Below, in pieces: positions 1 through 64,000 of a stretch of DNA of 64,000 nucleotides (positions are counted from its first letter, which is position 1; each line of letters starts with the position of its first letter). The position numbers and the translations under genes are program-made. Source of the DNA: Phytophthora colocasiae (taxonomy: Eukaryota; Oomycota; Peronosporomycetes; Peronosporales; Peronosporaceae); contig JAGKQI010000090.1 of the NCBI GenBank assembly GCA_018806915.1, positions 2,356,001 through 2,420,000 on the forward strand, given 5' to 3'. Below the pieces are notes generated by a model that did not search any database, was not told the origin of the DNA, and worked only from the letters and a program-made list of their open reading frames with translations.

Positions 1-456
1 TCTTTCAAGCTTGAATCCCGTGGTTTCCAGCGTCCATTCTCGATATCCTTGGCTGAAATCGTCGTAAATGGCTGCGGTGACACACCGGTATCGTTCGTCC
101 AGAAGATCCCGTGGGCGATGTGGTATCTCTGATGGGAATCCATGGTTAAAACCACTTGAGAGAGCTCAGACGTGTGGTTCGAGATGAATGCGGCGATTCG
201 AGCTGCGTCTTCGTTGGCAGTTGGAATCGCCAAAGAACCACCAGGGTGGAAACTCACTTGTTGATCGATTACGAGAATTGCTACTCCACCCGAACGAATC
301 GATCCAGCTCGCTGTGCATCTTCGGTTACGCCATGCTTGATGATATCGTTGTAAATGATCTCGATGGCTGATGGAATAGCTGCTGGGGGATAAAATTGCA
401 GCCTAAAGATTGAGTATCAGAGCTAACCACGTAAGGACTGTAGTGATCTGTGTCAT
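1..456 (-). CDS. Nicotinamidase/isochorismatase-like cysteine hydrolase, 5' part only
   Basis: On the minus strand a reading frame runs off the left window edge and shows the front half of an isochorismatase-fold hydrolase. It has a hydrophobic beta strand ending in the catalytic Asp (VAILVIDQQ), the nicotinamidase-type FHPGGSLAIP loop, and then a strand with LTMDSHQRYHIAH, the histidine-rich metal-binding segment of nicotinamidases. The Lys and the nucleophilic Cys lie outside the window. The ATG at 456 opens a hydrophobic stretch (MTQITTVLTWLALILNL) that looks like a signal peptide, but it ends in TAG and joins the hydrolase frame only through a one-base shift or an unrecognised splice near 402. 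So the start is uncertain, and the gene may be secreted or broken. No copy of this gene is present at the other duplicated loci, so the duplication border lies between it and position 570. Confidence 0.6.
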
Positions 457-689
457 GGCTGGACGGCAGATTGGAAAGTAACAAAAGAGATCTTCTTTTG
501 AAAAGAAGATTCTCTTAGGATAGTTGAGACCTTTCGAACGGGGTAGTGGACAACGAGCCACAGCCGCAGAATGGTTGGATCTTTAGTGTTGGGCAGTGTA
601 GGAATGGAATTAATTTGTTGTTTGATCAGATACGATACAAACGTTAGCTTTAACTACGCTACCGTAGTTTTCTTACTGCGAGTTCTGTC

Positions 690-1211
690 TTACTGTCCGT
701 CTAGTTGGTGCCAGGTAACGACCTCCAAGATGAGGCCGATGGTGAGCAGAACGAGAAAGTTGCTGGTGTCTTGCGTTGTCGCCAAGCCAATGAGGAGGTT
801 TTCACTGGTCAAGTTGGCATCACCGTCGATTTCATGCTCGAATTCTCCATTACTCCTGGAACTTGAGCCAACGTCTTGATCCAAGGAGATCGACGCATTC
901 TCATCGCCAATTGCCGAGCTCAAAGGTGTAGTGAAGTTGCTGTCGAAGTCTTCGAACACATCGCCGTCACTGGACCGATTGTCGTTCCTCGACGCCAGAG
1001 CGTCGATAAAAGCCGCGAAATCCTCGCCTGTATCATTCACTAGAGTAGCGGCGGAGACTTGGGCCAGAAAGGCAGTTGTTACTGGGTCGGATTCGTCCTT
1101 GTCACGTTGGAGAAGGCGATGGATAGAGTTGATGCGATCCTCGTCGACAAGTTCGGCAGCTTCCAACGACACTAGACAGAGTAGAAGGAGGATCTGGACC
1201 ACGTCGTTCAT
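690..1211 (-). CDS. Small secreted Asp/Ser/Asn-rich protein, copy A
   Basis: A 173-aa protein with a clear N-terminal signal peptide (MNDVVQILLLLCLVSLEAAE), then an acidic, Ser/Asn-rich body with several N-glycosylation sequons. Unlike the copies at 7110 and 45,800, it keeps a longer hydrophobic C-terminal tail (FLVLLTIGLILEVVTW), which could be a GPI-anchor signal or a membrane segment. The other two copies have lost about 16 bp at this point and end in RLPGTS. No known domain or RXLR motif was recognised. It lies between the 3' fragment of the oxidoreductase and the window's left edge, in the same relative order as at the other two loci. Function unknown; a cell-surface or secreted role is inferred only from the signal peptide. 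Confidence 0.65.
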   Translation of the reverse strand: MNDVVQILLLLCLVSLEAAELVDEDRINSIHRLLQRDKDESDPVTTAFLAQVSAATLVNDTGEDFAAFIDALASRNDNRSSDGDVFEDFDSNFTTPLSSAIGDENASISLDQDVGSSSRSNGEFEHEIDGDANLTSENLLIGLATTQDTSNFLVLLTIGLILEVVTWHQLDGQ

Positions 1212-1430
1212 GGTAATTTGGATTTTCTTGGGTGGAGGTGGTTTTGTCGGAGCTCTTGCTGGCTACAGGGTGGATTGGAGAATGAACGGTGTGGTGAATT
1301 GTCAGATTTGCTAAAGCGAGAAAGTGCTGCTGTTGTTTAAATATCGGTCGGTTCGTTGGATAGTGGAAATTATCCGAACAATACCAGAAGGATGGAAGTA
1401 TCTCTAGGCAAGAGACTCTAGCTACCTCAA

Positions 1431-1862
1431 TTACGGGAGCTGCACGATGATCTTACCGATGTTCTTGTGCGCGTACATGTGATCGATGGCGTCCGGTACT
1501 TGTTCCAGTCCGTGGAACTCCGTGGGGTCCACGCCAGCGACCAGTTTGCCCTCCTTGATGAGTTTGAAGAGGTTTTCCATGTGCGTCGGGATGATGTCGC
1601 TGTACGTCCGCAACAAGAACCCACGCACTGTAATGGCTTTCATCAGCAGAACCTCATTCATCGCGCTAACAGTGAAAGGTGAGCGTGGTGTATCTCCTCT
1701 GTACTCTGAGATGTGTCCGAAGACAATGATTCGACCACGAATGGCCATGTTGTCGAACACCGTCTTGAACATCTGACCACCGATGGTCTCAAAAGCGATG
1801 TCGATGCCCTTCGGGTACTCTTTTCTTCAGGACTTCTTCGATTTGTAGTTGATCACTCGATT
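1431..1862 (-). pseudogene. 3' fragment of zinc-less quinone oxidoreductase, copy A
   Basis: The last 113 codons match the end of the intact gene at 5908-6909 almost exactly, including the GHISEYRGDTP region and the C-terminal KIIVQLP. Upstream, homology continues about 90 bp, with one extra A in the codons before YPKGID that breaks the frame, and then stops at a point matching about 6470 of the intact gene. The N-terminal substrate domain and the first part of the nucleotide-binding fold are missing, so this is a truncated, inactive copy. The right-arm fragment at 45,190-45,599 stops at the same place, so the truncation predates the inverted duplication. Confidence 0.85.
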
Positions 1863-1945
1863 ACATACGTACAACTTGACCGGTACTCACACCGGTACGA
1901 AAGTGAGCCCCTTTCTTCGAAAGGTACCAATGCTACGAACCTGTT

Positions 1946-2735
1946 ATCCATGTCAACAGTGCTAAGGAAGATCTGCGCGAGAGAATGGAACACCCAGCTC
2001 CATTCGTCGATGAAGATGGAGATCCTTACTGGGGACCTAGCGTCGTTTGTGCTGCCACCACTTGGGAAGACTTCAAGCGATGGCTCAACGTTAACGAAGG
2101 ACGGTTGAGGCGGTGGGACTTTGAGCTCTGGATGATGGCACGAACAGGGGAAGAGTGGTGATCTACAGTCTGCCGTCGTTTGTCCACGAACATGCGTCAG
2201 ATGAAATTCGATCTTCCATCACCACGCAAATACAGATCGCGGGGAACAACATTAATCTCATTGAGACTGTGATAGGTGGACGAGTTACGTGCCAGATTGG
2301 AGATAGTGGCCAAGAACCTGATGCAAGTCTCACCCCTGTGGACCTGGAGGTTGGCGGAGCAGTGCTGGCGGCTTCAGAAAACAACCCGTTCCCAAACGTG
2401 ATTATCGAAGTTGCTTACAAGAACGAAAGCTTAGAGGGCCTTCGAGCCAAACTCCGGCGCTGGATGAGCGACGATACGTCTGTTCAAGTATCAAGATTTT
2501 CCCTGGAGACATGACTGAGCGTCGAGTTGCTATCTTGCATCAGCGTGGTCAGCCGACTCAAGAAGTGGATTTTGGCTATGGCTATCCTCCCGCACCTCCG
2601 CTGACGTTTCCAGTTGGAGCGATTTTTGCTGGTGTCGCTTTACCTGCTGGTTTGAACGGAAACCACCCCATCTCAATTAACCTAGATGACTTGAGGACCG
2701 TTGTCAACATCATTCTTCATAGAAGCAACAATTGA
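1946..2735 (+). pseudogene. Uma2-like (PD-(D/E)XK fold) nuclease family gene, broken, copy 1
   Basis: Reading across frames gives a protein with the segments WLNVNEGRLRRWDF, NNINLIETVIGGRV, then NVIIEVAYKNES followed by a Leu/Arg-rich helix (LEGLRAKLRRWMS) and a Tyr/Pro-rich C-terminus. The E-V-A-Y-x-N-E-S strand with a following K/R helix resembles the restriction-endonuclease-like Uma2/DUF820 fold, which is an inference from pattern. The copy is broken: one base is missing near 2132, and about 11 bases are lost near 2493 relative to the right-arm copy at 44,031-44,860. That copy has different lesions, so the common ancestor was probably intact. Further fragments lie at 12,425-12,840 and 20,476-20,650. 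Confidence 0.6.
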
Positions 2736-2974
2736 GCTGCGGTAACCCAGGTCTCAGCTACGTCCGTGTGTCGGCAACCAGAGATTTCGAAATTTCAGCT
2801 TTTCAACTTTCAGCACAGCAACAACAGCTACAGTAGCGTTTAACATCTCCAAGAAATCTCCATTTTTGCCTTGTGGACTTTCAGAAAAGATTGTTAAGTT
2901 GTAACTTCCAGTAGCAAAATGAAGACAAGCAATTGCTTCAAACCTCTCACAGATTACGCTGCTGCTGCTCGGTC

Positions 2975-3065
2975 GACCCAAGAGCTCGTCTTCCACTCAT
3001 TGACTCACCGTCCACACCAAGCTCTGTACTTAACATGTCTTTCAGGAAGCACAATCCAACGTTCA
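2975..3065 (-). pseudogene. Remnant of a PH-domain gene
   Basis: On the minus strand this stretch is similar to the last PH domain of the large multi-PH gene at about 13,490-13,590. It has the same ACGAGCTCTT..TGG end of the domain, and the LP-x-HVK-x-RA strand is recognisable as LPERHVKYRAW. The frame is interrupted soon after by a stop. It looks like a small scrap of a paralogous PH gene carried in the duplication; the right arm has the same scrap at about 43,562-43,650. Confidence 0.5.
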
Positions 3066-3291
3066 ATTGTCCAAATCGTTAGACTTGACAAAGCGATTTC
3101 ACCATTCGGACTCGAGCTTGTGGTGTCAAATAGATAGTAACGAGAGGCGAACTCAGCCACAATCTTTGTTTCTTCGACAGGTTCATCGTCTCATTCAAGT
3201 TTCATCAAATCTTGAAAATGGTGGACCTCTTACGAAAGCCGTTGATGCTCGTTACTGTGATCACCAGCACTAGCACCCCTCAGCTGGTCGA

Positions 3292-3648
3292 CCATGCATG
3301 ACTGGATTGCAGGATGGATTTGAATTCTGTGGTCGAGGGTGAATCACGCGTCACCACGTCATCCAGACGGAGACCTGGAACTTCCTTTAAAGCTGCGATG
3401 CGTTCCCGAGTTTTCGACTGCTGACAGGTCTCGATCAGAGTGGGAGACGCACCATGCACTAACCGGTAGAGAGCATGTCACGTTGATCCTCCGTTGTTGA
3501 GCCGGCTGAAGTCCGTCCCACGCCATGATCGGGTGGTCGTTTTCGACCGGCACTACACTGCAGTTGATCTTTCAAAGCTTTGCTGTCTGTGGTGCCGTCC
3601 AGCTGCACTCTCGCAGTCTTCCTTCACGCCATACTAGAGCGGCCGATG
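3292..3648 (-). pseudogene. Degenerate left-arm copy of a hypothetical ORF
   Basis: This is the counterpart of the open 122-codon ORF at 42,986-43,354. Here the second sense codon after the ATG context is TGA, and a further stop falls in the middle of the reading frame. The left arm therefore does not encode the product. No domain was recognised in either copy. The rest of 3066-3960 shows no other supportable gene. Confidence 0.35.
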
Positions 3649-4080
3649 ACATGACGATCATCTGACAGGCCGTCGCTACGCCGGACAAGCTGTTTGAGAG
3701 GAGCCATTCGACCGTATGGACGTGCGGCCGACACACGTGATTTCGTGTGCAATGCTCGCTGAGTCAACGCGCTGGTGGTCACGGTGGTCGCCACGTACAA
3801 AGGATCCTTTCTTTCCTGTCACCCGGCCGTCAAAACCACTTCACCGAGCCCGGCACTGCACATCCAGGTGGCGTTGGCATTCCAGATTGGAGAGAGGAGA
3901 CCTCAAGTAATTCGTCTCGAGACGACGGGACGAAGCGGACGTCGCTCCTTTATGCCGCCGCTCTAGGTTAGGCATTGTCTTGCTGCCTCATTCAGGGCGA
4001 GTCACGTCAACTTGCACTTTCGAAAATCACTGAGCGACGTCGCATCTGCAGCTTCAGGAAGACCCCGACCATCAAATACG

Positions 4081-5190
4081 ATGCAACCGTGGACGCCGCC
4101 GGAGAACACCATCGTTCTCACTGACCTGCTACGGTCTCAACCTCAAAGAGATGCCGTCTTTGTTAAACCGGAGCCGGAATTCGTGACGTCCCGACCGAGT
4201 TTCATCGACCTGCCACCTCTGCTTCCTTCTCGCCTCCCAGCTATCTCGGACGTGCTGAGAAGCACCAGTCCACAGCAGCGGCGATACCAGAAGAGCACGT
4301 TCGTATCAGCTCCTCAATACTCCGAGACTCCGACGTACTCTGCTGCATTTATGAGTACGTGAACTCTAAGTTGATCATGTCTTCTTCTCGTCTAACAACA
4401 CCTTTTTCCCTGTTTTTGCAGCTCGACCGAATGCTACAGACTACAGCAACCGCGGTGACTCCGTTATGCCAAGCCTACCAACGCCTACGAGCTCGTACGC
4501 TGTAGTTTCAGGGGATATGACGCCTCCAGGCCTTGTAGGTACTGTACTAGAACTTATCCTATTAGTACGCCCAGTCCTCAAACTGCCCGACCAGCAAGCC
4601 GAACGTGCAGATACACTGGCTGCACCCACTACGTGGTCGATCACGGACTCTGCGTCCGCCATGGAGTACGTTTGCTGTGTTACTCTTCACTTTTAGCTTC
4701 ATGTCTGACTTTGCTGTCTCTTTAGGGTGGGAAACGATGCACTGCTGACGGTTGCAGCAGTCGAGCCAAGCACTTTGGTCGCTGCTGGAAGCATGGTATG
4801 TCTCATTCTGTTTTCGTTTCTTTGATGTTAGCTAACCAGTTGATTCTTTCAGGCGGATCGATGGAGTGCAAGGCTCCGGGTTGTTCCAACCGAGCTAAAT
4901 CTCGTGGCTACTGCTGGTCTCATGGCGGCGGTACTAAGTGTAAAACGGGAGACTGCGATAAGATCGCTATCTCGAACGGTTTGTGCTGGGCTCATGGTGG
5001 TGGTAAGTTATCTGCTGTGTATTCTTCGAAGTGGGAAGTGTGTATGCTAATTTGCTACGTTTTTCTAGGTAAACGATGCATCGTCCAAGGGTGCCAGAAG
5101 CAGGCATATGAACGTACGAAAAACTACTGCAACAGCCACTACCAGCAGTACCAAGAGAGTGCGATCGCAATTACTCGGCATCAAAACTAA
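4081..5190 (+). pseudogene. C-x3-GC/HGGG zinc-finger gene, left copy with exon 2 frameshift
   Basis: Five exons can be read: 4081-4354, 4422-4665, 4726-4795, 4853-5002 and 5069-5190, separated by 57-67 bp GT-AG introns. The C-terminal half has five tandem units of the form C-x3-GC-x(7)-G-x-C-x2-HGG (for example CKAPGCSNRAKSRGYC), an oomycete-rich class often labelled WRKY19-like zinc finger. The N-terminal exon is Pro/Ser-rich. Compared with the right-arm copy, exon 2 has five extra bases near 4548. They shift the frame before the zinc fingers, so this copy should not make the full protein unless splicing differs. Such proteins are presumed nuclear regulators; that role is inference. Confidence 0.7.
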
Positions 5191-5827
5191 ACGACTTCGT
5201 TGAGTTATTTATTCGGTGGGTTTCGAGCTCGAGCTGAGGACGTTCTACGTGGAGTTCTCGCAAAGGCTTTTGCAGGATCATCACGCAAGAGCTGAGACCA
5301 CATCTTTTGAGGAATCACCGAAAAGGTGGTGCTGCTCGAGGGTAAAGGACGTTGCCTTTTGGACAGACGAGTGTAGTAAACGACGTATATTAAAAGTTTC
5401 GCACCAACGCAATTGTTGATCGGAGTTGTAAGTACGTGTACATGCAGTAGGAAAGATTTATTGGCTCGGCATGTAAAGGAATTGCAGGGGCATTTTTCAG
5501 AAACGAGTTCTGCTATTCTAGTTGTATGTAACTTAAGCACTGGTCAATCTCATGCTGATGAGCAGTATCACTTTACGAAGTCCATTCCTCTCTAGCCAAC
5601 CCGACAAATCAATTCAACCGATATGCAGCTGAAACACGTCCAGCATGCCAAAAGCAATGGGGTTGTAAGCCCATGATAGCCAAGCTAGAGATTGTTCGAC
5701 TGAAAACCGCAACGTCATCTTCTTGATTTTAGCCAATCCTGACATTTAGCCAAACGGCTAAATTCATTCATTGGTCCACACATTGTCACGAGGTGTTACT
5801 CGACACGAATTAGTTCGCGTCATCAAG
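5191..5827. other. Gene-free duplicated tail with the empty hAT site
   Basis: No coding region is supportable here. The stretch matches the reverse complement of 41,320-41,440 followed by 34,750-35,215. The two right-arm pieces are separated by the 6.1-kb hAT insertion, so 5301-5325 here is the uninterrupted site. A CATGCTGATGA motif near 5550 is repeated in the right arm (34,905-34,960), which has an extra short repeat unit. Confidence 0.75.
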
Positions 5828-5907
5828 ATGGCATGGAATACTACCAATGCTTGTCAAAGTCTCTACTTCACAATTCAATCCGCCATCCCCCCACAACAAC
5901 AACCATA

Positions 5908-6909
5908 ATGCCCAGCTACCGTGAACTTCTGTGCACCAAACTTTCCACCAATTTCCGTGAGGCCACGGAAATCGTCACCCACCAGGAGCTACCGAAGGCA
6001 AGAACCGGTCACATTGTGGTAAAGAACAAATTTCTGGGCATCAACGCCACGGATATCAATGTGACCAACGGGGTCTTCAACGAGAACCCTCCCCCTTTCG
6101 GCACAGGACTGGATGCAGCTGGAACTGTAGTCGAAGTCGGTCAGGGTGTCACTCAGGTCAAGGTTGGGGACTACGTTGTGTACGACAAGTTCGGAGCTTA
6201 TGCTGAGTACGTGGAAGTTCCCATCGGATCTGTGCACAAACTTCCTGAACTGTCTCCAGCTGCTCTCCCCTTGACGGTATGCGGTATTTCTGCGTCGATT
6301 GCCATTAAGGAGTGTGGTGAACTCAAAACCAACGAGACGGTGTTCGTCACGGCTGCAGCTGGAGGCGCTGGGCAATTCGTAGTGCAACTCGCCAAAATGG
6401 CAGGAAACCACGTCATTGGCACGTGCAGCAGCGACAACAAAGCTGAATACCTCAAGAAACTCGGCTGTGATCGGGTGATCAACTACAACAAGGAGAATAT
6501 CGATCAAGTCCTGAAGAAAGAGTACCCGAAGGGCATCGACATCGCTTTTGAGACCATCGGTGGTCAGATGTTCAAGACGGTGTTCGACAACATGGCCATT
6601 CGTGGTCGAATCATTGTCTTCGGACACATCTCAGAGTACAGAGGTGATACCCCACGCTCACCTTTCACTGTTAGCGCGATGAATGAGGTTCTGCTGATGA
6701 AAGCCATTACGGTGCGTGGGTTCTTGTTGCGGACGTACAGCGACATCATCCCGACGCACATGGAAAATCTCTTCAAGTTCATCAAGGAGGGGAAACTAGT
6801 CGCTGGCGTGGACCCCACGGAGTTCCACGGACTGGAACAGGTCCCGGACGCCATCGATCACATGTACGCGCACAAGAACATCGGCAAGATCATCGTGCAG
6901 CTCCCGTAA
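5908..6909 (+). CDS. Zinc-less quinone oxidoreductase / PTGR3-ZADH2-like MDR enzyme
   Basis: A 333-aa medium-chain dehydrogenase/reductase without zinc-binding cysteines. The N-terminal GroES-like domain (NKFLGINATDINVTNG, GLDAAGTVVEVG) is followed by the nucleotide-binding AAAGGAGQFVVQLAK loop at about residue 150 and the GHISEYRGDTP segment typical of the ZADH2/prostaglandin reductase 3 branch. Members reduce alpha,beta-unsaturated ketones or quinones with NADPH; the exact substrate is unknown. I chose the ATG at 5908 rather than those at 5828 and 5833. The protein family starts here, and an initiator-like TTCACAATTCAATCC lies at 5867-5881, so the earlier ATGs would be outside the transcript. 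Two 3' fragments of this gene lie at 1431 and 45,190. Confidence 0.88.
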   Translation: MPSYRELLCTKLSTNFREATEIVTHQELPKARTGHIVVKNKFLGINATDINVTNGVFNENPPPFGTGLDAAGTVVEVGQGVTQVKVGDYVVYDKFGAYAEYVEVPIGSVHKLPELSPAALPLTVCGISASIAIKECGELKTNETVFVTAAAGGAGQFVVQLAKMAGNHVIGTCSSDNKAEYLKKLGCDRVINYNKENIDQVLKKEYPKGIDIAFETIGGQMFKTVFDNMAIRGRIIVFGHISEYRGDTPRSPFTVSAMNEVLLMKAITVRGFLLRTYSDIIPTHMENLFKFIKEGKLVAGVDPTEFHGLEQVPDAIDHMYAHKNIGKIIVQLP

Positions 6910-7033
6910 TTGAGTTTGGTAGCAACGCAGCCATTTCGTTTTTTTCTCGAGAATTTCCACTATCAAAAGAGAACAAGACACGTTGAAATGAAGCACTTTC
7001 TCGCTTTAGCAAATCTGACAATTCACCACACCG

Positions 7034-7048
7034 TTCATTTTCCAATCC
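7034..7048 (+). promoter_or_regulatory. Oomycete-type initiator
   Basis: TTCATTTTCCAATCC fits the oomycete Inr/flanking consensus (YTCATTYY-N-CAATTT-like) and lies about 60 bp before the ATG at 7110. The same sequence precedes the copy at 45,800. Confidence 0.55.
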
Positions 7049-7109
7049 ACCCTGTAGCCAGCAAGAGTTCCGACAAAATCACCTCCAACCAAGAAAATCC
7101 AACTTTACC

Positions 7110-7616
7110 ATGAACGACGTGGTCCAGATCCTCCTTCTGCTCTGTCTAGTGTCGTTGGAAGCTGCCGGGCTTGTCGACGAGGATCGCATCAACTCTATCC
7201 ATCGCCTTCTCCAACGTGACAAGGACGAATCCGACCCAGTAACAACTACCTTTCTGGCCCAAATCTCCGCAGCTGCTCTAGTGAATGATACAGGCGAGGA
7301 TTTCGCGGCTTTTGTCGATGCTCTAGCGGCAAATGCGTCGACGAGGAACGACAATTGGTCCAGTGACGGCAATGTGTTCGAAGACTTCGAGAGCAACTTC
7401 ACTACAGCTTTGAGCTCGGCAATTGACGATGAGAATGCGTCGATCTCCTTGGATCAAGACGTTGGCGCAAGTTCCGGCAGTAATGGAGAATTGGAGCACG
7501 AAATCGACGGTGACGCCAACTTGACCAGTGAAAACCTCCCCATCGGCTTGGCGACAACGCAAGACACCAGCAACTTCCTCGTTCTGCTAACGATCAGGTT
7601 ACCTGGTACCAGCTAG
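7110..7616 (+). CDS. Small secreted Asp/Ser/Asn-rich protein, copy B
   Basis: A 168-aa protein with the signal peptide MNDVVQILLLLCLVSLEAAG, an acidic body rich in Asp, Ser and Asn, and several sequons (NDT, NAS, NFT, NLT). The C-terminus is FLVLLTIRLPGTS. A deletion of about 16 bp relative to copy A (690-1211) has changed the frame at the end and shortened the hydrophobic tail, so a GPI or membrane anchor that copy A may have is lost here. Copy C at 45,800 carries the same deletion, so B and C share a more recent ancestor. No known effector motif was found. Confidence 0.75.
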   Translation: MNDVVQILLLLCLVSLEAAGLVDEDRINSIHRLLQRDKDESDPVTTTFLAQISAAALVNDTGEDFAAFVDALAANASTRNDNWSSDGNVFEDFESNFTTALSSAIDDENASISLDQDVGASSGSNGELEHEIDGDANLTSENLPIGLATTQDTSNFLVLLTIRLPGTS

Positions 7617-7819
7617 ACGGACAGTAAGACAGAACTCGCAGTAAGAAAACTACGGTAGCGTAGTTAAAGCCAACGTTTGTATTGTATATGATCAAACCGC
7701 CAAGTTAATTCCATTCCACCACGGTTTTAATGATAAAGATACTGAAACAAATGCGAAATCCCTGAACACATACGTTTCGTTTGTACATTGATGTCACTTA
7801 GCTATGCTAACGACTTCCT

Positions 7820-8116
7820 ATGTCCGTTCTAGTGTTCGCCCCTATGTCGACCACTAGCCTTCATCCCGGCCAGAGCTACTCTCCGCCGTTACCCGGTGTC
7901 AACCCCATCGAGTTGACCAAAAAGTGCCGCTTGGGAATTGTCCACGATGTTGTCTCGGATCGTAGCTCCATCATTGTCCGCTCAGTGAGTGACATCCGGT
8001 ACGAACTTCGCTTTTGCAAAACCTCTCAAAGTCGGTTGGTGTACTCGAAATCCGGCCGCTGGTACTCGGAATTAGACTATGCTGTGTCCTTCATACAGAA
8101 CTTAGCTTGGAAATAG
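7820..8116 (+). CDS. Hypothetical 98-aa protein
   Basis: An open frame from an ATG codes for a small, fairly basic protein (YSPPLPGVNPIELTKKCRLG early, YELRFCKTSQSRLVYSKSG late). I do not recognise it. The duplicate at 46,510-46,791 is nearly identical up to the last dozen codons, where small indels change the frame, so the C-terminus is not conserved. It ends about 100 bp before the initiator of the Crinkler-like gene and could be a separate small gene or a remnant. Confidence 0.35.
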   Translation: MSVLVFAPMSTTSLHPGQSYSPPLPGVNPIELTKKCRLGIVHDVVSDRSSIIVRSVSDIRYELRFCKTSQSRLVYSKSGRWYSELDYAVSFIQNLAWK

Positions 8117-8222
8117 TGTCCGTCTCATTTTAATTGAGCTTTCACAGTAACCGGCCAAAATCTCTGGTAGTGAAAGGGTTGAAAAACCTCAGTTTTTCCT
8201 TCTTGGCCAGAAGTTCTTTCTG

Positions 8223-8239
8223 TCATTCTGTCATTTGTC
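8223..8239 (+). promoter_or_regulatory. Initiator of the Crinkler-like gene
   Basis: TCATTCTGTCATTTGTC is a close match to the oomycete initiator plus downstream element and sits 17 bp before the ATG at 8256. It rules against starting translation further upstream at the in-frame TTG at 8235. Confidence 0.6.
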
Positions 8240-8255
8240 GTGTCGAAGAGAAGCA

Positions 8256-10247
8256 ATGAATCGAAAGTGGTACGAGCTGGTGGGTGAGGATGGCAATGCG
8301 TTGACGTCGGTCAACTACGTCGCACTGCCAGACGATGCGATGGTTGTTGATATGCGGAAGGCGGTGTTTGCAGAAGTCTCTTGCAATCTCCCTGCGAATG
8401 TCATATCGCCCGACCTAACGGTTTTTGCGAACAGAGCAGCATTTGCGGCAAAGCAGAAGTTGGAAGTGGATTCTCCGATCAATTTGCTCGGTGGATCGAA
8501 GAAGGAAGCGCTCATTGTGCAAGTGCAGCAGCGTCGAGCGGCTATTACCATCGATATACCCCAAGTCAACTGGACTGTCGCTCCTAAACCGTGCCCTCAG
8601 CTCCTCGTTAGAGATGACGATCAACTGATTGAATTGCCACCATCTTACGTCAGTGGTACCGGAATTGGTCGCCGTGATCAGGCGCTGATCCTCTATCGTC
8701 GGCCACCTCTGGTGAAGCAATGGAATGAGATCAACAGGTGCTCAATCCAAACGTATGCGCTTCTTTGGATTGTCGGTTTACCTGGAACGGGAAAGTCATG
8801 CGCAGCGTTCGCCTTCGCTTGCTCACTTGATCGATCGCGCTGGGACGTGATTTGGATTCACTACTCGCGAATTAAAGAACATTTTAATTGTGTTTGGCTT
8901 CAGGGTAATCAGAAAGTGGTTTGCGTTGTGAAGGAGAATACGCTAGAGCGTGATCTAGCAGCCATCTTGAATACGACGTCGCAGACAAGGAAAACGATTG
9001 TATTCCTGGATGGGTATGTCAATTCATCTGCAGCTGTAGAGGCAGCTCATCTCAAGTGCCTACGTTGGCATCAACAAGACAAAATCAAGCATCGACTAGT
9101 GTGTGTTTGCTCGATGGTTTCTCTCGGAAAAGAATATCGACCAGAACTTTACAATCAGATTCCGGCGAAAGTGGATGAGGAGTCACGGGACTGTGAAATG
9201 GAGGATGTGGAGATGTCGGCTGGAGAATTACACAATCTGGAGGTGGTACATGAACAGGAGCTGTTTGAGCTGACATCATGGTGCTTTGATGATTACAAGA
9301 AGGCAGTCCTCAACGACGATTTCTTTCGTAATGTAGCGGCCATGTTTCCTACACAGTCTGATCCAGAAAAGGAAGCGACGGAGCGAACCAAGTTGTTGCA
9401 AGAGAAGTACTTTATTGCCGGTGGAAGCGCTAGACTCATGTTTGAAACTTCGACAGAGCAGGCAAGTGAAGCACTCGACATAGCAATCAGGTTTACAACT
9501 CCAAACATTGAGCTTTACCTTCAAGGCTTTGTTGCCGATTCGTCATCTGGTGCTGTCAACCGTTTACTTGCATGGTATGACGGTCCCAGTGGTTACGATG
9601 TTCGATTGGTGAGCGAGTACGTCGTGCGTCATTTTGCAATGGTCATGGGTCCGCGTCTAGTCGAGAATTTCGCGAGGGCTTGCAATGTTAATCCATCCAT
9701 GGATGGGTTTATCCTTAAGGCTTGGTTTTTTGCCCATCTAAGCCATAATGGCCTGGCGTGGAGCCGGCGTGTGGGGGGAGATACAGTAGAACACCAGAGC
9801 TGGGAGAAATCATCCATCTTCATTATTAATCCAGCCAAGTATCCGATTGCTGTTTCATTGGATGGTCCGGTGTGGATGGCTCCAAAGAAGTGGAACCAAG
9901 GCGGATACGATGCTGTTTTTATCGACAAAGCAGCACAACTTGTTCGGTTTGTTCAAGTGACGCGTGCTGAGTCCCATAAGTTCGACCCAAAACACTTCGT
10001 CGAGCTCTTGAACAGCCTCGTCGCTGGTGATCTGGAGAAAGTTGCTGTGGTTGAAATGTGTTTTGTCGTCCCAATGGCTCGGCTGGAAACGTTCAGGTTA
10101 CCAGTGAGCACGGAAGACTTCAAGAAGATCGTTGTGGGAGTTACTTCGTCGCCATCGCGAGCTACTCGGAGTTGTCCCGATCAAACATTCAAAGCTTGCA
10201 GTGCAAACGTCATTGCCATCGGAGTTGAGTGCCGGGCATTTTTTTAG
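8256..10247 (+). CDS. Crinkler (CRN)-family protein: ubiquitin-like header, P-loop NTPase, REase-like C-terminus
   Basis: A 663-aa single-exon protein. Residues 1 to about 90 (MNRKWYELVGEDG to LGGSKKEALIVQV) match the header domain of one large oomycete Crinkler class. A Walker A motif GLPGTGKS lies at residues 174-181, with a Walker B-like IVFLDGY downstream. The C-terminal region has GGYDAVFID and LVRFVQVTRAESH near residues 549-570, the restriction-endonuclease-fold signature of CRN NTPase/nuclease proteins. Family members act inside host cells, often in the nucleus; there is no classical signal peptide. The last codons (CRAFF) differ from the copy ending at 53,444, whose tail is longer, so this C-terminus may be slightly truncated. 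The second copy is split by a PiggyBac element. Confidence 0.85.
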   Translation: MNRKWYELVGEDGNALTSVNYVALPDDAMVVDMRKAVFAEVSCNLPANVISPDLTVFANRAAFAAKQKLEVDSPINLLGGSKKEALIVQVQQRRAAITIDIPQVNWTVAPKPCPQLLVRDDDQLIELPPSYVSGTGIGRRDQALILYRRPPLVKQWNEINRCSIQTYALLWIVGLPGTGKSCAAFAFACSLDRSRWDVIWIHYSRIKEHFNCVWLQGNQKVVCVVKENTLERDLAAILNTTSQTRKTIVFLDGYVNSSAAVEAAHLKCLRWHQQDKIKHRLVCVCSMVSLGKEYRPELYNQIPAKVDEESRDCEMEDVEMSAGELHNLEVVHEQELFELTSWCFDDYKKAVLNDDFFRNVAAMFPTQSDPEKEATERTKLLQEKYFIAGGSARLMFETSTEQASEALDIAIRFTTPNIELYLQGFVADSSSGAVNRLLAWYDGPSGYDVRLVSEYVVRHFAMVMGPRLVENFARACNVNPSMDGFILKAWFFAHLSHNGLAWSRRVGGDTVEHQSWEKSSIFIINPAKYPIAVSLDGPVWMAPKKWNQGGYDAVFIDKAAQLVRFVQVTRAESHKFDPKHFVELLNSLVAGDLEKVAVVEMCFVVPMARLETFRLPVSTEDFKKIVVGVTSSPSRATRSCPDQTFKACSANVIAIGVECRAFF

Positions 10248-10401
10248 CCAATCAGATCACACCAATGGATTTTTTTTTTATTTCTAACAAATGTGAGTTC
10301 ATCTTGAGCGATAAAAAAAAATATATATACCCGAAGGCGAACCAACAGTGCGGCTCAAAAGGCGATTGGTGCCGACACCACGCGAAGTATAAGCCAGACC
10401 A

Positions 10402-10725
10402 GTGATTGCTGAACCTGTAGTTACTAAACCTGCAGTTGATGAGCCAACAACGTCTGACTGGATTGAAGAAATGTATGGAGAGCACGTCAAGTCTGTTGAT
10501 AAATATGATCAACCCAAGTTGGGAGATTCGCGAGTATTGTCACCAGGTGATTGGATCAAGTCGAAGATGCACGTACTTACAGTAGTTAGTGATTCCATCG
10601 ACTACAAGCATAACGATGATGTTATAACTAACTTTGGAAACGACGGATACACGTATCTGTTGCAATATCAATGCCAAGAGAGCGATGGATCGCCGTTTCT
10701 TGATACGTTCTTCTTCAAAGTCTAA
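10402..10725 (+). CDS. Hypothetical ORF, probably a gene fragment
   Basis: An open frame without a convincing ATG (it starts at GTG) encodes about 107 aa with a Thr/Pro-rich start and a C-terminal LLQYQCQESDGSPFLDTFFFKV-type segment. No family was recognised. It follows the Crinkler-like gene closely and is not present in the second copy of that block, so it lies outside the duplication. Probably a decayed gene. Confidence 0.25.
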   Translation: MIAEPVVTKPAVDEPTTSDWIEEMYGEHVKSVDKYDQPKLGDSRVLSPGDWIKSKMHVLTVVSDSIDYKHNDDVITNFGNDGYTYLLQYQCQESDGSPFLDTFFFKV

Positions 10726-11281
10726 TGAAGACCGCGAATCATTCGAGCAAGCAAACATTGAATGCAAGGTGGAATACTTCCTTGCAACCAAATCCTATGA
10801 TGACAGATTGTATCAATTATGCATGTTTGATTCAAAGAATCACCCATCAATGATGGACCATCATTGAACGAAGGAAAACTAAAGGGAATTGCTGCTGGTT
10901 GTAGCAATGGAAGGATGAATACAGTATGAAGTGAAGGAGCCAAGCACCCCCAGTTCAAAGTCTTTTGAGCGAATTGACATTCAAAATCAGAGCAGGAGTT
11001 GGCAACACTAACTCAGCTGGTAGAATTAACAATTGATGAAATGCGTTTAGCTATGGTTGATACATACACGAGGTGCGGACGAAGACCACGTTGTAAATTA
11101 CAATTCTTATACCGACCAGGCAACCGCACTCGTTGAATGTGGAGCATGTCTTGACGTTTGTGTGATGCAAATGGCCAAAAGGCTGTAGCGTTACATTTTG
11201 AAATCCCCACTGCCAAACGACAACACCCCAAAGAAATGACGGTATACCTCCTAGACAACGAGATGGGCGATAGTTGAGGAA
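10726..11281. other. No supportable gene
   Basis: Only short frames without protein-like features were found. The stretch lies between two gene fragments and may be eroded coding sequence. Confidence 0.5.
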
Positions 11282-11728
11282 ATGCTTGCGTTCCTGAACA
11301 GCTTCGAGTGGGATGAAGACCTGATTAATGAAGATCACGTCAGCAACGTAGATATTGAGTGCCTCATCGTTCCAACCGATGCTTCTGCGTCTGAATCGAC
11401 CTCGAATGTCACGAAAACACCGAAGCGAAAAAGAATCCGAACTGGTTGGAGTTCGTCCACTGGACTCCAGCGACGTAAGCGAGCCGAGTTGCAGTTTCTA
11501 CGAGCTCAAGTGAAGGAAATGGAGGCATATGTGAAACAACTGAAGACCAGAGTCGCCCAACCGCTGATATTTTGTGAAATGGATCGCGTGCCAATTGATT
11601 GGCGAGAAGTAGCTCTAAACGAATTCATTGAGCGAAAGAAGTCGAAAGAGGCCAACTGTATCCTCAAAAACATCTTAGGCAACTTGACACTTGCCAACAA
11701 CACGCTGAATGAAGTGCAACAAAAGTAG
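11282..11728 (+). CDS. bZIP-like basic/coiled-coil protein of the expanded oomycete type
   Basis: A 148-aa protein starting at ATG 11,282. An acidic N-terminus is followed by a basic stretch (TPKRKRIRTGW), then RRKRAELQFLRAQVKEME with a heptad-like Leu/Val pattern, then W-x-E-x-A-x(5)-ERKKSKEAN and a Leu/Asn-rich helix. This order (basic region, short coiled coil, W-x(n)-R/K-x2-E-x-N helix) is seen in a large oomycete family, including proteins annotated M96 mating-specific. Those proteins are usually 300-450 aa with a further C-terminal domain. Here the frame stops after the coiled coil, so it is likely truncated; the ORF at 11,899 could be part of the same old gene. Confidence 0.5.
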   Translation: MLAFLNSFEWDEDLINEDHVSNVDIECLIVPTDASASESTSNVTKTPKRKRIRTGWSSSTGLQRRKRAELQFLRAQVKEMEAYVKQLKTRVAQPLIFCEMDRVPIDWREVALNEFIERKKSKEANCILKNILGNLTLANNTLNEVQQK

Positions 11729-11898
11729 CTACTTGTATCCTGTTACGATAACAATCCTGAAGAAGCTCATCGCTGGGGCTTCCGAATCTCATGAGCTTCT
11801 GTGCATGAAATGAGCTGCGACCACTACGTCCAATGGATCGGTAAGCACGTGGAACTCCCCAATGGCTGTACAGAAGCAGAAGCGTTTGGGAACTTCGA

Positions 11899-12378
11899 AT
11901 GGACTTGCAGAATGTTTATTCAAAGAAGGAGAACATCGCTGGCGTGATCGACACTCATCAATTAATTGACGAGGGACTGAATTCCTCGGGTGAAATGGAG
12001 TCTAGCATCGAGAAGCTGTCGCGCTCGACTCTCTTCAAGATCCGCCAATTGTTATGGGATTTTACAGACGCAACGTGGCAAGTGGACGTGGTTCGAGCAA
12101 GTCACGTATTGTTTGGGGGTTATACAAGAAGTGACGGGAAAGGGAAAATTGTGTCGAGACGAGAACTGGAGCTAGCTCTAGCCTGGAGGTGCTGGGATTT
12201 CTCTGATGGGACCAGCTGTACGGTTGTTTTGCGGATCAAAACAGCGCACCTTGTCGACGTGGAAGCGATGCTAACAGCGTTACTTAAAGTTTTCCCTGTT
12301 GTAAAGTACGAGCTTGCACCCGTACTGGATTCAGGGACGCAGGTAGTTGTAAGTGTGCAAATGCTTTTGTTTAGCTGA
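11899..12378 (+). CDS. Hypothetical ORF, possible C-terminal part of the preceding gene
   Basis: A 159-aa frame with an amphipathic N-terminus and a compact alternating-hydrophobic region (TWQVDVVRASHVLFGG, LALAWRCWDFSDG, TCTVVLRIKTAHLVD). It may be the distal domain of the bZIP-like protein, separated from it by 170 bp with stops, or an unrelated fragment. No family was recognised with confidence. Confidence 0.3.
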   Translation: MDLQNVYSKKENIAGVIDTHQLIDEGLNSSGEMESSIEKLSRSTLFKIRQLLWDFTDATWQVDVVRASHVLFGGYTRSDGKGKIVSRRELELALAWRCWDFSDGTSCTVVLRIKTAHLVDVEAMLTALLKVFPVVKYELAPVLDSGTQVVVSVQMLLFS

Positions 12379-12424
12379 CAAATCCAGATCAATTCGAGTA
12401 TTCCATTGCTTTTTGAGTTGAGCG

Positions 12425-12840
12425 AGAATTCCAGATCCACAGGGGTAACACTTGCATCTGGTTCTTTGCCACGATCTCCAGTACAGCTCGTAACTCGTCC
12501 ACTTATCACAGTGTCGACGGGATTAATGTTGTTCCCCGCGATCTGTATTTGCTTGAAAACGAATCGTACAATACTGTGTACCGCATCCTCATGGATCTTT
12601 GACGGCAGGTTGGAGATCACCACTCTCCCCCTGTCCAGGTCGTCAAAGTCCCACCGCCTCAACCGTCCTTCGTTAACGTCGAGCCATCGCTCAAAAGCTT
12701 CCTAAGTGATGGCAGCACAGAGCGAAGCTAGGTCCCCAATAAGCATCTCCATCTTCATCAATGAAGGGAGCTGGGTGTTCCAATCTCGAAGTCGAATCTT
12801 CCTTAGCGTTGACGATGTCTTCCTCATGAACCACTAGTCT
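12425..12840 (-). pseudogene. Uma2-like nuclease family fragment, copy 2
   Basis: The minus strand reads HPAPFIDEDGDAYWGP-like and RRWDFDDLDRGRVVISNLP, then NNINPVDTVISGRV and VTPVDLEF. These are the same segments as in the copies at 1946 and 44,031. Homology ends abruptly after VDLE at about 12,425, before the EVAYKNES strand, so the predicted catalytic part is missing. It lies tail to tail with the fragment at 11,899 and may have been cut by a rearrangement. Confidence 0.6.
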
Positions 12841-12951
12841 TGTCATGGAGTTGCTACAGATATGCAAATGTCTTTGGTTTTATGATCACCAAAAGTGTTA
12901 ATGCACTAAACTTCAGAAAGGTTATCAATGTCTCATTCTTTGTGTATTCCA

Positions 12952-15900
12952 TCACTTGGTCAAGCCACGATATCCGTCGTCTTGGTAGTAGTCACAGGTG
13001 TACATCGCATTACAAGCTGCGGCTGTTGAAGGGTATCCAGGAATCCCAAGTGGAGTAATGACACCTTTTCCTTTCGAATCCGTTGAGCCCATTGGGATAC
13101 AGCGGAAGAAACAAGTGAAGAAACTTAGGAACGAACGTGAACTCTGTGTAGTCTCCGAGTCTGCTTTCACTGTGTCGAATGGGAAGGCGATTTCCCCCAC
13201 GTTTCTCCGCATCGGAGAACTCTCAGGACTGCCATCGATATAATCCGGGCCTGAACATTGGCGAAGGGAAAAATCCTCTCCAGACGATTCCTCTCGCGTT
13301 TCTGAATCATTGTCAGTGTCTGAATCCTCTTTGGCATTTAGAATCGCTTCCCCCAGCAACGCTGAGAACCGTCGAGCGTCTGTTTTCACCTCGTGTAACT
13401 TGCTCTTCACAGCTTCACGAGCTGCCAATTTTTCCTCTCGCTCCTTCACAGATCGCGTCAAGTCTTCCGTCGTCTTCGCTTGAGTTAAAAGCTCGTCTTC
13501 CACTGCGTTGATCCACCGCTTCCGCTCCAAACTGGATCGAGCTCTGCACTTGACGTGTTTACCAGGAAGCACATGGAGCGAAAACTCCATTTCGTTTTCT
13601 CCATCTCCCACTGCGATCTCTAACAGTTCGTACACAGCTACAGGAGTGGAGGAGGCGATGGCCTGCGTCTGGTTCGCGTACACTAGCCAATGGGAACCCA
13701 TGACCACACAATAACGAGTCTTCCAGAGCTTCAACGGCTTCATCTTGATGGTTTTCTTCTTCTTGTGGGAGTCTTTCAGTTTAAGATACCCTTCCATTCG
13801 GGCTCCAGAGATATATGGCAATGTAGCGTCACGTGAGACCGTAGTTTCAATGGATTCTTTCGTTGTAGCAGCCGTAATAGCAGTTTTCCATTTCGTAGCC
13901 TCCTCTGCAGTCTTGGCTGTGAACTCCAAGTACACTCCACTGCTGGTTTCCACTCGAAATCCTGTGCCTTTCAGCCCCGATCCACTTCGTCCAAGACTCG
14001 TAAACACTGGACGCCACTTCTCCACCCCCACCAGTTCGTGTTGTTCCACTGCCAAGTTAGGAAAGCGAGGTTTGCCTTCATCCAGTACACAATTCTCTGA
14101 GTAAATCGTCAGAGTGCTGCCTTCTAAAACCACGAAGCGATCTCGCCAAACGGATCCCAAGTTGTGGTGTCGAACACGAAGATATCCGTACGTTAATGGG
14201 GTTTGGTCACTTGTTTCGACTGCTGCAGCGACAGTAGCGAGATGTGCAGCCACTTCTTGGGTGAATTGTCGTTCGGATAGACTCAGAGATCGCTCCGCCA
14301 CGACGAAATTAAGTTCGTGCTCTAAAACTTGTATCCACTGGTCTCTGGCTTCCACTGTTGGTGCGGTAAAGCACGAGCTGTGTCGAGAGCCTTTGACTTC
14401 CACTTTGAGGCCCAAGTTCTCGTCTTCCTTGCCGATAGTTAACCATGAAGCAGTTGGTACTTCCCACGATGAACAGGAAGTGATCTCGATATCAAGAGAT
14501 GGAGGTTCCTCGTCTGTAGCGGCTGATTGTTGAGACGAATAGCAACGCAACCGACAACCGATGAGAACTGCGTACACAGATCCCAATGGTTTCAATTTGG
14601 AACTGCCAGGGATTCGAATGGGGGACGACGACGTCTGCCAAGGCGTTAAAACTCCTTCCATTGCAGCCGTTCGGAAGACAAAACCAGAGAGTTTCGAGTC
14701 TTTCGCTAGCTTATCTTCAGAGATCTCCATAGTTAAAGGTTTGTCTTCGAAGCCGCTATCGTCAGAGTCGTCGTCATTTCCACTGCTACTGTCATCCACT
14801 GCTACTTCTCGCTTCTCTTCGACTGGTTCTTCATCTCTTTCAAGTTTCAGCATCAGTTTCTCATCGGCAAGAAGTGCTTCACCTCTTGCAAAGTCGATTC
14901 GACTGGCAAAAGCTTCCATCCACTGGTCTCGTTGCGACGGAAGGGTAGGGAAAATCTCCAGCATCGCTGTGTTTTCGACTTGGTCAATGTTGAAATCATC
15001 AATAGTGTCGCCTCGCAAAGGATGAAGCAAAACAGCAAATGCCGAGGACATCGAAATAGCATCGTTAGCTCCTGGGAAGAGATGACGCAGATTGGACTTG
15101 GTCTTTGGACTGTGAGCAGAAACAGCGAGTGAAGCTACTCCTTCTGACAATAATTCCACTGCTTGGGCCGTGCATGTAGGAGAATCTTTACGATAATACG
15201 CACTTTCATCCTCAAAGACCGAGACTTGACCTCTCATGTTTAACACAAGGAACCCTTCATGAGGAAGCGGCACTTGCGAAGCGTGACGAGCTTCACCCGA
15301 AGAGAGAGGAGCCTGAGCAAGACGGAAAGATAAGTACCCAGTCATTGGAGGTTCTTCTTCTTCTTCTTCTTTCACAATTGGAATTGGATGAGGAGGAAGA
15401 AAAATCTCTTCATTGTGACTTCGTTCTCTTTTATCCACGAGACTTCGACGACCAGGAGACAAGGGAGATTTCGTCTCCAGTAGCTGTTCCTCTAACATCT
15501 CCAGTGCTGCAGCTTGTTCAGCTCCAACTCGAAGTTGTCGGATCCATTTAGCTCTTTCTGCGTCTGTTGCAGCACTGCAACTCAATACAAATTGCTCCTG
15601 AGTCACTATCTGGAAAGGGAATCGAGGCGCTCGATTCCCAGCTGTCACAGGCCAACACCGAACACTTGGAGTCCACGCGCGAGTACTCACTACACGAAAA
15701 CGTGCCTGTTCCTCACCAGCTTTTAAAGAAGAAGTGGATTTCGTAATGACCAATTCGTTACCATTTTCCAATGCCACACTGCGTTCTTCAATTGTTGTTG
15801 GAGTTTCACGTCGTTTCCAATGCTCTTCTTGTGGTAAATTAAAGTCCAATCGCATTAGTAGAAAGCCTCTTGCATCCACTGCAATTTCACTGGCACCTCC

Positions 15901-18900
15901 CTTCTCAGCAACTTCATCCGCTAATAAACTTTGCGCTAAAACAGTGTCAAGTGCTGCTCGAACCACTTGCACCCACAACCGCTTTTCCATTGTGTCTCGT
16001 GCTTCGAAGCGTAGCCATTCATGACCACTTGTTTCCACTGCAAACCGATTAACTGCAGATCGACTATCATCGTCTTTTACAGCCAGAATTGTCGCTCCTT
16101 CTCCTAAACCAGCGCCACTTTTGAATCCTTCTCGACTGGCAAACAGTGAAATTGTCAATCCATTGACAGCAACGTAAACTGTTTGGACACGTTTCCAGAG
16201 GGAATTGGAACTGTCACCGGACGTTTTCTTTAAGTAACCATCGAGTTTGAGAGTTGCGAGAGCTGCTGCTTGTTCAGGTAACGGAGGAAGAAGTGCTAAA
16301 AGACTGTCATCCGCTGCTAAAGTCGTCCCATAAGCTTCGTCAATAGCTTGTAACAGAGCCAATTCACGTTGAGCATAGCAACTCAACAGTAAATCCAAGT
16401 CAGGAAGCTTTGCAGGATTCCGAACACGATAGAAATCTGCCAGTTTCTCTCGAAATTGTTCCCGTAGTTGTCTCTCGGATTCCGTTTCGCTGCCATTTCC
16501 TTCCTCAAGCTCAGCTCGACGTTGTTCCTTTCGAGCGAGCGCAATTCCACGACGAAAAGCTTCAACCCACTGTTGTTTCTCCTTGGCAGTGGCTGCAGCA
16601 CAGAAGAACGTTTTCCCATCCGTTGTCTCCAGTTCCATCGCGTGTTCATACGTTTGCGTTGCTGTTTTCCCGTGCCAATCACCTGCCACTTCAATGTGAA
16701 AATTACCCAAAGGATTCGTCATAGCGCCACCTCCAGGGTTCTTACTGTCGTCATGTGTGACGTAGTATGACAGTTCATTGCCAATGAGCACGCAGTATCT
16801 TTTCCTCATGGACGGGATCTTGTGGCCACGTTTCATGAGATATCCTTCCATCAGAATGGCTTCATCAGGTGCAACTTCAGTGGATGGTTTGACTGGGGAA
16901 GCACTTTGATGTTCCTCTGCGTATTTGGCAGCAAGTGTAGCACACAACGACGTACATACTGGATCGATCGCGAGTTGACTCTTGTAGACAGTATCAATTT
17001 GCTCCAGCAAAGCACCTTCCCGTCCTTCAAAGGCATGCAGTAAAGAGTTCACATCAGAGACTTTAGACGGGTTGTGCTTCTCGTAAAAGTCTTTAATCCG
17101 AGTACGAAGCTGTTCCAAAGGACTGCTCGAATCCTTCTTTTCTTCTGCACCTGCTTGAACGTCACTGATACTTGGTTGGCATGCCACTGCAGCTCTTAGA
17201 GCTTGAGTCCAGTCGTGAATAATCTCCGCAGCATCAGAACGTAGCAAGATAACCCCGTTCGTTTGAGTTTCCAAGGGAAACGCCAACGTTTCTGCCAGTT
17301 TTGCAGTAACAGGGTGTACACTGACAACCACATCCGATAGTAAAGCTGTATGGCCACTATGAGCCACCACGCTACTTTCGAAACATTGCCAATGGATACC
17401 GTGGAGCGTGCAAAAGCATTTGCGGTAAGAAGGTCCCAACCGGGGGTGTTTCACCGACAAATAACCTTCTCGATAAATAGGTCCACTTGAAGCAGGACGC
17501 ACATTGGGTGGCGATAATGGAGGAAGGAAAGCTGCAAAAGTCCCGTCCGAACTCACGTTCGTGTCGTAAGTTGCATCCAAAGACACCAATAGCTGTCGTT
17601 CTCGTCCAGCAAAACTCGTCAGTAAAGTTTCCACATCCCCCACGCGTTTCGGGTTATGTCGTTGGTAAAATTCCACCAACTTCTCCTGGAAAGTGGTGGC
17701 TTCAGTGGAAATAACCGGTGGCAATGTCGATGGCGATGTAATCGGTGGCAATACAGATGCAGGCTCCGGTTTCGAGATACTCGACTGCGGTGTTAAAGCG
17801 CTTCTCAACTTCTCCATCCATTTACCTTTCGCTTCAGCAGAAGTTGCTTGAAGTACTAGTAATTCAGTGGTAGAACTGAGTGTTTGCCCTTCCATTTCAT
17901 GGCCACCAGACAGGAAAAACTGCAATTCCTGGTCGGATACCGTCGATTTGTTCATCGTTGGGGACGGACTCGGGTAGTCGTGAACTCCAGTGACAACGAA
18001 AACAGCCAATGGAGCTCCACTTTTGCTCTGTTCCTCGTTTTCATAACGTTCCAGGCGATTCCCAGCCAAAATACAGAAACTGGAGGTAGTATCCTTGTTC
18101 CAAGTGAGCCAGTCTGTCAGATCTCTGGAAGAGCGAATAGCTGGTGATGGAGGGGCACTGGTAACTGGTTGAGGGGAAGACTGAGGAGCAGGAGTCACTA
18201 GAGCCGCTAGAATGTTCTGAACGTTGCTGTCTCTTGCCATTGAAGTTCCATAAAGACGATCCAAATGCTCAACCAGAGCCTGCTCCCGTCCTTTGTAGCG
18301 AGTCAACAGCATCGGCACGTCTCCGAGTTTCCCAGGGTGATATTCCGCGTAATAACGTTGTAAAATAGTCAGGAATTCTCGTCGAGCCGAGTCGTAGGAG
18401 AGTTGGCGTTCACTTAATCCCGTTTTCTCTTCGTCGTCGTCTGCAGGTTGATCGAACAGTCTTGCACCTCGTTTGGCATCGTGTTGGTACCGTAACAGTG
18501 CTTGTTGAACGCCGTTGAGCCAACGATTCTTCTCTTGAAGACTGGGAGCACTACAGTAGATACTTTGGTGCTCGCTGGTTTGCAGTAGGAAACCATGATC
18601 GTAGTGCATCAGAGTGGCGTGGCCGTCCCAATTCGACACGCCACAGACGTGGAATGTGGAGCTTCGTATCGTGAGACGACGCTGAGGAGCAGTCACAGTC
18701 ACTGCCTCTTGATGTGTGGCGAAGACGTAAAGCGTTAAGGCTCGAAGCACGCAGTACTTCTTCTTCATCGTCTCTTCAAGAGAACTTTTCTCCACCAAAT
18801 AGCCTTCCACCACCACTTCCGACGTCAGTTCCGCTTGAGTTTCCACCGGTTTAGCAGCTTCTGAGGTCTCTTCTTTCTGCTTTTCTTCACTGTTTTGTCG

Positions 18901-20356
18901 CTTAGGAGATACCGGAGTGGATGCTAACAAGTCGAACGAATCTCGACGGGATTTAGCAGCTCGAGCTCGATGTGGAGACAGTGGAGGCATCGTAAGACCA
19001 ACATGTAAAGCTGCGACCCAATCTTCCTGACTCTTCTTGAGTGGAGCACTACACCGCAACGTCTTCCCTTCGACTGTAAGAACTGCGAATGCATGTGGAT
19101 ACTGTTCGTTGGAATGAGCTTTTGCACTGCTGCTGAAAGGAACCACAAGGCGTCGCATGGGAGACGTAGGTTTGACTTTCCCATCCCATTCCGCCACCTC
19201 CGCCACGTGTAAAACACCACTTGGAGCGTCCATTTTCGTCACGAAAGCATCTTGATCCGCGTACCAGCACAAGGTGTTGCCAATTAGAACGTAGTAGCGA
19301 CGATGCATCGTTGTCCGCATTGGATGTTGACACAGTAAATAACCTTCCACTAACGGATCCAGTTGAGACGGTCTCGTATGAGCAGATTCATTGCCAGTAC
19401 CTGCTTCATCTCCCCATGAAGCTAGTCGTTTGGTCCTTTGTTTGGCTCGTTGAGCGTCTTCAAGGCTCTTGGCAGCCACTTGACGGAGGATTTTACTCTC
19501 CGCCGCACACTGTTGAACACGCTCGACCAGTTCCTGCTGCTCCTTGGAGTTCGCTACAGTCTGAAGCTGTAACAGCTCTACATTCCGTCCATGTGTAGCT
19601 TCAGCACTAGCTGCTACTTCCACTTTAGCTGCGAGTCTCTCCACCGTCTCCATAGCTTGATCGAACGTCGATTCTTCCGAACCTAAAGACGACGCGTGCA
19701 CACGTTGTCTCGCCTCCTCTAGAGCGTTTTGCAGTGCTTGAAGCTTCTGTAGCGCTTCTCCTTGTAGCGTCTTGGCCGTCTCCAGCTGCGCGTTCAACTC
19801 TACTGCAATGGATCGATTCTGTTGAAGTGCTGCCTCGGCATTAGCTTGTTCTCGATGCTGTCGACCAGCTTTCTCCACTGCTTCAGTGGCTTGTTGAATC
19901 GCACGAGTGTGACGTTGCGAGTCTTTGAGAAGCTCTTGCTGTGCCTCTGCGATCTCCTCCTGAGCCAATCGATCTGGTTCTTTCAGTGCGTGCTGGAATG
20001 CTTCGATCCAAACGTGCTGTGTCTCTCTCGAGTCTGCACGACAGTGTAAAGTGCCACCTCCATCCACGTCCAAGTATTTAAGTACTAGAGGTGGTGGGTG
20101 TGGCGTATCCGTCGACGGATTTCCAGGTGTGATACGAAGATCAATGATCTCGAGTACACGTTTCGGTATAGCTCCAGAGCGTTGAGCTTCGTCCTGCGTG
20201 ACGTAGAACGACAACATGGTGCCTTTAAGCACGGCGTAGTGCCGCTTCCTAGAACGAAATTGAGTCAGTATCAAGTAATTCTGCATTTTTTCTTCAACGT
20301 CAACAAACGTACATGGTGGGCACTTTACGACCACGTTTCCAGAGGTATCCCTCCAT
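12952..20356 (-). CDS. 2446-aa scaffold protein with about twelve PH domains and four repeat modules
   Basis: Exon 1 is 20,356-20,313 (MEGYLWKRGRKVPT) and exon 2 is 20,248-12,952. The 64-bp GT-AG intron restores the usual PH start, which an ORF beginning at GTG would miss. PH-like domains start near residues 1, 311, 493, 724, 939, 1148, 1351, 1474, 1649, 1864, 2033 and 2166. Each begins with a GYL/GFL strand and ends with the W-x(6)-L helix (for example WVEAFRRGI). A coiled coil covers about 105-285. Four modules of the form FY-x3-NP-x-K-x2-D-V-x2-LL-x(4)-GRE-x2-LL start near 639, 873, 1064 and 1283. The Cys-rich FFTCFFRC near the C-terminus could be acylated. Role inferred: phosphoinositide-linked membrane scaffold. 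Confidence 0.9.
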
Positions 20357-20475
20357 GATCCAATGTCTCTTTAACACTATAGATCTGCGCTCTGCAGACG
20401 GTTGGGAAGAGGCGGATCATGAAAAAGGTTGGACCTCATTTAACCCTTACAGCACTGGGTAATGGTGGATGTGGA

Positions 20476-20650
20476 GGAGCTTCCCAAACGTTATTATCGA
20501 AGTTGCTTACAATAACAGAAGCTCACAGATGCTTTCAGCCAAACTCCAGCGTTGGATGAGCAACGATACGTCTGTTCAAATAGCCATCGGAATCAAGGTT
20601 TTCTTTCGTTGGTGTGATTCATGTTCTGGTGGTGAATAATGCGGGTGGGG
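20476..20650 (+). pseudogene. Uma2-like nuclease family fragment, copy 3
   Basis: Translation gives FPNVIIEVAYNNRSS, AKLQRWMSNDTSVQ and IAIGIKVFF, the central strand-helix part of the family at 1946 and 44,031, in one open stretch that soon runs into stops. Only the predicted core survives. It lies about 120 bp upstream of the multi-PH gene's start and is not part of it. No other gene is evident between 20,357 and 20,943. Confidence 0.6.
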
Positions 20651-20943
20651 GATACCGTCTCCAAGGTGTTTACGGGGAGTTTCCGAAAGCCGAAGCAGTA
20701 AACGACGTTCTGCACTATGCTGTCAAAAATTCCACCATGCTCTTGCGTGAGAAGTGAAGCAGGCACTTGCGGGTTCAGAAGTACTGTCAATTTTGTCACC
20801 GACTTCGAGGAGTGGGTCTTCTCGAGAAGTCTGGATGATAGAATTGAGCATTACCTGTGGTGATGCAGTGCAAGGGGGGGGAGGCTTGACGTGTCAATAA
20901 GGAAACCAAGTGAGTAAAACATACACAACCATTGATTTCCTTG

Positions 20944-22580
20944 TTAAGCAGTAGCGGCAGCAGCGGGAGCGTCCACACCAACCTCTAGTAGTACACTCTC
21001 ACTGCCGCTGGTACTATTAAACTCACGCAACCGATCAAGGTACGCCATCGCAGCTCCATTGCACCAGGATTTGAGCTGGAAGTTGCCCTCGAAGAAGGCG
21101 CAGTGGCTGCCTTCGCCCGTAGTCACCAGCATGGCCTTAGGTTTCCTGTGGAACTCATCGTATGGAATCGTCTCCTTCGTGCACACAGGGTCATCTAGAG
21201 CGTTAATGCACAGCAGCGGCATCTTGAGGTTGTCTATGTCGCGCATGGGGTTGTTCACCTTCCAGTAGGACTCTAGGTTCTCGTATCCATGCATCTTCAT
21301 GTACACGTGGCGGTCGAACTCACTGATACTCGTGGCTTTCAACGCTCCAGCCACATCGACGACATCCTCCAACTCGTTCTTGTGTCGAAGCAGGAACGAC
21401 TTAAGAGTGAACGTCATGAGGAAATTATACACGGGGTTGATCTTACCACGACAAAAGAGGTCGAAGGCGTTGTACCCGGGCGAGATCAACACTCCAGCAC
21501 GAAGGTGTGAATTGTCTCCAAGTTCACACAGATAACTGCACAAAAGGCCGGCTCCAGCAGAACAACCGATACCGTAGAGTTCACTGTCTGGAAATGTTTT
21601 CTCCACGTGGGCAATGGCCTCTTCCAGGTCCCGGACACATCCAAAGGCCTGGAGCTTTGGTGTCGAGAGTTTCATCCCTCCGTGGCCTCGTTTATTGAAC
21701 ACCACAGGGCGATAACCATGAGCCAGAGCTTCAGCACACAGTGAACGCATGTTTTCACTGCAGCCCACGAGTCCGTGCATGATAATGGCAATGGGAGAGT
21801 CATCTGCCAAAGGTTTTGCCATTGCCACTGAAGTCTCAAGGGCCCAATCCAAAGAGGCCTGACCACCATCTTTGAACGTTAACACGTCTCTCTTGTACTT
21901 GACAGGGGATTGAGGCACCAGAAACGTCAGGAAACATTGAATATGTCCATTTGTCCACCATGTAGGTGTATACTTGTCCAGCATGGGCTGCAACGCCTGT
22001 AACAATGCAAACACCGCAAATAAGGTTAGACACAGTCCTAAAATACCATATTTACCGCATTATCACTTACCCCTGAAATGAACTCGTTTAACTCCGAGTC
22101 ACCGGCAATTATGCGCTTGGCTGCACCAGTGCGAGAGCCTACAATGCCTCTTGCGGCCAGTAACACGCAGCCGGAGATCAGTGTGGCCGCAGCAGTCGCC
22201 AGCATACTCCTGCAACAAAGTGACATACATTCCTGTCGTTAGTGTTTGTCATGAAGTGAAAAAAAATGCAATAACCCGATTGGCACATTTGAGAATCGGC
22301 AAAACGCCACAGTGTCCACGTTGAAAAGAAAACAACGGGCACGCGGAAAGTTGCCATTGAGTGTCTAACCCGATGATTTGCGTGAGCGATGCAATAGCCA
22401 AAATGGCAAAGATACTCACTCTTTCGAGGCTGTTGTAGCCACCATAGTGCTCAACATAATAGTGCCGCTGCTTCGGTCAGTGGCCTGCGTCGCCTCCGCC
22501 CTTTTGTGTTCTGCAACGCGTGAACGGAAGTGCCGCAATAGCGACCATCCGGCCGTGCATCCGGTAGTTTCTTTTTCCAT
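20944..22580 (-). CDS. ABHD1/ABHD3-type alpha/beta hydrolase, three exons
   Basis: Exons 22,580-22,420, 22,209-22,071 and 21,996-20,944 join in frame through GT-AG introns of 210 and 74 bp to give 450 aa, the usual length for this family. A hydrophobic segment near residue 55 (MLATAAATLISGCVLLAARG) suggests a membrane anchor. Next come the WWTNGH motif, the oxyanion region IIMHGLVGCSENM, and GHGG. A nucleophile elbow-like GIGCSAGA has Ser in the middle, and the catalytic acid and His are in LDDPVC and GSHCAFFEG. Relatives are phospholipases or acyl-ester hydrolases at membranes. The GTG-initiated frame at 22,014 is only exon 3 with intron sequence in front. Confidence 0.88.
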
Positions 22581-22602
22581 GGCGAGCAACGACGGGGAAT
22601 CA

Positions 22603-22620
22603 GACAATTTGCATAGTGAA
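22603..22620 (-). promoter_or_regulatory. Initiator of the ABHD gene
   Basis: On the minus strand TTCACTATGCAAATTGTC fits the oomycete initiator plus CAAATT element and lies 23 bp before the ATG at 22,580. This supports that ATG. Confidence 0.5.
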
Positions 22621-22639
22621 ACCAAGTAAATAAAAGTGC

Positions 22640-23555
22640 TTAACGGCCAAGGACTCGGAAATGGATCCGCTGGTCAGAACCAGTGCGAACGCGAAATCTG
22701 TCGCCACGCAGCCGACGTGGCCTTTGCTGCCATGTACTACATGTAGTACGTGGCACCGATGCAAAAAGCACTAGATGTACATATATGTATGTACTCCTCT
22801 TTGGGCCGTTGCTCTCCCTCCTTGCCAATTAAAACATTCATGCAATGATGAAACGTTGCGGATCAATTTTGCGATCTTCTAGCAAAAAGCAAGATACATT
22901 CTGCCAATGACGGTTTGCCACCGCATGCAGCAGTGATCTCGGGCATGTATCTGGTCGCAAAGGTGTGTGCGCCTTGATGTCGAGTGAGCCACTGCGAGTT
23001 CGGTGCAGATCTTTACAAAGAGGGCTTGCAGGTGTCTGCACAACTTAAGTACATGTATTTCTTATGGATAAACCTCAGTACAGCTAAAATTACATTTGAA
23101 AAGAAAATGGCTCCACAATTGAGTATGAAAATGAATCTCTATATACAGCAGTCGTCCAAGAGCTCTCTGATTCAGTTGGGCACGACGTGGTGATCCTAGC
23201 TCAACAAAAATGGCTTCGCGTCCGGCGTCTCTGCGTCGAGGCAGCGGAATCGGTTTTGCAAGTGATGCGTCTCGCCTTCATCAGCAGACCACCCGCGTGG
23301 CAACTTACCTACTTTTTCACTTTGGGCAATCTTTTCACTGGAAAGCCTCCCGCGGTTCAATCCGACGCCGATTTGATCTGTTTGACCGTTTTGGTTGCAA
23401 CGTTCTGACACCTTACTCTCTGTCACTACGGAATTTCACTCGTTTAGATTGAACTATTGGACTTTCGTGCTAATTGTCCTCAACTTCGTCAGCAAAACGT
23501 GGGAGAAACGTACGTAATTGTCTCGACAGCGCACGATTTCGCAGCCGAGGTCGAG
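22640..23555. other. Intergenic, one doubtful small ORF
   Basis: No clear gene. An 80-codon ORF at 23,210-23,452 (+) begins in a good context (CAACAAAAATGGCT) and is Arg/Ser/Phe-rich, but it has no recognisable domain and no second copy to compare with. The stretch otherwise holds a few short AT-rich repeats. Confidence 0.4.
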
Positions 23556-23604
23556 TTGCATGGCTCTCACCCAGCAGACCCGGGTTCGAGTCCCGGTGTG
23601 GGAA
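23556..23604 (+). tRNA. tRNA-Glu(CTC)-like 3' half, probable pseudogene or SINE head
   Basis: The sequence contains an anticodon loop CTCTCAC (anticodon CTC at 23,566-23,568) and a complete T arm, CCGGG-TTCGAGT-CCCGG, with the B-box GGTTCGAGTCC. It ends with the acceptor strand TGTGGGAA. The matching 5' acceptor strand TTCCCACA and a proper D arm are not found upstream, so a functional tRNA is unlikely. It could be a tRNA-derived SINE remnant. It lies 235 bp before the first tyrosine-recombinase element. Confidence 0.5.
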
Positions 23605-23839
23605 CCTGTACTTAACGTGCGTCTGGACGGTACTATACCGTGCCAGTTTGGATGAAGCGTCTCGAAGTGTTTATCAACGAGAAACAATGGAATCCAGTTT
23701 TCCGGATCCTCGAGGATCGACAATTTAGCGACCAGATTAGTGGCTGTAGCGGAGCCGAACTCAACAGCCTTAGGTCAGTTTCAGATTTTCTCTAAGCTAA
23801 TAACCTCGACCTCAGCTCCCTTCACCTTCGGATCTCGGA

Positions 23840-24886
23840 ATGACGACTATATCCTACTACTACCTCAAACCTGGGACGCTCGAAACGTCTGGCTTCTTCT
23901 ACGGCTCGGCCGAGCAAGACGGTTCAGACCTCGGTGCGGAGATCCGCGTGAAACGTGTCGCCAGCTGTCGCTGGAGAGAACTAGATACCTACTCGGCAGA
24001 GGTTCCTGTCTCCGCGGTGAAACATCGAGAGGTTTCGGAAGAAGAGGCCTACAATGGTGTTGGAACGTACGTTGGAAGCTGTGTGTGCGTTGCGCATCGC
24101 TGGAATGGCGGTGTGGAACGCTGGACCTACGTTGTAGTGACTGGCTTCAAATGGAGTGCCCTGGTAGATCGACGTATACTTCACATCACCGCGGCGGAAG
24201 GCAACTTCGAGTTCATCTATGAGGCTGAGCTCCTACAAGACCTAGCAGCGGAAACCTACGCTATGCGGCTGTGCAACGGGAAGTCAACCCTGTCCGTGAT
24301 GCCGACGGAAATGCGTTCGATCCACGAAGCTGCCTACAAACTGTTCAATGCACGTGGTCGATCTGCTGTCCGATCGGTCGCCACGATTTGCGAGAGGTTA
24401 GAGCTGGATACTGTGGAAGAGACGGGTGTTGTACCATTGTTCGACATTTCCAAAATGGAAGTGTCTCACGTGTCGGCCAAATATATTTTGGACTTCATCT
24501 TTTATCATGACGGAAGGCGACAAATTCCCGCCACAATAAAGTTGGGTGGGTCAGTCTTCGAAGAACCAGCGGAGGAGGCCGTGCCAGAGGTCACTGCTGT
24601 AGAGGTGAATTCAGCAAGCTCTCGTAGTCCTCTCCGAGAACAGACCGGCACCGAATTAGACCCTCTCGAAGAATCCGATGATGATAGCGAGGAAGGTATT
24701 CGAGGTGGAATCAGCTCAGCAGCGCGAGCGACCGTCAAAAGAGCGCGCGAGGGCGACCTCATTGACTTTAGTATTCGCGCTCAGGCTCGCCCCCGCCGCG
24801 AAGCGAGAGAACAGGCTACCCATGGACTGCAGCAAAGCCTCCTTGACGGTGGCCAAGACGACAGCGATTTAAAATTTCATGCATGA
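23840..24886 (+). CDS. Gag-like ORF of element 1
   Basis: A 348-aa open frame with a globular N-terminal half, an acidic linker (LDPLEESDDDSEEG) and a basic C-terminus (RAQARPRREARE). No zinc knuckle is visible. By position, and by weak resemblance to the first ORF of element 2 (34,157), it is the gag-like protein. It overlaps the next ORF by the ATGA at 24,883-24,886, a coupled stop-start arrangement. Confidence 0.6.
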   Translation: MTTISYYYLKPGTLETSGFFYGSAEQDGSDLGAEIRVKRVASCRWRELDTYSAEVPVSAVKHREVSEEEAYNGVGTYVGSCVCVAHRWNGGVERWTYVVVTGFKWSALVDRRILHITAAEGNFEFIYEAELLQDLAAETYAMRLCNGKSTLSVMPTEMRSIHEAAYKLFNARGRSAVRSVATICERLELDTVEETGVVPLFDISKMEVSHVSAKYILDFIFYHDGRRQIPATIKLGGSVFEEPAEEAVPEVTAVEVNSASSRSPLREQTGTELDPLEESDDDSEEGIRGGISSAARATVKRAREGDLIDFSIRAQARPRREAREQATHGLQQSLLDGGQDDSDLKFHA

Positions 24887-25458
24887 TCACTCTGTTTGCC
24901 AGAGCCACTGAAAGTACTGGAAAAGGGCAGTTTCGTGCGACCAGGTTGCGGAATACAGTGCACCAAGCCATTGTCAACGGTACGTATATGCACATGAACT
25001 CACAGTTATTCGTTGAGCACTTGCAGGCACAAACTGAGCTGCTAGCGTTTCTGCCGCACCCCGCGGTGTTAAAAGGGTTCTACGCTTGGGAATTTGGAAC
25101 GAGGGGATTGTCGTTATTACATTTTTCGCGGCTGGATGTAAGCTCCAGGCGTCAATTACTGGGCAAGTATGACATGTGTGATTTCTCCAGCGGAAACAGC
25201 CTACCATCGGTTTCTCAGGCTCTCAATTTGGATGACATTCTGGCAGCGTTGGATGTACTGTCCCTCCTGGTTGATGAGGTCTATCAAGTATTCGTCGGAG
25301 AGGTAGTCACAGCGGCAAGAAAGTTCCTTCTTCGCCAGAAAAGGCTTCGAGCGGTCGTGGACTCTGAAGCATTGGCTGATCTGGTGTTCTGGATTGACGA
25401 GAGACTGGAAAAGGTCCGGACATTAATTGTTCTAGGCTCCTGTGACGGCTGTAAATAA
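24883..25458 (+). CDS. Second small ORF of element 1
   Basis: A 191-aa open frame beginning in the ATGA overlap with the gag-like ORF. It is mostly helical in appearance (LNLDDILAALDVLSLLVDEVYQVFVGEVVTAARKFL is one long amphipathic region) and may be the C-terminal part of gag. A short CCH-like segment follows in another frame near 25,690-25,735 (KFLASCHGRGSQCAF), similar to the C-x-C segment of element 2's gag at about 32,510. Sequence from 25,459 to 26,770 is Ser/Pro/Gln-rich and not clearly coding. Confidence 0.45.
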   Translation: MITLFARATESTGKGQFRATRLRNTVHQAIVNGTYMHMNSQLFVEHLQAQTELLAFLPHPAVLKGFYAWEFGTRGLSLLHFSRLDVSSRRQLLGKYDMCDFSSGNSLPSVSQALNLDDILAALDVLSLLVDEVYQVFVGEVVTAARKFLLRQKRLRAVVDSEALADLVFWIDERLEKVRTLIVLGSCDGCK

Positions 25459-26814
25459 ATCCAGAGCGAATTCAATGTGGCGCATGAGTCCTACGTCCAG
25501 GTGCAAAATATCATCTACGAACGACAACTCGCACGGCTCGAGCACTCACAATGAAACTCAAAACCTGCCTTGGCGAATAGGGCTACTAGTCGTGATCGTG
25601 GTCGTCACGGCGCAGGAGCGAGGCTGGTTCCTGAGCACATTCTGGAGGCGCTCCCCAGTCAAGACGGGAAAAGGCTTTGTATGAAGTTCCTCGCGAGTTG
25701 CCATGGTCGTGGCTCACAATGCGCCTTTAGCTACCGCGGTTACTTCCGCCCTCGACAACTCCCTGCAGCCGTGAAGGATTTCATCAATGCCACGTATGGG
25801 GGGCTCAAGGCTGAACTCCGGGACTTGTGAGGTGAGGAAAATGCGGCTCACGTGCAGGATAACTCAAAAGAGTCTCACTCGAGTGTGTACCACACGGTAG
25901 CGACCAGTACAACGAGCAGCTACACTGATGCACGATGTGTTGATCAGCAAGATCACTTCTCCGCGTCGTCGGGTTTCAATTCGGGCAAGGCGATGATCAT
26001 GCGATCGGCGGAATCACGATCCCCACCAACAACCTTAATTGAGCAAAATTCGTCTCAGTTTGGGCGGTTAGTGCCGACTCTGTGTCGCGCACTACACCGG
26101 GCACCGTCCATCCCGCAACCATCAGTTCAAGCCAGCCTGCCACAGTCGACGGGGCTCTGCCTGTCACTGTCGGCCCAAACAACAATGCTACGGTCAGCTC
26201 AGCTACACTCGCTACCGTCAGCAGGGTCACTGTCTGTGCTAAGGAAAGCAACTCACCCGGCTCAGCCATTCCAGTCACGATCGGATGCATCTTCTGTGTC
26301 CCTGTTGACGCAGCAAACAGCTCCACAGTCGGCGGCACTTCGATTGCCACTGTCGGCAGTACCACAGTCAGCACCATCACAGCCGGTCCTGATAGTACCA
26401 CCACAGTCAGTGCGACTAAGGACGATACCCGAAGTGCAGGTCGGGACACCAGGGCCAACGCGGAGTAACGTGCATCGCGCAGCAGCAAGCGGGACGTTAC
26501 GGCCGTCGCAATCCCGATCTTGCACGAGGTTACAGAGTGGGGCGAAGGGAAGCCGCCCGTCACACGAACTCTCGACTCCCCGACTCGCGACCCAGGGTGA
26601 CTTCGTGGCCCACCTCGCCAAGAGCCAGGATCGAAGTGTCCGGGCACAGTTAGTGCAGATACACCACCGGAAAACTGCTGGGGAACGACTGCTTCAACAG
26701 GAGCTGGCTCGCTACAACGTCCCATTCCCTAGTTTCTACCCTACGACGCGCCCGAACACAGTACCTGCACGTTATGAGCTGGATATGTCCAAGCAAGCTG
26801 CCTAGAGTGCATAC

Positions 26815-27660
26815 TTGCGCCGTTCGGGCACGCAGGTTGCCGACTTTATTCGCCTCCTGCGCGGGAAATGTGACGCAGACCCTGCTCCCAACAAAGCCTT
26901 ACATGTGCCAGTTGACGATCCTTCATGGATATCGTATCGATTTGCATCCCACTGGGCGGACATTGTCAGGCACGGAGTCACACCGAGGTGGCACCACGCC
27001 CCCCCCCCCTCCCCAAGTGTGTCCTCCCTCCAACCACGGATCTGCTCGCCGGGCATTGAATGCTCTGGTCAAGAACATTAGAAAAGGTCAAGACGAGGAT
27101 CGTTACCTTGTTCTCGACATTGACTTGGTTCACAGTCTCGATGGGATATTCTGCAGCCCGTTCGGGGCAGTACCAAAGGATGACAGGCCGTTGAGTGAGG
27201 ATGCACGTGTTATTCACGATCTTTCCCTAGAGGTGAATCGATCAACGACTTCTCTGTGCCACTGGACGAGATCGACATCAGCTATGACGGAGCCAGAGCA
27301 ATTGCTTCGCGTATTGAGGAGGTGGAGCGCGAGTTTCCTGGCCTTTCGCGTATGATGTCAGGAGATGTCAATGGCGTTTTCCGCCATATACCTCTGCATG
27401 CAGATCACTGCTGCAAGTTTGCTGGAACGATCCCCGAACTGGGGATTCTTGTAGTGGATTTGTGCTGCCCGTTCGGCTGGCGAAACTCACCGGCATCATA
27501 CACTGTTGCTGGTGGAGCCATTAACCATTTGTACTCGTCGTCGAAACCGCGCTGGCCTGGACAACCTCCGTGCGGAGCCTCGCGCTGTGACGGGAAAGTA
27601 TGGTGCGACGATCACAATTGCGTAGAACCGGACATTGGAACGCGACTAGCCCGGAGCTGA
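26815..27660 (+). pseudogene. Reverse transcriptase of element 1, frameshifted
   Basis: Across at least two frames the sequence reads DFIRLLRGKCDADPAPNKALHVP, then NALVKNIRKGQDEDRYLVLD, FCSPFGAVPK, and finally SGDVNGVFRHIP, DLCCPFGWRNSP and KVWCDDHNC, the DIRS-type catalytic DD. The same segments are intact in one frame in element 2. After DDHNC the sequence jumps within about 70 codons to the recombinase, so roughly 0.9 kb covering RNase H is deleted. Frame breaks occur near 27,075 and 27,230. A C10 run at 26,999-27,010 lies close to the first break. Confidence 0.75.
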
Positions 27661-27729
27661 GAACGTTATGGCAGACGCTGGCAGCCGTGTCTGGCAGTCA
27701 GAGGTCAAGGCTCAAGCTTTTACTAACTT

Positions 27730-28782
27730 GTGTGCTGGTTGGACACAGGTTACCATCCCCGCGAGCTCGCGCAAACTCTTGCAGGTCTGGGAGCGTTACT
27801 CCGAGCAGGAGCTCTGGCCGGATCCTCACGGGTAGCTTACTCACGGGCATGGGCTCAATGGATATCGTGGTGCCAGTTTATGCAGTATTCACCATGGCTT
27901 CCGCGGGACGCAACTTCGGAATCTTCCGCTCAACTTGGCGCCTTCGCGGTCTTCTTGTGGAAATTTGGTATGAACCGCCGACAGCAGGGCAATTCTTATG
28001 GTACAATCTGTTCTAAGTTGTGCGCGATACGATGGCGTCATCGGTTTGAACAAGGCTAAAACCCTGGACTGACTGCCCAACACGCGCTGCTGCTACGCGG
28101 CATTCGCCGTTTCACAAGCCCCGTTGTTAAGCAACAACCGTTGTCGCCGAGCTTATTGCGACGGATCCACAGTAACCTGGATGTACACCGGACCGAGCAC
28201 CAGCTCCTGTGGGGTGGATTACTACTGGCCTATTCCTTCCTACTCCGTCGGTCAGAGTATCTGTACATTGGTAAAAAGTACCAACCCTTCGTGCTCCGTC
28301 TCAGCGACATCCAATTCTGCGGGAGTGAAGGACAAGAGGTGAAACCACGGAAGGCAGAGATTGTGGGAATTTTATTGAGAGGGGCTAAGAACAACCAGTT
28401 CGGACTAGGAGAATTTCGGTTCCAGCACGCGTCTGGCGACCCGATATTGTGCCCAGTGCGAGCCGCTCGCTGGAAAAAGAAGGCGGCCAAAGTAATTGGA
28501 ACACGACCCGAGGAGCCTGCCCTCAAGTTTGGCAAAAGAGGCGGTATTTCATCAAGTCTAATGGCAAGGATAATCAAGAGCTCGGCGTCAGAAGCGGGAC
28601 TAGATCCAGCACGTTTCTCTACTCATTCTGTCAGAATTGGCGGTGCGACAAAGCTGCTCAATTCAGGAGCGGACCGACTGGTGATTAAACTGCTCGGAAG
28701 ATGGCTGTCCTCGTGTTTCGAAGATTATCCAGTCCTGACATCCGAGGGCACCGCTGGTCTGCCCAAGTTGATGTGCCAGTGA
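27730..28782 (+). pseudogene. Tyrosine recombinase of element 1, one nonsense codon
   Basis: The two halves lie in the same frame, separated only by the TAA at 28,057-28,059. The N-terminal half resembles the SAM-like core-binding domain (SRVAYSRAWAQWISWCQFM). The catalytic half has LLRRSEY with the first Arg, a Lys-containing KNNQFG turn, THSVRIGGAT with His and the second Arg, and LGRWLSSCFEDY with the nucleophilic Tyr. All catalytic residues are present, so the stop is the only visible lesion in this domain. These recombinases integrate the circular cDNA of Ngaro/DIRS elements. Confidence 0.8.
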
Positions 28783-29070
28783 GCTGCGTTCAGCAATTTC
28801 TATGTGGGGCACCTCCACGCCACTCCCAGGCAAGGGATAATGTACTTCTAGCCCCACGAGATGATCCTTGGAAAGCCGTGATCGAGCACAAGTGAACATT
28901 TTTCCATACTGGAGACGCTATCTTCGAGCAGTTGATCGATCGACCATTTTCGCAACTGTTGCTATGATTTCTGCTGCTCTTGCTCACGTGTGCAACTCCC
29001 TGGATCTCCTCAACTCTAGCTTCACGTCGTTCGTCTCTAAGTTTACTTCTTTAAACAACGAGGTCACCTT
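28783..29070 (+). other. 3' flank of element 1, no recognised gene
   Basis: An open frame from 28,868 runs through this stretch, across the X repeat and into the B repeat of element 2, ending at 29,227. It is Ser/Ala/Thr-rich and not recognised. Because it spans a repeat junction, its 3' part is probably not a real gene. Confidence 0.4.
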
Positions 29071-29174
29071 CGTAAAGACCGCGACCAGGTGCTTTGAGAT
29101 GCCCTTTCCGTCGACACCCTCCAAGAAGGCCCGGTCTTACTTAGCCGCATTCGACGCATCGGCTGCGCAGGATA
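29071..29174 (+). repeat. X repeat, left copy
   Basis: 104 bp beginning CGTAAAGACCGCGACC and ending CTGCGCAGGATA. It abuts B2 of element 2 and recurs, in the same orientation and with about four differences, at 34,341-34,444 against A1. Its origin (target duplication, or a part of the element) is unclear. Confidence 0.8.
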
Positions 29175-29397
29175 GGGGGCAAATCGACTGTATTGGTTTG
29201 CCTCAGCCACTTTCGAGGGCGTGGTGAGGCGGGTTTGCAGCTCGTTGCAGAAAGCAAAATGAGTGCCGTGAATCGCTGTCGCTCCTTCCTACCTAACCAT
29301 AGTACTTCTATACCTCAGATTCTTACCGCCTATCGGAAAACAGATCGTCCTATCGGATGATCTCCATTTCCTCACGCGTCCAGCTTTGAATGTTGAA

Positions 29398-29446
29398 GGG
29401 GGCAAATCGACTGTATTGGTTTGCCTCAGCCACTTTCGAGGGCGTG
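29398..29446 (-). repeat. B1 split direct repeat
   Basis: 49 bp starting GGGGGCAAATCGACTG on the plus strand, identical to B2 at 29,175-29,223. It lies 28 bp from A2. Identity over the full length suggests recent activity or conversion. Confidence 0.85.
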
Positions 29447-29479
29447 CCTAGCGGCCCCCCCCCATATTGATGCTTGGAC

Positions 29480-30730
29480 GCCCTTGATATTGATGAGGGA
29501 CAACCATGCGCCGTGAGAGGTCCGTTGTTGCAGTAGCGTTTTGTAGCGGGTACTCCTCGAAACACCGCGAAATCCATCGACCCAGTAGTTTTATTGACAG
29601 GCTGTCAGCCTTGCCGGAGAGGAGAGCAGTAGCCCCTCCACTTCGCAGGGAATGTGTTGAGTAATTTGAGGGTTCTACACCTGCTCGCCTAGGAGCCTCT
29701 TGAGCACTCCTGCCACCGCTTCGGACGTAAGATCCGCACAGAGATGCGGATGTTAAGCAAATCCGAGCTCTCGTCGAGCATGAAGCAAGTACTTGAGCGC
29801 CAGAACGGGGCAGAGTAATCGGTCACCGGACCGATGCATCGTCCTCCATGCCCCTCGTCCATACTGATCATTCTTTGCACCACACAAACCGATAGTGACT
29901 GCTGTTGCCACGTCTTCAGACACAGGATTACCACGGCCATCCGAGAAAAAGGTGTCCTCCGTCTTGAGACAGTAGAAATGGCGCTGCCTACCGACGAGTA
30001 AATACTCGGAGCGCCGGAGCAAGATAAAGTAGCCGATGAGGACGCTGCCTCATAGAAGACGGTGTCGCGGGAGGTCCAGGCGAAGCGAACGACGAAGAAT
30101 CCGGAGAAATGCGGGCGTAACCGGAAAATTTTTCTTGATCGGGTCAAATAAGCGTTTAACTACCTGGAGTAGCACCTTAAGAAGCGGTGATCTTGATATT
30201 TCAACGTCGCAGTATCAACGGTGATACCAAAACACACTCGAAAGTTTCGTCTGAATAGTTAGATACTGGTTGTCGGTTCCTGAGGTATTCCATCCGTACC
30301 TCCAGAGGTAAATTGCGAAATACGCCAGTTTGTTGGAACTCGAACGGCTAGCGCTTTTCAACCAGGGGGACCAGTTCATGAACTGAGAGAATTCGGCCCA
30401 TTGCAACCAGTGCGTGTGATACTTGCTTGTTGTAGTCCGTGCGAGAGCTGCTCCGCACAAAGCAGTTCCCACACGCCTGAGAGATTGTCGAACGGCGGTC
30501 GAACCTCGACCTGTGACCATGAAGATGACAGCTTTCCCATAATGGATGGTTCTCAGTCCACGCTCGCGACCCCGCGTCCGCCATGTTGTTCTGTTTCCCG
30601 GCAATGTGCTCAGCTGAGAATGACAGTTTGTAGCTGATATCAGCGAGTGAAAGCAGTCTGTTATAGCACTGTACTGTCGGGTGTCGACTCGATCGCTTGG
30701 ATGCCCAAGCCACCGCACTTGTGTTGTCAA
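29480..30730 (-). pseudogene. Tyrosine recombinase of element 2, broken
   Basis: Minus-strand fragments in several frames cover the whole domain. A core-binding part (TSKYHTHWLQWAEFSQFM) is followed by the catalytic ILLRRSEYLLVG with the first Arg, then YSTHSLRSGGAT with His and the second Arg, and GRWISRCFEEY with Tyr. Lesions include a frame break after about 30,230, a TAA at about 29,750 and another shift near 29,675. All catalytic residues are still visible, which points to fairly recent inactivation. Confidence 0.75.
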
Positions 30731-32105
30731 TATGAAAGCACACGAACGTTGTATGCTGTGTAGTCATCTTACTCCATCTCGCACCCCAATGAAGTGCTGC
30801 GAGGACCGCACTCTGTAGCTCTCGGACGTTAATAGATTTTTCGTTGGTCATGGACTGCAGCGCCCGAAGTTCGTCCTGCGTAGGCACTGCAGTGCACGCC
30901 AATTGAGCAACCGGAATCCCGTTGAACCTCCCATGATTTTGGAGAACAGCCCTGAACCAACGAAGATCGTCGACGGCTTCTGGAAGCAGTGCCTTCGAGC
31001 CGAACGGGGGCCAGGATGTTGTTGCAACATGAACACGTTGGTAGAATACCCGAGCTGGAGGAAAACAGGTAGAGACGTGACGAAATACTCCGAGTAACTT
31101 GGTCAGTTCCGACCTGGCGGCGAGTGCGGTTGAAATCAACGCTTCAGTGAGACGCAATGCCTTCGTTAGTTTGTATTTCGGGATTGAGACCGTTCCAGAT
31201 GCCGTATCCCACAACAACCCCAGTGCTTTGTTCTGCGACCGCCATGGAGTGAATTTCTTGTCGTTGATTGCTGTAGGACCGAGAACTGTCGCCATGGCGT
31301 GGCGCAGTGTCAGATTAGCCGTGGAACAGCGGTCACCATGGTTAACCTCGACGCACGTATGGTCGTCACACCAGACATTACCACGGAGTTGCCCGAGTGA
31401 GAGAATATCGTCAGTGATGATTGCTTGCTCGTAGATATCGTTGATTACCGTGGCCGCTAAGGAATAGAAGGCTGGTGAACCACACCAGCCAAATCCACAA
31501 GACAGATCAATGACCACGTAGCCATCAAACATAAAGCTGAACATGTGAACGTACTCCTCATGTACAGGCGCGTGCCTGAATGCGCCAGAAACGTCTCCGA
31601 GCATCACGAGTACCTCCTCGTCGGGGTAACTCGATCGTAAGTCGTGAATGCGTCGTGCAATGTCACGTGGAAGATTGTAAGCGATAGACGGGAAGTTGTC
31701 GCGGTCTGTGAAGTCGTTCACAGCCGCCCCACGTGGGTACAAGTAGTCGTTAATCATGCGTGTATCATCGGCACCCTTCTCGACAACCCCGACCGGGCTA
31801 ATGAACACTTCCGGCCACAGTTCGAGTACTCGGTCGTCGAGCACGAGGTACCGTCCTTCCAGTTGGCCCTTACGAACGTGACGTCGTACAGCAGCAGCGT
31901 GTGCATCGGAACTTCTGTGGTTCTTGGGACGGTATTGTTGTGTTTGGGGCTTCGACTGAGTCCACTCTGGCCGGACGCCTTCCCGAACGATGCGGTTCCA
32001 GAGTTCGTACGATCTGCGTCTAGAAGTGTTGTGTGGAATTGGGACTTCGTAGAGCACCTTGTTAGGCCTTCCATCCGCATCGGTTTGACCACGTATACAC
32101 CGCAC
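30348..32105 (-). CDS. Reverse transcriptase-RNase H of element 2
   Basis: One open frame of 585 codons. RT motifs include FISPVGVVEK, RMINDY, MLGDVSGAFRHAP, DLSCGFGWCGSP and the catalytic NVWCDDH. RNase H follows, with NVRELQSAVLAAL, FHIDNTSAVAW (catalytic Asp) and AGKQNNMADAGSR. The coding begins upstream of the first ATG in a frame that joins gag by a shift. In Ngaro/DIRS elements this protein makes cDNA in the cytoplasm. It is the best preserved part of either tyrosine-recombinase element here. Confidence 0.85.
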   Translation of the reverse strand: MRCIRGQTDADGRPNKVLYEVPIPHNTSRRRSYELWNRIVREGVRPEWTQSKPQTQQYRPKNHRSSDAHAAAVRRHVRKGQLEGRYLVLDDRVLELWPEVFISPVGVVEKGADDTRMINDYLYPRGAAVNDFTDRDNFPSIAYNLPRDIARRIHDLRSSYPDEEVLVMLGDVSGAFRHAPVHEEYVHMFSFMFDGYVVIDLSCGFGWCGSPAFYSLAATVINDIYEQAIITDDILSLGQLRGNVWCDDHTCVEVNHGDRCSTANLTLRHAMATVLGPTAINDKKFTPWRSQNKALGLLWDTASGTVSIPKYKLTKALRLTEALISTALAARSELTKLLGVFRHVSTCFPPARVFYQRVHVATTSWPPFGSKALLPEAVDDLRWFRAVLQNHGRFNGIPVAQLACTAVPTQDELRALQSMTNEKSINVRELQSAVLAALHWGARWSKMTTQHTTFVCFHIDNTSAVAWASKRSSRHPTVQCYNRLLSLADISYKLSFSAEHIAGKQNNMADAGSRAWTENHPLWESCHLHGHRSRFDRRSTISQACGNCFVRSSSRTDYNKQVSHALVAMGRILSVHELVPLVEKR

Positions 32106-32168
32106 AAACTCCGCCAGTGATAACGTGCGCGAACAGCAAGATCGCTCAGAGTTGTGGCAAGATAAGTG

Positions 32169-34157
32169 TCAATATTGTTCACTTGAGCGCTCGAAGGTGA
32201 AATTACAACACCAAATGTAGATGCAAACGAGCTGAGGCAACTGTTTTTGTCGTTGTCGTTGACTGCTACGAGCCGAGTAAGGAGCGAAGTTGTACTGGGC
32301 GCGTACGAATTGCGAGCCTTCTGACAGCGAGCTTTCTTGGAAACACCTCGGCTGCTTGATGGCCGGCCGGTCAGTCAGCCTTCCTTCGGATCTGGAGCTA
32401 GTCCGTTGAACCGCTCCATAATATGAGCCTTCATGATATCTGGTAATTCCTTGGGTCGGAAGAGCCCGTTTGTTGTCGAAGCAACCACCACTGCCATTAC
32501 CAGAGCATCCCGTGACCGACATCCACTTCATGCATAACTTCTTGTCTCCTTGGCGCGGTAATGCTGCGAACTCTGCGGCTGGAACAGATGACTGTCTGCG
32601 CTGGCGGTATACGCGTCGAGGCGTGTCATTGTTCTGCCCACGGTGCTGGTTGGAATCAGAACCTCGGTGAATACGACGGAGGTCCATAAGCTCCATGAGT
32701 TCTTCGTCTACCCGAGAAAATTCGTACTGTACACCCTGTGCACTGACAAGATCGCGGGCGACGACGAAACCGCGAAACCTTCCAAACTTTTTCGTTATCC
32801 AGAAGGCCATAAGCTTCCAACCCACAGTGTCCGAGTCAGAAATGGCCTTGTAACGATCCACAAAGGCAACAGCACTGTCGATCAGAGCTGAGACCTCGTC
32901 TGCGTAAAATGCTTGGGCGAATATCTTCAGACTGCGTAGGGCACTGCTGACGTCGGTCCAACAAGTAGCGGCTGGTGCTGGACGAAGTGTGTTCCGTTCC
33001 GAAAAATCTGTGAAGCTCACATTGGTGTCCTGAGCATGGACCTGGTCCCACAGGTCGGCCGGCCGACAATGCATCAGCGTGAGACTCGTGACAAGAAACC
33101 AAATTCCCAAAGTCCGCGACATACAGGTGGGAGTCGTGGAAATAACGCGTGTTCTGACTGTTGCATCCGTTCAAGTATGTAGCGAGAAGACTTCCCTTGG
33201 AAACGCGGATGCATCACCGTCTTACTTACCCGACGCTGTGTGTGTAAAGGTCGGGACGCTCCGCGGCCTTCGTCATCGTCACTGTCAGCCTCGACGTCGT
33301 CGTGTAGACTCGGCTGTCTGCCCACCGAGTCATGAAGAACTGTACGGCTTCGCTTTCCTAACGTGCGGCTCAGGTTGCGGACGTCTTGGATGTCATCATC
33401 GGCGTCCGGCGAGCTAGCGATACTGAGCAACTCGTCGAGATGGCTTGTGCCACTTGGGGCTTGAGCCCCGGTCGTTTTTCCGTCGTGTAGGGTTGTAGCT
33501 TGAGGGTCTTGATATAGATTTAGTGTGTTTCTCTTGCGCGATCCAGTCACACAGTCTAGAACATGTTGTCGGTGGATTGTCACCATACTAAGATCATGAG
33601 GGCGCACCAGAGTAACGAGATCGTCGGATACAAAAGGGACGGCGAGCGTAGAGCGAACCGAATTCAACACGTCTCCTTTGCGTTTCTGGCAGGCTTGAAT
33701 GGTCGTGTCCTGCTGGTGCAGAAGCTCCTTGGGGTTGAGCACCAATAGGGTCAGCCTTGATGACTCGGAGAGGCTCCACTAGGGCCACCGAAATTGCACG
33801 ACCGTCTGATAAGACACTTAACCACGTGGCGTCGGTATTGACCTCGTAGCGAACCACGACACCGTAAGCCCATTGACCGACACACGGACCATGGGGTAGG
33901 ACGAATGTGACAGGGTGGGCGAGGTAGCTCCCAGGCCACAGTGTGGCTTCTTCTGCGTCAACCTTGAGAAGATCAAATGTGGAGAGAGGTAGCTGGACTT
34001 CTTGGCCGTTACCGTCGACGTCAGGACCAACCACTGTGACCGTGGCGGTGTCATCATCTACACTCACAAGCCGAACGTAGCAAAACTCGCTAAGGTCTGG
34101 CACATGTGTAGGAACAACGAAGGCGAGGGCGTTGGCAGAGACTCGACGAGGGGCCAT
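32169..34157 (-). pseudogene. Gag-like region of element 2, frameshifted
   Basis: The ATG at 34,157 starts MAPRRVSANALAFVVP and stays open for 187 codons (to 33,594). The coding sense then continues in the frames of 33,745-33,074 and 33,122-32,169. The last part has a candidate nucleic-acid binding stretch (KLCMKWMSVTGCSGNGSGGCF). At least two frame breaks separate it from RT. Confidence 0.6.
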
Positions 34158-34340
34158 CGTAGACGCGAAGAGAACTGAGACGTTGGATGAACTGGCTTGA
34201 GAGGTTTGCAGCTCGTTGCAGAAAGCAAAATGAGTGCCGTGAATCGCTGTCGCTCCTTCCTACCTAACCATAGTACTTTTATACATCAGATTCTTACCGC
34301 CTATCGGAAAACATATCGTCCTATCGGACGATCTCCACTT

Positions 34341-34444
34341 CGTAAAGACCGCGACCAGGTGCTTTGAGATGCCCTTTCCGTCGACACCCTCCAAGAAGGC
34401 CCGGTCTTACTTAGACGCATTCGACGCAAAGGCTGCGCAGGATA
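34341..34444 (+). repeat. X repeat, right copy
   Basis: Second copy of the 104-bp X repeat, immediately outside A1 of element 2. It is followed by 34,445-34,750, which holds no recognisable gene. Confidence 0.8.
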
Positions 34445-34750
34445 ATACGTAGTTATGTAGGAGGTCCACAACATACAGGGTAACGCGTTTGCTAACATCG
34501 CTAACAGTATGTAGCAATTCTGGCAAACATGTTGGCGGAGTACACTTTAGCGATTCGCGTTATTGGTTCCATCATGCCAGGAACAATTCACAGACGAACC
34601 GGATTTAACTAAAGTCTGGTACCTCCGATGCACAATAAAGCGTTTAAAGCTAAAGTCAAGCTCAGATTTGAAAACCAACATTATTGAAGCCGCATGCCCG
34701 TTGTATTCGCGCCATTCTTCCGTTGGAACAAGGAAGTTATGACTTTTATG
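34445..34750. other. Gene-free spacer between element 2 and the right arm
   Basis: No ORF with protein-like features and no repeat structure beyond short AT-rich stretches were found. Confidence 0.6.
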
Positions 34751-35361
34751 TGAAAATATGTGGACCAATTTAAAGTCGTTCGGCTAAATGTCAGGCTAAA
34801 TCAAGAAGATGACGTTGCGGTTTTCAGTCTACCAGACGTGTTTCAGCTGGATATCGGTTGAATTGATTTGGTTGGCTAGAGAGGAATGGACTTCGTAAAG
34901 TGATACTGCTCATCAGCATGAGGTTGACATGCATTAATCATCAGCATGAGATTGACCAGCGTCAACTTGACGCAAGATAAGGTTACATACAACTTGTACG
35001 GTTGTGTAACTAGAATAACTGAACTCGTTTCTGAAAAATGCCTCTGCAATTCCTTTACATGCCGAGCCAATAAATCTTTCCTACTGCATGTACACGTACT
35101 TGCAACTCCGATCAACAATTGCGTTGGTGCGAAACTTTTAATATACGTCGTTTACTACACTCGTCTGTCCAAAAGGCAACGTCCTTTACCCTCGAGCACC
35201 ACCACCTTTTCGGTCAGGGATCGGGAAATAAAATGTTTTATTTTACGGACGTTCGACCACAGCCGTAATAGCGACTGCAATACTGCAACAAAAAATAATA
35301 ATAACTCGCAATACAATCAATGTATTGCCACACGATCTACTACCTCCGAAGCAACCACTTC

Positions 35362-36878
35362 TCAGTCGCTTGCACCCTCTCCGTCGCTTGAAGTGTCGAC
35401 AAGAGTGCTTGCATTCCACATCCCAATGTTAGCACGTAGAAGGGTTAGCACCTCAAAATTGGCATCGTCCAGCCGTCCTCTCTGAGGGGTTAGAATCAGC
35501 TTGGTCTGTGAGAACAGACGCTCGCACGCGTTACTTGTCGGCGGGATCCTAGTTAGCAGTGCATCGTAGACCACCGACGACCGCCCAGTCTTGCGCGCTG
35601 CTGAGCCTTCCTGCAGAACCGCCGTGGCAAAGTCTGGAGCGCGGTCCCTCTTGCGTTTGTCGCCAGCGATCCGTAGCAAATTTAGCAACTGCCTTTGCTT
35701 CGGCGACCGTGAGTGGGATACCATTAGCCACCTTGACTGCCGCAGTCTCAAAAGTGGGTGAGTGCACAATTTTGGCGTTCGGGGCAAGATGGGTACCCAA
35801 ATTTGGGTACTTCTCCAGGAGCGAGTTGAAAAGTAGGCGGGTGTCAGCCATTGTAGTCTCTTCATCCTGCAGTTTCTTGCAGACGCTGTTGAACACTCCC
35901 AGGTCCTCCATGAGCGCCATGAGTTTCCGGTTTGCAGAAGCGGAAAGGAAGGAGGTCTTCCACGGTTTCAACCTTCCGAATCTCGCCACGAATCTTGAGG
36001 TAGCGAGAGACCATCTCGCAACTGGACGACCAGCGAGTTGCATTTCTCTTGATCGGACGAAGGTCCGTGAACTTTGCAAGCTCAGCGCTGTTGTTTGGAT
36101 GCCGCAGCTGCACCATAAGTGCATTCACCTGGTCCAGCTCCGCCTCATACTGCTGCAAAAAAACTTGCACAGCCAGGTTGAGGCGGTGGCTGGCGCACCC
36201 GACCAAGGGAAGAGCCAGTTTGTTTGCAATTGCGCGATTGGTCGCGCAGTTGTCCCCAACAACGAACAAAACCATGTTGAGCGTCTTGTTGTAGAGGTCC
36301 AACACGCGCTTGAAGTGTTCAATGTGCACGTCTGCTGTCTGGGACCCATCAACGACAGGAGAAATCGACAGCAGTCGCTGACGGAAGGCTCCACCGTGCA
36401 TATAGACGCAAAACAGAGCGACATAATGCGTAGAGCCGTGTGTCCACCCGTCAAAAATGACGCCAAATGAGTCGCCCATTTCTTGCTCGAGCATCAGGCC
36501 GATTTTGGCTGCGACCAAATGCATCTTCGCCTTCAGAGTTTTCAAGCTCGTAGGCCGCAGACGCGACATCTCGCGAGTGAGCGGCTCGTCAACCTCACAG
36601 AGAGGAAGATTGCGGACAACAATCCTGCGTAGCCAGCGGTACAAGTGGTCCACAGCCTCCGAAACGAAGCCAAACGACTCCATTGTGCCGTCCTCCGCGA
36701 GGCGGGATGCAGCCATCTCAGTCAAGTAGTCGGGGTGCTTGGTGCCCAAGTGCGAGAGTAGATTCGAGTAGCCCGTGGCGGGGGCCTGCTTGCGGCTTCC
36801 CTTGCAGATCTTGCAGGTGTAGCGATATTCGGCTCCCTCTTCAAAGAAGAAGGCACAGATGTCGGCGCTCGTAGACAT
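35362..36878 (-). pseudogene. hAT transposase, two frameshifts
   Basis: The ATG at 36,878 starts a protein with a BED-type zinc finger (CKICKG...HLGTKH), then VIFDGWTHGSTHYVALF and VGDNCATNRAIANK with the DDE-region acidic residues, and CASHRLNLAV. The frame shifts near 35,940 and again near 35,650. The C-terminal dimerisation block SNACERLFSQTKLIL...ANIGMWN is readable in the last frame. The catalytic domain is therefore complete in parts but not in one ORF. Confidence 0.85.
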
Positions 36879-37120
36879 CGTGGAGTTACAGGAGCGAATG
36901 TTGTTGCTGGTAGTGGGTTCTTGGAGCTAGCAAATAGCAGAATGAGCTTGGAAAAGAGCTTGAATCGAAGTTACAGGACGATTGAGAATGGTTGGTGCTG
37001 GTGGACATCAACGTTTCACTTTGTTTCTTTATGAACGAATTATTTCGTCTGTTAAGGTATTATATTGGGAATTATTGCACAATTTTTGTATTGACGTTAA
37101 CCCCTCCAACCCGACGTGCT

Positions 37121-37161
37121 GCATAATGCAGTTTATTTTTTTTTCATAAACTGCATTATGC
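37121..37161. repeat. Subterminal 16-bp inverted repeat of PB1
   Basis: GCATAATGCAGTTTAT and its perfect reverse complement are separated by 9 bases, mostly T. It could be a transposase-binding site or cruciform near the left end. Confidence 0.85.
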
Positions 37162-37453
37162 TACATAAGAGCAATTTAGACTTGAAATTTGTATAGAGCG
37201 TATTTTCCCTCGCCAGCGGGTATACAAACTTTAAGATAAGCGATCTTGGCAAAATGATCTTTTTCTGTTACATAACCGAAACCTGATCAGTCTTCTGGCA
37301 AGAGATAGTCGCTCATATTTTAGAAATTTGAGAAAAACGATTTTGATGCGCATCAGCAGATTTGACAGGTAACGGCTGACAGCCACACGCTGACGGAGGG
37401 ATATTTTTTCCATTCGAGATTTTGCACGACTAGGACACAAGTGGAGACCCAAG

Positions 37454-40400
37454 ATGGTGCGATCCCGACACAAACAAGTTCGTGACGCCGACGTGACGTC
37501 GCGTGACCTTTCCTGGAGGTCGGTGTGGCGTGAGTTGAGAGACCAAGGCTGGACTAACAAGCGTCCTTCAAGCCGCGGCCTTGACGACAGATATCGCTAC
37601 GTCCGTCCCGGATGCAACCCCGACGGAGTCGAAGGAGTCGACGTTTTCCTTGGAGAAAAAGCAGTGCTGGAGTATTATGCGAACAGTAAGGTACTGTAGT
37701 GATGTTATTATCAATTGGAAACTAACGTTACATGTTTACATGTACTCGAGCGCGAACGTCCAGCCTTCCTTCCCGTGGTGATGCTGAGCTGACGCGCGCT
37801 GCTCAAGTCGTTCGCGAATCCTACGGCCACCTTTTTGAAGATACAAGTTGTCGCAACGAAGCTGGGAGTGTACCACAGCCTCCACAACCATCTCAAATGC
37901 TTTCACCGCCTCGAAGTGCACCTCCTAATGTTCCTGCAAGTGCCCCAACAACCCCACCGTCTAGTCCTGGAGCAGGTCGACGGTCTTCGCGCTCTACGCG
38001 GCGCTCATTGGCTGATACTGAGAGTCCTATGGCGGCTACACCTCCGCCAAACACGACACTGATTGCTACGTCACCTCATGTCAGCGTTGGTAGTCCGGAC
38101 AACTTGGACGAAGACTCCGAGCTTGAAGCCGTGGAGACTGTGGACGATGTATCGATGGATTCGGCCGAGGAAGGAAGCGATTACCAGCCTGGTACGTTTC
38201 TATTATGCTGCATATAGTGCTGCATATAGTGCTGCATATAGTGCTGCATTTTGTGGTGCATTTCGCTGATTTTGTATTGTTCGATGCTTTGTAGATGGTA
38301 GTGTTGGAGATGGAGTTGACGATGAAGATGGAGGAATGAGCAGTGAGCTACTTGTTGATAAAGACGACTCGCTCAATACGGTGTGTGATGGTGACGACTC
38401 TGCCGAGTATGCTGCCATGGATTCTGGTGATGATGCTGCTAAAGACGACTTGGTTATGGATGAAGACAGTGGAGAAGATGGCGAATGCGCTGATACGCAC
38501 ATTCCAGCTGATGAAGATGAAACTGAAGCTTCTGAGACTGAGATTGCCGCTGAAGTTCTGTTCGCGGAGCAATTCCTGGATAGTTTTGGAGGAGAGGACG
38601 CAGTGTTAGCTGGTAACCTCAAGAACGATGTTCTACGTGAAATGGCTGCGACTGGTTGGGAAGATGTGGAGGAACCAGATACGTTTTACTACATGAACAC
38701 GCCGTACGAGCCGGTGGACAACACACGAAGCTACCCTGGGCTACGGCAACGGTATTCGGGCCCTACAGCTGACGCACTGCGCAATGCTGACTCTCCGCTT
38801 GCGCTTTTTTTTTCTTTCTACCTGTAGTGCTGTGGCAGCACATTGCGGTGTGCTCAAACGAGTATGGGCGTGAAATGGCACCCTTTCGTGTTGGTGAAAG
38901 GTACAAACGCTACCGTAGCAAGTTCCGGCTCAATCCTCAACTACCGAAGAAGACCAAGCGAGACATCCAGACAGAGCTAGAAGGCGTGAAACCGATACAA
39001 CCTCACGAGCTGTGTCGCTTTATCGGCCTCCTAATTGCACGCACGATTGCCCCCAACCGCGAAAAACTTGCAAACCATTGGAAAACTACTGATGAAGGCG
39101 GTATTCCACGTGGAGCGTTTGGATCCGTGCTGCGTCGCGATAGATTTATGGAGATTTCTCGAAACCTACATTTCAATCCGAACTCTGATCCGAGGGCGGT
39201 CACAGATAGAGCATGAAAGATTCGCAAAGTTGTGGAAGTTCTACAAAAGACATTTGAGCGAGGCTATGTGGCTCCAGCACACTTGGCTTTTGATGAAGCG
39301 ATGCTTCCTAGCCGCTCGTCATTCAACAAGATGCGTGTCTACATGAAAGACAAACCCCATAAGTGGGGCACGAAGCTCTTTATGCTGTGCAGTGCGGTGA
39401 CCGCCTACTGCATCAGGTATTTTTTTTTGGTTCTAAGTTTTTCTTATGCTGAATTATGCAGACTAAAGCTGAATATTTTGCTATGTGTATGCTGTTTAAT
39501 GCAGGTTCGAGGTTTACTGCGGTAAGAAACAGCACTCCAGTGATGCACACAACACAGATATGAAGTCAGGTCCTGCTGCAGTAGTCCGCAATCTCCTCGC
39601 TGTGTTTGGGCCAGATTCCCGGATGAATGGAATGAGGCTTGTTGTCGTGGATCGGTTCTATACGTCAGTGGCATTGGCAATTCAATTGCTGCTCATGGGA
39701 TTCTACTGTGTTGGGACTATTATGACGAACCGGCTGGGCTATTGCAAAGGAGTCATTGAAAAAATGAAATCTAGACCTGCTACAATTGCTCGCGGAGCTT
39801 TCAAAGTTTCAAGATCAAAGTTAGTGCCAAACATGACTGCAGTTTGCTGGTGGGACGCGCGTCCGGTTCACTTCCTGTGCACTGGCGGGAGTCTAGAGGT
39901 GGATCGTGTTGCTCGCCAAGAATTCGCAGATAAAGTCGAAGTTCCTTGCCCACGCGTCGTGAAGGACTACCACGTTTTCATGGGGGGCGTGGATGTCCAC
40001 GACCAGTTACGTTTGCAGCGGTACTCTATTCAGAGGGCCGTGCGGTTCAAAAAATACTACAAGTCGCTGGTGTTGGGATTAATTGATCTAGCAATTGTGA
40101 ATGGCTACATAGTCCACAAAGCCTACCACAAGCAGAAGTCGTCTCGCCCATTGACGCATGTGAAGTACATGAAGAAGCTGCATTTGCAGCTCTCGCAGCT
40201 GCAGGCGTCCGACATGTATGAAGGCAACACGTTTGGTACACACGAATCCTCACAAGGCGCTTCCATTCCAGGATCTGGAGGTAGGCAAACTACTCACGCT
40301 GTCCACCAGCTTGATGAGTGGCGGAATACGACGACGCAGCCGAAGCGCCGACAGCGCGCGTGCAAAGTCTGCTCGCTTCTCCGTGTTGCGGACATACGCG

Positions 40401-40686
40401 CGACAACAACATCGTTCTTTTGTCAAGAATGCAGCAGCTCGGGACCAATGTTCCTGTTATGAAGCCGCGCCGACAGATCCGTGGAGTAGCTATGACATGC
40501 TGGGATATCTGGCACCGTGAATGGGTGAACGGCAAGTTGGTTCCGGTCGACACTGGTAGAAATATCAGAGTGCGTCAAGCTGCAGACACGTCGACTGGAG
40601 CTCCGTCAACGCCTGGAACGCCTGTCACGCCTCTCACACCACTGGATCCGGCTAGTAGAGGAAAGCGACGTAGGATGGACTATTAG
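37454..40686 (+). pseudogene. PiggyBac transposase of PB1, several lesions
   Basis: The ATG at 37,454 starts an N-terminal domain (SWRSVWRELRDQGW, FLGEKAVLEYY). An intron, an acidic Ser/Pro linker, a second intron with a 12-bp repeat (38,190-38,293) and the DDE_Tnp_1_7 domain follow. Catalytic Asp residues are visible in HLAFDEAMLP, VVVDRFYTS and MGGVDVHDQ, and a Cys-rich C-terminus (CKVCSLL, CQEC) resembles the PiggyBac RING-like domain. Lesions are a frameshift in the T9 run near 38,806, a TGA replacing Trp at about 39,216 and a frame break near 40,440. An intron lies at about 39,417-39,503. Confidence 0.8.
38204..38258 (+). repeat. 12-bp tandem repeat in a PB1 intron
   Basis: Unit ATAGTGCTGCAT, three to four copies. 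The TGCTGCAT core is the same word found in the subterminal palindromes of this element. Confidence 0.8.
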
Positions 40687-41441
40687 CTGGTAAACTGCAT
40701 TGTTGTGTTTGGTGTAACTCAAATAAAAACTTTGAGTAGAATATATGCAGTCTAAGATATCAGTATGGTTACTTGCGCGAACGTCCCGCACAAGGTATTG
40801 CTTGCTCATCTGAGACTGTGAGCAATCCATCTGACTCTGGTCTTTTCACTTGATTTGAGTATACGTTCCTCGAGCTGCCAGCACAGAATCAGATGATTCT
40901 GGCGTTACTTTCTGTGGGTGACCCCCCATCGGACACTATGACACTTTGTATGGGAAGTTTTCACCTCGAAATTTCTAAAAATGAAAACTCTACCAAATGC
41001 ATAGACCGATGCGAATGACTCGTATCTGTACAGTGTCTGTCTATTACCGGTCCTGTAATGCTGCATTATGCAGACTGTCCAGGTCAATTCAGCTTCCAAT
41101 ATGCGCCTTATGAACAGTTTAGTCTGGTCCTTACCCATTCACGACTGACTTTACCCCGTTTCCCAACCCTTTATATACAAACATCAAGTCATGGTAAGTT
41201 GCATATGCAATTTAAAAAAAACAAAAATCGCTCCGGGTTGGAGGGTATCTTGAGTCAATAATAAATATTGATCCCAATATTGTACGTATTATTGTCTCAG
41301 AAATTATTTTTTCCCGATCCGCTCAAAAGATGTGGTCTCAGCTCTTGCGTGATCATCCTGCCAAAGCCTTTGCGAGAACTCCACGCAGAACGTCTTCAGC
41401 TCGAGGAGAAACCCACCGAATAAATAACTCAACGAAGTCGT

Positions 41442-42539
41442 TTAGTTCTGATGCCGAGTAATTGCGATCGCACTCTGTTGGTACTGCTGGTAGTGGCTGT
41501 TGCAGTAGTTTTTCGTACGTTCATATGCCTGCTTCCGGCACCCTTGGACGATGCATCGTTTACCTAGAAAAACGTAGCAAATTAGCACACACACTTCGAA
41601 GAATACACAAGCAGATAACTTACCACCACCATGAGCCCAGCACAAACCGTTCGAGATAGCGATCTTATCGCAGTCTCCCGTTTTACACTTAGTGCCGCCG
41701 CCATGAGACCAGCAGTAGCCACGAGATTTGGCTCGGTTGGAACAACCCGGAGCCTTGCACTCCATCGATCCGCCTGAAAGAATCAACTGGTTAGCTAACA
41801 TCAAAGAAACGAAAACAGAATGAGACATACCATGCTTCCAGCAGCGACCAAAGTGCTTGGCTCGACTGCTGCAACCTTCTGCAGTGCATCGTTTCCCACC
41901 CTAAAGAGGCAGCAAAGTCAGACATGAAGCTAAAAGTGAAGAGTAACACAGCAAACGTACTCCATGGCGGACGCAGAGTCCGTGATCGACCACGTAGTGG
42001 GTGCAGCCAGTGTATCTGCACGTTCGGCTTGCTGGTCGGGCAGTTCGAGGACTGGGCGTAGTAATAGGACGAGTTCTAGCGCCTACAAGGCCTGGGGGCG
42101 TCATATCCCCTGATACTACAGCGCACGAGCTCGTAGGAGTTGGTAGACTTGGCATAACGAAGTCACTGCATTTGCTGTAGTCTGTAGCATTCGGTCGAGC
42201 TGCAACACAGGGAAAAAGGTGTTGTTAGACGAGAAGAAGACATGATCAACTTAGAGTTCACATACTCATAAATGCAGCAGAGTACGTCGGAGTCTCGGAG
42301 TATTGAGGAGCTGATACGAACGTGCTCTCCTGATATTGCTGCTGCTGTGGACTGGTGCTTCTCAGCACGTCCGAGATGGCTGGAAGTCGAGGGGGAAGCA
42401 GAGGCGGCAGGTCGATGAAACTCGTTCGGGACGTCACGAATTCCGGCTCCGGTTTAACGAAGACGGCATCTCTTTGAGGTTGAGACCGTAGCAGGTCAGT
42501 GAGAACGATGGTGTTCTCCGGCGGCGTCCACGGTTGCAT
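41442..42539 (-). CDS. C-x3-GC/HGGG zinc-finger protein, intact right-arm copy
   Basis: Exons on the minus strand are 42,539-42,266, 42,199-41,961, 41,900-41,831, 41,773-41,624 and 41,563-41,442, with four 57-66 bp GT-AG introns. The junctions stay in frame through to the stop. The N-terminus is Pro/Ser/Thr-rich (MQPWTPPENTIVLTDLL). The C-terminal half has five tandem zinc-binding units, C-x3-GC-x(6-8)-G-x-C-x2-HGGG, beginning with CRYTGCTHYVVDHGLC. The exon 2 frame is open here, whereas the left copy has five extra bases. An upstream start is possible, since the frame stays open to about 42,600. A nuclear DNA- or protein-binding role is inferred from the finger type only. Confidence 0.75.
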
Positions 42540-42985
42540 CGTATTTGATCCTGAAGCAGCAGATGCGACGTCGCGGAGTGATTTTCGAAAGTGCAAGTTG
42601 ACGTGACTCGCCCTGAATGAGGCAGCAAGACAATGCCTAACCTAGAGCGGCGGCATAAAGGAGCGACGTCCGCTTCGTCCCGTCGTCTCGAGACGAATTA
42701 CTTGAGGTCTCCTCTCGCCAATCTGGAATGCCAACGCCACCTGGATGTGCAGTGCCAGGCTTGGTGAAGTGGTTTCGACGGCCGGGTGACAGGAAAGAAA
42801 GGATCCTTTGTACGTGGCGACCACCGTGACCACCAGCGCGTTGACTCAGCGAGCATTGCACACGAAATCATGTGTGTCGGCCGCACGTCCATACGGTCGA
42901 ATGGCTCCTCTCAAACAGCTTGTCCGGCGTAGCGACGGCCTGTCAGATGATCGTCATGTCATCGACCGGCCGGTGCCGCTCTAGT

Positions 42986-43354
42986 ATGGCGCGAAGGAAG
43001 ACTGCGAGAGTGCAGCTGGACGGCACCACAGGCAGCAAAGCTTTGAAAGATCAACTGCAGTGTAGTGCCGGTCGAAAACGACCACCCGATCATGGCGTGG
43101 GACGAACTTCAGCCGGCTCAACAACGGAGGATCAACGTGACATGCTCTCTACCGGTTCTTGCTTAGTGCATGGTGCGTCTCCCACTCTGATCGAAGCCTG
43201 TCAGCAGTCGAAAACTTCGGTGCTCGTTGTGGGGGAACGCATCGCAGCTTTGAAGGAAGTTCCAGGTCTGGGTGACGTGGTGACGCGTGATTCACCCTCG
43301 ACCACAGAATTCAAATCCATCCTGCAATCCAGTCATGCATGGTCGACCAGCTGA
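42986..43354 (+). CDS. Hypothetical 122-aa ORF
   Basis: ATG at 42,986 followed by MARRKTARVQLDGTTGSK, and later SVLVVGERIAALKEVPGLGD. The composition looks protein-like, but no family was recognised. The left-arm counterpart has a stop two codons in, so either the left copy has decayed or neither is a real gene. Confidence 0.35.
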   Translation: MARRKTARVQLDGTTGSKALKDQLQCSAGRKRPPDHGVGRTSAGSTTEDQRDMLSTGSCLVHGASPTLIEACQQSKTSVLVVGERIAALKEVPGLGDVVTRDSPSTTEFKSILQSSHAWSTS

Positions 43355-43561
43355 GGGGTGCTACTGCTGGTGATCACAGTGACGAGCATCAACGGCTTTC
43401 GTAAGAGACGATGTCGAAGAAACATGAAATCGTGGTTGAGAGTAGCAATGTAAATCAATCTATTCCGGCAGTTACTGCGCCTCTCGTTACTATCCATTCG
43501 ACACCACAAGCTCGAGTCCGTTTGGCGAAATCGCTTCGTCAAGTCTAACGATTTGGACAAT

Positions 43562-43650
43562 TGAACGTTGGATTGTGCTTCCTGAAAGACATGTTAAGTA
43601 CAGAGCTTGGTGTGGACGGTGAGTCAATGAGTGGAAGACGAGCTCTTGGG
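43562..43650 (+). pseudogene. PH-domain gene remnant, right arm
   Basis: Same scrap as at 2975-3065, in the opposite orientation. It reads LPERHVKYRAW and then a stop. Confidence 0.45.
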
Positions 43651-43880
43651 TCGACCGAGCAGCAGCAGCGTAATCTGTGACTTCTACCGAGAGGTTTGAA
43701 GCAATTGCTTGTCTTCATTTTGCTACTGGAAGTTACAACTTAATGGTGTGGACGGTGAGTCAATGAGTGGAAGACGAGCTCTTGGGTCGACCGAGCAGCA
43801 GCAGCGTAATCTGTGACTTCTACCGAGAGGTTTGAAGCAATTGCTTGTCTTCATTTTGCTACTGGAAGTTACAACTTAAC
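43609..43880 (+). repeat. 136-bp tandem duplication
   Basis: GGTGTGGACGGTGAGTCAAT begins at 43,609 and again at 43,745, and the two units are essentially identical to their ends. The left arm has only one unit (about 2890-3022), so the tandem copy arose after the inverted duplication. 43,881-44,030 has no gene. Confidence 0.9.
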
Positions 43881-44030
43881 AATCTTTTCTGAAAGTCCAC
43901 AAGGCAAAAATGGAGATTTCTTGGAGATGTTAAACGCTACTGTAGCTGTTGTTGCTGTGCTGAAAAGCTGAAATTGCGAAATCTCTGGTTGCCGACACAC
44001 GGACGTAGCTGAGACCTGGGTTACCGCAGC

Positions 44031-44860
44031 TCAATTGTTGCTTCGATGAAGAATTATGTTGATAACGGTCCTCAAGTCATCTAGGTTGATTGAGATGGGG
44101 TGGTTTCCGTTCAAACCAGCAGGTAAAGCGACACCAGCATAAATCGCTCCAACTGGAAACGTCAGCGGAGGTGCGGGAGGATAGCCATAGCCAAATTCCA
44201 CTTCTTGAGTCGGCTGACCACGGTGATGCAAGATAGCAACTCGACGCTTAGTCATTGCTCCAGGGAAAATCTTGATCCCGATGGCCACTTGAACAGACGT
44301 ATCGTCCGTCGCTCATCCAACGCCGGAGTTTGGCTCGAAGGCCCTCTAAACTTTCGTTCTTGTAAGCAACTTCGATAATCACGTTTGGGAACGGGTTGAT
44401 TTCTGAAGCCGCCAGCAATGCTTCACCAACCTCCAGATCCACAGGGGTGAGACTTGCATTAGGTTCTTGGCCACTATCTCCAATCTGGCACGTAAGTCGT
44501 CCATCGCTCACAGTGTCAATGAGATTAATGTTGTTCCCCGCGATCAGTATTTGCTTGGTGATGGAAGATCGAATTTTATCTGACGCATGTTCGTGGACAA
44601 ACGACGGCAGGCTGTAGATCACCACTCTTCCCCTGTTCGTGCCATCATTCAGAGGCTCAAAGTCCCACCGCCTCAACCGCCCTTCGTTAACGTTGAGCCA
44701 TCGCTTGAAGTAGCACAAACGACGCTAGGTCCCCAGTAAGGATCTCCATCTTCATCGACGAATGGAGCTGGGTGTTCCAATCTCTCGCGCAGATCTTCCT
44801 TAGCACTGTTGACATCACTTGCGTGGATCACCTGTCTTCTTCTTCTCGTCGGCATCGGTG
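44031..44860 (-). pseudogene. Uma2-like nuclease family gene, broken, copy 4
   Basis: The most complete copy. It reads HPAPFVDEDGDPYWGP, RRWDFEPLNDGTNRGRVVIY, NNINLIDTVSDGRL, VIIEVAYKNES, then in another frame IGIKIFPGAMTKRRVAILHHRG and YGYPPAPPLTFPVGA. Lesions are four extra bases near 44,308 (before the IGIKIF strand) and loss of about 16 bases near 44,720. The left-arm copy has different breaks in both places. The Glu strand and the IGIKI strand fit a PD-(D/E)XK core; the functional assignment is inference. Confidence 0.6.
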
Positions 44861-45189
44861 TGGATAACAGGCTCGTATTGGTACCTTTCGGAGAAAGGGG
44901 CTCACTTTCGTACCGGTGTGAGTACCGGTCAAGTTGTACGTAGGAGGAGAATAGTTGCAGACCTATGCTACTACGTTGTTAACAATTCTAACATCGTGGA
45001 ATCCATGTGCGTTGTCGTGGAAGATTTGGAAGCAATTCGGTACGTTCGGGCTCAAAACCCAAACGCGTAAGTACTCGATTAAGCGCTTCGCCGTCAATAT
45101 TCCAATTCGATGAGTGTCGAAACAAGAAATGATAATGGCTTCGAAAGGTAGTCAAGTTGTACGTAGTATGTAATCGAGTGATTAACTAC

Positions 45190-45599
45190 AAATCGATTAA
45201 GTCCTGAAGAAAGAGTATCCGGGCATCGACATCGCTTTTGAGACCATCGGTAGTCAGATGTTCAAGACGGTGTTCGACAACATGGCCATTCGTGGTCGAA
45301 TCATTGTCTTCGGACACATCTCAGAGTACAGAGGAGATACCCCACGCTCACCTTTCACTGTTAGCGCGATGAATGAGGTTCTGCTGATGAAAGCCATTAC
45401 AGTGCGTGGGTTCTTGTTGCGGACGTACGGTGACATCATCCCGATTCACATGGAAAATCTCTTCAAGCTCATCAAGGAGGGGAAACTAGTCGCTGGCGTG
45501 GACCCCACGGAGTTCCACGGACTGGAACAGGTCCCGGACGCCATCGATCACATGTACGCGCACAAGAACATCGGCAAGATCATCGTGCAGCTCCCGTAA
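45190..45599 (+). pseudogene. 3' fragment of quinone oxidoreductase, copy C
   Basis: Nearly identical to the last part of 5908-6909, starting near the equivalent of 6470, with two codon-level changes in RTYGDIIPIHM. The reading frame is open from 45,258 but lacks the N-terminal half. 44,861-45,189 has no gene beyond this junction sequence. Confidence 0.85.
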
Positions 45600-45799
45600 T
45601 TGAGTTTGGTAGCAACGCAGCCATTTCGTTTTTTTCTCGAGAATTTCCACTATCAAAAGAGAACAAGACACGTTGAAATGAAGCACTTTCTCGCTTTAGC
45701 AAATCTGATAATTCACCACACCGTTCATTTTCCAATCCACCCTGTAGCCAGCAAGAGTTCCGACAAAATCACCTCCAACCAAGAAAATCCAACTTTACC

Positions 45800-46306
45800 A
45801 TGAACGACGTGGTCCAGATCCTCCTTCTGCTCTGTCTAGTGTCGTTGGAAGCTGCCGGGCTTGTCGACGAGGATCGCATCAACTCTATCCATCGCCTTCT
45901 CCATCGTGACAAGGACGAATCCGACCCAGTAACAACTACCTTTCTGGCCCAAATCTCCGCAGCTGCTCTAGTGAATGATACAGGCGAGGATTTCGCGGCT
46001 TTTGTCGATGCTCTAGCGGCAAATGCGTCGACGAGGAACGACAATCGGTCCAGTGACGGCAATGTGTTCGAAGACTTCGAGAGCAACTTCACTACAGCTT
46101 TGAGCTCGGCAATTGACGATGAGAATGCGTCGATCTCCTTGGATCAAGACGTTGGCGCAAGTTCCGGCAGTAATGGAGAATTGGAGCACGAAATCGACGG
46201 TGACGCCAACTTGACCAGTGAAAACCTCCCCATCGGCTTGGCGACAACGCAAGACACCAGCAACTTCCTCGTTCTGCTAACGATCAGGTTACCTGGTACC
46301 AGCTAG
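45800..46306 (+). CDS. Small secreted Asp/Ser/Asn-rich protein, copy C
   Basis: 168 aa, differing from copy B (7110-7616) at only two residues (LLH for LLQ, and NDNR for NDNW). Same signal peptide and same shortened tail. The flanking 5' and 3' sequence is also almost identical to copy B, so B and C come from a recent direct duplication or from gene conversion. Confidence 0.75.
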   Translation: MNDVVQILLLLCLVSLEAAGLVDEDRINSIHRLLHRDKDESDPVTTTFLAQISAAALVNDTGEDFAAFVDALAANASTRNDNRSSDGNVFEDFESNFTTALSSAIDDENASISLDQDVGASSGSNGELEHEIDGDANLTSENLPIGLATTQDTSNFLVLLTIRLPGTS

Positions 46307-46509
46307 ACGGACAGTAAGACAGAACTCGCAGTAAGAAAACTACGGTAGCGTAGTTAAAGCCAACGTTTGTATTGTATATGATCAAACCGCCAAGTTAATT
46401 CCATTCCACCACGGTTTTAATGATAAAGATACTGAAACAAATGCGAAATCCCTGAACACATACGTTTCGTTTGTACATTGATGTCACTTAGCTATGCTAA
46501 CGACTTCCT

Positions 46510-46791
46510 ATGTCCGTTCTAGTGTTCGCCCCTATGTCGACCACTAGCCTTCATCCCGGCCAGAGCTACTCTCCGCCGTTACCCGGTGTCAACCCCATCG
46601 AGTTGACCAAAAAGTGCCGCTTGGGAATTGTCCACGATGTTGTCTCGGATCGTAGCTCCATCATTGTCCGCCCAGTGAGTGACATCCGGTACGAACTTCG
46701 CTTTTGCAAAACCTCTCAAAGTCGGTTGGTGTACTCGAAATCCGGCCGCTGGTACTCGGAATTAGACTGCTGTCCTTCATACAGAACTTAG
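46510..46791 (+). CDS. Hypothetical 93-aa protein, second copy
   Basis: Duplicate of 7820-8116. A small deletion near 46,768 changes the last codons to CCPSYRT, and a 9-bp deletion lies downstream. Function unknown. Confidence 0.3.
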   Translation: MSVLVFAPMSTTSLHPGQSYSPPLPGVNPIELTKKCRLGIVHDVVSDRSSIIVRPVSDIRYELRFCKTSQSRLVYSKSGRWYSELDCCPSYRT

Positions 46792-46898
46792 CTTGGAAAT
46801 AGTGTCCGTCTCATTTTTCACAGTAACCGGCCAAAATCTCTGGTAGTGAAAGGGTTGAAAAACCTCAGTTTTTCCTTCTTGGCCAGAAGTTCTTTCTG

Positions 46899-46915
46899 TC
46901 ATTCTGTCATTTGTC
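46899..46915 (+). promoter_or_regulatory. Initiator of the second Crinkler-like copy
   Basis: Same TCATTCTGTCATTTGTC as at 8223, again 17 bp before the ATG. Confidence 0.55.
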
Positions 46916-48839
46916 GTGTCGGAGAGAAGCAATGAATCGAAAGTGGTACGAGCTGGTGGGTGAGGATGGCAATGCGTTGACGTCGGTCAACTACGTCGCA
47001 CTGCCAGACGATGCGATGGTTGTTGATATGCGGAAGGCGGTGTTTGCAGAAGTCTCTTGCAATCTCCCTGCGAATGTCATATCGCCCGACCTAACGGTTT
47101 TTGCGAACAGAGCAGCATTTGCGGCAAAGCAGAAGTTGGAAGTGGATTCTCCGATCAATTTGCTCGGTGGATCGAAGAAGGAAGCGCTCATTGTGCAAGT
47201 GCAGCAGCGTCGAGCGGCTATTACCATCGATATACCCCAAGTCAACTGGACTGTCGCTCCTAAACCGTGCCCTCAGCTCCTCGTTAGAGATGACGATCAA
47301 CTGATTGAATTGCCACCATCTTACGTCAGTGGTACCGGAATTGGTCGCCGTGATCAGGCGCTGATCCTCTATCGTCGGCCACCTCTGGTGAAGCAATGGA
47401 ATGAGATCAACAGGTGCTCAATCCAAACGTATGCGCTTCTTTGGATTGTCGGTTTACCTGGAACGGGAAAGTCATGCGCAGCGTTCGCCTTCGCTTGCTC
47501 ACTTGATCGATCGCGCTGGGACGTGATTTGGATTCACTACTCGCGAATTAAAGAACATTTTAATTGTGTTTGGCTTCAGGGTAATCAGAAAGTGGTTTGC
47601 GTTGTGAAGGAGAATACGCTAGAGCGTGATCTAGCAGCCATCTTGAATACGACGTCGCAGACAAGGAAAACGATTGTATTCCTGGATGGGTATGTCAATT
47701 CATCTGCAGCTGTAGAGGCAGCTCGTCACGAGTGCCTAAGTTGGCATCAACAAGACAAAATCAAGCATCGACTAGTGTGTGTTTGCTCGATGGTTTCTGT
47801 CGGAAAAGAATATCGACCAGAACTTTACAATCAGATTCCGGCGAAAGTGGATGAGGAGTCACGGGACTGTGAAATGGAGGATGTGGAGATGTCGGCTGGA
47901 GAATTACACAATCTGGAGGTGGTACATGAACAGGAGCTGTTTGAGCTGACATCATGGTGCTTTGATGATTACAAGAAGGCAGTCCTCAACGACGATTTCT
48001 TTCGTAATGTAGCGGCCATGTTTCCTACACAGTCTGATCCAGAAAAGGAAGCGACGGAGCGAACCAAGTTGTTGCAAGAGAAGTACTTTATTGCCGGTGG
48101 AAGCGCTAGACTCATGTTTGAAACTTCGACAGAGCAGGCAAGTGAAGCACTCGACATAGCAATCAGGTTTACAACTCCAAACATTGAGCTTTACCTTCAA
48201 GGCTTTGTTGCCGATTCGTCATCTGGTGCTGTCAACCGTTTACTTGCATGGTATGACGGTCCATGTGGTTACGATGTTCGATTGGTGAGCGAGTACGTCG
48301 TGCGTCATTTTGCAATGGTCATGGGTCCGAAACTAGTCGAGAATTTCGCGAGGGCTTGCAATGTTAATCCATCCATGGATGGTTTTATCCTTAACTCTTA
48401 GAACGCGAGGGGGTGACATGGACGCGATAACAAAACCCCTTATACCCTCCCGGAGGGTATAAAAATTACTATGAAGTAAAGCATATCATACTTACCAGAA
48501 GTATAATTTTGGATGTTTTGTGTACCGGTTGTAGCTAACCTCCTCGGTAATAATCCGCGCAAAAAGGATGCACACACACACATGGAATTTTAAGCCAATT
48601 GTAACTAGGCCAGAAATTTTTCGATATTTATGAAATCAGTGGTGGAACGGAGAACGCGTGACATCACATCCAGATCTACTCAATCGACCACCTCTCCCTA
48701 TCCGTGCAGCTATCAGCACCCCCTCGCAATTCAATCGCTACCAGTACGTTCAGTCTAGCCCAGGCATACGCAGATGAGCAGAATCGGACGCTGTATTTAA
48801 TGTTTGATATACGTATCCTAAGATGCTGTCCAACATATA

Positions 48840-51800
48840 TTACTCTGCTGCTAATGCTCTGTCTCGAATGCGAGTTGCTTTGGGGGCAAACTCACCATTT
48901 TGCCAAGCCAAGTGCCAAATTTGAGAGCACGTGAGACCTTCATTCTTCTCATACCCCCGCACCTTATTGCACAAGGTGATCAAACCGCGCTTTCCTTGTG
49001 AACACGGCTCGCAATAAAATGTCGACGTTCCCCCGCGTTTTTTTCCTTCAGGCTTGTAGTACGAGCACACCTTGCATTGCCTCTGTCTCAAACGCTGGAT
49101 GCCACTATTCATCCAGACATCGGATGTCTGAGTTAGCGTGTGCTCGCCTTGCACAGGTCTCGGCCTTTCAGTTACATCATGACCCCCCGAAGACATTCTT
49201 GTCTGGGTGAAGCTGTCTTCTGTCTCCTCAATCAGAGCTTTGTGTAGTGCTGCAAGAAACTCGAAGTGTGAGTTCCTTCGTTTCTTCGTCTTCTCCCAGA
49301 TATGCCTGTGCAAAATGTACGCATTCACCAACGCCATATCTACCAAGCCTAGAAAGAGGCCCTTGTAGTATTTATTGAATCTGTCATACCGAACAGCATA
49401 AGTTAGTAAATTTAAGCCATCCCTGTCATGATAGCATTTATACCTGATAGCCATTTGCATCGAATAAGCTTGAAGTCGCAATTGGTCATGACGATCCACC
49501 CCTCCCATGTACCGTTGGTACTCAGCTACGAGTCCTGGGCAGGGTACGTTACTAGGCGGCCCACTCCTCTCGCGTCTCCGCACAGTCGTAGGCTCGGCGA
49601 TTACATGTGACGCCAGGAAATACGATAGTATTGTCTGCCCACATCAAGGACACAAGTCCTGGGTTGGACTTTGCCACCGCCATTTGGAACGTGCCCCGTG
49701 GAGTACCTGCTCGACGCTTTTTATGAGGGTAGTTCAGCTGATTGCACCAGCCTTTGCGGTCAGTCTGCATGGTGCCGACGTAATTGAACCCCATCGTACG
49801 AAGCTGCTGAGCAAGTGGTATTGAGGAGTAGTAGCGGTCTCCAACTACGAGTCGCCGGCCTTCGTATGGGAGTCCCCGAAATGCATGCAATGTTTCGAAC
49901 GACTGCAGCGGGGCCATTCTTAGTGTCCATTGATTGCGAGCCTTCAAGATCACCAGACCTGCAATGTCCATCTCAACTCTACGGAAAAACACAAACCACA
50001 GGGTGCCGTGTCAGCATAAAACTCAAATATTTATGGTGAACATGTCAGTATACGCACCTCTTGCAGTAACCCGTCTCCGCGGCAAGTCATGACACACTTA
50101 GAACCCCACCTGTGTGGTTTGTCTTTCATGAAGGTCCTTGTCGGGTTGCGGCGGTTAGAAGGAAGAACACCTTCGTCAATCCGAAACGCGTGAGCCAAGA
50201 ACGTAAGCCTCTTTGAAGGTCTTCTCCAGCACCGATAGAATTGACCTGACCTTCCAAGCTCGGTCTGTTGCAGCTGCTGGGTCTGTGTTGTCCGTGAAGT
50301 GAATAAACAGCGAGATCTCTCGAAAGCGGTCTCGACGCATCACTTTGGTGAAGGTGCCACCAGGTATAACCCCAATTTCTTTCGAGCACCAATGCATTTC
50401 CATGCTCTTGGTGGGGCTCAGTGCGTGAGCAAGCATCAAACCAACCCATTGCACAACTTCATGGGGTAAAACCTGTTGAAATTTCTGTAGGTTCCTGAGT
50501 AATGTAGCCCTAGTTCGTTGTGTCCGATGCGTAACAGCACGCTCCTTCTCCTCTGCCTTCTCAAGTCTTGCGTCTAGCGTTTGCCTCCAGTAAAGGTTGG
50601 TCTGCGTAGCCACTTGACGCCAAAATGTCTTCGGCAGAAAGTAGTAAAAGAGCTTGAGTGGGGACTTTGATGCCGGCATAACATCTCGCGATGGGCCGCA
50701 ATATCCGTCGTACATCTTGTCTATGACTGGGTCATGGACGATATCTGCATTGACATTCTTTGGAAGTACATTCCAGCCGTCTTGCTTCATTTGGTCCAGC
50801 TGTTCGTCATTGAAAACTTCAGATGACGCTGTCAGCAAATAACCACGATTAGATGTTGATTTTGTCAGCATAACAAAGGTCACAAGCTTACCTTCAATAC
50901 TCATGTGCAAGCGTTCACGCTCAGCAGCAGACATCCGGTTAGTAACACGATTTGTCTCTCTTTGAAAGCTGGCAGTCTCGTTCTTCTCAATATCAGTCGC
51001 ATCACTATCTGTGTCCTCGCCGGAAACACCTGCCGCTTCAGCTGAGTCGTCACCACCTTCACCATCTGTGTCCAAATAGGTGGTGCCGTCGGAACTCAAC
51101 AATATTGGGGTCCAGAGCATCAACATAGTCGAATCGAAGCGGCGAACTATTTCCAGTGTCCCGCAAAAGCTGACGGGAGTCGTCACTATCAGGTCCGTGT
51201 TCGTGGTTCGTTCGGCTTCCTCGACTCGAAACTTGGAGCACATCACCATCTTGCGTCTCTTCGTCACTCGCCCTATCATCGGTACCAAGATCATCGTCGT
51301 CGTCAGGGTTGTACGCATCATCTTCAGATCCAATCATCGATACTTCGTCATGATCATATGAGGCAATGTCAACATAAGAATCAACATTTATACTCGTCGT
51401 ATCAGCATGCTCGAGTGATGAGTTGTCAGCATTAGCATCCGGCCGTACACCCGCCGTGTCAGCATACTCAGTTGGCGTGGCGTCAGCGTCAGCATTAGCA
51501 TCCGGTCGTACACCCGCCGTGTCAGCATACTCAGTTGGCGTGGCGTCAGCGTCAGCATTAGCATCCGGTCGTACACCCGCCGTGTCAGCATACTCCGTTG
51601 GCGTGGCGTCAGCGTCAGCATTAGCATCCGGTCGTACACCCGCCGTGTCAGCATACCTCGAGTTGAGCGTTGACGGTGTCAGCATTAGCTACAAGCAGAT
51701 AAACACTACAAGTCAGCATCACGTTTTGATAAACACGTCAGCATATAGTCACGGTAATGTACCTCCCGGGCTAGTCTGAGCAACTTCATCCGCGCTATGT

Positions 51801-52573
51801 TGCGATTGTGGTGGCTCAACAGCTTTTCCATCCGTGTCTAATCAACCACAAGTGTCATAAACGCGGTTAAAAGTTGACAGCTGGCCTCTTAGATCCAATG
51901 CACAACGTACCAGTCCCATTGTGATGACCCCATACTTTACCGAAAGCAGCGAGCTCACGTCGACGAGTCTTGGCTGCTTCAGCAAGCTCTTCTTCGTGGT
52001 TTCTTGGTTGATTTCGTAGCAAGTTTCTTGGCATGTTTCTTGGTTGGCTTCTTTGCAGTTGGTGAGGATGGTGTTGCAGATGCTGCCGTTGATACAGCAG
52101 GCTCCGTTGCACGTTTCTTTTTAGGGGCTTTGGTCGTTTTCTCGAGCAAGTCACGCGCCACCCGCTTGCGACGTGGTTTGTCGCCGTCTACGATAGTACT
52201 TCCGGACTAAAATAGGCGTCAATCATCGGAAAACAGGAGTGTACAAGAAGTTCGCGCGCGATACGTACTTGCATGCGCATCCGAGCGTACCAGAACGTTG
52301 GAGATGTTCAACCGAGAGCACAGTTCTTTGTCGGAGCGGACATACTCAACAACTCGTCTTCTCCGTTGAAGTAGTCCACGCCTTGCTTTCCGGTTTTGAC
52401 ACTACATCCCGGTTTCACATAGTTGCAGCTGAAAGAGCAAGAAAAGAATGTTAAAGCCAACATCAACGACGCATTCAGATACTCCAGTACACTTACTGCT
52501 GCTGAATCTTGGAACCATGCTTCCACGTCCACTTCTCCTTCCGTAGAAGTGGCCAGATCGCTTTAAAATCCAT
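48840..52573 (-). pseudogene. PiggyBac transposase of PB2, two frameshifts
   Basis: The ATG at 52,573 opens MDFKAIWPLLRKEKW. An intron at about 52,498-52,431 joins it to CNYVKPGCSV and GVDYFNGEDELL. A Lys/Ala-rich linker and an acidic repeat region follow, and then the DDE_Tnp_1_7 domain: FRIDEGVLPSNRR, VVGDRYYSS and YMGGVDRHDQ carry the acidic residues. The C-terminus has CKVCSYY and CEPC. Frames break near 50,190 and near 49,590. A 63-bp stretch at about 49,385-49,447 (GTATAA...GACAG) is open but is probably an intron, because PB1 lacks it. Confidence 0.8.
51421..51660 (-). repeat. 63-bp tandem repeat coding for an acidic linker
   Basis: Nearly four copies of a unit that encodes YADTAGVRPDANADADATPTE (21 codons). 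The word GTCAGCAT occurs in every unit and is scattered at about 50,850-51,750 outside the array. Confidence 0.9.
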
Positions 52574-53444
52574 ACAATAGTCCATGGCTTGGCTCCAACT
52601 CTGTCGAAACGAAGAATGAGTGGCTTGGCGGCAAAGCGGTGAAGGGGAACCGATTTTTGATTTTTTTAAAATTCCAGAGCCCGTCTTTACACGAGGTACT
52701 TCTAACCAACTGTTTTAGCAGCCAATCCCGTTTATGCTTTGGAACACGTGGTCCAATCATATCCGTCCAATTTGTGGGAAGGGACGATGACTCCTTTTTG
52801 CGGAATTTCGCGCATAGTGAAATCAAGTCATTTTTATGCTGTTCAGAACAGCATAAGTCTGATTTTGCACCCTCCGCGTTCGAGGGGTTAAGGCTTGGTT
52901 TTTTGCCCATCTAAGCCATAATGGCCTGGCGTGGAGCCGGCGTGTGGGGGGAGGTACAGTAGAACACCAGAGCTGGGAGAAATCACCCATCTTCATTTTT
53001 AATCCAGCCAAGTATGCTGTTTCACTGGATGGTCCGGTGTGGATGGCTCCAAAGAAGTGGAACCAAGGCGGATACGATGCTGTTTTTATCGACAAAGCAG
53101 TACAACTTGTTCGGTTTGTTCAAGTGACGCGTGCTGAGTCCCATAAGTTCGATCCAAAACACTTCGTCGAGCTCTTGAACAGCCTCGTCGCTGGCGATCT
53201 GGAGAAAGTTGCTACGGTTGAATTATGTTTTGTCGTCCCAGTGGCTTGGCGGGACACGTTTGCCTTACCCGTGGGCAACGAAGACTTCAAGAAGATCGTT
53301 GTGGACGTTGCTTCGTCGCCACCGCGAGCTACTCGGAGTTGTCCTGACCAAACATTCAAAGATTGCAGTGCAAAAGTCATGGTCATCGGAGTGGACTACA
53401 AGATTACCGATCACTATCGGGTCGAAGGATCGCAAGTTGGCTAG

Positions 53445-53787
53445 AAGTGCAAGTCGACAAGTCTTGTGCTTCGTTACGATACGCATCTTTATCCGTTGTA
53501 CTTGTCGGAGTAGTTAATTGGCATAGGTATAGGCCCCGATTGGATGTTCTAAAAAAATGACAAAAAAATGTTAGTCTTTCCTGAGATAGCAACTATTTCC
53601 CTGAAAGCGGGGGCTGAGATTCGTACCGGGGTTTTTGTCAAGCCGGTTGGAAATTGCGCCAGTGAATTGAAGTCGCTGACGGAGGCTAACTGTGGGGCAA
53701 TTGGCAACGTCGCCATCCTGCTAAAGTATAGATAGTGTGTCCGACTCACAGGTCGATGGTCCGACTGAGGACCTCCCTGGTGATGAC
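53445..53787. other. Junction between the Crinkler copy and Gypsy G1
   Basis: No gene. The A-rich stretch at 53,550-53,570 is followed by sequence that could include the outer end of G1. I could not define an LTR here because the other LTR is outside the window. Confidence 0.4.
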
Positions 53788-56697
53788 ATGAACTCGGCCG
53801 GTGTTGGTGATCTCTCGCCACCAGTGGCTTCACGTGGGGAATCTCACTCTGAATTCTCTGAGGGAACTCCTGATGTCTTCAGACCGCGAGCCTTTGGTGC
53901 CCCACGGCTTTTGTCTACGGAAGAGGTCGATCGGCTGTTTCGTCAGGGTCTGGTGACATCCACAGGGGATCAAGTTACGGCGTTGGGGGACTCTGATGTT
54001 CCCCAGAACTATGTCGCTCCCAGCGTGAAGCCAGAGGGACGTGCCTTTCTGGTGAGTACCCCCGCGCGAGCTGAAGACTTCAGAAGAGGGCGCCACATAG
54101 CGAATGCGTACGGTGGCCCCTGTGTACTCGTGGGTTACGAGGCACTTACTGATGAAGACCTCCGGGAGCTGGAGCGAGTGATTCCAAGCTTCGATCCCGC
54201 CGAAGTGGTGTCTCCATGTGCCCAAACTCCGGATGTACGCACTCTAGATGCTCTGACGTCATCTGTGGATGTTCGCCGGGAACTGGGATCTCCGGTTTCT
54301 CACGTCTCCCCCACCCGCCTTGCCGAGAAGGTCTTTCGGACGGCTGGATGCTTGAAACTCATGGCTGCTGCTCACCGCCGCCTTCGAGAACGTGTTGGTT
54401 CTCAGAACGGCGTCGCTCTGATTGATGCGGCCGCAGCGCGCTCCGAGTGTGAAGAAATCAAGCGCGAGTGGGTACTTCACTGCCAATACTGGAAACACGA
54501 GCTCAAGTGTGCCCAACAAGACGCCGGTCTGGTAGAAGAACGCATGGCTTCGGAAATTCAGGACCTCAAGGCTCACTACCAGGACCAAGTGGAAGCTCTG
54601 AAGTCGGACAAGGCAGTTCTGAAGTCCCAAGTCGCTGATCTTCAAGCACAGGTCTCGATTCTGAAGTCGCGTCCTGAGGTCAAGCCCACAGATCCGTGGG
54701 GGTTCTCAGAGTTCTTACAAGAGAATTCTGAAATCTCTGGTAATTGGGATCGGCTCCATGACCTTCTGGTGTCATACCAAGAGGACACCACCGTCCCTGA
54801 TAACTGGACGACTATCATCAGTGTGACAGCCTTGGACGCGCGAAAGAAGCCCGTTCCTGACTTCAAGAAACGGCTTTCTGAGGAACGAGCTCGTCAGGCT
54901 GCTGAGAAGGCCGCGAGGACCTCCAGAGTTCTGGATCTTACCCGTCCAAGTACTGAAACCTCAGAGTCCAAGAGCGAGAGCCCACGGTACCTGTCATATC
55001 CACCGAAGCCCCAGACTCTGAAATCACCTCCGAAGCGACCACTCAAGTGGGACTCCAAGAATTTGCAGCGTCGCCCGTCCGGACACAAGCCCGTTGAAGA
55101 GTCGGCGCTTCCGGCGAATGCAGATTCTAAGGTGGCAAAGTCTGAGGTCCACAAGAGGCTCCCTGGTGACGTGGTCTGGAAGGAAGTTCGACCCGACCTC
55201 CGCCAAGCCCTGCTATCTGGGATCAAGTATGATAAAGCCATGGAGTGGTTGGCGTCGGACAAAGCGGCTCACAGTCTCTTTAGCAGTCCGGCTCTCATTC
55301 AGATGTTGGTGAGCCTGGTATTCTCTCGTCGCCTGGATTCTACTCTCTGGGCCAAGTACGTCCCTGAAGTGTATTACCAGATGGCCGACGAGGTGGTGGA
55401 TCGTCACATCTCAGCTGGTACCGAGCCTGCAGCCTGGGGTGATCTGGATGGTCACGTAAATTACCCAGAAAGTGATGTCGAGTCCACCGCCGACAACCCC
55501 AAGGATGATCCGGATTACAAGGATTCTGGTGTGATCGAGTCTGGAGACGAAGACGACGACGAGAGCTCTGATGATGGTGCGTCTGACGACAGCGATTCCG
55601 AGAGCGACAAGTCTGAAGACAAGAAGTCTCAAGACAAGAAGTCTGGGAGCAAGAAGTCTGGGGACAAGAAGTCCGGGAGCAAGAAGTCTGGAGACAAGAA
55701 GTCTGATGACCACCCGCGTCCTGGTTCCAAACGTCCCCGGGATTCTGATGACGACTCAGACTCTGATGATGGACCTATCATCCCCACCAAGAAGTCCAAG
55801 AGAAGTATCGCATCCGTAAAGGCCCACACCAGTCCTAAGTCTCGCCCGAAGTCCACCAGTGGAAGTGGATCGAAGTCCAAAAGTTCTTCTGGGAAAGCGC
55901 GTAGTCTGGTGTCCAAGCCCTATAACTCCCTGACGGTCAAGGAGCTCCAGGTGGTGGAAACACCAGACTGTGAGGCATCCTCCTGGTTGTACTATGGTAT
56001 CAGGGTACAACGAGTGAGCTCTACCAAGACCACCACTGGCCAGACATTGGGTTTTCCAGACTACGAGGTGCACAAACACTCATGTGCCATCCTCAAGAAG
56101 CGCTGGGACTCTGAGCGGTACTGTGCAGTCCTCCGCAAGAAGCGCGCCCCTTGGAAAGTCATGTTCGACAACCGATTCTCAGAGTTTTACTTCCACAAGC
56201 GGGAAGAACTGGGGCCCATGGTGTTGGCTGACGTGGAAGACATCGTGCGCAGCATGAAGAAGCATGCTCAAGCCTTCTGGGAGCGTACACATTGGGTGAC
56301 CATGGATGTTGAGGCTGACGACAAGTCTGCGGAGCTTCACAAGTACCGGTCCATGCGTCGAGCCGCCATGATTCGTCAGCACAACGCCCTCATCCGAAAG
56401 GTCCTGGGGCACAAAGATTTCCCAGAGTCGCTGCTTTCAGAGCCTGGCATCTGGGTTGTCCCAGACAAGTCCTGCCCTTGGATCTGGCAAGATCCCAGAG
56501 TCGCAGAGCTCGGGGGTCCCAAGTGTCTGAGTCTGGAGACGCAACTGGGTGACTTGGACGCTATTGAGCCTGCTCGGATGCAATGGGCCACGGTGAATGC
56601 GGACGAAGAGTGGCTCCAGTACGTCCCCGCTGACATCAAGAAGGATCAGATGACACCTACGGAGCGTTCCGAGAACCCGATCTCCCTTCACTACTGA
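53788..56697 (+). CDS. Antisense ORF of G1, function unknown
   Basis: About 969 aa from the first ATG (the frame opens slightly upstream). A Pro/Ser-rich start is followed by a coiled coil (about residues 240-300, with QDLKAHYQDQVEALKSDK). Next comes a helical middle region, an Asp/Ser-rich segment with KKSGDKKSGSKKSG-type repeats, and a globular C-terminus (VMFDNRFSEFYFHKREEL, WVVPDKSCPWIWQDP). No gag zinc knuckle, protease or envelope-like signature was recognised. It is open over almost 3 kb and runs tail to tail with pol, separated by 385 bp. Whether it is expressed cannot be seen here. Confidence 0.65.
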   Translation: MNSAGVGDLSPPVASRGESHSEFSEGTPDVFRPRAFGAPRLLSTEEVDRLFRQGLVTSTGDQVTALGDSDVPQNYVAPSVKPEGRAFLVSTPARAEDFRRGRHIANAYGGPCVLVGYEALTDEDLRELERVIPSFDPAEVVSPCAQTPDVRTLDALTSSVDVRRELGSPVSHVSPTRLAEKVFRTAGCLKLMAAAHRRLRERVGSQNGVALIDAAAARSECEEIKREWVLHCQYWKHELKCAQQDAGLVEERMASEIQDLKAHYQDQVEALKSDKAVLKSQVADLQAQVSILKSRPEVKPTDPWGFSEFLQENSEISGNWDRLHDLLVSYQEDTTVPDNWTTIISVTALDARKKPVPDFKKRLSEERARQAAEKAARTSRVLDLTRPSTETSESKSESPRYLSYPPKPQTLKSPPKRPLKWDSKNLQRRPSGHKPVEESALPANADSKVAKSEVHKRLPGDVVWKEVRPDLRQALLSGIKYDKAMEWLASDKAAHSLFSSPALIQMLVSLVFSRRLDSTLWAKYVPEVYYQMADEVVDRHISAGTEPAAWGDLDGHVNYPESDVESTADNPKDDPDYKDSGVIESGDEDDDESSDDGASDDSDSESDKSEDKKSQDKKSGSKKSGDKKSGSKKSGDKKSDDHPRPGSKRPRDSDDDSDSDDGPIIPTKKSKRSIASVKAHTSPKSRPKSTSGSGSKSKSSSGKARSLVSKPYNSLTVKELQVVETPDCEASSWLYYGIRVQRVSSTKTTTGQTLGFPDYEVHKHSCAILKKRWDSERYCAVLRKKRAPWKVMFDNRFSEFYFHKREELGPMVLADVEDIVRSMKKHAQAFWERTHWVTMDVEADDKSAELHKYRSMRRAAMIRQHNALIRKVLGHKDFPESLLSEPGIWVVPDKSCPWIWQDPRVAELGGPKCLSLETQLGDLDAIEPARMQWATVNADEEWLQYVPADIKKDQMTPTERSENPISLHY

Positions 56698-57082
56698 AGC
56701 TCAGGTGTCCACCATGGTGCCCACGGGAAGGCTGCATCTTCGAGAAGCCAAATAGTTGTCTGCATTTGTGATGTAAATCCCCGGCCTCAGTGTAGCTTCC
56801 TAATCCCTTAATCTTTCAATATCACTCGACGTAATCACACTTCTTCTCATCATCTCATTGTTCATAACCTCGTAACCTCCAGTACTTAATTCTCCACAAA
56901 CTCACTTCCATATTCACATTCACATAGTCGTTTTATATAAGCAGCAACATGGTCGATCACATACCCAAACGCACGAATTTCAGAAATAGGTCTCTGAAAA
57001 CACGCACTCAGATTACCACACTCTAAAAGTCAACATCTGAAATCCTTCAGATATCAGACTTCCAGATGTGTTTTCAGAGTTA
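56698..57082. other. Spacer between the convergent G1 ORFs
   Basis: 385 bp without a gene, AT-rich, with repeated TCTGA/TCAGA words, five of them at 57,005-57,080. Confidence 0.6.
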
Positions 57083-59864
57083 TTAGACTCTGGGATGATC
57101 GTCTCCAGCCTGCATCGCCTGAAAACGGGCTCGTGCTCGTGCACTCTGGTTGAATTCGTAAAGTAATGCTCCACAGTTCAACTTCGATAACGGCAACCAC
57201 TCAGTTTCATCGTAACCTTTCCACTTAATCAAATATTCGCGCAGGCGTCTGGACGTCCTGGTACGCTTGTTCCAGCGGGTATCCAGAATCTTCTCCACTT
57301 CATACTCGCCGTTTTCAATATCAGGTTCCCAACTATCTTCTGGTAACAGGGCGGCGTCAAAATCATCATCTTCTGGAATCTGGAGTTCCACCGTGGGTCG
57401 TCTGGGGAACAGAGCCCTTGGCTTCAGACGGCTCACATGGACCCAGGGGTTCACGCGGTAGCCGGTATCTTCAACCTTGAGTCGTACTCTGAAATCGTCC
57501 AGCATCTCCTCGATCCTGAAGGGTCCGTGCCACATGTGTGCTAGCTTTCTGCTCAATCCCGTTTGTACCTTAGGGATGTAGAGCCATACAGCGTCGCCTA
57601 TAGCGAAACCTGACTTCAGGCGCTCTGATAACTCGTTCCACTTTCTGGTCTGTTCTTCAGACCGGTCACGCTTTGCCTTCTTCTGGAGATCTCCGGCACA
57701 TGCCAGAGCATAGCTATAGTCTCGTTGCATCTTCCGTCTCCATTCGTACGCAGTTCGCTCCTGAGTCGTCGATGGCTTGGGTCCAAGCATAGCGGACACC
57801 GTCCCATGAGCATCCCCCCCAACCATGTACCAGGTAGAAAGGCGTCTCCAGACGGGTGGCATCGAATGACGTGTTCAGGGCAAACATCAGACGTTCGGCG
57901 TGATCATCCCAGTCACTTTGATCAGCTTCAGAGATATATGCCTTAATCGCGCGCACCACAGTCTGTACTGATCTCTCCTGCTGGCCGTTGGCTTGAGGCC
58001 GGTACCCTAGAGTAGCTCGTTGTCTGCTACCCAAAAGTTCCCTGAAACACTTGAACACCTCACTCATAAAGCGAGGATCTTGATCATGACGAATCAGAGA
58101 GCTAGCACCAAAGTTTCTGAAAACGCGTTCCTCATAAGCCTCTGCTACATCCTGAGCAGTGGTGACACTCATTGGCTTGCACATTACGTATCCCGAAAAC
58201 ATATCCTGGAACAGCAAGAGAAATGTGTTTCCACGTGCGGATTTCGGCATGTGGGTCACAAAATCCATAGACACCACTTCAAATGGCCGGCTGGGCTCAA
58301 TATTTCCAGGGGACGGTCCAGGATTTGGGGGTCGCCCCTTGCCACTGGCACAGTCTACGCATTCCTTCACAAATCTCTCCACAGCGGCATACATACCCAA
58401 CCAGTAATATTCCGAACTCAACTTCTCAAAGGTTCTCCTGATTCCTTGATGTCCACCTTGGTAGTCTTCATGAGCATAGTGTAACAAGTCTGGATACAAG
58501 TCTCTGGGAACCACCAGTCTGAGTTCGTCAACATTGTCCCGGGGCCGCTCTCGAGTAGCGCGGCTCAGGCGATATAGTACATCTCTAGAATCCAGAACGA
58601 AATCCTCAGCAACTCTGGCAAGCTTCCTGACTCGGGGTCGTGGTAAATCTCCCACGTCACCTTTCAGAAACTTCATGAGTTCAACCAAGTACGGGTCCTG
58701 GCTCTGATGCGCCTTGATCCGTCGCCAGCGTTCTGCCTGGAACTCCAAAGGCCCCAAAGGTTCTCGTTCGTCATCGCCCTCAGGCAGATTAGCGTCAGGC
58801 GGAGCTTGGGCACGGGTTACAGCAATCAACACACTGACCGATCGAGGTAGGGGTGCGGATTCCGGATCAAAAACATTCTCAGACTCTGGTGACGCATTAT
58901 GATTTTCAGAGTCTGATATTTTTGACTCTTGAGCTTTCATGTCCGGGGCTGAGCAAGGCTTCATCAGTTTCTCATGAACTTTGGATACCAGTTGCAAGTG
59001 TATAAGTTCATCCTCGTCTTGCACCTGCCAAGCTTCCCCAAGAGTCAAAGTCTTCGAGGTCAGGTAATCCGCTGCTTGGTTAAACTCGCGCTTCACATGC
59101 ACCAACTTCAGAATCCGAAACTTGGTTTTCAGAGACTCAAATTCGGCCAACCTCCGTTGCAAGTTAGGCTGATTGCAGTTGATTAGTCCCTGAGCCTGTT
59201 GTATCGCGATGCGCGAATCTCCCACAACCACCAACTCCTGTACTCCGTGGTCGAGTGCCATCTTCAGACCATAATTCAGGCCACAGTATTCCGAGTCATT
59301 CACCGTGACATCCGTCAGGGGAAACCCTCGGGCTTCCAGAACGCTCCACCCCGGGAGTTCCCAGAGTATACACCCACAGCTTCCCAGACGGGTAGACGTC
59401 TTTGCGGCACCATCAAAACTCAGAACATAGCCCTGATAATCTGCTTCCAGCATTTCCACACTGATAGGAACTGGCGGCTTGACTCGCCCCTTGACTGGGA
59501 TCAGATTTTCAGAGACTTCGTCCAGATGCTCCCTGGAAGTAATGCCTGCACCGAGTATAGCTGGGAGTCCATCTTCATCACGCTGAATCCGGCGAATCTC
59601 TAAGTTCCACTGTGACAACTTCAGACCCCACTTGACATTCCTGCCGTCGGTGGAGCTCGATGTTAACAACCATTTCAGGACAGAGTATCTAGTATAGACC
59701 ACAATCACCGGACTTGACTCCACCAGAGCTCTGAAGTTTTCCAAAACTCTGAGGATCGCAATCACCTCTTTCTCAGCGATATGATACCTGAGTTCGGCAT
59801 CGTTCAGGACACGACCCGTAAACCGGACTGGGTGTATTATTCCCTCATATTCTTGTCCCAAGAC
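57083..59864 (-). pseudogene. G1 pol: RNase H, second RNase H, integrase, chromodomain; 5'-truncated
   Basis: The minus strand begins inside the RT-linked RNase H (AELRYHIAEKEVIAIL) where G2's LTR cuts it. A second, independent RNase H follows (VLSFDGAAKTS, DSEYCGLNYGLKMAL, VVGDSRIAIQ), then the integrase zinc finger (HEDYQGGHQGIRR...CVDCASGKG). The catalytic core shows SMDFVTHMP, RHDQDPRF and NGQQERSVQ. The frame shifts at a run of seven G (about 57,815) just after FYLVHGW; a GPY/F-like segment (MWHGPFRIEE) and a chromodomain (YEVEKILDTRW, YLIKWKGYDETEW) follow in the new frame. The protein is therefore inactive as it stands. Confidence 0.85.
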
Positions 59865-60324
59865 TGTAATAGGTCTACCTAGACCTATTAGGTGGCGTAC
59901 ACGCGCGCTTAGGTATATGAGGAAGCGTGCAATTAGAATAGACTTAATTTAAGTATACTTATTTAAATAAGTATAATTAAATCAAATATAACTAAATTAA
60001 ACTGCAAAATACCGTAAAATGAGAACTGTTATTGAATTTGGCATAAGCCAATTATGGACCTCCTAAAAATGTTTGTTATCTATTTCTAAAGGGTCTGCCA
60101 ACGTGTGGTTGGCAGAAACTCTGCTCAGTGATTGGTAGAAATCCGTTACTTTCTACCAATAATATGCACAAATGCACACGAACCATCCAATAATGTGGTT
60201 CGCCCATGTATCCTTTGGTGTGTACAGCACACCAAGGTCTGAGGCCCATTTCCAACCTCTAACAGTTATCCTAACTGTTAGAGTTACAAGTGGTACAACC
60301 ACTTGTACGTGTAACCCCGTTACA
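59865..60324 (-). repeat. 3' LTR of G2
   Basis: 460 bp, starting TGTAACGGGG and ending CCTATTACA on the minus strand (TG...CA ends), with a polypurine tract directly upstream. Its left edge interrupts the G1 pol frame at 59,864. It contains several hairpins, including an arm of 12 bp at 60,257-60,283 and one of 11 bp at 60,131-60,160. Confidence 0.85.
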
Positions 60325-60338
60325 CCATCCCCCCGTTA
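60325..60338 (-). other. Polypurine tract of G2
   Basis: On the minus strand TAACGGGGGGATGG abuts the LTR start, as expected for the plus-strand primer of an LTR retrotransposon. Confidence 0.75.
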
Positions 60339-60425
60339 AGATTCGACGTATCGGTCTCGATACGTCAATCAACAGAACTTGACAAGACCGTCAAGTTCCC
60401 AAGAGAAATCCGAGTTCATTTCGCA

Positions 60426-61967
60426 ATGGACTCGCCAACGCCCACGTCTCCGTCCGCTACTGCGGACGCGCAAGCCTCACCTGCTGCCTCTGCAGCAGGA
60501 ACAACGACCTCAGCAGTGCTCACTAGCACTGCTGCTTCCAGCAGTCCGACAGAGAAGCTCTCTGTCACCAAGTACCATGCTCTCCATAAGGAGAAGCATG
60601 AGAAGAAGAAGAAGTCTTCTTCTCTAGCAGAGATTAAGAATCCTGCTGTCCCTCTCAAAGAACTCTTTGGAGAGGACTACGAAGACATCCTTGACTATGA
60701 TGACGACGATGTCGAGGAGGGAGAGCTTGACGCCAAGGCTCCCGCTCCCGTGTCTTCGTCCGAAGACACGTCAGACCCACCCGTGGGATCTCGACGACCT
60801 CGTGATGAGGCCTCGGACGCTTCAAGCTCGAAGCGTCCGCGCAGTGATGATGAAGCGTCCCCCATGTCGAGGGCGCTCACTGCCCCGCGCACTGATCCGC
60901 CAGTGCGCACACCATGGATACCTACTGAGGCAGAAATCCATGACCGGTTCGGTGCTAGTTCACCACCGAACCCGATACTGTTGTACTCATGCAACAGTAT
61001 CAACGACGACGACGTCGCCGCTAAGGTTGTCTTTGAGTCCGAGACTCAAAGACGCGACTACTATATCGGGCTCTTCCACGACTATGCAGCGAAGAAGACT
61101 TCGCGCAAGAGCAAAGTGCCAGAGTGGCAGGCACTTTGTCAGTCGTGGAACGCCTTTGTTGATAACTTCAACAAAGACCCGAAGGCATATCGCGATCGCG
61201 TTGCTGCGGCTCGCGATCGCTACTACACTTACACTACACGTGGTAAGTGTGAACGCCTCCATGATCAGTCCATGGAAGCGGGGATCCCATGTGCCGTTCC
61301 CTTTGGCACACCCTGTCCGTGTTGCCCACCCTTGGCAACACGCCTTACCGAAAGTGATCTCCTGGGGTACACGGTCGTCCGTGTACCCGATCACATCAAG
61401 GAGCTCCGTGGTCGTATTGTGCCACGCGAAGCTCCGAGTGCTGTGGCTGACCGCAGCACTCCTCGTGCAGGGTTTAACCCTGCAAGTTATGGTGGGCTTC
61501 GTACGCCCTCACCATTTCCGGAACGTCCTCCATCAGGACGTTCCGCGGCTCCCATGTATCTCGATGGGGAGGAAATCCTCTCCAACGAATACGAAAACGA
61601 ACCCCTTGAGAGTTCGTTCTCTTATGAGCCACGATCCGCTCCACAATCCAGCGGATCGCTCCACGCGCGTCGCGCAACGGCGGCGGAGGGGGTGGGAACA
61701 CTCCCTCCGCATGGTCAACGCTATGACCATGACGATCGTGCCCTGCACGATCGAGTTGCTGCGCTGGAGCAGACACAGAGCGCTGAGATAGCGGCTCTGA
61801 AGCAGGAGGTTCGTGTCCTCCGTGCTGAGGTCTGCGAGGCAGCTCAGACTGCCTCGAACCTCTCGTCCGGTCTTGGGACGAGAGTGAACCAGTTGATCGA
61901 CCATGTCGACGGTCTCGAGAAGGCCTTCCAGGCCTCTCGCACTCCTCAGTCGGACTACCAACCCTAG
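60426..61967 (+). CDS. Antisense ORF of G2, overlaps the end of pol
   Basis: A 513-aa ORF from ATG 60,426. The Ser/Thr/Ala-rich N-terminus is followed by a basic stretch (KEKHEKKKK), an acidic one (DYDDDDVEEGELD), and a compact central region (RRDYYIGLFHDYAAKK, WQALCQSWNAFVDNF). A Cys-containing stretch (PCAVPFGTPCPCCPP) and a C-terminal coiled coil (AALKQEVRVLRAEV) complete it. No similarity to the G1 antisense ORF is visible. The last 494 bp are also coding for the GPY/F-linker and chromodomain end of pol on the other strand. It is open for 1.5 kb although packed with hairpins. Function unknown. Confidence 0.7.
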   Translation: MDSPTPTSPSATADAQASPAASAAGTTTSAVLTSTAASSSPTEKLSVTKYHALHKEKHEKKKKSSSLAEIKNPAVPLKELFGEDYEDILDYDDDDVEEGELDAKAPAPVSSSEDTSDPPVGSRRPRDEASDASSSKRPRSDDEASPMSRALTAPRTDPPVRTPWIPTEAEIHDRFGASSPPNPILLYSCNSINDDDVAAKVVFESETQRRDYYIGLFHDYAAKKTSRKSKVPEWQALCQSWNAFVDNFNKDPKAYRDRVAAARDRYYTYTTRGKCERLHDQSMEAGIPCAVPFGTPCPCCPPLATRLTESDLLGYTVVRVPDHIKELRGRIVPREAPSAVADRSTPRAGFNPASYGGLRTPSPFPERPPSGRSAAPMYLDGEEILSNEYENEPLESSFSYEPRSAPQSSGSLHARRATAAEGVGTLPPHGQRYDHDDRALHDRVAALEQTQSAEIAALKQEVRVLRAEVCEAAQTASNLSSGLGTRVNQLIDHVDGLEKAFQASRTPQSDYQP

Positions 61968-64000
61968 GTAGTCCGTGCTGCACGTACGGCTTCAACCGCC
62001 CGACGTAGAAGGTCGGGTGGAGCCTCATGCTGGACGGTATGTCCAGCCGGTACGCGTTGCCGTGCCGTTCAAGTACTTTGAACGGCCCAATGAATCTTGG
62101 AGCAGGCTTGCTTGCTCCAAAGTCAGACACTGCATGTCTAGGTAGGTTTTGTGTAGCTAACAAAACTAATGAACCCTTTTCGAATTCATTTGTGTTGCCT
62201 CTACCAACAGTATCAGCGTTCAGCTTCTGTCGATCGACAGAAGCTGCGATAGCATCCTGGACAAACCGTATGACGGCTTGTCTTCGCTGGACAAAGTCTA
62301 GCGCACCCGAGCTGAATCCTTTCAGCTTGTCGCCCTTGTCAGCAGCAGGCCCTGCCTGCTCGCTATCATCTCTCATGTCTGTGCCCGGCACAGACATCGC
62401 GCGCTCGTTCCTGCTCGAACGAGACGTCGCACGCGTCACCGCAGCTGATAGTGTGCTGCTATCAGTTGCATTCTGCGGTTGTTCGGACGCAACCGTAGAT
62501 CCTCCCCCACTTAAGGAGGAAGCTACCCCGCCGAGCATGCTCGGCAATCGTGGATGCCTCATGGCATTCACGTAGAACGGTGTATGCCCTGTCGAGTCAT
62601 GCACCGAGTTGTTGATGGCAAATTCTGCCATCGGCAAGCACTCGCTCCAATGCGGGAACGAGTGAGCGTAGCTCTTCAGCGTGTCACCCAGTACGCGGTT
62701 GACACGTTCGGTCTGTCCGTCCGTCTGCGGATGATCCGCAGTCGACATTGACAATTGTGAACCAAGAAGTGTAAACACTTCTTGCCAGAACCGCGCTGTG
62801 AAGCGTGGATCACGGTCCGACACAATGTCGAGCGGCATGCCATGGTGTTTGAACACCATGTCAACAAACAGTCGCGCAGTCTGCGCGGCTGTAACAGTAG
62901 CCGGGACGGCAGCAAGATGAACCATCTTGCTGAATCTGTCCACAAAGACAACGATGCCCGTCCTCCGCTTGCTGTCAGGCGGAAGACCGAAGACAAAGTC
63001 CATGGACATGGACTGCCAACACTCCGACGGAGTCGGTAGTGATTGAAGAGGAGCCTGCGAGAACTGCGCAGGCTTCACGCGTTGACAAACCTCGCAAGCA
63101 CGGACGTACTTGCGCACCCACTTGTACTGGTGGTGCCAGTAGAAGTCACGCGTGAGAAGAGTGTATGTCTTCTCACGCCCCGGATGCCCTGCCGTGGGGG
63201 CATCGTGATACTCGAACATGATCCTCAACCGGAGGTCATGATCATTCGGAACGACAATGCGATCCGCATTGTCGTCTACTGCACTGTACAACAGTAGGCC
63301 TTCGTGTACACGATAGCGGTGTACACGAGCTCGAAGATGAGGGGTTAGCTTCCGACGTGCCACGTCGGAAGGTGCTGCGAGGAACTCCAGCAGCCCCTTC
63401 GCGTCTGCATCCCTTGCATACGCGTTCTTCACGTCGTCAATCAACGTTGACGACGGCACACTTGTCCTCACGACGCCAACGCTGTTGGCGTCGACCGTCT
63501 CCGCATAGTCAGGTCGACGCGTTATCGCGTCGGCCACTACATTGAGTCTTCCGGGTTTGTACTCCACCCGGAAGTTGTACTCCGCGAAGAAGGACAACCA
63601 TCTCGCCATACGTTGCGAGATGTGCGGCGACTTAATCGCCGTACGCAATGATGCGTGGTCTGTATAGACCACGAACGGTCTACTCCCAAGTAGATACACT
63701 CGGAACTTTGCGAGTGCATACTTCATGGCAAGGAGCTCCTTGTCATGTACGGGATAGTTACGCTCAGCTGGCTTCAGCTGACGCGATTGATAGTAGACTA
63801 CACGATCACGCCCTTCGTGATCGTGTTGCATCAATGCACATCCGATTGCAAAGTCGGATGCATCGCACACTACGTGGAATGGACGATCTTGGTCCGCCAC
63901 GGCCAAGATCGGCGCTTCAGTCAAGCCCTGTTTGACTGCACCGAATGCCTCCTCGCACTCGGTCGTCCAAATCCACTCAGCTTCTTTCTTAAGAAGCTGT
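61474..64000 (-). CDS. G2 pol: RT thumb, RNase H, integrase, chromodomain; 5' end outside window
   Basis: Open from the window edge to the stop at 61,474, 842 codons. It starts in the RT thumb (FGAVKQGLTEAPIL). RNase H has VVCDASDFAIG, the KELLA Glu and YTDHASL. The integrase zinc finger reads HDAPTAGHPGREK...CEVCQR. The catalytic core has MDFVFGLP, DRDPRF and DGQTERVNR, the D, D and E of the DDE triad. A GPF-type segment (FIGPFKVLERHGNAYRLD) and a chromodomain (WIVERIVAHKR...FRIRWRGFPPHRDTWEP) end the protein. No lesion was found in this part. Its sequence carries dense short inverted repeats. Confidence 0.92.
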   Translation of the reverse strand, partial: QLLKKEAEWIWTTECEEAFGAVKQGLTEAPILAVADQDRPFHVVCDASDFAIGCALMQHDHEGRDRVVYYQSRQLKPAERNYPVHDKELLAMKYALAKFRVYLLGSRPFVVYTDHASLRTAIKSPHISQRMARWLSFFAEYNFRVEYKPGRLNVVADAITRRPDYAETVDANSVGVVRTSVPSSTLIDDVKNAYARDADAKGLLEFLAAPSDVARRKLTPHLRARVHRYRVHEGLLLYSAVDDNADRIVVPNDHDLRLRIMFEYHDAPTAGHPGREKTYTLLTRDFYWHHQYKWVRKYVRACEVCQRVKPAQFSQAPLQSLPTPSECWQSMSMDFVFGLPPDSKRRTGIVVFVDRFSKMVHLAAVPATVTAAQTARLFVDMVFKHHGMPLDIVSDRDPRFTARFWQEVFTLLGSQLSMSTADHPQTDGQTERVNRVLGDTLKSYAHSFPHWSECLPMAEFAINNSVHDSTGHTPFYVNAMRHPRLPSMLGGVASSLSGGGSTVASEQPQNATDSSTLSAAVTRATSRSSRNERAMSVPGTDMRDDSEQAGPAADKGDKLKGFSSGALDFVQRRQAVIRFVQDAIAASVDRQKLNADTVGRGNTNEFEKGSLVLLATQNLPRHAVSDFGASKPAPRFIGPFKVLERHGNAYRLDIPSSMRLHPTFYVGRLKPYVQHGLPRVGSPTEECERPGRPSRDRRHGRSTGSLSSQDRTRGSRQSELPRRPQHGGHEPPASEPLSQRSVSAPAQQLDRAGHDRHGHSVDHAEGVFPPPPPPLRDARGAIRWIVERIVAHKRTNSQGVRFRIRWRGFPPHRDTWEPRNVLMEDVPEMVRAYEAHHNLQG

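Follow-up and report, generated by a model that had tools for sequence, protein, structure and literature searches.

The whole genome of G2, a chromodomain Ty3/Gypsy LTR retrotransposon of Phytophthora colocasiae, has probably been selected for a string of short local hairpins, a reading to which we assign a probability of about 0.6. We favor selection because the hairpin density exceeds that of both dinucleotide and synonymous shuffles, and because stems are conserved, with some compensatory change, among G2 copies and near families; proteins from other species add indirect support. The window analyzed is a stretch of 64,000 nucleotides, and positions refer to it unless another locus is given.

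Architecture and hairpin density of G2

G2 is a young, high-copy-number element of 7,997 bp (L009:365-8361). It extends past the end of the window, which contains its part at 59865-64000. The 3' LTR (59865-60324, minus strand; its plus-strand sequence is TGTAAT...GTTACA) is 460 bp long and 99.8% identical to its partner at L009:7902-8361, and the target-site duplication AAGAC is found on both sides of the element. On the coding strand, a purine run at 60325-60334 (minus strand) abuts this LTR and may serve as a polypurine tract. The C-terminal part of pol (61474-63999, minus strand) encodes RNase H, integrase, an SH3-like domain and a chromodomain, and it shares 494 bp (61474-61967) with an antisense ORF of 513 aa on the plus strand (60426-61967), the two being arranged tail to tail. 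Pfam matches above cut-off on the minus strand are, in order, Retrotrans_gag, zf-CCHC, RVP_2, RVT_1, RT_RNaseH, Integrase_H2C2, rve, and Chromo. The TG...CA LTR pair, the short target duplication and the order CCHC gag, PR, RT, RNase H, integrase, chromodomain place G2 among the chromodomain Ty3/Gypsy elements. An earlier note on this DNA had described the pol frame as open; this holds inside the window, but further on the frame of this copy splits into separate frames, and longer open frames are present in other G2 copies. A first look at the genome gave 937 G2 candidates, of which 40 were scored. No tRNA gene was found inside the element, Rfam gave no match at gathering score in L009, and relatives were not found in viral and bacterial/archaeal sequence collections. 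The antisense ORF contains no stop inside the match in 65 of 84 scored copies, and homologues occur in many Phytophthora species. Its protein is predicted to have a helical middle and a C-terminal coiled coil in a low-confidence model (mean pLDDT 57), which has no PDB fold match at E 0.001.

The hairpins reported by the earlier note in the LTR, antisense ORF and pol of G2 are real, and there are more of them than it had counted: instead of 22 perfect inverted repeats with arms of 9-13 and loops of 0-10, the hairpin field at 59865-64000 holds 42 (41 non-overlapping) with arms of at least 9 and the same loops, and it continues to the far end of the element. When loops of 0-12 are allowed the count is 43, vs. 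a mean of 0.24 (maximum 3) in 100 dinucleotide shuffles; with arms of at least 8 it is 60 vs. 0.78 in 60 shuffles. The density (arms of at least 9) is 10.4 per kb in the window part of G2; the other 59,864 bases of the window, with 10 such stems, give 0.17 per kb. Counted in 500-bp stretches stepped by 250 across the window, stems with arms of at least 7 number at most 3 per stretch outside G2 and at least 6 inside it, in agreement with the earlier view that the neighboring element G1 and the host genes lack the hairpins. G1 carries a plant-type RNase H domain (RVT_3) and has no stem with arms of at least 8 in 57714-59861.

Over the whole 8 kb of G2 there are 91 stems with arms of at least 9 and 153 non-overlapping stems, or one per about 50 nt, present in LTR, gag, pol, antisense ORF, and spacers. 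Most arms are 7-11 bp; their lengths peak at 9 (46 of 153) and exceed 11 in only 4 of 153, whereas in shuffles they decay steadily. Loops vary from 0 to 16 nt, 3-10 nt being commonest (114 of 153). Five stems stand back to back where the LTR meets the leader, at 60257-60398, and a 26-bp perfect palindrome lies within pol at 62221-62246, both as previously described; of the 40 genome copies scored, 37 match the palindrome exactly on the opposite strand. The stretch 63300-64000 is as dense as claimed, with 18 non-overlapping stems (arms of at least 6) rather than about sixteen. A single repeated motif as the source of the stems was rejected since the arms differ from each other, as noted before. 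No common motif was seen by eye in the loops. G2 loops are purine-rich on the coding strand (59.1% vs. 52.4%, p=0.003); this was not repeated in the four sister sequences L045, L046, L036 and L037.

The folding energy of G2 lies far below that of shuffled sequence on both strands. RNAfold z averages about -6 on either strand and about 0 elsewhere: it ranged from -2.7 to -11.8 on the plus strand and from -3.2 to -10.6 on the minus strand (20 of 20 sampled 200-nt windows each), while 20 control windows per strand had means of -0.38 (plus) and 0.08 (minus). All 40 sampled windows thus have z of -2.7 or lower, as is characteristic of genome-scale ordered RNA structure. Codon choice in G2 is bent towards stems. 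In 300 synonymous shuffles per coding region, 0.25 stems were expected vs. 18 observed in pol, as the earlier note had supposed for that frame, and the contrast is alike in the antisense ORF (0.19 vs. 13), gag (0.10 vs. 6), and the protease region (0.37 vs. 24).

Variation among copies and related families

Variants were counted in 26 copies (25 plus the window copy). The alignment of the left part includes every one of them; that of the right part includes the 14 of 20 copies that were long enough for the filter, the other 6 being discarded. Columns readable in fewer than 12 copies do not enter the counts. Stem columns make up 26.1% of the alignment. The share of variants that falls within stems is 23.2% (137/590) for private variants, 14.0% (23/164) for those common to two or three copies, and 10.0% (12/120) for those in four or more, and the greater stem avoidance of shared variants is significant (p=1.3e-4). 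Stems of the other copies hold 11 of the 95 fixed differences on the L029/L030 branch, with about 31 expected; on the L031/L034 branch the numbers are 6 of 30 and 9.8, with no clear depletion. Six compensatory pairs were found in 677 pairs, two of them double transversions (A-T to C-G and C-G to G-C). Compensatory changes and stem depletion together point to selection that preserves pairs, although three of four site classes are individually non-significant (third codon positions p=0.23, LTR/leader p=0.10, overlap p=0.59). Depletion is significant at first and second codon positions (p=0.0009), and residues under stem arms are slightly more conserved (0.557 vs. 0.507 and 0.752 vs. 0.740), so that protein constraint may add to it. 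Among single-mismatch stems that half or more of the copies have, 14 have G-T, 12 A-C (read on the plus strand), and 12 other mismatches; a strand-specific tolerance of G-U was not found (sense G-U 12 vs. 14; share 0.27-0.67 at 95%).

We compared G2 with ten other pol regions of the same genome, hand-picked from 300 listed places. Stem enrichment is graded and weaker in six related regions (three families) and absent in the four unrelated Gypsy regions sampled. L036 and L037 (85% identity) keep 13 of 20 stems, counted from both sides. L035 and L036 have three stem centers in common (p=0.003), which rest partly on palindrome-prone peptides. The G2 stem at 62910-62932 (arms of 10), partly dictated by the integrase peptide SKM...HLA, has a center that coincides in L035 and L036. 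As a set, the stem centers of G2 fall at other positions than those of L035-L038 (57-61% nucleotide identity). The L040 family has long frames opposite pol yet few stems (9 vs. 4.9), so the presence of an antisense ORF is not enough to account for the hairpins, which weakens the idea that it forces them.

In proteins of other Phytophthora species, residues substituted at G2 stem positions were scored for kept pairability against matched recodable decoys, using the best 120 of 507 homologues for the antisense ORF and the best 120 of 2,697 for pol. The pairability excess was 0.043 vs. 0.003 in decoys for pol relatives of at least 70% identity (p=0.0001) and 0.045 vs. 0.009 for antisense ORF homologues (p=0.011). 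No signal was seen at G2 stems in pol relatives below 70%, and with slid decoys neither that group nor the antisense ORF group of at least 70% stood out. The earlier note had named a lack of conserved or co-varying stems in other copies of the family as grounds for refutation; here stems are conserved, with some compensation, among G2 copies and near families, and proteins from other species give indirect evidence of the same. The centers of the sister families differ from those of G2.

Possible origins and uses of the hairpins

Chance, composition and codon usage are refuted as the main cause by the dinucleotide and synonymous shuffles, in which the signal almost disappears, and stems are present in the LTR as well. 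A few stems do sit on palindrome-prone peptides such as SKM...HLA, and the probability that composition, codon usage or protein sequence gave rise to the whole pattern is close to nil, as the earlier note had argued for protein sequence. That note had offered three causes: selection for a folded RNA or ssDNA, a snap-back process, and dsRNA-like structure that would interact with silencing. The snap-back process fits less well than selection. Under mutational templating, reverse transcriptase would snap back, copy one arm and perfect quasi-palindromes, leaving hairpins as a by-product of replication. Stems that are Watson-Crick perfect, with G-T mismatches about as frequent as A-C, are what DNA copying predicts; the occurrence of stems alike in the LTR, in spacers and in coding sequence of either strand, and the double transversions among the compensatory pairs, agree with it. 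So does a stem that is perfect in L030 and L031 but imperfect in the window copy, the two versions being separated by two changes confined to a single arm. Against templating, most of the shared variants to be expected in stems are absent, instead of having been transferred to the opposite arm: 35 were seen where we infer from non-stem variants that about 75-88 would be expected, and only 6 of the 35 restore a pair, while unbiased copying should make conversions about as frequent as reversions. Both arms are changed in 8 of the 10 gain/loss cases listed, a small set that is not polarized. An arm-length mode of 9 with a ceiling near 11 is unexpected if copying stops at random, and pairability is kept in proteins of other species, though copying could give the same result. 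On balance we regard templating as rather unlikely.

Hairpins could also be selected at the DNA level rather than in RNA, in single-stranded cDNA or as cruciforms in integrated DNA, for reverse transcriptase pausing and strand transfer, for integration, or for effects on chromatin or recombination. The similar folding excess on both strands and the lack of a G-U preference would suit such a role. Short cruciforms with loops are energetically costly in duplex DNA, and loops of 3-10 nt are the commonest class in G2; we consider a DNA role of any kind unlikely. In another proposal the stem-loops would be Gag-binding or packaging sites spread along the genome, every one of them helping to assemble the particle. 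This would account for stems that recur about every 50 nt genome-wide, LTR included, but the loops share no motif by eye and have lengths of 0-16, which makes this proposal quite improbable.

Selection for local folding, the favored reading, would act at the level of RNA. Local folding during transcription would close the genomic RNA upon itself; the plus-strand ORF requires an antisense transcript, which would likewise fold shut, and sense, antisense and small RNAs would then anneal poorly with one another, while the stems would be too short to resemble long double-stranded RNA. That poor annealing of self-closed RNA is the benefit is possible, and we offer it tentatively. Two observations count against a simple version of the folding explanation: the mismatch of stem centers with L035-L038, and the wobble result, which speaks against selection on genomic RNA alone since the A-C class (read on the plus strand) should then be favored. 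In published work, folded or inverted-repeat sequence goes along with more small RNA rather than less (PMC3804510; PMC10760457), the latter paper linking local RNA structure in miRNA-like folded regions of maize transposons to small RNAs; both speak against an anti-silencing benefit. As a speculative synthesis, G2 may be a two-strand-coding retrotransposon whose hairpins of about one helical turn, equally stable in sense and antisense RNA, counter duplexes and silencing and are kept across Phytophthora by co-evolution of the arms within coding sequence.

Relation to known systems

G2 is an extreme mobile element with a second, structural message running through its whole coding sequence, and base pairing may help to direct how the proteins of such elements evolve. 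Its high copy number and graded sister families provide a natural experiment on the use of pervasive RNA structure, in which silencing escape, packaging, reverse transcription, and strand separation are candidate uses to probe. We recognized no description of such hairpin tiling in the literature, as covered by titles and abstracts and mostly by papers outside subscription.

G2 is like other oomycete chromodomain Ty3/Gypsy elements in its LTRs, 5-bp target duplication, zinc-knuckle gag, PR-RT-RNase H-integrase order and chromodomain, and differs from them by its dense, full-length hairpins. Plant Tat-type retrotransposons have a conserved opposite-strand ORF between pol and the 3' LTR, as G2 does, but the antisense protein of G2 has no Pfam family above cut-off, and we know of no such hairpins in Tat-type elements. 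In GORS, found in some RNA viruses, and in leviviral genomes, folding below shuffled energy pervades the coding genome instead of being confined to a few fixed motifs. G2 differs in being an LTR retrotransposon and in its unusually perfect short local stems, equal on both strands. Chronos is an oomycete Ty3/Gypsy element with a chromodomain and an additional plant-type RNase H (PMC5348765); G2 shares the chromodomain, and a scan of five G2 ORFs gave no hit for the additional RNase H (Pfam at E 0.1). The pre-miRNA-like regions of maize transposons (PMC10760457) contrast with the short stems found everywhere in G2. PMC11381356 describes a folded Ty3/Gypsy genomic RNA, that of Ty3, in which about 20% of the sequence forms a well-folded core and the 5' end contains six palindromes, a palindrome being proposed for dimerization; in G2, stems and their loops cover 44% of the length.

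Hairpins throughout the G2 element

G2, a chromodomain Ty3/Gypsy LTR retrotransposon, begins at window position 59865 and the window ends inside it. The whole copy is 7,997 bp long (365-8361 of L009, a genomic stretch reaching past the window end), has LTRs of 460 bp each with 99.8% mutual identity, and is flanked on both sides by an AAGAC duplication. The minus strand is the coding strand and carries gag with a zinc knuckle, protease, reverse transcriptase, RNase H, integrase, an SH3-like domain and the chromodomain. Forty scored copies match a 2-kb query at 97-100% (937 first-look candidates in the genome). A segment of about 300 bp at L009 ~5721, past the window, is absent from the window's copy and present in most other long copies; read in one of these (L012), it holds four stems with arms of at least 8 bp (13 per kb). 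Protein P0232, filed under the bacterium Aeromonas veronii, shares 77% identity with G2 pol across 64% of the query; its contig has 1,189 bases and the record is probably oomycete contamination.

The earlier note had reported an excess of short palindromes in the 4,136-bp window part of G2, and this excess is borne out: we counted 43 perfect inverted repeats (stems) with arms ≥9 bp and loops ≤12, versus 0.24 in shuffles. The whole element has 91 stems with arms ≥9. When non-overlapping stems with arms ≥7 and loops ≤20 were counted, 153 were found in the whole G2, covering 44% of it with their loops at a mean centre spacing of 52 nt. Each of 16 consecutive 500-bp bins contains 7-13 stems (arms ≥7), versus at most three in any 500-bp stretch looked at in the window outside G2. 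The most common arm length is 9 (46/153), and just four of the 153 exceed 11. RNAfold energies of all 20 sampled windows fell below shuffles on either strand, by 2.7 to 11.8 SD (plus) and by 3.2 to 10.6 SD (minus); the control windows, 20 per strand, averaged -0.38 and 0.08. In sense-strand folds, 83% of G2 pairs span ≤40 nt, compared to 56% in controls.

Synonymous shuffling, which preserves the protein and the codon counts, removes nearly all stems with arms ≥9: 18 fall to 0.25 in pol, 13 to 0.19 in the antisense ORF, 6 to 0.10 in gag and 24 to 0.37 in the protease region. Stems are also present in the LTR. A by-product of coding is thus excluded as the main source of the hairpins, as the note had argued for protein sequence.

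Conservation and turnover of stems

We aligned 26 G2 copies, 1.1-6.6% apart, over the left 4.1 kb, where 26.1% of the columns belong to stems. Private variants fall in stem columns nearly in proportion (137/590), while variants shared by two or three copies (23/164) and above all by four or more (12/120) do so less often (private versus shared, p=1.3e-4). Such a distribution is what constraint in the active phase, followed by decay once a copy has inserted, would leave. For the branch common to copies L029 and L030, 11 of 95 fixed differences lie in stems of the other copies (about 31 expected) and 9 more in stems present only in L029; on the L031/L034 branch the figure is 6 of 30 (9.8 expected), with the pair preserved in five of the six. 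The compensatory changes proposed as a check do occur among copies, in 6 of 677 pairs, five of them in at least two copies. By site class, the depletion is significant at codon positions 1+2 (p=0.0009) but at neither position 3 (p=0.23) nor LTR/leader (p=0.10) nor overlap sites (p=0.59), so protein constraint may contribute a share of it.

Between Phytophthora species, we scored for each substituted residue of a homologous protein whether the G2 stem could still form with the best codon choice. Two controls were used: substitutions taken from these homologues at positions outside stems, and decoy stems, which are absent from G2 but attainable by recoding it. With p-values per stem and approximate, because homologues are non-independent, the pairability excess is 0.043 for pol relatives at ≥70% (23 stems, 87 homologues) versus 0.003 in 87 decoys (p=0.0001), 0.045 for the antisense ORF (17 stems, 120 homologues) versus 0.009 in 48 decoys (p=0.011), and absent in the 33 pol homologues under 70% (p=0.34).

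Of 20 stems counted from both sides, the sister-family sequences L036 and L037 (85% identical) retain 13; for L035 and L036 (65%) the figure is 8 of 28, and four of these eight carry pair-preserving double changes. L035 and L036 have three stem centres in common versus 0.3 by rotation (p=0.003), of which one (SKM...HLA), perhaps a second, is on palindrome-prone peptides. Centres of G2 and L035-L038 agree no better than by rotation. Judged from these comparisons, individual stems last for a time and then turn over; it is the tendency to carry them that endures.

The antisense ORF and the origin of the hairpins

The antisense ORF (513 aa, window 60426-61967, plus strand) lies between pol and the 3' LTR and overlaps pol by 494 bp. 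It is free of internal stops in 65 of 84 scored genome matches. The 120 homologues listed show 42-86% identity across the aligned part, and every one bearing an organism name is from a Phytophthora species. On this evidence the host, with a genome of 92.5 Mb, is very probably a Phytophthora. The cysteine C289 is invariant in 28 aligned sequences. In a low-confidence model the middle of the protein is helical and its C-terminal end a coiled coil; there are no Pfam families above cut-off and no fold matches. Long frames with a coiled-coil-like end also occur opposite and downstream of pol in sister families, at L045 86-1664 (+) and, on the opposite strand, at ~2015-4050 of the adjacent stretches L040 and L047. 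Their similarity to the G2 antisense protein is marginal (best E 0.015), which suggests an old but fast-changing gene. One such frame in the L040 family overlaps pol by ~600 bp, yet hairpins there are few, which argues against a simple antisense-hairpin link.

Copying of one arm onto the other during reverse transcription would explain the hairpins in part, as it accounts for stem perfection and both-strand symmetry. It leaves unaccounted for the arm-length ceiling, the few conversions of inherited stem variants, and the gain/loss cases listed, 8 of 10 of which have changes in each of the two arms (the remaining two entries are a single stem, altered twice in the same arm). One-mismatch stems in at least half of the copies show no wobble preference (14 G-T, 12 A-C, 12 other). 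Perfect local pairs on both strands, the lack of wobble bias, the preferred arm length and the loss rather than conversion of inherited variants fit selection for a structure acting alike on either strand.

Antisense RNA from G2 is likely, since both of its strands have to serve for coding. Short stems, roughly one helical turn long, could stop sense/antisense RNA pairing and would stay under the typical length of a Dicer substrate. According to PMC3804510, transposable elements are the main source of the 25/26-nt small RNAs of Phytophthora, and the highest small-RNA output per length comes from inverted and tandem repeats. A maize study suggests that miRNA-like folds feed small-RNA production (PMC10760457); if even short stems did so, the proposed benefit would fail.

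Related and neighbouring elements

Six of ten further pol regions sampled from the same genome are G2 relatives (51-60% tblastn identity) in three families: L035; L036 and L037; and L038-L040. Stems with arms ≥7 in 2 kb number 11-16 in L035-L037 (versus 1.5-2.7) and 4-5 in L038-L040 (versus ~1.5), and the mean folding z of all six is -0.55 to -2.4. L038-L040 combine few perfect stems with a z of about -2, so a general excess of folding may run through the lineage, with G2 as its extreme. In the four other regions, of which three lack any G2 pol match and one matches at 21%, stems number 1-2 and z runs from -0.19 to 0.74. L045 and L046 are longer sister copies, 95% alike, and L045 shares 96% identity with L035; in 5.7 kb they contain 11 and 14 stems with arms ≥9, versus 0.4 and 0.25. 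In the full-text literature searched, with most subscription journals outside its scope, we found no report of a hairpin-tiled retrotransposon, and the main text of an oomycete retrotransposon paper (PMC5348765) has no words beginning hairpin, palindrom or antisense.

G2 is inserted within G1, a second Gypsy element, and splits the RT/RNase H region of G1, which, read by eye, resumes beyond the insertion; the parts concerned are window 57714-59861 and L009 8362-10000. In line with what the earlier note saw by eye, G1 has zero stems with arms ≥8 in 57714-59861. G1 has an extra RNase H domain (RVT_3), which corresponds to the extra RNase H domain typical of Chronos elements.
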